Of a stretch of DNA of 64,000 nt, positions 1 to 64,000 are shown one piece after another; positions within the stretch are counted from its first letter, which is position 1, and every line of letters starts with the position of its first letter. A model generated the notes under the pieces. The model saw nothing but the letters and a program-made list of their open reading frames with translations. It made no database searches and was not told the DNA's origin. The DNA comes from Crambe crambe (lineage: Eukaryota; Porifera; Demospongiae; Poecilosclerida; Crambeidae). The DNA is taken from NCBI GenBank assembly GCA_963924555.1, contig OZ004588.1, positions 6,421,205-6,485,204 on the forward strand, in the 5' to 3' direction. The position numbers were made by a program, and so were the translations under genes.

Positions 1-876
1 TAGCATTCTCGCTTCACTTGGGCTGAAGCTCCAAATGAAAATTGGTCCTTCTTGCAGCACTTAACTTACACGATCTTAATGCCCCCCCTGTTTATTATTT
101 TAATTGTTAAAATAGTATTTTAAGGGCCCAGGTGACTAGCTAGATCATATAGCCACAATTTATAGCATTAACACATTACCATTTCAAAACAGTTTCAAGG
201 TGAGAAACTACATCTCTTGAGGACCAAGTTGAGTGATTAAGGCCATCAATCATCATCTTATAGGACGAAAGTTGTGTTGATTTTGATGTTATTTTACTTA
301 ACTTATGTGGCAAAGAGTTACAAACTTATAGTTATTGAAAATGATCCTATTGGGAGTTGATATAGTTACTCCTACGTAACTAATTGAGTGTGTTGATTTG
401 CTAAAGATAATCATCAGAGGTGTTAGATATAAACAATACAGCTAGCTCTACATGCATGCGGACTCAATCACTTTATGATTAGCAGTTATTGTTTTTCTAT
501 GACACTTATGCTATTAAAAAATATCTGAAGTGATTATTACTAACTAAAAGCACCTGAAACATGTATATGAGGCTACTATATTATATTATGAGTATAATAA
601 TATTAATTTTCAGTCCCCATCGAGTGTTGTATAAACATGCAAATTGGGGTGTCTTAGCTAGCTAGCTGGCTGGCTGGCTAGCATTCTATTTCAGTTATAT
701 CTAGTGCATAATAAGAAATGATGATTATGTTATCACTGAAAGACTGAAAGTAATTTTAGCTAGTTATTCACTAGTATTAGCTATAGCAGATGCAATAATA
801 ATATTCTTGTTTGTTATTGTTATTAATTTTTGAGTTATTAATTTAGGGGAGAAGTATCCATTACAGTATAATAACA
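1..876. other. No gene seen; AT-rich upstream region
   Basis: No coding exon is recognisable. The stretch is AT-rich, with short tagc/ggct runs near 656-682. It is the upstream region of the peptide gene at 1051. No convincing transposon termini were found. Confidence 0.5.
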
Positions 877-907
877 CATCATGCAAGAACTTCCTTCCTG
901 CATGATG
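877..907. promoter_or_regulatory. Imperfect inverted repeat upstream of TATA box
   Basis: CATCATGCAAGAA (877-889) and TTCCTGCATGATG (895-907) are inverted copies matching at 12 of 13 positions around a 5-bp spacer. They sit about 20 bp upstream of the TATA box. The position suits a dimeric transcription-factor site, but the factor is unknown and function is inferred only from position and symmetry. Confidence 0.35.
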
Positions 908-927
908 ATGTTTCCTCTTGATGCTCG

Positions 928-937
928 CTATATAAGA
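928..937 (+). promoter_or_regulatory. TATA box of the cationic-peptide gene
   Basis: The sequence ctatataaga is a good TATA consensus about 115 bp before the ATG at 1051, which places the likely transcription start near 960. No TATA box was noticed at the other genes here, which would fit a strongly inducible or cell-type-specific gene. Confidence 0.6.
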
Positions 938-1050
938 AATAGCAATGCAGGGGAAAAAGAGCCTTCACAGAATCCTCCATAAGAGTCTCTCCTTGCCTTG
1001 CTATAGCTAATCATTTCCCTTAGCTACTGGAATCTTCTGATCTTCTGGAA

Positions 1051-1485
1051 ATGAAGACTATTCTTGGTATCATCGTGCTCATCGGAGCTTTTATGGCAAT
1101 CAGTGCCAAGAAGTACTCTGATACATCAGTGGATCTTGCCGACTTTCTGAAGCAATATAGCTCCTCTGATGAAGTCGAAGCAACAATGGAAGACGACGAT
1201 GGCGATGATGACATCTTTGTGAAGACAATGGTGAATAAAGTGATGTCAAGCATAGCTGAAGCCAATGGTGATGATGATGATGGCGACATGTTTGCTTTGA
1301 TGATGAGTGATGCTGATGATGATGCAGTGGCCAAAGATCAGTTTTTCCGGAGATTGAGGAGGGTATTTAGAAGAGTTCGCAGAGGAGTGCGAAGGGTTGT
1401 GAGGAAGGTAAGAAGAGGACTCAGGTCCCCTATTGGAAGGTGTTTGGTCAGTCGAATTCCTTCCCTTCTTGGGAAAAAGAAATGA
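1051..1485 (+). CDS. Secreted cationic peptide precursor, antimicrobial-peptide-like
   Basis: A single-exon protein of 144 residues. Residues 1-19 look like a signal peptide (MKTILGIIVLIGAFMAISA). Residues 20-95 form an acidic propiece with Asp-rich runs (DDDGDDD, DDDDGD, DADDDA). From about residue 97 the character reverses: the last 47 or so residues hold about 20 Arg/Lys, with paired arginines spaced three to four apart between hydrophobic residues (RRLRRVFRRVRRGVRRVVRK), then one Cys, a short hydrophobic stretch and a KKK end. Acidic propiece plus amphipathic basic helix is the classic layout of alpha-helical antimicrobial precursors, where the propiece neutralises the active part until cleavage. 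The single Cys would allow a disulfide dimer. I recognise no named family. The start is the first ATG after the TATA box and gives the signal peptide directly. Alternatively it is a DNA- or polyanion-binding secreted peptide. Function is inferred from composition. Confidence 0.7.
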   Translation: MKTILGIIVLIGAFMAISAKKYSDTSVDLADFLKQYSSSDEVEATMEDDDGDDDIFVKTMVNKVMSSIAEANGDDDDGDMFALMMSDADDDAVAKDQFFRRLRRVFRRVRRGVRRVVRKVRRGLRSPIGRCLVSRIPSLLGKKK

Positions 1486-2344
1486 ATATAATTATGACAA
1501 TCGTCCTGCAGAATTGAACTAGAATTGGACAATAATAATTAGTTAGCAATATTGTGTACTGTGTATTTGCTATAATCGTTATAGCTATGTATAACTAGCC
1601 TCAAAGAACATTGTAACTAACTATTTTTTGAACTTCTTTTGTGTAACTTTTGACTGCAAAAGTATATTACAATGTGGTTAATCGATCATAATCATTCATT
1701 AATGTGTAGTCCCAGGTCTTCTTTATATTGTCATAACTATGTAGCTACCTACATCAGCTTACACCTGTTCAATGACCTAGCTGCAGCAGAATGACTCATT
1801 CAAGATCTTTTCACTGTACTACATCCCATTCATACTTCAACTGGCTACCAAAGCTCTGGAACTCACTCCCACCTCTTGATGTGGAACTCTCCACAGCCAG
1901 AATTAAAAGAAGCTGAGAGAAATATTTGGCTACGTTTCATAGAAATATTTGCATTTTTCATTCCATGCAGCAAAATTTAATGTTCAGCAATTCCTTCAAA
2001 AATTAGTTTTTTTGTCATCCTTGTAGCAAGCCGGTGATCCCTCAGTGTATCTTTAACACCTTCTACTTGTCTCTTACCACTGAGTGCACATGTCTTTGAG
2101 TTTTGGTGTTGGGGCCTTGCAGTGAAATCCATCTCTCCTGCTATAGCTACAACTGCTGGTGACCAAGCAAAGGACAGAGTATGATCTTGTGCTGGTGTCA
2201 CATTGTCCTTGAGAGGTGCTAGGTGGGGCTAGTAGCTATGTTTCAGCATTGAAAATTGTGGTTATGAATTTTTGAGGTGGTTGAAATAATATTGGTGTGC
2301 TACTGTGAAGGTTCATAAGGTATTCTAAATGCAGTGTTCAGTCT
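1486..2344. other. Intergenic region with transposon fragment
   Basis: This lies between the cationic-peptide gene and the 3' end of the first ankyrin-ZU5-Death gene. It contains a LINE-like scrap (listed separately). A segment at about 2000-2210 is recognisably similar to 20,600-20,680 beside the third, broken copy of the Death-domain gene, so it belongs to the duplicated 3' flank. Confidence 0.5.
1795..1913 (+). mobile_element. LINE-type reverse-transcriptase C-terminal remnant
   Basis: Translation in one plus frame gives LPKLWNSLPPLDVELSTARI followed by a stop. This resembles the 'W-N-x-L-P' tail common at the end of LINE reverse-transcriptase ORFs. Only this scrap remains, so it is a dead fragment. 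The call rests on one short motif. Confidence 0.4.
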
Positions 2345-5300
2345 TTAGCTTGTCATGTGACCTTGAGCTGCATGGAAAATTAATAATAATTATCGTACAG
2401 ATAAAGAGCCATGCACACTGAGTCTTTATTTCTCTCACCTGTGGGATGATCTCTGGCAATCTCCTCAAACAGTCCTGGATCCATTCTCTGCACACTCTTA
2501 GCTATAATCCTCCAGCTTGGCCTTCCATACTTTTGATAATCATAATTCAACTTCAGCCACTGCTCCAACATTTTAATGAGGCAAACATGAACGTTCCCTT
2601 GGTAGTTCTTTAGGATGGCCTCGACAGTGTGTTGCTGAATGCGTAATTTAGTGGCAAGTACTTCCCAACTGGCAGACAAAGTTTCTACTGCATCAAACAC
2701 GTCACCCAAATCATTAGTCCCTGAATTGAACAACAATCTCAGCAGGTGATCAAAACACATTCTAACACCCTCACCTAATGTTGTGTCATCAATAGTTGAA
2801 GATGGCACAGCTGTAGGGTTAGCTTTAGCAAATTCCTATAATGAAAACGTCAACAAAAAAAAGAGATCCAGTTCAAATCCTATGATCACACACTCCGGGC
2901 TTCACTAGACAAATAGTCTCACGAGTCATGAGCCAGACCCTTCACAGAGGGGGGGAAGGGTCTGGCTCATGAGACTAAGGCCAATAGACTATACTTGAAT
3001 GGGTTCAGTCTTATAAATAGAGGCCACAGAGTTCAATGCCCTGCTGTAACAAGCCCGTAAAGTGTCTCTTTGAAGCATAATTACTAGGAGGGCACTAGTC
3101 TTAGGTGCACAACCTTGTTCGGCTCCCAATTTGGTAAGGATCATTAATATGTTAACTAGCATTTCACGTGCAATCTATATTAGGCAAGTAGCCTTGGAGG
3201 TGGAGCCAGCAAGAAAAACATACATTCAAGCCACCAAGAGAGTGGCTGCATTCTTTATGCGATCAACATTATGGCTTCAAGAAAACATTTTAAGTTAGCA
3301 AGTTTTCAAAATTTCTGCACACACTATATATTATTATATATATCTTTTATCATGAATCCCAACCGATTGCTTAACCACTTGCTGCACATGCGCAGCAGGC
3401 AATTGAGATTTACTCACATTTTTTGCTTCAGAAACTGACGGGGAGGTCCCTGACTGATCATCCATAGATTGAGATGGAGACTCTGCAGTGTTAGTTGACA
3501 TGAATCATGAAGGGGTGACAGCATGCATCATGGATGGTGTGTCTTACTGGGAGTGGGAGTGGGAAGTTCAAAGGAGAATTCCCCAATGTCCAATCCACTA
3601 ACTTGCAGTTCTGGTGGATTGGAAGCAGTGCTGATTACTGCTTTGATGTGAGCTATGAACTTTGGGGGGTAGTCAAGAAGGTCTGAAACTCTAATTTTCA
3701 ATACTTCAGGAAGATGGATATCTCTCTTTCGGATCTGCAGACTAAGTGTCATTTTTATGATGGATGATTACATATCTCTTACCTTTGTAGGTTTTTTATC
3801 GAATCTGACACTCCATTCATTTGTACCAGTGGCACTGATAACCACTTCTTCTGACACCATCTGAGCTATGATTTCACTTCGTCCTTCCCATTTTCCCAGC
3901 ATACTTGTGTGTCCCTCCATGATTCTTCTATCACAATGCTATATATATAAATATATTAGCTATCAGGAAAGTTATTTTTAATAATAAACATACTTGAATG
4001 TACATAGGATGATATAAGCACATGCAGAACACAGCAGATGCTTCATGGGCATGGGAAGGATTCAAGTCACGATATAATCTTGCAGAATAATATGTTTCAT
4101 CTCCTGCACATGAAAGAGGGTTAAATTTATTTTTAGATTTTTTGAAATTTTTATGCAAACACCTTTGGAGAGTTTTGGTGAGCTTTCTGAGTCGTCCACT
4201 TCTTCTTTTTCATCTTCTTCTCTTTTCCTCTTACCAATTTTTAACAAGCAAAAGTGTCTCAGTGATATTTCTCCCACCTGGTCTCCAGGTTTGAATATTC
4301 CCTTGGCCCCCTGAATCCTTCTGAAGACATAGACAGGTGGACCAGACTCCCCATATACAGGGGTGGAGCTAGCTGAGAGGAACACCATGTCCTCACAATC
4401 CTCTTCCCTCTTCAAGCAAGCATAGTGATGAATCTTGACTGTGACATCCTTTAAAAATATCACTCTCCTGCTGTGCGTGATCAAATAAGTGGGACTTGCT
4501 GACTTGTAGCCGTCTGGTAATTCGAATGGTCCACTGAAGCAAGGATGAACAGACAGGTCTAAAAATTCTTCTTCAATGCTTAGCGAGTTTTCAGGAATGA
4601 ATATAGATATTCCCACATTCTCTAGCCTATGTATTGAAGTTTCTGTTGATGTAATGTGTTCATTGATAGGCACTTGGAAAAAGTAAATTCCTGGGTAGTT
4701 GGAATCGATCTCTGGAATAGAAATCAAGTTTCTAAATTAAAATAAAGTGAATGATGTTTAGATTACTTACTGATGTCACTATTTTCTTCATCCAATAAAG
4801 TCTTTAACTGTATGATAAATGGAAAAACAGATGAAAAATCAAATTCGCTACTTATTTACAAGACGAGTAAAGTTAATCCATGCAGAGTTCTACGGTGAAA
4901 TAGAAAACATACCAAGTTTTGTAATGAAAAAGTGAGGACTTCATGAGAACAGACATCAAATATGGTATCTCCTTCATAATTAGTCAAGTGTACATTAGCT
5001 CCATATGCTACAAGAAGACTACAAATTTCCAGATCTCCAGCTTGTGCTGCATACATCAGAGAAAACCAGCCATTGTTGTCTTGCATGTCAATTTGAGCAC
5101 CTTTTTCCAGAAGTAAGGAAACAGTATCTGGTCTTCCATTGGAGCTAGCATACATTAAGGCAGTTTTCCCTCTGTTATCACGCTGGTCAACTTTGATGAT
5201 GTCATAATTGGTTGCTAACTCTAACAGTGGAGTTCCTTCACTGTTACATTCAATATGAGCTCCATATTGTAGGAGAAGTCTAGCTGGTTCAGAATGTCGA

Positions 5301-6856
5301 CCTTCAACAGCTGCTGCTAATGCAGATACTCCGACATTGACTTGTGCACCATTCTCTAGTAGCAGTTTGACCACTTCAGTGTGACCATTTTGACTTGCTA
5401 AATATAGAGAAGATAATCTAGTATTGTCCTGCATATTGACTTGAGCACCTTTCTCTAGTAGCAGTTTGACCACTTCAATGTGACCATTCTGACTTGCTGC
5501 GTGTAGAGCAGATGATCCATTATTGTTCCCCATATCGACTTGAGCACCTTTCTCTAGTAGCAGTTCGACCACTTCAGTGTGACCATTGTGACTTGCTATC
5601 ATTAAAGCTGACCATCCATTATTTTCCTGCATATCGACTTGAACACCTTTCTCTAGTAGCAATTTGACCACTTCAGTGTGACCATTCTGACTTGCTTTCA
5701 TTAAAGCAGAAAATCCATTATTGTTCCCCATATCGACTTTAGCACCTTTTTCTAGTAGCAGTTTGACCATTTCAGTGTGACCATTGTGACTTGCTTTCAT
5801 TAAAGCAGACCATCCATTATTGTTCCTTGTATTGACTTGAGCACCTTTCTCTAGTAGCAGTTCGACAACTTCAGTGTGACCATTGTGACTTGCTATATAT
5901 AGAGAAGATAATCCTGTATTGTCCCGCATATTGACTTTAGCACCTTTCTCTAATAGCAGTTTGACCACTTCAGTGTGACCATTCTGACTTGCCATCATTA
6001 AAGCTGACCATTCATCATTTTCCTGCATATCGACCTCTGCACCTTTCTCCAGTAGCAGTTCCACCACTTCAGTGTGACCATTCTGACTTGCTATCATTAA
6101 AGCTGACCATCCATCATTGTTCCTCATATTGACTTGAGCACCTTTCTCTAGTAGCAGTTTGACCACTTCAGTGTGACTTGCTATCATTAAAGCTGACCAT
6201 CCATCATTTTCCCTCATATTGACTTGAGCACCTTTCTCTAGTAGCAGTTTGACCACTTCAATGTGACCTTTCCAACTTGCTATCATTAAAGCAGACCATC
6301 CAGAATTATCTATCAAGTCAATTTGGGCCCCTTTATTTAACAGACTCTGCATCACTTCAGTGTGACCACAACTGCTTGCTATCATTAATGCAGATAGTCC
6401 AATATTATCTTGCTCATCAATTATACTATCACCTTTCTCTAATAGCATTTGAACCTTTTCTTCTTGTCCATCAAAGCTTGCCTTAAGAAATTCAGACCAT
6501 TGTTCATTCCTTTCCACAGAGAAGAGATCCTTTTCATTGTCAGCTCCAGCATTATTCATTTCATCCATCTCATTTATGGCATTCAATTTCTCAGCATTAC
6601 TGTTAGAATAGTCATGCATATGACTACTCTCATCAGGAATCATTGGTGCAAATTGGTCAGCATCATCATCCCTGTCCTGCTCCTGTTTTATGTTCTTATA
6701 ACTTCTGTCTGGGTCCACTCCAAGAGCAGTACTAACTTTTTTCAATCCCTTTACTACCGTCTGGCGTGTGCGCCGAATGAAAGAACGACTTTTGTCATAA
6801 TACCTTTTACGAGTATTCCTTTTGTATACGACTCCTTCAATGTGTTCCTCATTCAT
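2345..6856 (-). CDS. Ankyrin-ZU5-UPA-Death domain protein, copy A
   Basis: Ten exons: 6856-4913, 4807-4771, 4711-4163, 4103-3994, 3938-3783, 3734-3548, 3482-3418, 2835-2775, 2720-2439, 2367-2345. They give 1,137 residues with every phase consistent. Order: basic N-terminus (1-60); about 16 ankyrin repeats (118-648); ZU5 (about 668-820); basic KRKREE and acidic linker; UPA (about 845-990); linker; Death domain (about 1040-1125); terminal exon of seven codons ending in HMTS. This is the ankyrin/UNC5/PIDD-type order but with one ZU5. The ZU5 ends in H813-F814-C815, where autoproteolytic relatives have His-Phe-Ser. One ankyrin repeat lacks three residues (IASHTEVV). Death-domain proteins of this type act as signalling adaptors; partner and pathway are unknown. 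It is the tandem paralogue of copy B. The tiny last exon is inferred from conservation in both copies. Confidence 0.82.
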
Positions 6857-7017
6857 GATGCAAGGAGGATGTTCTCTTTGAAGTGATAGTATCTAGTGAT
6901 TGAGAATTTTTATATCTCTAATAATAATGATCTTCAATGTAAAGAAGAACTGTGTATTTACTGCTTGCACATGCATCAAATTAAATACTCTAGGCAAGGC
7001 AATGATAAAAATGGCAC

Positions 7018-7025
7018 TCACAGAT
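7018..7025 (-). promoter_or_regulatory. Possible donor of a 5'UTR intron, copy A
   Basis: Read on the minus strand, GATCTGTGAGTGCC occurs about 165 bp upstream of the ATG of copy A. The same string occurs at the matching place upstream of copy B (near 15,910), although the flanks between differ. It contains a strong donor (GTGAGT), and a CACTAG or CACTTAG acceptor lies just before the coding exon in both copies. A noncoding first exon is therefore plausible; no transcript evidence is available. Confidence 0.3.
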
Positions 7026-7353
7026 CACAAGCTAGCTGATACTTGGAAAAGTTCAAATCTCTAGCATAATTATTCAAAAAAGAAGGCTTTAGGCATCATG
7101 GCTAGATTATCTTTGTCTATGATAGCTATAAACACTTTGATTGATATCTCCAAGGGAAAAAAAAACAGCAGCAAAATGATAGCCATCTCCAGCAGCAGTG
7201 TGTAGTGCAGCCACTCCCACTAGATGACAATAGAAATAGTCTCAAATCAGAATAATGGATTCAGAGATTTCCACGAAAAATCAGCACAAGTGCAGTGGTT
7301 ACCAGTTCTAATAATTATAGATACAAATAGACATGGCCGACCATACTACACTT

Positions 7354-7550
7354 ATTTCTAACTTTACCTATTTCTATATTCACTCATTTAAAGTTGGAAA
7401 TGAGTGAATGTAGAAATGGTTAAAGAGTCAATATAAAGTTAGAAATGAGTGATTGATCTTGAAATGGTTGAGATTTTAGAAATGGCGAATATAGAAATGG
7501 TTAAGGTTGGAAATGAGTGGTTAAAATTGGAAATGAGTGAATACAGAAAA
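7354..7550. repeat. Degenerate tandem/inverted repeat 'gaaatgagtgaatgtagaaatggt'-type
   Basis: Several imperfect copies of gaaatgagtga and agaaatggttaa follow one another. An inverted block (tttctaactttacc... ttcactcatt) precedes them. It is a decayed low-complexity satellite or foldback with no coding potential. Confidence 0.6.
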
Positions 7551-8324
7551 TTCATTTCCTTTAATTATTAATTTTCTCATTTCTAACTTGGTGTGTGGTA
7601 GGGCATTGCACATTGTGCTTTTTGGAAAGCTATGCTCCAATGTTTTTCAAATCTTTCTATATGCTCCAGATTTCACCTATATACTCCCACACTTCAATAA
7701 CAAAAAAAAAATAACTAGGGCAATGTGCAACATTTGTCAGCGAGCGAGCAAGCAAGTATTCTTTAGTGCTATAACTCCTTAAAAGATTTTGTTGTTAAGT
7801 TATATGTAACAAGAGCCTCTACAACTACTACTATAGCAATGTGCAGTATTTGACAGTGAGCAAGTGAGCAATTAAAGTAATAGCTAGGCTCCAGTGCAAG
7901 AGTCATGTTAGTGGTGGTTCTAGCCAGGAAGCTCCATACAAAGAAAGCTGTACACAAGCATTTAGATAAGCCAAGGCCTACTACAATCCACTTAGATAAG
8001 CCTAGCAATTGCCTGGAGCATGCGCATTATTCACAAGCAGCATACCAATTCGGGACATGGCATTTTGGAGTGTATATAGACCTAGATTTACAATTTCAAT
8101 GAGTCATGACCTGAGAGTCAGCTTGCTTGCTCCGCTCGTTCGCTGAACAAAAAAACATGTTTTACATAATTAGAAGTCATTATTATTGTAACATCATAGA
8201 TGTTTCTATGTAATCCTCCAAAGAACTTTGTTGTTTGTCTTTAAAAGAGGAATTTAGGAGAAAAGGCCTTCTCTGCCGGCATTAGTGCGACCAATAAGTT
8301 GGATATTAGTACCATTAGCTACAC

Positions 8325-8425
8325 TGTAAAAATTAATGTACACAAACAACCCATTTTTAGGTTACATGTATCTGAGTTGCAAATTGGAACTTAGATGACC
8401 TAAAAATGGGTTGTTTTTACACATT
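8325..8425. mobile_element. MITE-like inverted-repeat element, copy 1
   Basis: The left part reads actgtaaaa then aacccatttttaggtta. The right part carries the inverse, acctaaaaatgggttgt, followed by tttacacattt. The unit recurs at 8982-9085. The right terminus is degraded here. Confidence 0.5.
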
Positions 8426-8520
8426 TATCACTAGCTGATTTTCATGCACAAAAAATTTTCTCACACACACATAGCTACATGCGCGTGCATGCATGCACAC
8501 ACAAACAAAAAAAAACAACA

Positions 8521-8600
8521 CCCTATTATGCCAGCATTGTGTTTAATGCTTCGGCATACCAAAATTATGCCAGCATACCTATTATGCTCAAAATTATGCC
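8521..8600. repeat. Dispersed 'ttatgccagcat' repeat
   Basis: Short repeats of ttatgccagcat and its inverse occur here and again near 37,680-37,990, 43,540-43,620, 43,965-44,035 and 44,275-44,370. This marks a dispersed noncoding family in this genome. Confidence 0.5.
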
Positions 8601-8981
8601 AGCATATGCTATGTATAGTAACCACAAATCAGCTGTTTTATACATTCTGCAGCCTCAGGGTGTCAAGTAAGCATTCCTGCAAAGTAGCTGCTGGGTTCTA
8701 GATAATGTCGGTGTGCTCAGTAGGTGTGGCAAGCATATATGGGTGCGGCTTATTGTCCTGGAAAGTGCTCTGGAAAAGTTGGCAACTATGAAATTGAACC
8801 ATACCCAAAAATTGGGGAGCATGCATGCCCAGTTTACCCAAGGTCGTCATGAAGCCATACAGCAATGTGGAGATAGCTAACCCACTAATAATACAGAGTC
8901 CATATTTCACAGCTGCCAGATGAGAGATGACCTCAGGAAACCAATGTGGTGCACTGTGTGGGAATATGGTCATACTGAAGC

Positions 8982-9085
8982 CACTCTAAAAACAAATGTG
9001 TATAAACTAGGTTGTCTGAGTTGCAAATTGGAGCTCAAATAACCTAAAAATGGGTTGTATTTACACATTTGATTTTACAGTGTGG
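8982..9085. mobile_element. MITE-like inverted-repeat element, copy 2
   Basis: Same family as 8325-8425 (shared tctgagttgcaaattgga and acctaaaaatgggttgt). Here both ends survive: cactctaaaaacaaatgtgta on the left, and tacacatttgattttacagtg, its approximate inverse, on the right. No target duplication was established. Confidence 0.5.
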
Positions 9086-10874
9086 TGTGGGTAGGTTGCA
9101 TAAATCACACATGGCCCTTGCAAGAGAGCTTCAGGTGTGAAGGTCACACAGCTACATGCATGAATTAGTAAGTGTGAGTTTGGGTGCTAGTCAGGACTTG
9201 TAACATTTTCCACATTCACTAATTATAATTCAGTATGTGTAGCTAGAATGATGGGCAGCAATTATGCAGGGGCTATGCCCCATCTCTCCCTCCTGCTTCT
9301 TAATGTTTTTTTTTGTGATCTTATGTTGAGTAGATCGTCAGATTGAGTGAGAGTTCAAGGCTTGCAGATAACACTTCCAAATCACAAGGATATTTTTTCC
9401 TATACGCACCACACCTATATTTTTGTGTCTCATCACCTTCCTCATTATAATTTTTCAAAAAAAAACAAAAAAAACAAACAAAAAAACAACAAAAACAACA
9501 GCAACAAAAACAATTGACTATACAAAATTGGCTAGCACAGTCTTTGACCCTAATTCATAGTAAGTATAGATCATAGCTAAAGCTGGCTATATTTGCACAG
9601 GAGAAAACAACTTAATAGCAGTACTTCACTCCAGCTATATTACCTACATTGTTGATATAGCCATGCCTATACAGCAAAGGGTCTAGCTATTATAAATATT
9701 TTTGAAAAGAATATTCCTAAAACTTAGCTAGCTAGCTAGTTGTTACAAACCATTGTATTAGTTTTTGTACGCAGTAATAACTCACCTGTTGGTGCAGTCC
9801 TAGCGAAAATATCGTGTGTGCTACAAGTGTAGATGACTAAAGACGTCACTGGTATTTCATTTACCTCCAGCCTCACCTTTCTAATCCATGTGAGCATGCG
9901 CGAAAATCTGTGAACCTTGACCTTTGATCCATAAAATTTTTGGATGCAGAGTTAATAGCTAGTTACTTAGTATGTGGAATTCAAGCATAAATTGTGGGTA
10001 TCACAGACATTATTCTTGGGACAACATTGCTTCATATCAGAACAGCACACAGCATCAGTGAACTGACAGCAACCATACACATCTCCTTCCAACATGTCTG
10101 TCCATCCTTCTCTCATCAGGACACACCACCACCTCAAGATTCTTCATGACTTGATGTTGTGTATATTTTCATTGATGCATCTCAATCGGTAGCCTTGCAT
10201 CTTGCAGGAAAAATTATCAGGACAGTTATAGCTAGAACCAACACAGTACTGAGCTGTAGCTAAGAACCGTTCGCTTCTTCACAGCAGAAGACTCAGGTCA
10301 TCTCGACACACTCCATTCTTTGCAGCTGTCAGGCTGGAGAAAAAAATTGCTTGGCATAAGGGAGACTTTTTTTTTGTAGGCTGTGTAGCTAGCTAGCTAC
10401 ACAAAATCTGAAGAAGAGAGGAATACAAATAGCTAGCTAATGGTGAAGTTGTAGACACTGCATCATTACTAACTTAATAGCTACACAGTTATTAAAATAA
10501 CTAACAGTAACACTAAACAGAGCTGAGTATAATAGCTGCAGACCTATGGCTATGGCCAGCTTCGTAGTTAGACCATAGGCAAGGTTTACAAGCAAGGCCT
10601 AAAAGATTCGGGCCTTATTAGCTAAATGCACCATTCCCACTATAACTTCAGTAGTAAGAATTCAAAAGCTGAGATGAATATAAGTTTGAGTGTTTAGGAA
10701 CCTTGCAGGACCTGCTCCACAACTTCTGATGACCAGCATTCCAAAGAAGTGTCTGAGCATGCGCAGAACTTTCAGAAGTGAAATTTGTGGTTACAAAAAT
10801 AATTTTGATGTGGTTGAAATAATATATCAGATGATTGGTCTGCTAGCTAGGCTCTAAAAGTGTAGTGTCAGTCT

Positions 10875-13800
10875 TTAGCTTGTCATGTGACTTTGAGCTG
10901 CATGAAAAGCTAATAATAGCTAACAACACCACAGTCATATTACTCTTACCTGTGGGATGATCTCTGGCAATCTCTTCAAACAGTCCTGGATTCATTCTCT
11001 GCACATTCTTAGCTACAATCCTCCAGCTTGGCCTTCCATATTGGTGATAGTCATAATTCAATTCCAACCAATGCCCCAACATTTCTATGAGGCAAACATC
11101 AACGTCTCCTGGGTTATTTTTCTGGATGGCCTCAATTGTGTGTTTCTGAATGTGTAGTTGAATGGCAAGCACTTTCCACTTGGCAGACAAAAATTGCAAT
11201 GTATTAAACACGTCACCCAAATCACTAGTCCCTGAATTGAACAATCACACAGTTCAGCAGATGATCATGACAGCACTAAACACATTTTAACACCCTCACC
11301 TAATGTTGTGTCATCAATAGTTGATAAAGTAGCAGCTGTAGGGTTAACTTGAGCAAATTCCTATGATAAAAAGGGTTATAGGTTCAGCTCTTGTGCATGT
11401 GCTATATCCAATGGCCCTTGAATGGGTTCCTCACATTCTTTGGTTCGGCAGCTGAAAGGGAGGTCCCTGACTGATCATCAACAGATTGAGATGGAGACTC
11501 TGTAGTGTTAGTTGACATGAACCATGAAGGGGTGATAGCATGCATCATGTCATGGATGGTGTGTCTTACTGGGAGTGGGAGTGGGAAGTTCAAAGGAGAA
11601 TTCCCCAATATCCAATCCGATGACTTGCAGTTCTGGCGGATTAGAAGCAGAGCCTGTTGCTGCTTTGATGTGAGCTATGAGCTTTGGTGGGTAGTCAAGA
11701 AGGTCTGAAACCCTCATCTTTAATATTTCAGGGAGATGAATATCTCTCTTTCGGATCTGCAGAATAGCTATATTAAAACAGAGTCAGAAGATTAGATTTA
11801 CACATTTCTTACCTTTGTAGGTTTTTTATCAAATCTGATACTCCATTCATCTTCACCAGTGGCCCTCATTACCACTTCTTCTGAAACCATCTGGGCTGTC
11901 ATTTCACTTCGTCCTCCCCATTCATCTAGAATGCTTGCATGTCCCTTCATGATTCTTGTATCACAAAGCTGAACAATATAGACGAGTTACGTAGATTATC
12001 AGGAAGTCATTGCTAGTATTAACATACTTGAATGTACATAGGATGATATAAGCACATGCAGAACACAGCAGATGCCTCATGGGAAGGATTCAAGTCACGA
12101 TATAACCTTGCAGAATAATATGTCTCATCTCCTGCCCATAAAAGATGTTTAAGTTTCTATATTTTTAGAAGTTTGTATGCAAGCACCTTTGGGGAGTTTT
12201 AGTGAGCTTTCTGAGTCATCCACTTCTTTATTTTCATCTTCTTCTCTTTTCCTCTTACCAATTTTTAACAAGCAAAAGTGTCTCAGTGATATTTTTCCCA
12301 CCTGGTTTCCAGGTTTGAATATTCCCTTGGCCCCCTGGATCATTCTGAAGACGTAGATAGGTGGACCAGACTCCCTGTACACAGGGGTGGAGCTAGCTGA
12401 GAGGAACACCATGTCCTCACAATCCTCTTCACTCTTCAAGCAAGCATAGTGATGCATTCTGACTGTGGCATCCTTTGAAAATGTCACTCTCCTGCTGTGT
12501 GTGATCAAGTAAGTGGGACTTGCTGACTTGTAGCCATCTGGTAACTCAAATGGTCCACTGAAGCAAGGATGAATGGACAGGTCTAGAAATTCTTCTTCAA
12601 TGCTTAGCGAGTTTTCAGGAATGAATACAGAGATTCCCACATCCTCTAGCCTACGTATTGAAGTTTCTGTTGATGTAATGTGTTCATTGATAGGCATTTG
12701 GAAAAAGTAAATTCCTGGGTAGTTGGAGTCGATACCTGGAATTGAAATGAAGTTTCTAAATTAAAATAAAGTGAATGACATGTAGATTGCTCACAGATAT
12801 CACAATTTTCTTCATCCAATAAAGTCTTTAACTGTATGATAAACAGAAAACAGATGCAAGACGAGTAAAGTTAATCCATGCAGACTTCTATAGTGAAATA
12901 GAAAACATACCAAGTTTTGTAATGAAAAAGTGAGGATTTCATGAGAACAGACATCGAATATGGTATCTCTTTCATAATTAGTCAAGTGTATATTAGCTCC
13001 ATATGCTATGAGAAGACTACAAATTTCCAGATGTCCAGCTCGTGCTGCATACATTAGAGAAAACCAGCCATTGTTATCTTGCATGTCAATTTGAGCACCT
13101 TTTTCCAGAAGTAGGGAAACGGTATCTGGATTTCCATTGGAGCTAGCATACATTAGGGCAGTTTTCCCTCTGTTATCATGCTGGTCAACTTTGATGATAT
13201 CATAATTGGTTGCTAACTCTAACAGTGGAGTTCCTTGACTGTTACATTCAACATGAGCTCCATATTGTAGGAGTAGTCTAGCTGGTTCAGAATGTTGACC
13301 TTCAACAGCTGCTGCTAATGCAGATACTCCGACATTGACTTGTGCACCATTCTCTAGTAGCAGTTTGACCACTTCACTGTGACCATTCTTACTTGCTACA
13401 TACAGAGAAGATATCGATCCAGTATTGTCCTGCATATTGACTTGAGCACCTTTCTCTAAAAGCAGCTTGACCACTTCAGTGTGACCATTCTGACTTGCTA
13501 TCATTAAAGCTGACCATCCAGTATTTTCCCGCATATCGACGTAAGCACAATACTCTAGTAGCAGTTTGACCACTTCAGTGTGACCTTTCTGACTTGCTGC
13601 ATGTAGAGCAGATGATCCATTATTATTCGCCATATCAACATAAGCGCAATTCTCTAGTAGCAGTTTGACAACTTCAGTGTTATCATTCTTACTTGCTATC
13701 ATTAAAGCTGACCATCCATCATTTTCACGCATATCGACTTGAGCACCTTTCTCTAGTAGCAGTTTGACCACTTCAGTGTGATCATTCTTACTTGCTATCA

Positions 13801-15751
13801 TTAAAGCTGACCATCCATCATTTTCGCGCATATCGACTTGAGCACCTTTCTCTAGTAGCAGTTTGACCAATTTAGTGTGACCATTGTGACTTGCTATCAT
13901 TAAAGCTGACAATCCATAATCCCGCATATCAATTTGAGCACCTTTCTCTAGTAGCAGTTTGACCACTTCAGTGTGACCATTCTGACTTGCTATCATTAAA
14001 GCTGACCATCCATCATTGTTCCCCATATCGACTTGAACATCTTTTTCTAGTAGCAGTTTGACCACTTCAGTGTGAACATTCTGACTTGCTATCATTAAAG
14101 CTGACCATCCATCATTTCCCCGTATATCGACTTGAGCACCTTTCTCTAGTAGCAGTTTGACCACTTCAGTGTGACCATTCTGACTTGCTATCATTAAAGC
14201 TGACCATCCATCATTGTTCCCTATATCGACTTGAACACCTTTTTCTAGTAGCAGTTTGACCACTTCAGTGTGAACATTCTGACTTGCTATCATTAAAGCT
14301 GACCATCCATCATTTTCACACATATCAACTTTAGCACCTTTCTCTAGTTGCAGTTTGACCACTTCAGTGTGACCATTGTAACTTGCTATCATTAAAGCTG
14401 ACCATCCATCATTGTTCCTCATATCGACTTTAGCACCTTTCTCTAGTAGCAGTTTGACCACTTCAGTGTGACCATTGTAACTTGCTATCATTAAAGCTGA
14501 CCATCCATTAATATTTTCCTGCATATTAACTTGAGCATCTTTCTCTAGTAGCAGTTTGACCACTTCAGTGTGACCATTCTGACTTGCTATCATTAAAGCT
14601 GACGATCCATCATTTCCCTGCATATCGACTTTAGCACCTTTCTCTAGTAGCAGTTTGACCACTTCAGTGTGACCATTCTGACTTGCTATCATTAAAGCTG
14701 ACGATCCATCATTTCCCTGCATATCGACTTTAGCACCTTTCTCTAGTAGCAGTTTGACCACTTTAGTGTGACCAGTCTGACTTGCTTTCGTTAAAGCTGA
14801 CCATCCATCATTGTTCCTCATATTGACTTGAGCACCTTTCTCTAGTAGCAGTTTGACCACTTCAGTATGACCATTCTGACTTGCTATCATTAAAGCTGAC
14901 AATCCATCATTGTTCCCCATATCGACTTGAGCACCTTTCTCTAGTAATAGTTCGACCACTTCAGTGTGACCATTTTGACTTGCTATCATTAAAGCAGACC
15001 ATCCATCATTGTTCCTCATATCGACTTTAGCACCTTTCTCTAGTAGCAGCTTGACCACTTCAGTGTGACCATTGTAACTTGCTACATATAGAGAAGATAA
15101 TCCATTATTGTTCCCCATATTGACTTGAGCACCTTTCTCTAGTAGCAGTTTGACCACTTCAGTGTGACCATTCTGACTTGCCATCATTAAGGCAGACTGT
15201 CCATAATTATCTATCAAGTCAAATTTGGCCCCTTTATTTAGCAGACTCTTGATCACTTCAGTGTGCCCACAACTGCTTGCTATCATTAATGCAGATAGTC
15301 CTATATTATCTTGCTCATCAATTATACTATCACCTCTATCTAATAGCATTTCAACCTTTTCTTCTTGTCCATCAAAGCTTGCATTAAGAAATTCAGACCA
15401 TTGTTCATTCCTTTCCTGAGAGAATAGATCCTTTACATTGTCAGCTCCAGCATTATTCGTTCCATGCATCTCATTTATGGCATTCAATTTCTCAGCATTG
15501 CTGTTAGAATAGTTGCTACTCTCATCAGAAATCATTGGTGCAAAGTGGTCAGTATAACCATCATCCCTGTCCTGCTCCTGTTTTACGTTCTTATAACTTT
15601 TGTCTGGATCCATTCCAAGAGCAGTACTAACTTTTTTCAATCCCTTTACTACCGTCTGGTGTGTGCGCCAAATGAAAAAACGACTTTTGTCATAATACTT
15701 TTTAGGAGTATTCCTTTTGTATACGACTCCTTCAACGTGTTCCTCATTCAT
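10875..15751 (-). CDS. Ankyrin-ZU5-UPA-Death domain protein, copy B
   Basis: Ten exons match copy A one for one: 15751-12911, 12831-12795, 12735-12187, 12131-12028, 11968-11813, 11756-11570, 11499-11435, 11360-11300, 11231-10950, 10897-10875. They give 1,434 residues. Exons 2, 3, 5, 6, 7, 8, 9 and 10 have exactly the lengths of copy A; exon 4 is 6 bp shorter. Exon 1 is 897 bp longer because the ankyrin array has about 25 repeats, some nearly identical at DNA level (two successive repeats at about 14,590-14,790 encode the same GNDGSS... unit). ZU5 spans about 967-1120 and ends in H1112-F1113-C1114; UPA about 1145-1290; Death domain about 1337-1422. The C-terminal half is close to copy A, so the duplication is fairly recent. 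Role as in copy A: probable adaptor, ligand unknown. Long near-identical arrays are also prone to assembly error. Confidence 0.82.
12911..15403 (-). repeat. Expanded 99-bp ankyrin-repeat array in copy B
   Basis: About 25 tandem 99-bp units, each coding one 33-residue ankyrin repeat of the form NDGWSALMIASQNGHTEVVK plus a LLLEKGAQV helix. Some repeats alternate in a two-unit pattern (QNVH then QNGH, about 14,000-14,300), suggesting duplication in blocks of two. Non-multiple indels are absent, so the frame is under selection. Confidence 0.8.
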
Positions 15752-16797
15752 GATGCAAGGAGGATGTTCTCATTGAAGTGAAGAATATCTAAGTGAGAAT
15801 TATAACTCAATTAAATGAAAAGAGGAACTGTGTCTTTACTGCTTTCGCATGTATCAAATTATTGAACTACCAAAGCTCTAGGCAGCAAGGCAATGATAAA
15901 AATGGCACTCACAGATCACAAGCTCTCAATTCTCTAGCATATTCCATTGTTCAGGAACACAAAAACAAGGCTTTAGGCATCATGGCTAGATTGTCTCTTG
16001 ATAGCTAAACACTTTGTATTCCCAATATCTCTTGATAGCTAAACACTTTGTATTCCCAATACTCAAAACAGCAGCAGCGAAAATTAATGATAGTCATCTC
16101 TAGCAGCAGTGCGTAGTACTATAGACTGGCTGCAAAACCACTCCCACTCCATGACAATAGAATTCAGAGATTTCCAGCGCACATGCAAGCAATGGATATA
16201 CTCTTTTTTTCTCTCCCCTGCAATTGAAGAACGCCACTGCCAACAATAGTGTCCATTTGGTACAAACGCCAAATAAAACTCCCGCCAAAATTAACTCTTA
16301 TATCACACAATCGTTTAGCCTAGTCCCCAGGCTCTCGCACACACACGTGCACAGAAGGGGAGGGGCCTGGTACACACTGATTGTAATTTCACGTGTGACT
16401 TCTTCCGCCTGAGGCGTTATGTTGTTATATGATGTGTGATGATGCTTTGATGTGCTACAATTAAAAAATGGATTATTAAGAGGGGAGAAACTACCAGCAC
16501 AGCGCAGCTCTGGAATCACCAGTTGGTTATACTGGTATTCCATCACAAACGGGAGGATTTGATAACACAGGCTCTTCCCAAAGCACATGAATACACTTTC
16601 TTTCTTTCTTTCTTTCTTTCTTTTTTTTTTTTCGCCCAATGGCTGGCTTTACCTAAATAAGTCAAGGGAAATGGTTTTACTGATTGTCATAGGTTCACTT
16701 ATCTATTATCCTTTGTTTCCTAGTAACCTAACCCATAGGAGAAATCACTTATGAGTGTGGAGATTTTTGAATTAGGATTGTTCAAGCATGCCCTCGG

Positions 16798-17075
16798 CTA
16801 TGGCAAGGTCAATGGTAGTGTCGCTGATTTTTTGGAGTCGGATGTGGAGCGGGATCCCCGGAGGCATATTATGGCAGAGCATGATAGGGAGAAACTGATG
16901 CTGCATCTGAGCCAATCCATGGTTTGGCTGTAGGACTTGTTGTTCTTGGAGGCGATCAAAGAAGCCAATCTTTTAAACATGACTGTAGCTGAGGGTCCCA
17001 TACCACCAGAGGACGTGAACACTAGGGGAGTGAAGCAACCAAGTTCTATTTCTCTCACTCTTTGGTCATAGGCTC
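16798..17075 (-). mobile_element. LINE-type ORF C-terminal fragment
   Basis: Minus-strand translation gives AYDQRVREIELGCFTPLVF, then a GGMG motif, then WLRCSISFSLSCSAI and a C-LRGSRS end. This block is common at the C-terminus of LINE polyproteins in invertebrates ('YNQRV-E-E-GSFTPLVF... RGSR'). A stop interrupts the frame just upstream (near 17,083). It is a dead fragment. Confidence 0.6.
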
Positions 17076-18004
17076 TACGCTGCTTCCTTCATAAACGGCT
17101 CCGATAGACAGACGCTGCTCATCCTTCAAGTAGATATCACTAAAACCTAACCTTCCAAGTCTGTACTAGCTTCTTCAAAACTAGCATTGCTACGAACACT
17201 ATAGACACTGGAATATGCCATTGTTGTTGCAATGTTGTTGAATAATGATATCATTTGTACGTAGAATGAACCGAAGAATTATGGAAGAATACAAATGCAG
17301 TGAAAAACCTGAGCATGCGTAGTCAGTGTGTACCGGGCTCGATCTCTTCCGTGCATGCGCACAATAGCCTGGGGGCCATTGCAGTTCCCAACTTCCCATG
17401 ACATCTTCAGGCTAGTCTATTTATTACCATGCACAGCTGCAAATATTTTGGTTATAGAAACTACTTTGCACATTAGGAGGTGTAGCTGTGCTACTTTGTT
17501 GTTTCCAAGTTCAGTAAGTTAGTATTGATCATAGCTATTATAGCGGCAAAGCTGGCGATGTTTGCAGGGGAGAAAACAAACTCAATAGCAGTTTACTTCA
17601 TAAGGCCATATCAATTTAATTACTTGTTTATCATCCCCTTCCTCTCCTAATTTTTGCTCTTCTTGACTTTCAATTTTATTTCTACTGAGCGCACATGGTG
17701 TGCTCTATTTGAAATTCAGGTGTGATTTTCAGTGATTTTAGTTTTGGCAGCTATTGAATTATGGTGTTTGCTATTCTTGTGCAGCTACTACTTTGAACTT
17801 CTTTTTTGTTAAACTTCAACTTTTTGTGTGTGCTTTTCATAATGATATCATGTTTATAAGGTAAGGGGTGAACAGTACCAAATATTGGCAATGGCAACTT
17901 CATTATGTTAATAATCATTAAAAGCACTGAGCCAGCCCACATGTTTTAAGAGCTGATCCTATATCAGTCTTCTTGCAGTGTTATCAAGAGTGAGATTGAA
18001 ACCT

Positions 18005-18400
18005 GAGAACTACTAGCAAAAAACGGGATCATGGGATTGGACACCATAAAAACCTTCAAGCTGCACTTACAGCTCTACTAAATGATAAACTCTCCCTTAG
18101 AAGAGCTGAATCTACTTTTGGTGTGTCTAAAAAGAAATGGAAGCTAAGTGGAAAAAGATGGAACGACAACATGAACAAGGACGGAGCTGGGGCAAGGTAA
18201 AGGATGTGGTCAGGGATGGGGTAGAGGACCAGAAAAAGCTATGAATCATGTTTATACGTTTTCAAGTGACTACAGTGATGCCAAGGGGTGTGGTCTTTTG
18301 TCAGCTGACGAGAGCAGTGATGCAGATGGTACATCAGTTGAAAGTGATGATTATCAATGCATCACTTGTGGGAATTCAGGTGGCAGATGGATTGTGATGC
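18005..18400 (+). pseudogene. Internally deleted pogo-like transposase remnant
   Basis: 18,005-18,150 translates as RTTSKKRDHGIGHHKNLQAA followed by ALLNDKLSLRRAESTFGVSK, a helix-turn-helix of the psq/CENP-B type used by pogo transposases. 18,240-18,400 encodes an acidic stretch followed by CITCGNSGGRWIV and a degenerate CxxC-like region, resembling the zinc-binding tail of such transposases. The catalytic DDE core between them is missing, so this is a deletion derivative. Confidence 0.45.
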
Positions 18401-18592
18401 CTGCGATCAATAGTATATCACTTGAAATAGGTTGATGTTATATACTGGTATTGTGTGGATTACAAGGAGTAGATATCCTTTCTGAGTATTGAAGATAACA
18501 TTACATTGACTACATATATCAATAATAATAGTTCTGTATTATCAATATTGTTTGTTCAATAAATGGTGTTGGTGTACAATAATTAGTACAAA

Positions 18593-18593
<1 letters not shown>

Positions 18594-18624
<31 letters not shown>
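18594..18624. repeat. Poly-C run (31 C)
   Basis: A pure C run. Similar runs lie at 19,164-19,191 and 50,673-50,691, with G runs at 18,830-18,840 and 39,564-39,590. Lengths in assemblies are unreliable for such tracts. Confidence 0.9.
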
Positions 18625-18626
<2 letters not shown>

Positions 18627-18779
18627 AAAAAAGCAGGAGGGTCTGGTGACCCGTATATACACATTTGGTGACCTTACCCATGCATGATTCATGGATAAGC
18701 ATAATGTACTGCTTATTAAATGACTGGTTTTCATTAATTGCGTGGGCACTGATAAATGTTATCAGGATGCAGAGTGTTG

Positions 18780-19160
18780 GACCATAGTAGGACAGAGATT
18801 TACCAAACCCTGACAGTGGTGGAGAACTAGGGGGGGGGGGCAGGCCCCCCCCCCCCACTTTTGAAAGTGAGGGGGCCATGCCCCCCCACTTTATGTGATA
18901 TGCATAATATTATTATTAACATTCTTGTCACTAACAGACTTTGTGTTTTACTGATATTGGTCAATAATCATTCTTTTGGTTCCCAAACACTCCTAGCTAC
19001 TCAACACTTGAAGTTTCTGATCTTAGAATTTTAACATAAAACCTCCTCAGATTGCACCAGATTGCTTCTAATGGACCCCAAAATCCAATTTCCTGGGGGG
19101 CATGCCCCCAAACCCCCTAGATGGTGCGCTTCACGCGTGCTATATGGTACGAAAAAATCT

Positions 19161-19191
<31 letters not shown>

Positions 19192-19195
19192 ACTT
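18780..19195. repeat. G/C-run-bearing repeat pair
   Basis: Two related segments carry runs of G facing runs of C (18,830-18,856) and the phrases catgccccccca and gcatgcccccaaaccccct. A 28-C run lies at 19,164-19,191. They look like copies of a nonautonomous element whose hairpin arms are G/C homopolymers. The family is not recognised. Confidence 0.4.
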
Positions 19196-19387
19196 TTCAG
19201 TAGCTGTCTCTACTCCTGCCTGAGGCTGTAGGGAAACAAGCACATCATTCCCTCTTGCAAAGTGAAGTAAGCTTTCTTCTTGCTGCAACTTGAATCCTAG
19301 AGAAGAGGCTACTTCATGGACCAATCTGGAACCGACCTAGCCTCAACAGTAACCTGTAATCTGACCTAGCCTCGAAGGTAACCATAG

Positions 19388-19774
19388 CCCAGGGGCGGAT
19401 CTAGCCCTTGAAATTGATAGTCTTCCACCTGTGGTAAATCACTTGCGTGTGGGAAAAATTTATCTGATCACACCCATGGCCCACCTTTGCTCAGCTACGC
19501 CCATTTCACGACAATTATGATATCAGTATTACGTAAGTAAGTTGGTGCGATGCTGATGGCCCAGCTATCTCGATGTCTAAAGCTTCATAACATTCAGCTG
19601 TAGCTAGCTGCTAATACTGGCTGAAAAAGTGCTTACCTTTCTTTCTCAGACAAAAATTATTTCCAAGCCTCTGTAAAGTCAGTCTGCGCATGCACTGACG
19701 ATCTTTATCTAATATCGAAAATATTGACCGTCTTCCGTAACACGGAAGAAGACCGGCTAAATCTGCCCCTGGGC
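19388..19774. mobile_element. Nonautonomous inverted-repeat element (387 bp)
   Basis: The left end gcccaggggcggatctagcc and the right end ggctaaatctgcccctgggc are inverse at 18 of 20 positions. The CAGGGGCGGAT/CAGGGGCAGAT terminus is shared with the element at 21,201-21,461, so both are one family, probably hAT-like. No internal coding region. Confidence 0.65.
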
Positions 19775-20254
19775 TTAGCCTATAGCTAACTAGAAGAGTA
19801 GCTAGTGCGCACTGTATGCAGCAGTGCCAGCAATTATGTAAACATTCCATCACGCAAAGTTTTAGTTGCCAATTAGTACTGGAATGTAAACTAACCAGAC
19901 CGTGGTATAAGTGGTAGTAATTACATTCCAGGATCACCAAACATGGTCGGTCACCAGACCCTCCCGATTTTTTCCAGGGGTTGCGCGCGCCAGACTATAA
20001 TTGGTCCAAGAAAAGGATGGGTTTAAGTAAATGGAGTCAAAAATGAGTAAACACTCAGTTTGATACTGTCTCCAATACCACTCTGTAAACCTTAAGTGTC
20101 TAAAATATGGCCCCTTTACCTTACTCGCTTGCTTTTTTCGTGGAATAAGATCATGCTAGTTGCCATGAAAACCAATAAAAAATAAAAATAAAAGCCTCCA
20201 ATTTTTTGAAGAAATTGGGATGATAAACAAGTAACTAATTTGATGTGGCCTAAT

Positions 20255-21575
20255 AGCTATTATATTCACCCTTCAGCTAGTGATATAGCCAACGCCTACT
20301 GCAAGGGGTCTAAAATAATATATATTTCTAGCTAGTTGCCACAAACCATAGTATTAGTTTCTATACAAGCTCACCTGCTGGTGCTATCCTAGCGGGGAAA
20401 AAATCGTGTGTGCCACCAGCACGGTAGAGATGCCACCAGCACGGTAGAGATGTCACCGGTCTCTTTGGGTTGCTTCTAATTCAAGTGAGCATGCGCGAAA
20501 ATCTACAAATTTTCCCGCCAATACATCCATGCAGATCGCGATATCGATCACGTTCGTTTGTTTTTTGTTTTGTTTTTTAATTCCAAAGCTGAAATGAGTG
20601 GCTAAATTAGAATTGTGTTTGGGCCTTGTAGGATATAAATCCATCTCTCCTGCTCTAGTGACCAGGAAAATTCCCTTGGGAGCGTGTTGCTTTAGTGGCA
20701 AGCACTTCCCAACTGGCAGACAAAGTTTCCACTGCATCAAATGTTTAGCAGATGATCAAAACCCTTACCTAATGTTGTGTCCTGTTGAAGATGGCACAGC
20801 TGTAGTACATTAGCTTTATATGCTATAAGAAGACCACTATAATTTCGACATCTCCAGCTCATGCTGAGTACATCAGAGGAAACCATGGAACCAATGTTAT
20901 CTTGCAAGTCAATTTGAGCCTTTTTCCAGAAGTAAAGAAACAGTATCTGGATTTCCATTGGAGCTAGCATACATTTAAGGGCAGTTTTCCCTGCTTGCTA
21001 ACTCTAACACTGGAGTTCCTTCCCTGTTATGAACTCCATTGAGCTGATTCAATGTGTTAACCTTCAACAGCTGCAATGCATACTCCAATATATATACACT
21101 TATGAACCTGCAATTTGACCACTTCAGTCCCACATATTGACTTGAGCACCTTTCTCTACAAGTGTGCCCATTAAAGCAGACCAATAAATTTTCCTGTATA
21201 ATACAGGGGCAGATCCAGGGTACGGGTAGGTCCAGGGGGTCCAGACCCCCCTTTTTTATTTTGTAGTTCCATTTGTTGATAAGTTAGTAATAGGTTTATA
21301 ATGCAGCACAAAAAGATGATTATTCCAAACTTCCATACTTTTTTGATTCATTTTGTGTTTGTTCTCTAAAGGGATTCTAGCTTTACCAATTTTTTGCTTC
21401 CACAGGAGGGGCATGTTGGACTCCCCCCTTTCAAAATTGCTAGATCTGCCCCTGTAATATACTGTATATCGATGTAAGAGTAGTAGTTTGACCACTTCAT
21501 CATGATCATTCTGACTTGCTATTAAAGAAGTTCATCCATCATTATCCCACATATCGACTTGAGCACCTTTCTCTA
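20255..21575 (-). pseudogene. Third ankyrin-ZU5-Death copy, fragmentary pseudogene
   Basis: 20,255-20,520 matches the 3' flank of copy B (around 9,640-9,920). 20,684-20,745 matches the Death-domain exon (VLATKL region) and 20,750-20,810 the short exon before it. These are followed directly by ankyrin pieces (20,810-21,200: KAQIDLQDNIGS and LLIAYKANV) and, after a transposon insert at 21,201-21,461, another ankyrin piece up to about 21,575. ZU5 and UPA are gone and frames are broken. It is a deleted, rearranged remnant. Confidence 0.75.
21201..21461. mobile_element. hAT-like MITE inserted in the ankyrin pseudogene
   Basis: Perfect 13-bp terminal repeats ACAGGGGCAGATC (from 21,203) and GATCTGCCCCTGT (to 21,455). 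CTGTATA flanks both sides (21,194-21,200 and 21,462-21,468), so the target duplication is 7-8 bp as in hAT elements. It splits an ankyrin-coding unit, so it landed after that copy was made. Confidence 0.7.
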
Positions 21576-21697
21576 TTGACAAACGAAAACAGAAATTAGT
21601 TTAATCTTATCATCTCATTATCCATTGCTAACAATAAAAGAGAAAGGTAAATAATGTAATAATAATTGCAGAATAATAATAATTATAAACAATTGGG

Positions 21698-24600
21698 TTA
21701 CGTGTGCTTTGTTCTCATATGAAGTGTAGCTTGTCCTGGAAACTCTCTTGCCTTCCCTTTCAAGTTCATTCTTCCAGGTGAGGTGGCCTTTGAACGTTTC
21801 TGTTGCTTGCGGAGTTGCTGTAAACTGCTGAAAGTCATCATCTTCTCTGGCTCGAGGTTTGTGAGAGACTTTGAGGTTTGCTCCCCTCGTTTTCCCATGT
21901 GCATGAAAGTATCGTGATATCCTTGTCTCGAGGCAGCTGAACTAAACATCGGCATTTTGCTACCATCCAGTGAAGAACTAAGTTCCAAAGAATCTGATAT
22001 TGGTCTACCCTCTGTGATACCCGACACAACCGATGAGATTTCAAACTCCGTGTCAACATCCTCCGTGTCTTCATTCTCTTCCGTAATTACTTGCAATTCT
22101 TCGACTCTTACCGTAGGCTTGAATTTATTCGGTCGAAAATCATCTTCAATTGACTCACCTGTTATTTTCACCTTAAATGGACTTCCAGGTATGTGCTTTT
22201 CGGACCACATGATGGAGACTAAATAGTCACCTGGTTTTTTCGGATAATATCTTGCGATCAACGTCCTAGGATCGCTGTGGTCTTTGGACTTCAAATCGAT
22301 CTTGAATGCATCTTTGACCCCATGCAGACACACCCTTAGCATGCCAGGGCCAGCATCTTTTGTCTCAATAGTGAAAGAAGTCGGTACTCCAACCAGACCA
22401 TTTTCAAGACCAGGACCGAAAGCTTTGCATTTGCTGGGATCAACGCCTGGATATATCTTCAGTACGAAAGGACTATTGGGAATATGTTGACCAGACCACT
22501 TCACATTGACGCGATACTTCCCATGCCTAACAGGGTCTAGCTTGATATCATGCCTTCCTTTGGTGCTGTCTTTAGCCGTAAAGACGCGAGCTTGAATACC
22601 ACCAGGACCTATGGCCTTAATGGTCAATTTCCCAGTGCCTGCATTTTTTGTATCGACTGAGAAATCAATAGGCTTGCCAATGGTGAGAACTGCTTCTGCC
22701 TCCAAAGCAGATCCATACATTTTGCATCTGTCTGGTTCGGGACCGGGCTGGGCGTTGAGTTTGAATGGACTTCCAGCTATATCCTCTCCTACCACTCTCA
22801 CTGTGATGAGGTAAGAGCCGGGAGTGGTGACGATATATGCCACATTGTATGATCCATTTTTGTTATCTCTTATCCTCACACGGGCTTCGATTCCATTCAC
22901 AACTCCCGTGACCTTCACCTGCAGCAATCCATCATCCACCAAACCTGCTTTTTTGGTCAAAATGACAAACTGAGCTGGAATATTGGTGAAGGATTCCTGT
23001 AGCCCACTTCCAGTTGCACTGCATGTGTTAGAGTCGAAAGCCATTACTGCCAGTAGCAAGGGACTGCATGGCAGACTAAAGCCACCATAAGTTATTGATA
23101 CTTCATGCGTGCCTATTTCATATGGAGTGAAATCAGCTGTTAGAGAACGTTTATCTTCACTTATTCGGAGCTTTGTGGAATATTTAGCACTGGGGCCAGT
23201 TGCTTTAATGATAGGAATCAGATTTTCCTCCATCTTCTCAGCAGATGTAATCATGAAGCGAACTGGTTTTCCAATCACACCCATCTTCTTCTCTACTAAA
23301 TCTCCACTGACTCCAAACTTGGAAACGTCACAAACTTGAATCCTGAAGGGGCTACTTGCTATCCACTGGTTGTGATATTTGATTCCGACCAAGTACTCTC
23401 CCACTCTCAGAGGACAAATTTCGAGTTTTTTGAAATACTCGTTTTCCTGGTGTGTGAAGACCGTATTGAAGCACGACACTGTGTCTTTGTCGACACAATC
23501 AAAAGCAATATTACCAATTCCAGCTTCTTTGGTATCAAGTTCAAAGACATGGGGTTTGTTGAGCTCCAGAAAGGAAGGAACTGCTCCATGGAGTTTACAG
23601 CTGAGGGGATCAGTAACTTCAACCGTGAAGGGTGAGCCTTGGATTAGCTTATCAACGCAAACCACTTCCACTTTGTAAACTCCAGGAAGTGTGGGTTTGA
23701 AAGAGGCATAGCCTCTGTTCCCTTTGATGGACTTGAATTTGATGGGTATTTGTATCTCTGGAGTCAAAATCGCTGTCATCTGGAGCACATTTAGGGGAAG
23801 ATTTTTGGAAGAATCAATGCTGAATTCTGCTTCCTCAAAGGTCTGGTAGATACGGTTATTGGGAAGACTACCTATCATGTAACCACCACTGTCCACCACT
23901 GTGTAAGGAATGGCCAAATGGGTAAGCTCCTTGTCATTTAGAAAGATATGCAATACAGGTTTTCCAGCTCTGGGTGGAGTATATTTTAACTCAACGATTG
24001 AGTCATCAAGAATGCTGATGTTGGCTTCGATTTTCTCCTTGTTATCGTACAATAAGTGAGCAGCCAAATTGCGTCTCCCTGATTGTTTTGTATTCAGCTT
24101 CAGCTCTATCATCTCTTCGACTTGTCGCAGCTTGCAGTGATGCTCGAAATCAACTATATGAATGAGGCTAGAATCTGTAGCCTGAACAGAGAACGGGCTA
24201 TTTGGTACAGGGATATCAGACCAGCGAATATCGAAAGTGATTTTACTTGGGACTAAAGGAGTGTACATGAACGTTAGAACTCCACTTTGTTTCTCTTCAA
24301 GTGTGAACTTCACCCTCTTTCCATCTTCATAAAATGCATCGATGAAAAGCTTCCCTGGACCGGCTTGGGTGGTGTCAATGAGAAAATTGGTTTCTTTGTT
24401 TATTTGGGCCCTCTGGAGACCGGGACCACTGACCACGACAGCATCGGGAAGAGATTTGAGCTCACTATTTCGAATCCTACTCACCAGCGTCATGATTTGC
24501 AATTCTTCCACTTTTCCACTGCTCAAATCTGCAGCGTTGATATGTGGGGAGATGCCAAGCTTCTTTGAGCAGACATTGTGTATTTCTGTAGCATTCTCCA

Positions 24601-26684
24601 TGGGATTGTCTCTCGACATTTTCATCCAGTGCGACAGCGTCCCAGGAAAGCACGAATTAAGAAGAGCAGCAAAGTTTTTCCCATCGAACCAATCAGTGGT
24701 GAAATTAGTAATACCTTGGTGAGGAAGAGCTCTGCGAACCCACTTTAGAAGCTTTACTCTTGCAGGTTCGACAAAATACGAGAGGTAGGTCATCATGCTG
24801 AGTTCATCAATGCTGCCACTGGCGAGGTCACTGGAGGATATGATTTTTGGGATTTTTAAGTGGGCATCGGCCACCTTGATGGCAAGGGTGCAGTTGTTCT
24901 GGTGTTTGGTAGGGTCCAATGTGGCCACGTTGGGAGCAATCCCTGGCTTTACGGCATTAATGACTGCCACTAAAGCTCTGCAATTCAAATGTGTATAGTA
25001 AATTACTATGCAGCAGTAAGTGATCACTCGTTCAAGCAGTTTGGCCAGAGACAAAAAATTAAATTTAGCAGCCAGGGGTTGAATCCAGGATTTTGCTTGA
25101 GGGGTAGTGAAAAAATTTGAGGAGGGGGAACTACAAACCTATGTGAAATTCTATGATAATCTCAGGGGGGCAAGCCATCGTTTAGGGGGCCCCTTGAATT
25201 AACCCTGGTTTGAAGTAATACTTGGGAAAATTTTCTTGAAGTGTGAATCCCTAATCAAAACCAGTAGCATTGTGACTTTTCCCATAGAGGTTAGTCATTC
25301 AATATAAGCCCTCAACTGTCCACAAAAACACTGGTCACATACCTGTGGCTATTTAGCAGCTAAATTACTAATATTATATACCTTCCATCACTCCAGTCAC
25401 TGGTGAAATTGGAGATATTCCAGGAAGGAAGGAGGGCCTGCAGCCACTGGAGCATCACATCTTTGGTTGACACTTTATAACCTTTTGGCAAAAAAAAATT
25501 ATTGTTAATCTTCAAATTCAATTAAGCACAGAATTTTTGTATTTCATAGGCCTATTTAGCTATGTAGCTGTAGCTGCATTTTGTATGCATGCTAGCTTGA
25601 TCTCCATTCTCACCTTTCATCCGTAGCTGATACTTTTGGATCAGAGTCCATATCATGCCAAGTGTTAACTTGATGTTTCCTTCAAACACGTTCAAACTTC
25701 CTATAAATTGAATATAAATTTTGTGGTCATCTATATATGCATGCAGCTCCAAATGCTAAAACATATGCTTATAACCCTGCTGTTATGATGATTTTTGAGC
25801 TGTAATTTTTTAGCTACATACCTATTCCAATAAGCTTGACATCTTCCTGCTTCATGAATTCAAACACCAGGTCCAAATTCACCAGCTTATGTGCAGGCAT
25901 TTTGGGGTTCTTGGTGTAACCTTTTATCTTCTTCTTTGTAAGATTTTCCAGGAGCTTGATGAGGAGAATTCCATCAGAGAGATCAGTAGAGAGATCTTGG
26001 ATTTTGGGAGTGCCATGTCGGCCAGCTTTGAGGCGGGCATTCAACCAGTTGGTAAAGGTAGATTTCTACACATTAATAAATTATCAAAGGAGTTCGCCAT
26101 TATGGACGTCATAAACTCAAGAACAAATGAAAAATGAAACAAAATTTAAAAAACAAACAAATGAATAATAAACAAACGATTTTAAAAGCAGGCCAGCCTT
26201 GCACATGCAGAATATGGGAGGATCTGCCTGTGAGGAGGCTCGTTCTTTTAAGTATATACTGGCTAACTAGTAGTTATGCCAAGATCAAAAGCAGTAGCTA
26301 AATACTGGCCAACTAGCTGACCTGCTAGCTGTCTGACCTGCTGGCTGCCCTGACCTGCATTTCCATCCATGCTTGGTCCATATCTGTGTCCCTACTCTCC
26401 AAAATATCCGTAAAACTAGAGGTCTTCCCATCCTCCAACTCTGTCAGGCTGGAAGTGCGACCCTCTGGGCTCTTGGGGACCTTGCTGGGGCGCAGGACGT
26501 GATTGAGCAGGGGGGAAAGAGGACGCTCAGGGTTTTTTGTTGGACCGTAAGTTTCCAGCAAGAGTGGCGTACTTTTTGTCGCTCCTAGACCGTCAGTCTC
26601 ATCTTCGTCGACGTCTAGGCGGAGGCCAGAGTAAGAATCTAGTTTAGAAGCGCTCTTGACTTCGGAAAGGTACACGGTAGACAT
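21698..26684 (-). CDS. Jitterbug-type filamin with three CH domains, copy 1
   Basis: Five exons: 26684-26355, 26065-25822, 25700-25614, 25481-25382, 24977-21698, giving 1,346 residues with phases 0, 1, 1, 2. Residues 1-110 are a Ser/Thr/Pro-rich head. CH1 about 111-215 (TFTNWLNARL... LEN-T-KK), CH2 about 226-322, a divergent CH3 about 325-425, then eight filamin Ig repeats about 432-1215 (most ending in a SPF-type motif such as IPGSPFKVKITG) and a basic tail. Filamins cross-link actin through the CH tandem and act as scaffolds. Three CH domains instead of two mark the jitterbug (Jbug) type. The start is the ATG at 26,684, just before MSTVYLSEV. Same strand and exon plan as copy 2 directly upstream. 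No break seen. Confidence 0.85.
25070..25215. mobile_element. Inverted-repeat element in filamin copy 1 intron
   Basis: Starts ccaggggttgaatccaggat and ends gaattaaccctggttt, roughly inverse. The same family lies at 50,551-50,722 (gcagggtttaattcag to aaataaaccctgtttg). Both share ctacaaacc and a G-rich right half. Nonautonomous; no coding. Confidence 0.5.
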
Positions 26685-26930
26685 TGTCTTTTTTTTCAAA
26701 GGTGGGTGGGGTTAGTTTGTGGGTGGGGCTCATTAATATCATTACAAGTGGTTTGGCTTGATCAGTAGCTGAATTATGTATTTCAGCCTCAAATTAAATC
26801 AAGCCCTACATCTATATCCAATGCCATTTGTCCGGCTGGCCTTCCTCGCTCGCTGGATAGACGTACTGTATAAGTGCAGTACTGCACATGCGCAGTACTG
26901 GTATCTTAGCTAGCTTGGAAAAGGCCTCTC
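26685..26930. promoter_or_regulatory. Short upstream region of filamin copy 1, with palindrome
   Basis: The 246 bp between the filamin copy 1 ATG (minus) and a possible exon starting at 26,931 (plus) contain CAGTACTGC - 6 bp - GCAGTACTG at 26,877-26,900, a perfect 9-bp-arm palindrome whose centre includes ATGCGCA, an NRF1-like core. A divergent promoter is possible if the plus-strand exon is real. Confidence 0.35.
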
Positions 26931-27344
26931 ATGGTTGCATTTGCATTACTGATCATTCTAGTGTCACATGGAGGGTTTTCTTACCCAGTTGGACCTATCT
27001 GTAACACCTCTGCTGAAGTGTTTCTGAGGCCTGAGACGTCTCATGGTCCCTCTGATCGACCCAAAGTGGAAAATGGTGGCTTTCTGATAAAAGTACAGAC
27101 CTTCCACTATCCATACGCCATGATGGAGGATATAATTATGCAGTGGCAAGCTATATACAGGTAAGTTAATATATCTGGTTTTATTTCTTTGAGGCAATCG
27201 AATTTGGATGTACTAGCCAACTATAGAACATGTATGTAAGTGGCACAGAACCAATCTCTGTTTGAGTACAAGCATGCAGTTATAATTGGGCTCTTATTAT
27301 GTATCCCCACACTATGAAAAATAGGAGATATCCTATTATAGCCT
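26931..27344 (+). CDS. Possible small secreted protein, two exons (tentative)
   Basis: An ATG at 26,931 opens a frame starting MVAFALLIILVSHGGFS, a fair signal peptide. After 76 codons the frame meets a strong donor (TACAG|GTAAGT, about 27,160). An acceptor (CATGCAG, about 27,281) joins in phase to SYNWALIMYP and a stop near 27,344, giving about 99 residues with a single Cys. I recognise no family and have no paralogue to compare. It could equally be a chance frame in the 3' flank of filamin copy 2. Confidence 0.22.
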
Positions 27345-27644
27345 GAAACCTGGCATGTTCCCTTTAAAATGTCATGAAATATGCCATGCCCTTGCATATC
27401 CTACAAAAAAAAACAAAAAAAAAACACTTGTGTTTCCTTCAAGTTTCTTTTGGAAACACATGGGAAATCTCTTATTCTTCATAGTGCCAATTATTGTTAA
27501 TTATTATAGAAAGAGTAAATGTATATATAACAAAGATTATATATAACATGAGATGCTGTATAATTTTGGCAGGTGGCATGGGATAGTTGCTATAAAAAGT
27601 GAAAAAAGAAAAAAAAGAGTGTATCAAAAATGAATGAAAGGTTG

Positions 27645-30600
27645 TCATTTAGATACAAACTTGGATTTATTCAGGTTCTGCATACGAATAGTCACTTGTC
27701 CATCAAATTCTTTCTTCTTATCCTTTCTTCTCTCCTCTAGGGAAACTCTACGTCGTCTGTTCTGTTTGTTGTACTGTTGGAGGTTGTGGAAAGTTGTCAT
27801 GTCTTGACTCTTTTTGTGGCTTGCACGATCTTTGAATCCATGGTTGAATGTATCTTTTATGTGCGTGGCCGGTTTGCTTTTTCCTGCAAGGAGTGCAGGT
27901 GCAGATTTGTATGGTGCCAGTTGTCTGTCATCTCCAGCATCGTCCCCAAAATCTCTATCACCAGCTTCGTCAATCAGAGTAGCCGTTTCTGGCAGTCGAG
28001 GTGTAGGTGTAAATACCACCGGCCTCTTCTCGACACCATCTCCAACTATTTTAACCCTGAATGGACTGCCAGGGATATGAACATCAGACCACTTTATCGT
28101 GATCAGGTACTCGCCCGGTTGAGTGGGGTCATATTTCGCCAGTAGAGTCCTTCGATCCTTCTGGTCCTTCGGCTGTATCTCAATCTTGAATGCACCTTTT
28201 AGTCCATGCAGCCTCACCTTCAGAATTCCAGCCCCAGCATTCTTCGTTTCGATTATAAAGGAACTTGCTTTGCTTACAAGTCCATCTTCCAAGCCTGAAC
28301 CATAAGCATTGCATTTTCTAGCGTCTGCTCCTGGAAAGACTTTCAGAATGAAAGGACTGCACGGAATATGCTGGCCAGACCACTTCACACTTACTCTGTG
28401 CTTACCATGACGAAGTGCATCTATGTTGATGTCATATCGTCCTGGATGATCAGTTTTAGCAATAAAAATACGTGCTTTCGTTCCTCCTGGACCAATGGCA
28501 TTCACTAATAGCTTTCCTGTGCCAGCATCTTCAGTATCAACAGTGAATTCAATTGGTTTTCCAAATGTGAAAATTGATTCTTCATTCAAGGCAGGTCCAT
28601 ACATTTTACACTTATGAGCCTCTGGGCCTGGAAGGGCATTCATCTTGAAGGGACTGCCAGGAATGTGTTCCCCAGCAGCTTGGACAGAAATGAGATAGGC
28701 TCCTGTTTTCTGGATGAGATAAGCAATGCTGTACGTTCCATCTTTGTTATCTCTTGCTCGTATGCGACCTTCACTCTTGTTAATAACACTGGCCACTTTG
28801 ATCTGCAGTGTGCCATCTTCTATGAGTCCATGTTGTCTGCTCAAGACAACAAACTGAGCAGGCTTGTTCGTGTAGGCCTTCTGAAGACCCGCCCCAGCAG
28901 CACTACATGCATCGTAATCAAACAGCACCACAGGGAGGACGATAGGACTCGAAGGGATGTCGAACTCACCGTACCTTATATTGATTTTGTGATCTCCGAT
29001 TTCCCAAGGTACGAAGCTGATGGAGTGGCTAAGACCATCTTCACTTACTTTGGTCTGAGGAGAATATTTGGCACTTGGACCATCAGCTTTTACGACTAGC
29101 TTGAGGTTATCATTATTGGCCTGCTTTTTGGTGTGAACTTTGAACTCAATTGGCTTTCCAACGTTGCCGACTTTTGGTTTTTCCACAATGTTGAATTTTG
29201 AGGGATCGCAAATTTGTAGTCGGAATGGACAACCAGATATCCACCTCTTTTGGTACTGGATGCCCACAATATAATCTCCTTCAACAATTGGAGTTACTTG
29301 AAGCTTTTGCAAGTCACTGGAGTCACGTAGTTGGAGTTTAGTCTTGAAAAGAGAAGAGATATCGTGGTCTGAGCTCTCGAATGTAATCGATCCGATACCT
29401 GCTTCTTTTGTGTCAACTTGGAATACGTGGGGCTTACCCAGTTCAAGGAACAAAGGGATCTCTCCTTCAATCTTGCAGCCATGTGGATCAGTGACTTTCA
29501 CTGAAAAGGGAGTACCTCGGATTAGCTGGTCAACGCACACGACTTCAACACTATAGCTACCAGCCAAGGAAGGGATGAAGCTAGCAAAGCCTCGGTTGCC
29601 ATCAATTTGTGTAAACTTTAGGGGAATTTGAACATCCTCATTCAAAATGGCAGTCATCTGCAGCACATCCAGAGGCAATCCTTTAGCAGAGAGGACACAG
29701 AATCGTATGTCATCAAAGCTGCAATACAATTTGTCTTTGGGGTAGGCTTCAATGGAATAACCTCCACTATCAACAACCGTGTAAGTAACTGAGAGATGAA
29801 TCAGTTCTTCTTTATTCCAGAATATGTGCAGAACTGCTGTACCAGATTTAGATGGGGTATACTCAAGCTGGACTCTATTAGCGGACAAAGTGGTTGATTT
29901 TGCCGGAATTTTTTCTTTTCCCTGCTGTAAGAAAGCTGTCAATCTATTGAATCCCGCTTGCTTTGTCTCGAGTGTCAGGCTAACGGGCTTTCCGATCTCC
30001 ACAAGCCTGTTGTGAGATTCAAAGTTGACAATATTCACAAGCGCTGAGTCTATAACAGGGACGCTGAAAGGACATCCAGGGACTGGTATATCTGACCAAG
30101 TAACATCAAAGATTATATTCCCTGGAGTCAGGGGTGTGTACAATAAGCGAACCACCCTCTTCCTTTCCTCCTTGAGGCTGAATTTGAGCTTCTTTCCATC
30201 CTCTTCAAAGTAAGCGTCGATGTACAACTGGCCAGGACCTGCCTCGGTTGTGTTGATGGTGAAGTGTGTCTCCTTTTGGAGCTGGGCTTCTTCTGATCCA
30301 GGACCACTGATGATTACTTCATTTGGGAGGGACACCATCTCGCCTCCTCTCACAAGCATAATCATCGTCATTACTTGCAACTCTTCGACTTTTCCATCAG
30401 CAAGATCTTCTGAATCAAAGGGTGCCATGATCCCAAATTTCTTCTGGGTAATCTTGAAGAGCTGGTCGATAAATTCCTTTGAGGTATCCATTTCAAGAGT
30501 TGCCCATTCGGTGAAAGAACCCGGAAAACAGGCATTCAATAAAGCACCAAATGCCCGACCATCGTACCAGTCGGTTGAAAATCCAGTGATATTAAAAAGA

Positions 30601-33264
30601 GGGATGACCTTTCTGATCCATTTTAGGAGCTTTATTCGAAATGGGTCCACAAAATACGAGAGGTAAGTCATCATACTCAGTTCGTCAGCATTCCCACTGG
30701 AGAGATCGTCGGGGGATATGATTTTGGGGATTTTGAGGTACGAGTTTGCGACCTTGATGGCAAGAGTGCAGTTGTAACGATGCTTAGTGGGATTGAGTGT
30801 GGCCACGTTGGGAGCTATGCCTGGTTTCACCTTATTAATGGCTGCGATCAAAGCCCTATAAAGGTTTGAAAATAGAACGAAAGTGCATTATTTATAGTGG
30901 AGGACATTCTGGAAAGAGGACATAGCTAGCTACTTTTCAACAAAGAATAATCTAAAAGTGTCTTGTGTGTCCATTATGATATATAGGACATTCTATAGCT
31001 ACTCCTCCATCATAGCTTACCTTCCATCCTTCCAGTCTGAAGTGAGGTTTGTAATGTTCCATCGAGGCAAAAGAGCCTGCAGCCAGTTGACCATCACATT
31101 CTTGGTGGATACCTTATAACCTGGAACAGGAAAAAGGCAAGATCTAGTGACAGCTAAGCATCAGGTATCATTTCCAAGCCTAAAATTAATAGGCCTGGAA
31201 ATGAGGCAAAATAAGTGTAGGCAGTGTTTTGGAATTTGTGGGAGAGATGAATGAGAATATAGACTTTTTAACCTTCTAACTATTATTGGGCAATACAATA
31301 TTTAATGATCCACAGGCACAAGTGACATGACTTATATACCCTTGACCTTTTGAATTCATATGCCATACAATGTTATACGATGCATTCTAGGTACATACAT
31401 TCATAGGAACAAATACCATGCGATAATGTATGTATAATTGGAAGTGAAAAATTCATAGACATTATTACTGGCTACGCTCTAGCAGTATTCATAGTGGATC
31501 AAGAAACATCTATGAATAGCCAAACTGCCACACCCTTCCCTAAAATGTTACACACTTAGAAGGGAACAGCAAGTACAGAATGTTAGATAAACAGTGCAGG
31601 GTGGGACGGGGGAGAGGAGGAAGGGGAGATTGGGGGATGGACAGAGTAGCATGATCCCTAGCTCACCTTGCATCCTGATCTGATACTTCTGGATGAGCAT
31701 CCATATCATCCCAAGGGTCAGGGTCATGTTGCCTTGATAGATGTTTATCCCACCTTTATAGTGGAAGGAAATGGGAAAATAATAAACTTTAGAAAGCTGG
31801 TCTATAGATATTTACATGCAGGTGAATGTACTTTCATAATAAACTGAATCAGAAGTGGAACTTCCTACAAAAGACCCTCTGATGCAATAGGAACAACCTC
31901 TCTAATAAAGGACAACCTTCAAGGTCCAAAATTGCAAATACTAGCTGATATGGATTCGTTTTTAGCCACTTTACTTTACTTCTATTCAGCTATATAAGAT
32001 TATCCAGAACACGAGACAACAACTTCATCAAAAGCAATTCTTGAGAAATGGCTATTTAATTAAGGTTTCTACTTGGGATATAGCTACATGCATTCAGGTG
32101 CATGCATAGGACTTTCAGATTAGTAAACTTCAAGGAGTATAATATATAAATCTAGCTACTGTTGTATAAATATTGTGTAATTTTTTCTAATACAAAATCA
32201 TAACATGTTTACTCTCTTACCTACTCCAATCATTTTGATGTCTTCAGATTGCATAAACTGAAAAGCCAAGTCGAGGTTCACCAGCTTGTGTGCCTCAGTT
32301 TTTGGCGTCTTTCCGGTGAACCCTTTCACTTTTTTCTTGGTGAGATTCTCCAGGAGCTTGATCAGCAAAATCCCGTCCTTCAGGTCATTGGAGAGGTCAT
32401 CCACTTTTCTGTCGTGTTTTCCTGGCTTGAGCCGATCGTTGACCCAATTCGTGAATGTAGTTATCTGAAAAATATCAGAGGCCACAGTACAATACCTTCA
32501 CAAGCTATCAATTCTCAAAAGATGTACAAACTGATCGAAAGCATACATTCCCTATCTTATAGCTAATTATAATGTTAATTAATATACGTGTATAATGTAT
32601 ATACCTGAACTTCCATCCATTGTCTTTTTTTCTGTCCGCTCGATCTAGTCAAATCTACTGCACTTCTTTCTGCTGGTATCTGATCATCGCCTCCACTACC
32701 TGCTAAATCCAGAATATCAGTTATAGATTCGGTGGGCAGTATGTTGTATGTACCAAGCAAACTTGAGTTACTGTCTCTAGCTGCAAGCAAGTTAATGGTG
32801 GAGTTAGAGAGATCGATGTCAGACCTGCTGGACAAGTTCTCAGTAGACAGGTCGAGACTGATAGTGCTGAAAGCAAGTAAGTTGGAGCTGGAGGCTGCTT
32901 GTAGCTGTCCAACTTGAAAATTCCACAGAGGAGAATCCTTTCCAGCATTGACATTCTCGGTTTTTTGAGGATAAATCAACGGCGATTCGGCTGCTTCTTC
33001 TTCCACTATTTCCTCTACTTGGATCGCAGGGAGTTGGCTGAAATCGGCTCTCTGATTTGCAAGCGTGAGGGGGCTGGGAGCTACGCCCTTTGCAGCTTTG
33101 CTGGTGGCCAGGGGCGATTCTGGTAGGCTAGGGTTTCCCGCACTCCCTGTGCGATACATGACTGAACTAGAAGATGTAGCGGACTCAGATGCGTTGGAAA
33201 ACCCCTTTGTAGGGACTATAGCTGCTAGTCTGGTGTTGGCAGAAGTAGAACGTAACTTGCTCAT
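27645..33264 (-). CDS. Jitterbug-type filamin with three CH domains, copy 2
   Basis: Five exons: 33264-32605, 32464-32221, 31753-31667, 31120-31021, 30855-27645, giving 1,433 residues. Internal exons 2-4 are 244, 87 and 100 nt, exactly as in copy 1, with the same phases. The Ser/Pro-rich head is twice as long (220 residues). CH1 about 221-325, CH2 about 336-432, CH3 about 434-535, eight filamin repeats about 545-1315, basic tail to 1433. An in-frame ATG five codons upstream (33,279) is an alternative start; 33,264 was chosen because MSKLRS resembles the copy 1 start MSTVYL. Its start is only about 150 bp past the MyD88-like stop. Expected role: actin cross-linking or scaffold. It is less than 1 kb from copy 1, so this is a tandem duplication. 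Confidence 0.85.
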
Positions 33265-33410
33265 TCTTTTGCAGTGCATGCAGCAATTATGAGTACGCGT
33301 GCGCGTTGCGTTGAAATAAAACATCCGGAATTTTAAACGCATGCGCATATGTGATTGTGAAAGAACCAAAAAGTGACAAAAAACACGAACAAGGACAATG
33401 AATTAGATTG
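33265..33410 (-). promoter_or_regulatory. Compact promoter of filamin copy 2
   Basis: Only 146 bp separate the MyD88-like stop codon from this filamin. Within it are ACATCCGGAA (33,321-33,330; ETS-type core) and acgcatgcgcat (33,337-33,348; NRF1-like palindrome), both common in TATA-less promoters. Assignment is by motif only. Confidence 0.4.
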
Positions 33411-36001
33411 CTAGTGCTTATTAGTATCAGGAGGTTTCTGTAGGGAATTTGAAGTCCATGATGGAGGATTGTCAGGTGGAATATAAGTCACAGATTTGTA
33501 CAGTTTTTGCCATACGAAACGTTCGCACTGTTCCCTGTTCCCTTGGAAACGAGGGTAGTCACAGTAGTAGAGAGGACTTAGGAAAGCAGGGATTTGACAC
33601 TTTCTGTATAATACTGGAATCAAGACATGTCTGCGAGCAGCTGTGAGCACAGAATAAATTGTTATGACACTATGATCTACGACATCACAATTGTACAATC
33701 AATCAATCAAAAAATTGAACAAGCTCCTTGAGTTCTCCAAAAAAAATAGTAGCCTACCAAGCCACATGACTAGCTACTCTGCTGCCACCCACTGTGCTGA
33801 TCTTTATCCCTACACTGTGCTGGTAACTTAGAGTATGGAAATTCCACAAGTACTATATTAAAAACATGCTTGTTCCAATATGAAGAAGTGATCAAAATAA
33901 AAGGGTCATGGGGCTACTTCAACTAGAACCTGCCTGGATCGGACGTCAGTGCTAGATTGGCCTCAAAGTTGCACCACGGAGATTTAAGGTAGTTGGGCGA
34001 GAGAATGACCACTGTCTTACGACAACCTTGCTTGATCAGGTTCGCAATTTCCCGATGAAACACGTTCCCTGGCATAAGTCCTTAAGAATGGAACAAAAAA
34101 AAAAAGTTCAATAGGACACCTCTCTAATCAGGACACCTCTCTAAACAGGACACCACTGATCAGGACACCTCTCTAATCAGGACACCTCTCTAATCATGAC
34201 ACCTCTATGATCAGGACACCTCTCTATCATGGCACCTCTCTAATCACCTCTATAATCAGGACACCTCAATCAGGACACCTCTCACTTCCCTGTGTTCCAC
34301 TGAAGTAGTACCACAGAAACAAACTTTCTCTCTAACTGGAATTACACTTACCATCTGAAGGAACAAAGATTTTAAGTTTTGCGTGATTCATTAATCTCAG
34401 CCTCATCTCCTCAGCGAACTCCTTGTCCTCTTCCGCGTAGGAGAGAAAGACGTCAAACTTCTGATTCTGTGCGATGCGCTTACTCCTCTGGAGATCAGGA
34501 CTGACCGTCTCCTCCGAAGCTGCTGCCTTCTCCTTGGTCCCGCCCTTCTCTTCACTCGTACCCCTCTCCCTTTCCTCACCCTTCCCAAGCTCACTCCTGT
34601 TCTGGTTGCTCACAGAGGTCTGGGCTTCTACAGCAAGATATCATTCAAGTGGTCAGAAAATAAGATCAATGATACAGTTATTTCAGTTCTGTCGACCCCC
34701 TTATTCACTGTCTGAACTCTGTACACAGTGGAGTCCTTCAACTAGCCTCGTACCCAGGCCCAGGGCAGCGAGTTCACTTTTCCACTGCCCTGCAAAAAAG
34801 TGGGCCTGGGTATGAGGCTACACCTCAACCAAGTCGAAAAATGGAGATACTGAAATAACTCCTCCCTTAAAATAGAGCACCTCCAATATGAAGTTATCTC
34901 TAATTCCTCTATTCCAAATCCCCCTTATATGATACCTCCGAAATGAAGATACTGTCTGTATTTCTTACCACCTTGTAACATACCTTGTAATGATAGTACA
35001 TCAAGTTCCAGTGCTTGCCCGTTAGGAATCATATTTCGTCTCACTACTTTCTTAGCTGCAAAGAAATTCATATGATCATGACTCAATAGATTACTGAACT
35101 ATAATTATGCTCCTGCTTCTGTATACTAACTGTAACACCTGTGGATACTAAACTGGATATTTAACTGTACACTCTTGAATACTGAATACTGAACTTTTTT
35201 TCTTTTTTTTTTGGGGGGGGGGGGTCGGGGGAAGGGGGCAACATTCTGAGATAAAAAAAACACTGCTCACATGTACAGCGACCACCTATGAGAGCCTGGA
35301 ATGAGTGGCTGGTGGTCAGCTGAAAGTGCTCGATCCATTGGACAGGTGGTTCAATAATCTATTTTCAAGTGATAAAGGAATCACCTTTTTCTTTCTCCAG
35401 AATATCCACTGCCTCTCTGCACCCCAACTGCTCTAAGAGGTCCATCAGGGCTGTCATATTGGCCTTTGCTCCTGTTAATTAACACAGCAGGAAATCAATT
35501 TTGTGGAGCATTAAAAAAAAAACAACAAAAAACAACAAACCCACAAAATCTCTAACTCCTGCACATACAGATCTATTCACTAACCTTCTGCTTTCTCCCA
35601 TTCCACCAGAAGTGCAAGCGTGGGGGACTTCTCCCTCTTCAGCATGCAGACAGACTTGTACGTGAACCTCATGAGATCGGCCAGCCCCCTCCAGTCCCTA
35701 CCCTGGGGGGAATCGTGGTCCAAGATGTGTGAAAGATTCAGGCATGCAAGGTAGCCAAGTTCGTGGGATATGGTGGCCATACTATTGGTCGAATAGTTGC
35801 TCTCAGAGATGCATCCCTCAGAATCAGCACACCCTATGAAAAAAATCAGAATTCTGCATACATAATAATTATATCTGCTGATCTTAGCTAGTCAAGATCT
35901 ATTAGTCCCATGAATGCAGAATATTAGCTATGTTTCTTCTAGCTACCAGTCTTGAATCAGCTAGCTAGATTGATCATACCCTGGTTCTCTGTGGAATTCA
36001 T
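33411..36001 (-). CDS. MYD88: MyD88-like Death-TIR adaptor
   Basis: Seven exons: 36001-35980, 35833-35585, 35471-35385, 35055-34984, 34627-34352, 34080-33930, 33630-33411, giving 358 residues with all phases consistent. Death domain about 20-119 has the MyD88 pattern (DWRGLADLMRFTY, PTLALLVEW, LLEQLGCREA). An intermediate segment covers 120-143, a Lys/Glu-rich linker 144-198, and the TIR domain about 200-345. TIR boxes are FDVFLSYAEED (box 1), SDGLMPG (box 2; Ser for the usual Arg) and RFVWQKL (box 3). MyD88 couples TIR-bearing receptors to Death-domain kinases and NF-kB. The last intron uses GGCAG|GTTCTA and CTCGCAG, which keeps the frame across the TIR core. The charged linker makes it longer than the roughly 296-residue vertebrate protein. 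The first exon has only seven codons. Confidence 0.88.
34107..34290. repeat. Tandem 'aggacacctctctaatc' repeat in MyD88-like intron
   Basis: About eight imperfect 16-20 bp copies of caggacacctctctaat. The same unit, or its inverse, forms arrays at 52,905-53,225 and 62,265-62,530, and traces occur near 48,600-48,720 and 57,675-57,750. Confidence 0.8.
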
Positions 36002-36722
36002 CACTCAGGCATAGCTCAGTACTATTCTTTGCATTGACTTACTGCTTCCTTCAGGCTGATTCTGACTATAGCTAGATATCAAATCCTTTTTCTGCACAAC
36101 CTTCCTTCAATTTAGCTCGAGATTTAGCTTCTCTGGGAGAGTCAGTGTGGTTTTGGTTTTGTGGTTGCAGTTCCCAGACACCCCATGCAGCATACCATAA
36201 ACAAATAGCCACCACAGCGCCCTATCTATGCCCTCCGACTACCTTTTTTTAATTTTTGTGGCATACTAGGCCCATCATCGGCCTTCACAAGGTAATTATA
36301 CACTTCTAATATCAGTTTGAACTTTGAATTAGCTACCCATTAGTAATGGGAACCTAAAGGTAGCCTGAATATCTCTGTAAGGTAAAGCGGGGCTATTTCG
36401 AACGGTGGGGCTATTCCGTAGGGTCAAATATTTTCAAAACTCCTCGAGCTTATGAGCTCTATTTTGAAAGGTATATTCTACTATTATGGTAGATTATATC
36501 CTCCAACATTGAGCTCAGAAGCCTGAGTAGCTTCAGAAATATTTGAACAATACGGAATTACCCGCCGTTCGAAATAGCCCCGCTTTACCTTATACACTTT
36601 AGTACTGCTTCTACAGTCATTATTATTTCTTGATTGCATTAATAATAATATAGTTACTGACATAACACACCAACATCAGATATTCTAGAGTTCATTCGAG
36701 CACCCATAGTGTCACATCTCCT
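36002..36722. other. Spacer between MyD88-like gene and THUMPD1
   Basis: Presumed promoter of the MyD88-like gene plus the 3' flank of THUMPD1. It contains one clean MITE (36,380-36,590). No coding exon recognised. Confidence 0.5.
36380..36590. mobile_element. 211-bp MITE with perfect terminal repeats, TA target
   Basis: Both ends carry a perfect inverted repeat of about 26 bp beginning AGGTAAAGCGGGGCTATTTC. TA flanks each side (36,378-36,379 and 36,591-36,592), as for Tc1/mariner-type elements. A second, shifted motif (ggggctattcc) sits inside the left arm. No coding. Confidence 0.8.
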
Positions 36723-37461
36723 CTATTCACTTCTCCTCTCTGACTCGGCACTAATAGTACTGATTGTTTCCGCATCTGTCTTTTCTGTGATCAAACACGC
36801 TCCATTCTCGACGTCAACTTTCCCTTGTGTGACTGTCTCGGAGTCTTTTGTTACTTTTGTGTGTTCCTTAGGAGGAGTTCTTGTTGTCTCACTCCCTCTT
36901 CCTGTTGCGTCTCCTTCTCCTACTCTTGTTTGGTTTTCAACTTCCAAATGAGGAGATTGTGGAGGGTGTGGCTGTTCTGGCCCTGGAGGGTGTGGTAGTT
37001 CTAGTCCTGGAGGGTGTGACTGTCGAGGTTGTGAAAGATGTGATGCTTGAGGTTGTGGAGGGTCTACAAGTGATTGGATGTTGTACTTGCGGAACTTGTG
37101 GAAATCCCTCACCACTGACATACAGCAAAGATTCTGCAGAATTTTACAACAGAAAATTCAGAAGGGTGTATGCATGTATTGTGAGACTACACATGGTAAA
37201 GGGTAGACAGTTCTTGGATTGTTAATGCAATGTTAACCAAATTAACCCTTTACCCAATGCACATGGCTTTTCATTAACTATACAATACGTGCTCAATACA
37301 TACAAACCTTGATGATTTCTACTATGATGACCAATTCAGGATTATCACAATCCACTCTGTGAGGGAATTGGTCCTCTAATGTCACTAAGCCTGCGACGAG
37401 ACGAACAACATCATCACGCTTGATATCATTGTTATTCCGTGCTTTGTAGTTTACAGAAAAC

Positions 37462-37559
<98 letters not shown>

Positions 37560-40500
37560 GATAACGTTCTTGTATTTAACATAGAATTTCCCTTGCCAAA
37601 GACCCTCAACACCAGAACCAACTATGAATCAACCCTTAACACCATGTTGACACTGTGAATCAACAGGCTCATGACTAGGGACTGGCACATTATGCTTTTT
37701 TGCTTCCCTATTATTCCATTCTTTAATTCCAGCTGTATAAAGTCATTATTCTTTTTTGCTGACCTATTATTCTTTAATTATGCTCATAGCTGATGTCATA
37801 TGTATTGAAGACTATGTAAATAGCTATCTGTAATCTCATTAGCAGACGAGTTTAGTCAAACTAGGCTAGCTAGTGTAGGCACACATGATAAAAACATCCA
37901 TGGAGTTCACTTTCCATAGCCTATTATGCCAGCATTATGCTTCCTGTATTATTCCCAAAACTATGCTGGCAGAATGTGCCAGTCCCTACTCATGACAGCT
38001 TGTGCAACTTATCAACAGCTTGCACACCTGGCAACCTCAGTGTGTCTACTGACCCTTTCACCACTCAATTAACACACTACCTTTGCCGAATTGTTGACGA
38101 GATATCAAAATTTCACACATTGGTTAAAACTGAACCACATAATAAACACACCTGATAGTTGATAAGACCTCAACTAAGAGTGTAGGTACTTATAATTATT
38201 TAGATATTAAAAAAAAACAACTTTATGTTGATATAAGACCCGATGGGTGGGTGGGTACGCACCAAAGTCCTGGCTAGCACCACCTAAACACACAAGATTG
38301 TTATCTTAAGACTTTCCATGATCACATAAATTTCCTTGTTTTTGGTTTCAAAACCATCAAGTCCATGGCAATTAAAATATTAGACACATTCATTTTTGGC
38401 TTTCCTTGCTTTTGGTTTCAAAACCATCAAGTCCATGGCAATTAAAATATTAGATACATTCATTTTTGGCCACTTTTAAAACTTTTGGCCTGCCATAACT
38501 TGTGACCGCTAGTGGTTTATGGTATGGAAATTATTATGACAGAAGCAAATTAAATTCAACAAGGAACTGCCACATAATGTGTTATAGTACAAAAAAATAA
38601 CAACAAAAACACATGAAATTCTACTCCAAGTACATAAATCTGACACATGCCATGCACATGAATGTACATAACCCACCTTGTGTACATCTGTTGTGTTGCT
38701 ATGGAAATGTGGTTCCAGCACCTCCATGGCACACTTCTTAATGCTGCTCAAGGAGGCGTGGCACACCTTGACAACCGGTAGAATCCGTTGACAAAAGCTA
38801 AATGGAACAGAAAGAGAAGAAGGAAGAAGGAAAGAAGAAGAAAGAAACAAGAAGGCCGGGGAAGAAAAACACTCAGAATCCAAATGAGGTGTCAGAAGTT
38901 GGGGTCAATTTCATCATTTAAATTACCTGGGACTGAACTCTAATAGCTGAGAAAACAACAACAACAACAACAACAAAAACAACTTTCCCTTACCAACTTA
39001 CCGTGATTTCTTTATCTTTGTGGTATGGATGTCACTCAGTATTGTATACACAAGCTCTGTTGTATCAACCTGCTCAGAGCACCTGATGAAGACCACGTGT
39101 TTGGCTCCAGCGTCCATGGCAGAGAAACGTCTCTCCCTGGTGTGCTGTTCCTTCAGTCTGGCTATCTCCCTGTCCAAGTTGGAGGCTACATCCTTGGACG
39201 CGTCTGATTGATCCTTGGCATCAGGCAAGTCTGAGAGAGACACCTCAGGACCATACAATTCATCTGCATACTACATGGATTTTCACGGTGAATTGACTGT
39301 TTGATGATTAGAATAGTGTTTAAAAAAAATACTGTCATTTGCTGGTGCTAAATTTTAGTGCACTTAGTGGGAGCTTTGCTATATCATAGTTTGTTCAAAA
39401 TATAGCCATCAATCAGATAGCTAAAAGATAGCCAAAAGACATCAGTTGCATTATGATTGCAGGAGAAACAATTAAGGGAGATCCCAAACTTATTACCTTA
39501 AAAGAGAATTTAAGTGCTTTGTGCAGGAAAAGAGGTTTCATTAAGCATATCCCCCAGTATATCGGGGGGGGGGGGGGGGGGGGGGGGGGGCACCATGTTT
39601 GGATAAAGAATCGCCAGAGAAAGTGATAATTCTCATGAATATACTCAAGCACACTGTTTGAAAGTACAGCTAGGGGAGAACTCTGGATATTTGCACCAAA
39701 TCAAGACTTCCTGTTGGTATAACAACAATGTTAGTCACCCCATAGGATATTTTCAAAACTTTCCTGACTCCATAATGATTATTAGTTCTTTCAGTCTGGA
39801 AAGACTGACTGACACTTTCCACTTAGCTAAGGGCTCCAAGTGTGGATTTTTATCAAGGAAGAGAGTGAAGTATTCAGTGCCCCAAGGCTACTAATACCAG
39901 TAACCACGGGCAGATGCCCGTGATAATAGGGGAGACTCCAAACTGATGGCCACTGGACAGTAAACAGGAAACTCAAAGAGAGTAATAGACTCAGGGTGCA
40001 CCAGTTTTCTTTTAAAGGCAATTGTGTACTACTTGAAATGCAAGCACTGCAGGGCGAGTGTGCATGCTTAATTCATTTTTTTCTCTCTCCTTTTTTATAG
40101 ACGGACAGGACGAAATGAACCCTGTATACCTCAGTATACTATGCATCATACTGTAATGGCACCTCAGTATACTATGCATCATACTGTAATGACATCTCAT
40201 TATACTATGCATCATACTGTAATGACATCTCAGTATACTATGCATCATACTGTAATGGCACCTCAGTATACTATGCATCATACTGTAATGACATCTCAGT
40301 ATACTATGCATCATACTGTAATGACATCTCAGTATACTATGCATCATACTGTAATGACATCTCAGTATACTATGCATCATACTCTCTTTGAGTTTATATT
40401 CTAGTATACAAAAGTATACTGGGATATACAGTTTCAAGTTCTGTCAAAATAGGGCAGGGAAATCTGTTAACAAGTCATTTATTTTGAACTGAGGTCATCA

Positions 40501-41063
40501 CAAAAAACAACAACAACTATTAGAATGCACATATGCGATAAGTACATATGCCCTGCATGGTTGACATTCAAATGAAATGTAGCTCTCCCAGACCATTAAT
40601 TGAAACAGTGTATGGTTGGTCAGATACGTACAGTGGAAGCTTCGATTAATGGACACATTTGGGTCCCAGCATTTTGTCCTTTGTAGAGAGGTAGTCCTCT
40701 TTTGGAGGTTATTTTATATAGAAAGTATACACAAAGGTATACTTTATAAAAGATTTCTCTTTGATGAGAAGTCTGTTCTTTTTCGGAGCTAGGAGCACAG
40801 GGACTGGATCTCACCTCATTAAGGAGGTTGTATGCCTCAGAGACACATAACTTCTCCTTGTCTCCTGTAGTGATTAGGATCCCCTGAACGTCAGTGTGGA
40901 GGGGGCGTGGTCCACCGCCAAATTTCTGAATAGAGCACACCATAGACATAGTAGACCTTCATTGTAGATTGCTTACTCTTTTCTTTTGCGACATCTTGTA
41001 GTAGGTCTTGGATGAACGCTTCCCTAGGTGACCCGATTTGGTGGAAGATTCAGCCGTAGACAT
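36723..41063 (-). CDS. THUMPD1: THUMP domain protein 1, tRNA acetylation adaptor
   Basis: Six exons: 41063-40977, 40925-40815, 39270-39002, 38797-38677, 37460-37308, 37133-36723, giving 383 residues with consistent phases. Recognised by the ordered blocks GILITTGDKEK, ELYGPEV, KHVVFIRCSEQ, HASLSSIKKCAMEVLEPHF, VNYKARNNN and VIIVEIIKNLCCMSVVRDF, which follow vertebrate THUMPD1 throughout, including the THUMP fold (about 130-320). THUMPD1/Tan1 binds tRNA and partners the NAT10/Kre33 acetyltransferase to make ac4C at position 12 of tRNA-Ser and tRNA-Leu. The C-terminal 110 residues are divergent and rich in Pro, His and Gln (QPHPPQSPHL). Introns contain a 33-bp minisatellite, a 70-bp duplication and a (GA)n tract that abuts a splice acceptor. 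Confidence 0.88.
37465..37558. repeat. (GA)n microsatellite, about 94 bp, abutting a splice site
   Basis: Pure GA repeat on the plus strand. On the coding (minus) strand it is (TC)n ending in CGCAG, the acceptor of THUMPD1 exon 5. It therefore supplies that intron's polypyrimidine tract. Confidence 0.9.
38331..38470. repeat. Tandem duplication of a 70-bp unit
   Basis: Two adjacent 70-bp copies (38,331-38,400 and 38,401-38,470), each beginning tttccttg and ending catttttggc, with only two or three differences. Intronic in THUMPD1. Confidence 0.85.
39564..39590. repeat. Poly-G run (27 G)
   Basis: Pure G run in a THUMPD1 intron. On the transcribed sense strand it is poly-C. Confidence 0.9.
40130..40395. 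repeat. 33-bp minisatellite, about eight units
   Basis: Unit: atgcatcatactgtaatgac plus atctcagtatact. Units alternate gacatct and ggcacct variants. The unit length is a multiple of three, so both strands stay open by accident. It is intronic in THUMPD1 and not coding. Confidence 0.9.
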
Positions 41064-41245
41064 GCCACGCCAATGCCACGTGGGCGACCACGTGCTATAA
41101 ATATTCGTAATTACGTAATAATAATATATTTTTTTTACCAGCTTTTGCAGCGCTGAAAATTAATTGTTGGAATGAAGTAAGAACATTTAAGTTGTGGACA
41201 GAATAATCAATGGTGCATGTGTGTACTAGAGAAAAGTGTAAGGAG

Positions 41246-42365
41246 TCAGAGTCTAGTTACTGCACGACTATCTTGATCACTATCTTCTTCATCTTCCTCT
41301 ATTAGTGCTAGAACCTGGTCCTTTGTGGACGCAGGCTTCTGATCACTGTTGCTCGTTATCACTAGAGTCACTCCATTAAGTTCCCTAATATCTTCCACAA
41401 TTGTCTCAACCAGTTCTTCGCTCTCATCAGTAACGATCAGTCTGGGGATGGGATGTGGAAGCACGTAGCTCTGAGAATCAATCTTTGGCAGCGGCTTGTG
41501 ACCGCTTTCATAGTATTCATCCTCTTCCTCTTCCTCCTCTTCCTCCAAAATTGTCATATCTGAATTCTTATACGAAGGAGACACTTTTCCAGCAGTAGCT
41601 AACAAGTGCTTCAATACGACAGTTGTTTCTGTTGAGTTGCTACTCACTTCCATCCCACAGATTCCAGGAGTAGTCTTTGATTTTGCTTCTTCTAGTAGTT
41701 CATTATCATCTTCACTGACATTACTCAGTGTGAAAGCTTTAGAGTTGACCCTATTTCCACTCAGTTCTGAGTCCAGTGTGGCACCAATACTAACTTCCTC
41801 ATCTTCTTCTTCGAGGATTGTATTGTGCATCTTTGCCACTTCCAAAGGATGCCTCTTTTGTATTCTGGTGGCATCCATTTTGGAGTATGGTGGTCTGCAG
41901 GGTGATTCTTCTTCAAGACTTGCACTCTTCTGCATGAAATACTTCCCTTTATGACTTAAACTTCTTGGAAGTCCGTCAATGGTGCTCCTTCTCTGGAAAG
42001 ATGGTCTTATCTGTCTGTTTGGAGCAGCAAACCGTGGATTGATTTGTCTTCCTCTAGATTCGTCCACAGTCAGTTCCTCAACCGTGTGTCTTAGTTTGTG
42101 GGCTGGATTTGGGTCAGATTGGTCGATTCTCGACTTCACATTGTAGTACTTTGCAGAGTAGCAAGGAATCTGAAGATATAGAAAGAGAAAAAGACACTAT
42201 CAATACAAGCTGTAGCAAGAATAACCTTTTAGTTAGTCAAAGTGTAGATAAGTTAACTGCAGATGATGCTCATGATCATAATCAGTGCTACATATTTGCA
42301 TGGAACTTTCATTGCTAACCAGTGACTTGCCTGCATTAACATACCTGTTGCAACAGTAGGGCCAT
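41246..42365 (-). CDS. Two-exon acidic protein of unknown function
   Basis: Exon 1 (42365-42345) codes MALLLQQ and joins in phase 0 through CAACAG|GTATGT and TCTTCAG to exon 2 (42169-41246), giving 314 residues. Exon 2 begins IPCYSAKYYNVKSRIDQSD. Features: basic RQIRPSFQRRS (about 60-75); three acidic clusters after ThrIleLeu or AsnThrIleLeu (NTILEEEDEE, MTILEEEEEEEE, LALIEEDEEDSD); no transmembrane segment and no known domain. The repeated '(T/N)xxLEEE' motif may be a short linear binding motif. It starts upstream of THUMPD1 on the same strand, and its stop is 183 bp from the THUMPD1 ATG. I do not recognise the family. A disordered cytoplasmic or nuclear protein is likely. Confidence 0.65.
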
Positions 42366-43529
42366 CTTTCCAACTCTCTTAAACTAAAAGATGAAGGGAT
42401 TTGGGAGACTTTTGACTATTTTGGCTACAGGTTTTAGACTGCTACTTAACAGAGTCTGCAGCTATTTATAGGGAAATAAAAGTGTGGGATGTCTTTTCAA
42501 ATGATTCCATTTCCTTATATGGAAGAATCAGTATCACTTCCTGTTCTATATATAACATAATAACATGCAGCTGCTTGCACAGTACATATATTTAACAGGA
42601 AGTAACCTGCTGAGTAAGAGAAAGCATAGTGAAGTAAGGGACTTGTTATGTTTGAAATGATGTAGCTATGCATACACACAAATTTGGTAAACTTGAAAAA
42701 AGGCAGCACATGCAGGAAAGAGCTGATTGTATGGGATGGCTCTGCAGTGAACATTTTGTTTACAAACTTGGTAAACTTTGGACTTTAACAAGAATGTTGT
42801 ATGATACTTAGTGTATGTATTATTATGATGCCAGCTGATGGAAACTTTAGACTGTTTGATTATTTCCCTGTAACTAATATGGAAAGAATTTTGAAAAACT
42901 GTATCAGTTAGTCAATATGACCATCCTAAACATGTTTCCTTAGAATTTCAGCTTTAAAGTAATCATGAGTTATGGAGAGCTAAAGTGAATGTGTCTACAT
43001 GCAGTGACGATGTGAAATGATCTGACAAAACGTTAGACCATGGCATGCTATGACATGGCCTTTAGTATCCAAACTGAAAGTCCAACAAAAAAGCATTAGA
43101 CCTATCAATCATGTGGACCCACGAAGTAAACTGAAGGGCAAACTTTAATCAGACATTTGACTTCTTGACCTGACAAATGGCCTATTGCAGACTGTGTTGT
43201 AATCCTCACTGCGTCTAATATTTGGTTTCTATCACACTCCATTGCATTGGAATATGACATTGGAATGTAACATTGGAATGCAAATTAGTAATTGTGCGTC
43301 ACACATACATGACATGAATACCTCAAATAATGTTCAACTTCCTGATATTCAAACGATGCCCCCTCTGATGCCATTCCCAAGTACATACATACAGGCCCTG
43401 TGGTATAGCTTCTGTTGTCTGTTTGGCGGTACACATGCAAAGTGATCAGTGCTTGTATATCTCACAGTTCAAAGTGTATCCACACACTAATAAGGGGTTT
43501 CACTGCTTCAGAAGTCATCTAGGTGCTGT

Positions 43530-44130
43530 CTTTAGGGACATGCAAATTATGCCGGCATAGTTTTGGGCATAATGGGTTGAATCTTAATGCCAGCACAATG
43601 CTGGCATAATAGGGGATTTCACTTCCAGGGGTTGGCAAATATGGAGGTATTGATGTCAACTCTTGAGTTCCTTTGTATAAACTGCTGAATTAGAGTAGTT
43701 ACCTATGTAATTGATATATGAATAAGAGTGGGGCAAGGTGGCCGCTTATCAGAAGTGGCCATTATGAGGGGTTTCACTGTACATATCCATGGCTGAACCA
43801 ACCCATGCAGTCACTGTTACTATAGCCTAACCTGTCCTTTCATCTAAGAGTAAATAAGTTAGTTTTGCAGGTAATGAATGCTTAGCAGCTAGCTAAAGTC
43901 CTTATAGTTTTCTGTGTTTGGAAGGATCTCATAGAGATTTGTATCACCGTCTCCACAAATAGGGACATGCAAATTATGTTGGCATAGTTTTGGGCATAAT
44001 GGGTTGAACCTTAATGCCTGGCATAATAGGGGATTTTTACTTCCAGGGGTTGGAGGTATTGATGTCAACTCTTGAGTTCCTTTGTATAAACTGCTGAATT
44101 AGAGTAGCCACCTATGTAATTGGTGGTGGT
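43530..44130. repeat. Two direct copies of a ~190-bp repeat
   Basis: Copies at about 43,530-43,720 and 43,960-44,130 share ggcatagttttgggcataat, cttccaggggttgg and gtcaactcttgagttccttt. The first contains an extra ccagcacaatgct. Probably two insertions, or one local duplication, of the dispersed 'ttatgccagcat' family. Confidence 0.75.
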
Positions 44131-45746
44131 AGCAAAAAAATATATTACAACTGTCTTCTGCTGCTGTTTTCTTCACTAAATGTTCCAGCAAACTTGCTGC
44201 TGATAAAATTATGATGGATGACTAAAAAGAGGCTGTAATTATGCTACAATAAACCATTTCTTACCAATTTTTAAAAACATAATAGGCATTTTTGTTGAGC
44301 ATAATAGGGCAGTGGTTCTGGCATTGGAGCATAGCATAATAGGGAAGAAAAAAAGCATAATTTGCATGTCTCTAGCTGTCTTCCTCTATGAAGTAGCCCA
44401 CCCAGGACCCGCCATGTGTGCTAAATGGGTGGGCTTGGATACAAGGATAGTTAATGCCCTCTACATTATTACATGTGATACTGCATGTATGTACACGATA
44501 CACATACAATGTAATACTGCATAGATGCACATGCATGTAGATGTGAATGTATATGCATGTACATGTGAGAGCATATATGTACATGTGATATGCATGGTGT
44601 TGATGAGGCAGTGAAATACTTTGAATTCTTCATGCTCCCCATATGAAGTGTCTGTATTTACGTCTGTACATGTTTACATACATGCATGTGTGGCGAGGCA
44701 TGCAGCATGTGTGTGTGCCGGATTAGAGCACTTAGGCATATGATATTCACATTACTCCACGTCACTTTTAGACTAAAAAGTCCATGTGACCTTCATGATT
44801 CAGCATGTATTGACACCACCCATAGTCTCCTGGACAACAGATATTTGAATATTACCAACCAAAAGAATGCCACAGTGATTAGAATATAAGTATTACATGT
44901 TAGCTAGCTTGCTATTTATGTCTCCATGATGATGGTACTAGTGATAGGATGTTGCCTCAATTCTTGTAATTATGCGTTGGTTCCGAGTGAATGCAAATAG
45001 CTTTGTGGCTTTGATGATTAAATGAACCACCTTACTAAATGGCTTCACTCTCCATAGGACCAATCATAGCTGTAGGTAGGCGTTGAGAGCCAGAGGCTAT
45101 AAATAGGCGTTGAGAGGCTGAGGCTTAGGTGCTGCTATGTTTACTAAACACAGTCCCTAGCATTGCCAAGGTGATGCTCTATATTTGATGGCATGTACCA
45201 CCACATCAATAAAATTGTTGTAACACTATTGTCACATTGCTGCGACACTGTTCTAGCATTGTTTAGTCAATATTGACGTCCGATACTAAAAGAAGAAAAA
45301 AAAGGAAAAATATGTGTGAGCATGCACGACTACAACATTTTGTTAGTGCATATATTTACAAAATAGGCATGCCATGTGTACAATCATTGCTAAGAAAAAT
45401 TTTAACAGCAAAAAAATTTAATGTGAATCGAAGTGTGGACTATCGTTAACATATATCCCACCTAATACATTTATTCCCATAGAGAAAAGTGCTCTTACTG
45501 TCATAAATTCCCTCCCTTAGGGTAAAATGCGTTATGACTCATAAACGCACTGTTCCCCAGGCTATGAATACAGTTGATTTAGTAAAACTTGCAACAGTGT
45601 TCTGGACTTTTGTAGCCAGTGGTTAACCAAACTCTGACTACGTCAATGAAATGTGGTAACCTGTGATAACATTATAGTAGGATGCTAAAAAAATCTGTTG
45701 CAAGTCTTATTAAATCAACTGTAACAACATTTTTAGGTTTTCTGAA

Positions 45747-45975
45747 GCTGACTGTTGGAAGAAGATGATAATGAAGATAATCTATGAGATAATGATCAGA
45801 TAACATTATCATTAACTAGCTATTACTAAAGAGTATCTCTGTATTATGTTGGTAGTTTATAGCTGACTGTTGGAAGAAGATGATTATGAAGATAATGATC
45901 AGATAACATTGTCATTAACTATTACTAAAGAATCTATTTCTGTCTCTGGGTAGTTTATAGCTGATTGTTGGAAAA
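45747..45975. repeat. Tandem duplication of ~115 bp
   Basis: Two copies of a unit beginning agctgactgttggaagaaga and containing gatcagataaca and ttaactattactaaagaat. A third partial start lies at 45,958. Noncoding. Confidence 0.75.
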
Positions 45976-46354
45976 TGAAGAAGTCATCTGGTGCTGGGTC
46001 ACAAGGAAACTTTATAGCTATTTTTTTCTTGCAATTTTCCACAAGAAGAAATTATTTCTAAGGCCCATTTGGTATTTTTTGGCGTCATACCTTCCGCTAG
46101 CTTTGCTGTCGCTAGCAAATACAAAACGTGGGTGGAGGAACTCATTAATAGCTGGGTGTGGGCATGGGAGGAGTTCGAGTTGAGCCTCGTAGTTCGTAGT
46201 CTTGCTCGAGAGCACAAGGCTCTGTAGAGTTGGCGTCTAAGCAACGGCACATCCCAGGACAGAGACAAGCTAGCCATGGCAGGAGTTTTCGTTTTGTAAC
46301 TAAGGGGTAGCTACAGACCGACCAATGAAATCGTGCGCCCTGGGGATATATAAC

Positions 46355-46470
46355 AGTTAGAACACGGTAGTCCTGGTGATTATGGCCAAATAAACAACCT
46401 TATCCTCGGGCTGTGCCCTCAGATTCGGTTGTTTATTGGCCATAATCACCAGACTACCGTGTTCTAACTA
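46355..46470. mobile_element. Foldback hairpin element, ~42-bp arms
   Basis: The left arm starts agttagaacacggtagtc and runs to ccaaataaacaac. The right arm starts gttgtttattggccataatc and ends gtgttctaact. The arms are inverse with one or two mismatches around a spacer of about 30 bp (cctcgggctgtgccctcaga). No target duplication was identified. Confidence 0.7.
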
Positions 46471-47204
46471 ATATTTTCGTTGCATGATATGGCTTAAGTC
46501 ATGGCATAAGTTTGTAACGCTCAGGGTCTTCTGGCATAAGTTATGGACTAAGCTTTTATAGCAAATAGAACACAGAACAAGCACAAAGAGATAACTCAAA
46601 ACAGCTATTTCAAAAACCGTCGCTATAGTGATACATATTTAATTTACTATGGAAGTAGCTATGGAAATGCATTATTAATACAAGACAAGTTACTCAAGTA
46701 TGTGTGCGGGTGTGTGAGTGTATGGAAGCCCCTAGCAGACATTGTCACGATGTGTACACAAATTGCAGGTCTGCTACGCATGCAAATTCCTATGAATAAA
46801 GTAGTATTAGGGAAACTTTTGCCCGAGCAATTAATGCCACTGCACAAGGAGCAGAGTCCTTTATTGTCATGGTGCAAGTGATATTAATTAAGCATGTGCA
46901 GGCATGCTACACAAAGTGGTCTGTAAAGTGATCCTGTAATTTCAGACATGTCCAAATTAGCTAATCCCTCCACCCCCAGGTACTTTATTAAAGAAAGCAT
47001 ACCAGAGACACATTAAAAAAAAAAACCACTTAGTAATGGCATGAGATGGACATTTATACATCAATCAATCATTTGACTGCAATGAGGAAATCCCTTTAAT
47101 TAATGGGAATACCCATTATAAGGTTAAGGTAGGATACTTGGAAATAATGTGGTGCTAAACTGCTGACCCCTTCACTCAATGGGCCATCAGTACACTATGA
47201 GATT

Positions 47205-50200
47205 CTAGACTTTTGGGTAGCTATTCTTGACCTTTTTATCAGCTGCCTTTTTGGGAGAATGGAACAGTTCTTTATCCCTAGAAGAAGGAGAATCGGTCTC
47301 GTCTTTCCTTATTGGCGACTTGTCAGTGAATCTCCTTTGGGCGTTCGACTTGTCAGGGGTTCTTCTTCTTCCAGTATCTGATGCAGGCGTCCTTATATGC
47401 CCATTCAAACCTCTGTTGCTAAGGATACCGTCACCTATGGTAACAATTAATTCTTAATAGGGTTACAATTTTAGCATAGGATACCACTGAGGTCTATATG
47501 GCATAGGCCGAGATATAAGATGGCTTTCTTAAAATCTAGGAGAGATATTGGGTTCAAGAACAATCACTCACAGAACACATAAAGGGAGCAGAGTAGTCCC
47601 GGATAGTTACTTTAGTGGTCCAACTGACCAATCAGATTGCTCTATTTGTACCATTATGTAATACTGTAGTCGTAGGTGGCCACTATGCCTTCAGTTCTTC
47701 CCCCTATGTCTTATGTCTTGCCACTATGCCTTCAGTTATGTTCATTGTTGGTGGCTGGCTTCTTCACCAAGAGGGATAGGACTAGGACTAGGGCTAGGGC
47801 CATCTCAGAACACTCATAATCATTGGGCCTCTCTCCTTCATATGCCTTTAATAATCAGAGAACCCTGATGGAGGTTTTCAGGGAGTCTACATGCACTTAG
47901 GGTTCCACTGTTCTTATTAGTATTATTATGAGCACACATGCATGCAATCAATACACAAATGATATCAGCACTTTCTTTGGATGAAGTCAAAGTATCTTTA
48001 TTTCAGCTATGAATCTAATGATTATGTCATGTGTCACAACCCTGTTGCTTCTATTAACCCAATTAGCAGTCCCATTGGTATTGCGGCAGATAAACAGGAA
48101 AGTCTGTGCAGGCAGCAAGTAATTAGTCAAGTCCACACAGTTAAAATCATCATGAACTCTGTACTGCTCACATTCTTGAAAACAAGGAAAATATGGAGGT
48201 CTGTGCAGGCAGCAAGTAATTAGTCAAGTCCACATGCTCATGAACTTTCTACCACTCACATTTTCTTGAAACAGGAAAAATATGGAAGTTTGTGCAGGCA
48301 GCAAGTAATTGGTCAAGTCCACATGCTTAAAATCATCTTTGTACCGCTCACATTACAAATCTATAATCACAACTTCCAACTTTTCTCACATGCACAATTT
48401 GTATTCTTTTTCACGGAAACACCATTGACACATTGAATGACCTAAAAAGTTACTGCATTTCATGATGAAATTTCATCCCCTATCTTCCGCTGGGGATCTG
48501 ATACGTACCGGAACCACACAGATTGTATTGTATGTCCATGCAATGGAACATGTGACATGTGACTAAATATGATCTTATTGGAGTGGAACCTCTGACCCAG
48601 CCCTTTCATCCTTTGTAGAGAGGTTGTCCTCTTTTGGAGGTTATTTTGTATAGAGTGTACATACAAAGGTACCTTTAGATTGTCCTTTGGTGAGAGGTTT
48701 GTCCTCTTTCGGGAGCGTCTTTTATTGGAGGTTGTGCTTACAGTACAACCTCACTGATTTGAACTCCAAACCCGGCCCAGTAATGCAAATACCTCCACAC
48801 TACTTTTAATAGGCTTTTGCTATGATATAATTAATATTCCCATCTGTCTGACTAATCCAGACATCTGACCAATCCAGACATTTCATTAAATCATCTAGTC
48901 ATCACGGTGGCAGAGGTTGTATTATTTCATCCAATCCAGGGCTGACTCTGGATTTGAGTTCTAGCAGGGACTACCCTTATGTACAGGAAGCATGTCACTA
49001 ATGAGTACCCATGTCTACATCTTTACAAATTTCATCCAAAAGGTGTACAGGCTGTTAACTACATGGAATGGGGACTGCCCACTAGACATGTTCAGGAAGC
49101 ATGTGACACTAATGGACAGATGAAAACTTCTTAAGGGTGGTGGCACATAGCAACACACGTGCAACAATTAAGTTTTAGTCTTTCTTACATAACTCCGAAA
49201 TTACTATAGCTATGGACTTCAAATTGCACAGAGTTATAAGGTAGTATATCACTAATACACTCACTAAAAATGATGGAAAAAGGTTAATTCTTACAGGTGC
49301 TATGAGTCTTTTTACTCTTTAGAGATAAAAAGCATTGTTTCTCACCGACCGCTGGAATTAAGTGGCTGATTTTTGGCCTAGAGCTTCTTAGTAGCCTTCT
49401 CTACAAAATTACAGAAGGATTTGTTGGTATCTACTTTACTTTTTGAGTTCCCAAAAGTGAGCATTTAAGTTCCTGGGCTAAATCGAAAAGTAAAATAGAT
49501 ATCAACAAACCCTTCTGTAATTTTTTAGAGAGTGGTGCTAGAAAGCTACAAACCAAAAATCAGCCAGTGAAGTTTGGTGGTTGGTGAGAAGTAATGCTTT
49601 TTAGTTTGAATTCGAAAACTGTTCATAGCATCTGCAGGACTTGACCTTTCTTCTTCATTTTTTGTGTGTGTAGTATTACTAAGCTGCTTTATGGACATGT
49701 GCAGTTTAAAGTCTATGGTGCAAGTAGTTTTGGAGATATGACCCCTTAGCAACCATGTGTGGGCGAGGTGTGCCACCACCAGGATACTGTCCTTGTTTAA
49801 TGTTTAAAGTCTGAGCATCACACTCTTTGACCTTGCGAACTATGGATGTTCGTATTCCTGGCTAGTTACATGCCCCATTGAGATTGACCTTGTGTACTCT
49901 GCATATTTATATATAGATATTTTCCATGGTGTAGTTTATAAGTAGTTAATGGCATGTCCTAGTGTACATAATTATGTGATTTTTAACTTGTACTAGTATA
50001 GACTATTATACACATAAACAAAACAATATATAGGTACCAAGAGGTCACCAAAGGTCACAATAATTGTTAAAGTGGGAGGAAGAGTAGGGTATGTTAATAA
50101 TTGAGGGGGGGGACAGGAAAGTGTAGCAATTAAGCCTCACACCACCTACTAGCAGGAGCTGGCTAGGGAATTTGGTTTTATACATACATGCATGAGCAGT

Positions 50201-53200
50201 GGAGGAAGGGAGAGAGGGAGGGAGGGAGGGAGTGTACTCTCTAGTACACATATTTGGCTGGAGAGACACAGTTGGACATGGGGACAGCACCAATGATTTC
50301 ATTATTCATTAATAGGATTACTAATTACATTAGTGAAGGAGTAATCCAGTGGTTACCTGATTTGATGAAGCTACCATTTACAAACACTGTAATTATTACA
50401 TCATTGATAGTCTCACACACACATTAGGTAGCATACCTTGTTAATTAATTAGTCCAGAGGAATCTTTCATAAGAGAGGAATGTGAACCACTCAATATCAC
50501 AGACATTAGGCTAGCAATATGCACACTCCTTCCCTCATATTTGGCAGGGTTTAATTCAGAATTTTGCTCCAGAGGGGTCAAATGCCTAGTGTGAGGAGGG
50601 GCGCTACAAACCAGTGGAAGTCCCTGATAATCTCATTATCACAGCTAGCTAATTCCTAGGGGGGCAGAAGCTCCCCCCCCCCCCCCCCCCCTCACCCTCC
50701 TTGAAATAAACCCTGTTTGGCATTATGAATGGCTAACTACCAAGCTTGACTAGATCTGTAGAGCCTCTGCTATATATGTCCATGCTACAGTAGCTCTCTA
50801 GAGAGATCAGTGGAGCCATGTTACTTGCAAAGCAGCACTCTTTAGTGAGATCAGTAGAGCCTTGGCTACTCCATGTTACAACAATGCAAGTAACACTCTT
50901 TAGTGAGATCAGTCTCTGTCCATGTCAATGCAAGCAGCACTCTCTAGTGAGATCAGTGGAGCCTTGGCTATGTCCATATTTAATGCAAGCACTCTCTGAT
51001 AAGATCAGTGGAGCCCTCAGTCCATGTTACTAATTCAGCACTCTCTAGTGAGATCAGTGGAGCCTTGGCTATGTCCATATTTAATGCAAGCACTCTCTGA
51101 TAAGATCAGTGGAGCCCTCAGTCCATGTTACTAATTCAGCACTCTCTAGTGAGATCAGTGGAGCCTTAGCTCTGCCAGTTAATTGAGAGGGAACTTTCTA
51201 AATGTCATTATGTGAGCTTAATTAAGAGGAATCAAGTGGTTCTTAGCCAATACTACATGAGTTGCTTTCTTCCCCTAACCAGACTATACCAGTCAGGTTG
51301 GTCAGGTTTCAACCTGACCACTTTTCCTGAAGCATGAAACCAACAAGTCATGACTGACTTCAGCTTCAGATCACATGATATAGCCAAGTAAAGAACATGT
51401 GGTAAGCATGTTCATAGCCAGCTAGTTGGTGTCATGGCAACTAATAGTATTGTCCTAAAACTAGTACACTGTAGCAAGCAATTGACTTAATTTTAGCGAA
51501 GGATACACGTGTCAATCTGTGTTTAATTATCTGTATAATCATTCTTCATGTACATCACTAACATAATGCTGTGTGTCCCACTTCAACCTGACGACTTGAA
51601 TTTTCAAGGCTACACCACTAAATACATTATATACCTAGCCACAGTAGGTGAATAAGCTGATTGACTTAAGCACATAATTTCTCCACCTACATGCTCCTTT
51701 GATCATTCCACATGCAGCACCACCCACACACTCTAGTCACTCTCCCAAATCCCTCTGTGTACATGTGTTGGTCACCCTCCCATATCCCTCTTACATATGT
51801 TTTACTCCCATCATGTGTACATGTGTTTGTTACTTTCCTTATCCCTTGTGCATGTTTTACTCCTGGTGTGTACATGTGTATTACATATGTGTTGGTTACC
51901 CTCCCATATCCCTATTATGTGTACATGTGTTGGTTATCTCTCTTATGTGTACATGTTTTACTCCTCACGTCTCTCCTGTATCCCTCTTATGTGTACATGT
52001 GTTGGTTACCCCTCTTGTGTGCACATAGGAAGTATAGGGAGCATAGAGCAACAACTCAATGAGACAAGTGAAGGAAGTTAGACATTGCCACATACCTAGG
52101 CAGGAACCTAGAAAGCAGAATGATGGAGCTTGTGTAGTGAAAGTGTGAGTTTAAAGGAAGTTAGGCTCAAGGCACACTTGAGCCTCACCATCTTTTCAGG
52201 CTGTGCTGTCTAGGCCAACTGTACCAAGCTGAACCACTTCCTCACATGATGTGGCTACCTACTGGAATCCATATACAAGTCATTTGAGAGACCTAGAGCA
52301 ATTGTCCAGTTCCTCTAAGACGCATTTATTCAGGATTCATTCTGTAGCTGTCAGGATTTGGACACATGTTTCTGGGTTAACTTCTGGAGTCTGTACCGAT
52401 TGGATGATGCATAGAGGGAATGCACTTTCGATTGATGCAGCCATACTTTCGAATAGTTGCACTTTGATTGTCTCTTTCCTAGTCTACTGTGTAAGCTTTG
52501 GCTTCAACTTGCACTATTATCAGTAAATTCATAACTTCCTCCCAAAGCAAAAGTTTAATGATCATTAATTATGATAAACCTCAACCTTGACCAGTGAAAC
52601 ATCATCAGCTTACTGCAGTATAGAAATTCCATACCATCCTCTAGGTAGTATGCAATAGGGGTAGAATCCCCCAGCTAGTGTTACTAAGCAACATTCCTAT
52701 AAAATGTGAACTGAACTATAGTAATTTTAGTCAATGTCTGATTCCAGGAAATGAAACACAACATTGCCTCCATGAAGTTGTAATGTAAAACCAGTTTTCC
52801 CAAAAGATGATGCAAAAAAACTCACTCTCTGCATGCACACTCATTATGCTAGCATACTAGTTCCTAATCTGCTGAATCACTTATAACAAGACAAGTCTAA
52901 TCAAACATGACACCTCTCCAATATCAGGACACCTCTCCAATATCAGGACACCTCTCTAATAGTCAGGACACCTCTCCAATATCAGGACACCTCTCTAATA
53001 GTCAGGACACCTCTCCAATATCAGGACACCTCTCTAATAGTCAGGACACCTCTCCAATAATTATCAGGACATCTTTCTATTAGCACAGTGTGGTCACATA
53101 TGTACACTCATAACCCTCATGAGGACAAATCACCAATCAATCAGGACACATCTATAACAAGTCAGGACACCTCTCTAATCAAACATCTTTAGTCAGGACA

Positions 53201-55597
53201 CCTCTCTAATATCAGGACATCTTGCTGAATATCCCTTTACCATATACCACCCACATGAGGGTGGTAAGTGGTCAGAGTAATCTGGTAAAGTATCAACTCA
53301 CTTGAAAACACTTGCTAGTACTACCAGGTACGCAGAAAACAGAATGGCTTCTTGAACTATTTACTGTTTTATCAGGTGATTATAAAAAATGACCCCTCCC
53401 CCCAACTGCAGGAGTTAGAAAACAAATCGATTTCCTCATGAATTTTTGCTTATCAGTTGTCAAGGATACAAGCACCCCATGAATACCTTGATTTGGAGAG
53501 AAAAGTTAAAAGCTTTTTTAGCTGTGGAATTAACATGAAATATGACTTTGATATGTTTCATTATGTATCTATACAGCTACCGTGGTTATTAAATTTTGCT
53601 GGAGTTAAGGCTGATGAAATCATTGTCCTGGAGAAGTTGATATCTTCCGGACATTTGGGTTGGACAAATCTATATGCTTCGCACTTGCAATTATTGCAAA
53701 ACCATCACCCCACAAAATAATATTTAATGCATGCTATTTCAGGCCCAAGGGGGCTGTGTATGTAAAAAAATCTACGAAATTATAATTACCCATGAAATTT
53801 CCAGCTGTACGTACACATGTTTCAGGGATTGCTACACATTATGTATTTACATACGATGCTAGCAATATATACAGCTTGCCTGCTTTATAGTCTCTCCTGT
53901 AGCTGGTAGGTGAAGGCGACTTAGGGCTGGTATATGAAGGTTTAGGGCTGGTCCTGTGGCTGGTCCTGCTTGATGAAGGTGACTTAGGGCTGGTCTGGTA
54001 GTTAGTAGATGAAAGTGACTTAGAGTTGGAGGCTACACTCCTGTAGCTAGAAGGCGGCTTAGTGCTGGAGGCAGGTGGTTTGGGGCTGGAGGCTACACTC
54101 CTGTAGCTAGCAGGTGGCTTTGGGCTGGAGGCTACACTCCTGTAGCTAGAAGCTTTAGTAGAGGCAGCAGCAGCAACAGTGTATCGAGAGTGGATAGGAA
54201 TTCCACTGACCTGTAAGCATGTATTAAATAGCAACACTTGACATGACGAAAAGTCATCACTTGAGAACAAGGCAACAGTTAATTGGTCTTTCAGTTTACA
54301 GAACAACCATCTAGAAATACCGAGAACAAATAACTTGTAACTTGCATTTGATAAGCATGCACCATGACAACTGTGCTCCATTGTCCACAAACTCCCATCA
54401 CATTCTTGGGGGCCTTTGGTGGATGTGTGTGTACATTTGTAGACTAGTTCAACCAATAAGAGGCTTTTCTGATAGTAAAACGTGGTCAGACATCCCATAA
54501 TTACATACTGTGAACACTGATTGAAGTTTATGGTCGAGTGATTGGTCTCTCTCTCTCTCTCTCTCTCTCATAGCAGGCTGGGATAGGTGTTCTTTAGAGA
54601 GGCTGGCTGTTGGGGTATGGCAAGAGTGACCTTAATTAACCCACATATTACAGGGTGGTATAATAATTAGACAGGTTTCACTGTTACATGCTTCAATTTT
54701 ACAAGATCCTCAAGTCCAAACAGAAATTCTCCCTTACATCATTCACCTTTGAACCATACGATCTCATCCTGGGGGTAGTCCCTCCTCTCCCTCCTCCACT
54801 TGGCCGTGAGGAGTCCACCTCATCTTCCAGATCTGCTACCCGAATATTCTGTGGAAATTATTCACAGTATAATAATATATCTCACATGTAAGTGTAGTCA
54901 ATACGTTGTTTGACCAGACAGAAGTTGTTTGACCAGATAGATAAAAAAAGTCAAATGGCTTGGCTGCGTGTGTATGTCAAGTACAGCACTCTTGCATTCT
55001 AAGGTTATAACGAGGAGGAGCCTTTACTAATGCAGATCTGAGCACAATCTCATTCCTTTCCTTAAAGTACTACAGTCTGTTCTCTCTAATAGTCCACCCC
55101 CACTATAGTCCATACCCTCTAATAGTGCACTCTGATCACCATGACCCAATTTTCACACACCGTTGCACAAATTTACATGTACACATGTAAAATGTTGTAC
55201 ATCACTGCATGATCTGATCATGTGATCACTAAAGTGCAGCAGTATCTTTGCAAACTGTACAACAATGGCTACTCCTTGGTGAAATTTGTGTTTGTGGAGT
55301 CCCTAGTTAATTGAAGCATGTACCTTCACGTAAAGGTAAAAAGTACACCCAAGCTCAACTAGCATCCATGAAACCAAGAGTGGAACTAACTTTAAAGCAA
55401 AAATGTGACATCTGTAACTGAAGATCTCTGCTTATTGATGAAGAATGCGAGTATTTCATCAGCTGTAGATGATCATGCTAGAGACGGAGCCAGCTGGAGT
55501 CCTCCAGTAAAATTTAATGTTATTGATTCAATTTCAATCTGGTATGATCTAGGCAATGCCATGTACTAACTTATAAGTCCTTGTTATCATTCAAATT

Positions 55598-55672
<75 letters not shown>

Positions 55673-56491
55673 AAATAAAACAAAAAACTCTGAATGGTGG
55701 TACGGCCACGGCCGTACCAGCCGTAGCAGTGCCTCCGGCCGTATGACAGTTCAACACAAGCAGAACATGTACTAATGGGACGGCAAGATGAGCTTGGAAA
55801 TTTATCTGCACTACACTGGCTCTCCAACAATGATACTGATGGTTTTAGCAGGACACTGCAAGATTGGATTGCAGCTGAAGATGATGACCTTGTCAAGCAA
55901 GATGAAGTTGAAATGGTGCTTGAAAATGTAGCATGTGAATTTGCTTCTGAAGAGATCAATGAAGAACATGAATTCAATGAAGGGGAAGCCCATGATCAGA
56001 AATGGAGATGATTCTACTGATGACGGCAATGAGTTACCAGAAATAGAAGAGCCAAACTGTATTAGGAGACTTCTTCACTCCTGTCTCAGAGACTGCCACA
56101 GAGACTATTGATAGTGATATGCTTTCTGATTATGATGACTATTAATATGAATATTTTTCAATGGTCACTTTTAATAGTCCAATACCTGTAATAGTCCACT
56201 TCAATGACCCATACCCAGTGGTGGACTATTAGAGAGAACAGACTGTATATACCTCACCTTCATTTTGCCATTTTAGCCACGACAGACAGAGTCAGTCCAA
56301 GACACAATTAGCCATAAGCAGAGCAGCCATTTTGATCAGGCAAATATATTTATTAGCTATGTAACTGGTGTTGCTTTTATATGCACATACCAATGGCTGC
56401 CTGTTATGTCCTCTTGTTAATGTGATGTCTAATGTACCTCTTATGAAGTGGGTATTTGAGGTGCTTGTCATCAAGAGTTATTTCCTGTATA

Positions 56492-56522
<31 letters not shown>

Positions 56523-58020
56523 TGCCTATTGTATACAGGAAGTTTTGACTTTGGAAAGATAAACAGCAAAGAATGGTGCTTCTCTCAAAGACGATGGACG
56601 GGAGTGGGAATCGAGGGAGAATGTGGGTGGAGTCATTGGGTGGAGCATTAGAATGATATGCGGAGTCAGTGATAGAAACAAACAGCATGGGAAAGGGGGC
56701 ATTTCAGGCACTCCAGGGATCATGATGACATAGTATATTATTGCTCAATTACCAATATTATTAAGGTATGTTCTGTGAAAGCCAAGAGCCTCTTAGATAA
56801 GCCAAGGCAAAATGCTGTAGAAAGCAAGTGTTATGGGCATGTTTCATTTGTGGGGTCAAAGGTCACAAATGTATGCACTACCCAAGGGCACTTCTTTAAT
56901 CATGGGATACACCACATGGATTCATGCTGTACCTCATCAGGTTCAATGATCCTTCCTTTCTCAATTTCTTCTCTAGGAGATCGTTTTGTAGCAATACGAG
57001 ATCTTGCACGATCTTTACCACCAAATCCCGTCTGTCCTCTATCTATCAACTGGGGACTTGAAATGTCTTTTTCTACTTCTTGATTCCTCACATCTTTTCC
57101 ATTTATCTCAAGCAGATCAGTCGATTGATCTTTAGCAGTTATTTTTTCTTTCTCTTCTTGCCACGCTAATTTATGTCCTTTTTTACTTGAAAAAACACCA
57201 TTGTCAAAAGCTTTCCCCTTGTGGTCATGTGACTTAACCATATGGTCATGTGATCCACCTTCATGGTCATGTGACTTAACCACATGATGTGATTCATCCT
57301 CATGGTCATGTGACTTTACCTCACAATCATGTGATTCATCCTCATAGTCACATGACTTTTTGCCATTGAAAACACTCTGTCGTTCAGTTCTTGACATCCC
57401 CTTGGAGTTGTGAGGTTGAGGATTAGGTGAAAACTTCACGTTCTTCCTTTTCAAGCCATCTCTTTGTGCAGTGACCTTCTTCTTGACAAGGCCATCATCA
57501 CGTTTGCTGGTACTGCTAGTAGAGGAGGGTCTATTACTTGGCCATGTGGTGTTGAGCTGTGCTTTGCCACTCCGCTCCACAGGGGCAGACTGCCTTCTAA
57601 GTGATTTGGGACTTGAGGGAGTGTAGCTACAGATTAAACCACGTACACTGCTGATAATGGTGGTGTTTATAATGGACACTATCTATCAGGACACTATCTC
57701 TGATTAGGACACTTTTTTTCTGGTCCCAAAAGTGTCTATATGAGAGGTTATACTGTTAATTGATTTACCCTTGAAATCAGGACACAGGACACTCCCCCCA
57801 AAATGTGTGCAGAAATTCCCTCAAAGAAATTCTTTTGTACTAATCTTTACTTGCACTTTGACCTATGTACTGTATCACCTACTTTGTATTACGTGTGTCA
57901 ATTTTGGATTTGACCTTCTTGGGGTCGAAGGCGAGGGATTCGTATTGCCTGAGGTAAAAAAAGGGGATGTTTCTCATCCTTAGCCTCTCCTCAGCAGACA
58001 CATGGTATGGATTGAACTCG

Positions 58021-58115
<95 letters not shown>

Positions 58116-59175
58116 AATTACTAATGAACTGAAAATGACTGAAAAATTTCAATATTTGGGAAATCACTTACTTAGTTACACAATTTAATAACAAGGCAAC
58201 CAAAGGAAATAATTATGACCAATATCTGACTCAACAAGCATTTCGGAAGTGTAACTAATTTTTTTCACTTGTGTTCATGCAAATTATGCAAAGATACACC
58301 CAGCATTCCACACATCAGCACCTATGTATGGTGATATCTTAACGCTATTCTTTGCTCCTATGTCATAATAGTGGTCCAGCATAGCCAAGTGAAGGAAAGG
58401 GTCTGGAGACATGTAATACTTGGACTTGTGCACTGGAGGAACTCGTTTATGATGTTAAATTGCATTAATAAAAATATTAACCACACCCACATGTAGAGGA
58501 TGCATCTTCACAGTTATAGGAGTTACTTCAAGATGACGTCATCAAGTAATGTCAGAATTCCTACGATTAAAACCTTCTCCAGATCTTTCCTTCCCTCGCG
58601 GTTGTTAAGGGTCGGACTAGCATAAGGGATGATACCGGGTGGACACTACACACCACTATGTCATACATTAGTACTTATGTGGAGACTTTGTGTACAAAAT
58701 GGGTGCTGTGATAACCAATAACCCTGCATACAGCCAATTTATTGCATACACATGTTATCACGATGACATGTGCTGATTCCCAACAGAGCTACACCTGAAT
58801 GTGGTACACACCTGGATTCTCCCAACAAAGTTAAAAGAAGATATTCATCATTATTAACATCTGATGATCCAACTCACTGATATGCATTGATCCGATGAGT
58901 TTGTTCCTAAAAGATACCCTCTAACTGATTACAAATGGATTTAGGTTCGAATAACCATTTTCATATGCAGTGAGTGGTAACAGTGTCCATATGGCCACGG
59001 CATGAATCATACTACTCCACCACTTACCCTTCATACGTGACTTGAAATTCAGATCCAGACCTACTCCTGTAGCGACGACCAGCCATTGGTTATTCTCATT
59101 GAAGTTTATAGCAAGAGAGCACACCTGTATATTATAAAGAGTGCATGCAGCTGGCAGCATGAGCAACGCCCCCAT
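47205..59175 (-). CDS. Multi-exon Ser/Pro/Lys-rich protein of unknown function
   Basis: Nine exons inferred: 59175-59028, 58906-58878, 58645-58574, 58432-58300, 58020-57883, 57626-56933, 54848-54747, 54210-53880, 47434-47205, about 625 residues. The N-terminal part is hydrophobic and compact (VCSLAINFNENNQWLVVATG; KYYMSPDPFLHLAMLDHYYD; ERLRMRNIPFFYLRQYESLA). The rest is disordered and basic: a His/Asp repeat (SHDHE-type, exon 6), a Gly/Arg stretch, SYRSVASSPKPPA repeats (exon 8) and a Lys/Arg-rich end. All junction phases agree except exon 3 to 4, where one base is unaccounted for, so a small exon may be missing. The last intron uses GC-AG and is about 6.4 kb, so exon 9 is less certain. The composition suggests a cytoskeletal or ciliary protein, but I recognise no family. 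Confidence 0.5.
48099..48340. repeat. Tandem repeat, three ~95-bp units
   Basis: Units contain gtgcaggcagcaagtaatta, gtcaagtccaca and accgctcacatt. They vary by small deletions. Noncoding, in the long intron of the Ser/Pro/Lys-rich gene. Confidence 0.8.
49138..49780. mobile_element. 643-bp foldback element with ~300-bp arms
   Basis: The ends are ggtggtggcaca (49,138) and tgtgccaccacc (to 49,780). The arms stay inverse inward through aaattacagaagg / ccttctgtaattt to a loop near 49,440-49,487. Arm identity looks like about 75-80%. It would transcribe into a long hairpin RNA. No coding and no clear target duplication. Confidence 0.7.
50551..50722. mobile_element. Inverted-repeat element with poly-C run
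   Basis: Starts gcagggtttaattcagaatt and ends aaataaaccctgtttggc. Same family as 25,070-25,215. It contains a 19-C run (50,673-50,691). Intronic. Confidence 0.55.
50790..51185. repeat. Tandem repeat 'gcactctctagtgagatcag'
   Basis: About eight imperfect units of ctctctagtgagatcagtgg plus agccttggctatgtccat. Two higher-order units (about 50,990-51,140) are nearly identical. Noncoding. Confidence 0.8.
51700..52030. repeat. Tandem 'tgtgtacatgtgttggttac' repeat
   Basis: Roughly eight diverged copies of tgtgtacatgtgttggttac plus cctcccatatccctctta. It opens several long false reading frames. Confidence 0.8.
52905..53225. repeat. Tandem 'tcaggacacctctccaata' array
   Basis: About 13 copies of a 19-22 bp unit (tcaggacacctctctaatag), same unit as at 34,107 and 62,265. 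In the long intron of the Ser/Pro/Lys-rich gene. Confidence 0.85.
55073..56245. mobile_element. Pogo/Tigger-like transposon, deletion derivative
   Basis: Perfect 25-bp terminal inverted repeats starting CAGTCTGTTCTCTCTAATAG, flanked by TA on both sides (55,071-55,072; 56,246-56,247). Inside, around 55,330-55,420, a plus frame reads RKGKKYTQAQLASMKPRVEL then TLKQKCDIC, like the start of a pogo helix-turn-helix. 55,774-56,010 encodes an acidic block (DDDLVKQDEVEMVLENVACE), like an element's C-terminus. The catalytic core is absent. A (CA)n run lies within it. Confidence 0.8.
55601..55670. repeat. (CA)n microsatellite
   Basis: About 35 CA units inside the pogo-like element. It generates false Cys-Val-rich frames on the minus strand. 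Confidence 0.9.
57222..57355 (-). repeat. Coding His/Asp-rich minisatellite
   Basis: Imperfect units of catggtcatgtgactt and its variants within exon 6 of the Ser/Pro/Lys-rich gene. They encode repeated KSHDHE / ESHDCE / GSHDHM blocks. In-frame throughout. Confidence 0.7.
58026..58112. repeat. (GA)n microsatellite, about 87 bp, abutting a splice site
   Basis: On the minus (coding) strand this is (TC)n followed by ATTTAG, the acceptor of exon 5 of the Ser/Pro/Lys-rich gene. Same arrangement as at THUMPD1 exon 5. Confidence 0.85.
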
Positions 59176-59279
59176 CAATTAAGGTCAAAGGTCAACACGT
59201 GGGAACACGCAAGTTCAAAGGTCAACACTCACACGGCTGCGACTTTACCGCACAGAAATCATTAGCATCAGTGCTAGCT
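59176..59279. promoter_or_regulatory. Divergent promoter with two DR1 sites and an E-box
   Basis: The 104 bp between the Ser/Pro/Lys-rich gene (minus) and methionyl-tRNA synthetase (plus) hold AGGTCAAAGGTCA (59,182-59,194), CACGTG (59,196-59,201) and AGTTCAAAGGTCA (59,212-59,224). DR1 is the classic site for HNF4/RXR-type nuclear receptors, and CACGTG for bHLH factors such as Myc/Max/USF. The two DR1 sites are 30 bp apart, about three helical turns. No TATA box. Confidence 0.6.
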
Positions 59280-63952
<4,673 letters not shown>

Positions 63953-64000
63953 GTGATACCCTATGCAACTTCACACTGTCACTGTATAAATCAGTTTATT

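Follow-up and report, generated by a model that had tools for sequence, protein, structure and literature searches.

A candidate family of arminin-like, amidated defence peptides encoded in a sponge genome

What does a short open reading frame of 144 codons encode when it appears to combine a signal peptide with an acidic and a strongly basic part? The frame lies at the beginning of a 64,000-nucleotide stretch of sponge DNA (the window), on a contig of 7.66 Mb within a genome of 143 Mb. A sequence-only reading had proposed that it is a new antimicrobial-peptide precursor, charge-balanced and with one Cys. In the window protein (Table 1), a signal peptide fits by motif rule alone, with a (-3,-1) cleavage site between ISA and KK after residue 19. 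Residues 21-96 contain 24 D/E vs 5 K/R, and residues 97-144 contain 20 K/R with a net charge of +20, matching the acidic propiece and the roughly 20 basic residues that had been claimed. Val, Leu or Phe recurs every 3-4 residues over about residues 97-124 with basic residues between, and the helical moment of the best 18-residue stretch (1.14) was compared with that of shuffled sequences (0.60 ± 0.13); 0 of 500 shuffles reached it, in support of the proposed amphipathic helix. AlphaFold placed residues 92-124 in one helix, the best-scored part of a model that is weak overall (mean pLDDT 51.5, no alignment input). The single Cys is also present. Residue 96 or 97 is the predicted first residue of the mature peptide.

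Table 1. Features of the candidate precursor gene and its upstream region (positions in the window).
Feature	Position	Strand	Basis
Inverted repeat, arms 877-889 / 895-907 (13 nt, 92% complementary, 5-nt spacer)	877..907		sequence
TATA box TATATAA, 122 bases upstream of ATG	929..935	+	sequence
Whole coding sequence	1051..1485	+	144 codons + stop, ATG to TGA, unbroken frame
Signal peptide, residues 1-19, predicted cut after ISA	1051..1107	+	motif rule
Acidic propiece, residues 20-95, ending at conserved junction A-[K/R]-x-Q	1108..1335	+	alignment boundary
Cationic tail, residues 96-144	1336..1482	+	charge, helical moment
Amphipathic helix, about residues 97-124	1339..1422	+	moment 1.14, z 4.2; low-confidence AlphaFold helix
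Single Cys, residue 131	1441..1443	+	sequence
Terminal Gly-Lys-Lys-Lys, putative signal for trimming by a carboxypeptidase and for amidation	1471..1482	+	family comparison

The presence of paralogues in the same genome and the terminal GKKK go beyond what the sequence-only reading had noticed. A first genome protein search with the window protein gave 24 matches with E values down to 1e-33. The family set was then built by reading the loci, by three more searches with divergent members and with one added locus, and comprises at least 26 open-frame genes; all family counts are lower bounds, and the alignment (A1) takes in 25 of the 26. Fifteen of the genes form a tandem cluster at C11:5.62-5.69 Mb, on the same contig as the window gene and 0.73-0.80 Mb away from it, together with two further matches that contain stops (C11:5.677-5.678 Mb). 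Other members are located at C11:5.19 (one), C11:5.445-5.448 (two), C13:2.46 (three), C17:5.16 (two) and C17:6.64-6.68 Mb (two). Comparison of the window gene with its 60%-identical paralogue L010 puts dN/dS at 0.11-0.17 for all three parts (signal, propiece, tail), rough values given a dS of about 1.5, near saturation. The frame is more than a chance ORF because of these low ratios and the E values of its paralogues, and the window gene appears to be single-exon because the frame is unbroken in the family.

Family members share a predicted signal peptide whose cleavage motif is conserved (motif rule) and the propiece-tail junction A-[K/R]-x-Q, in which A is found in 24, K/R in 19 and Q in 22 of 26 members; the junction carries a single basic residue or none, with A[KR] in 18/26. 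Tails range from 17 to 118 residues and from +4 to +52 in charge. Helical moment z scores exceed 1.64 in 21 of 25 tails, the other four are not clearly amphipathic, and the 26th is too short. Exactly one Cys occurs in 17/26 tails, and a Cys-linked dimer is therefore conceivable in these. Two precursors have two propiece-tail units each, and a further gene (L009:5646) looks like a two-unit gene cut short. Two giant precursors of 291-292 residues carry tails of 95 and 118 residues with charges of +47 and +52. One divergent member (L014:5661-6257, minus strand) has an Arg/His/Ser/Gly tail that contains three Cys and lacks the terminal Gly; TATAAA is missing upstream of this gene, which is possibly a decaying or re-purposed copy.

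Among the best 25 of 41 Pfam families matched by 25 members (E up to 1), none occurred in more than three members, and no histone, protamine or antimicrobial family was present. Two isolated matches, ProSAAS in the window protein (E 0.05) and Dynamin_M in one member (E 1e-4), were attributed to composition, each having been seen in 1/25 members. PDB searches with the window protein and other members gave no significant match (best E 1.4, none and 0.11). In bacterial/archaeal and viral contigs, where close relatives would be detectable, 349 and 66 stretches fitting the pattern were recovered and none was confirmed as a family homologue. Among the titles and abstract openings listed by searches of the open-licence PMC literature, none described the family.

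The charge balance that had been proposed for the single precursor holds across the family. Mean charges are −17.6 for the propiece and +17.5 for the tail, and the two are correlated with a Pearson r of −0.86 (n = 26), or −0.81 (n = 21) when two-unit-type and giant members are left out. Independent contrasts gave r = −0.75 (25 contrasts, sign-flip p = 0.0036); these are not fully independent, because their tree was built from signal and propiece columns and thus uses the acidic part itself. The boundary between the two parts was taken as the alignment column of Q97. An earlier boundary maximising the charge difference gave the same correlation (25 genes) but is biased, and the alignment boundary was used instead. 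If the family is what we propose below, charge matching of this kind, kept up over widely differing precursor lengths, would clearly exemplify an intramolecular antidote.

A Gly followed by zero to three Lys and a stop is the classical amidation signal. Twenty-two of the 26 precursors end in G[KR]0-3, in the form of G (2), GK (4), GKK (15) or GKKK (1), and four lack the terminal Gly; for background, among 94 window ORFs of at least 60 aa (window gene included), five end in G[KR]0-3 and one in G[KR]1-3. Synonymous codons and stop codons vary in the terminal block while its residues stay, and the residues preceding the Gly vary among members. The genome also encodes an amidating enzyme (L027, C19:252.9 kb) with PHM N and PHM C domains and PAL-type repeats. 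Its PHM C domain has HAH aligned to the HTH of solved PHM, an HxH pair that we take to be copper-binding, and its PAL-type repeats match 3fvz at 2e-28. More Cu2_monoox_C matches were seen on C14 and C20. Convertase P domains gave seven exon matches and M14 carboxypeptidases 19, some with stops; because the matches are exons, the genes are fewer. The tails with a terminal Gly would be amidated by this PHM+PAL enzyme, and the family members are specific candidates for the substrates of such an enzyme in sponges.

For the sponge Amphimedon, six convertases are reported along with a single carboxypeptidase of the maturing type (PMC6850559). PAM is reported in Porifera by a source in which mass spectrometry of the sponge Ephydatia fluviatilis detected no amidated peptides (PMC9525235). 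In the literature that we covered, phoenixin alone appeared as a sponge peptide predicted to be amidated, its precursors being reported to carry an amidation site in two sponges (PMC9004410).

Among 14 paralogue pairs for which dN/dS was computed, eight close and separate pairs were pooled, giving 0.81 for the signal (18 substitutions), 0.33 for the propiece and 1.09 for the tail. Since the tail ratio exceeds that of the propiece in 8/8 close pairs but lies below 1 in 4/8 of the pooled pairs, the comparison indicates relaxed constraint or diversification of the tails rather than proven positive selection. The window gene and L010, with saturated dS, show no tail acceleration (dN 0.26 and dN/dS 0.17 in both propiece and tail). 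A 5.7-kb segmental duplication between C11 and C17 (L015 / L020) carries two family genes and is 93% identical. Its tails differ at 22/291 sites vs 125/4314 in the rest of the segment, from which the genes and the nearest 150 bases upstream of each were excluded (p = 1.7e-4, optimistic because mismatches outside the genes are clustered). Counted by codon in another alignment, these tails have nonsynonymous differences at 23/219 and synonymous ones at 1/66 sites (p = 0.012). Gene conversion was considered as the cause of the fast tails and rejected, the first 90 tail bases of four duplicated genes matching best their own duplicate; for this reason no donor is seen among the 26 genes, and donors beyond them are possible. 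Antimicrobial-peptide genes commonly form clustered multigene families with fast-changing tails.

Upstream of the window gene, both the TATA box and the inverted repeat that the sequence-only reading had pointed to are present (Table 1), and a second, weaker inverted repeat (932-952 / 991-1011, 76% complementary) overlaps the TATA region. TATAAA occurs within 200 bases upstream in 23/26 family genes vs 7.7% of random window stretches, a count that is not independent as promoters of related copies are common by descent; the window gene is among the three without it and carries TATATAA instead. The suggestion that the gene is an inducible effector found no echo in the family. Exact 8-base cores of both repeat arms occur within 400 bases upstream in 1/26 genes, with one arm in one more, so that no paralogue shares the pair, and kappaB-like sites are found upstream in 1/26 genes vs 8.6% background, which is no enrichment. 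These counts give no evidence for induction. Polyadenylation signals of the family genes were uninformative.

The genome itself suggests what kind of host carries these genes. Among 14 cathepsin-type peptidase loci that were read, one (L044) has an exon with GDCGSSYAF, where Ser replaces the catalytic Cys of the other pattern-matching loci, presumably the silicatein signature. The host is probably a siliceous demosponge, in keeping with the sponge origin named by the sequence-only reading. Elsewhere in the window, long ankyrin-repeat ORFs lie over 99-base tandem repeats of 9.9 and 18.9 copies (4856-6856 and 12812-15751, both minus strand), and calponin-homology and filamin repeats are found in a pair of ORFs, each roughly 1000 aa long, at 21698-24796 and 27645-30674 (minus strand). 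A weak Death-domain match (E 5e-4, 20.7 bits, below the curated cut-off of 22.6) lies at 2380-2760 (minus strand), in the interval that separates the peptide gene from the ankyrin ORF.

We propose, with a probability of roughly 0.62, that the family consists of lineage-specific, arminin-like, amidated membrane-active defence peptides and that the window gene encodes one of their preproproteins. The proposal draws on constrained open frames, the signal motif, charge balance, amphipathicity, the terminal Gly and the enzymes in the genome. Like linear cationic alpha-helical antimicrobial peptides, members have a signal peptide (by motif rule), a distinct propiece and a cationic amphipathic helix; like amidated precursors, they have a terminal Gly-basic signal, and the genome encodes a PHM/PAL enzyme. 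Removal of the signal peptide would take place in the secretory pathway, where the acidic propiece would neutralise the tail and thereby spare the cell's own membranes. Cleavage by a protease at A-[K/R]-x-Q, the conserved junction, would separate propiece and tail, trimming by a carboxypeptidase would take off the terminal lysines, and PAM would convert the exposed Gly to a C-terminal amide. The released peptide, approximately residues 96/97 to 140, amidated and perhaps a dimer via Cys131, would fold as a helix on bacterial membranes and permeabilise them, and gene duplication with fast tail change would yield a diverse peptide set. Counted against the proposal are the Ephydatia result, the 4/26 members without Gly, the 4/25 tails that are not clearly amphipathic, the lack of an induction motif and a junction with one basic residue at most. 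On the evolutionary side, the tail ratios below 1 in 4/8 pooled pairs, the patchy mismatches of the duplicated segment and the window gene's own lack of tail acceleration also count against it.

Membrane activity could also be directed at animal cells such as predators, competitors or epibionts, the tails then being cytolytic, venom-like secreted peptides with the same mechanism, an option we regard as unlikely. Linear cytolysins of venoms likewise combine an acidic propiece with a cationic helical peptide, and diversifying tails would suit an arms race. There is no clean separation by sequence from an antimicrobial role, but more Arg than Lys is found in 20/26 tails and most tails are 32-45% hydrophobic, a composition that goes more typically with selectivity for bacteria than with haemolysis. 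Marginally less probable still is that polycationic tails are freed from acidic precursors to precipitate spicule silica. The silicatein-type exon of the host, the 95- and 118-residue tails of the giants and the signal, acidic part and basic part shared with diatom silaffin-1, as far as partial accounts describe it, would fit such silaffin-like biomineral peptides. Silaffin-1 is nevertheless Ser-rich and modified on Ser and Lys, and the 0-14% Ser of the family tails falls below the 18% over 100 residues quoted, in a partly available source, for silaffin-like proteins; silaffin identity was rejected on this composition. Strong helical amphipathicity, a terminal amidation signal and fast tail change in close pairs would also be unexpected for such peptides.

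Amidation could alternatively mark neuropeptide-like signalling peptides that act on receptors. The terminal GKK, the PAM gene and the sponge phoenixin precursors mentioned above agree with this, whereas in receptor ligands the C-terminal motif is usually constant and in the family the residues before the Gly vary, as do length (17-118) and charge (+4 to +52); we consider such a function improbable, more so than silica precipitation. Arg-rich tails might finally suggest nuclear or nucleic-acid-binding, protamine-like proteins, but the signal peptide with its conserved cleavage motif argues against a nuclear role, and neither histone nor protamine families, named by the sequence-only reading as evidence that would speak against it, were among the Pfam matches listed for the window protein or the members. 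This last idea appears very remote.

If the defence-peptide proposal is correct, the amidating enzyme of a nerveless animal may in nature act chiefly on the products of these genes, which would form a sponge arsenal of amidated, charge-neutralised, diversifying effectors. We offer this extension tentatively and at somewhat less than even odds. Should it hold, peptide amidation in early animals would have served microbe control as much as signalling.

Cecropins have a W-K-x-F-K start and a terminal amidation signal. Two family tails (L022:4033-4398 and L045:2613-2978) appear cecropin-like by eye, with a QWKFFK... start and a terminal amidation signal. Homology was rejected, as no Pfam cecropin profile matched L022, L045, L019 or the L022 tail alone at E up to 10 and L022 had no PDB match, and the resemblance is at most convergence. 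Among sponge antimicrobial peptides, the ASABF-type defensin of Suberites domuncula is described as one of the few well-characterised ones; the accessible part of that source otherwise names chiefly cyclic peptides and depsipeptides and tabulates barrettides (PMC12466427). The present family would likewise be a sponge antimicrobial peptide family, but the defensin has a Cys-stabilised alpha-beta fold of 64 residues, whereas most tails of the family have a single Cys and their predicted structure is a linear helix.

The closest likeness is to arminins, compared by published descriptions alone, as excerpted from the sources. Arminin-like precursors of Trichoplax have 150-250 aa, a signal peptide, a highly acidic N-region, a basic C-region and a C-terminal Gly, and Hydra arminins are said to be thought amidated (PMC11452194). 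The sponge family has the same signal, acidic N-region and basic C-region, with a C-terminal Gly for amidation in 22/26 members; it differs from arminins in the one Cys of 17/26 tails, the two two-unit precursors and the two giants (+47, +52). The claim that no known family is built in this way is therefore limited to the exact sequence, because Hydra arminins and the Trichoplax precursors have the same layout. If the family does supply the substrates of the amidating enzyme, the arminin-type precursors of sponges, placozoans and Hydra would represent either one ancient system or repeated convergence. The antimicrobial families of Hydra are described as clustered, lineage-restricted paralogues with halves of opposite charge, and Hydra is said to maintain its microbiome with a peptide arsenal (PMC10945409); with a family of at least 26 precursors of the linear helical type, sponges would possess an arsenal like that ascribed to Hydra.
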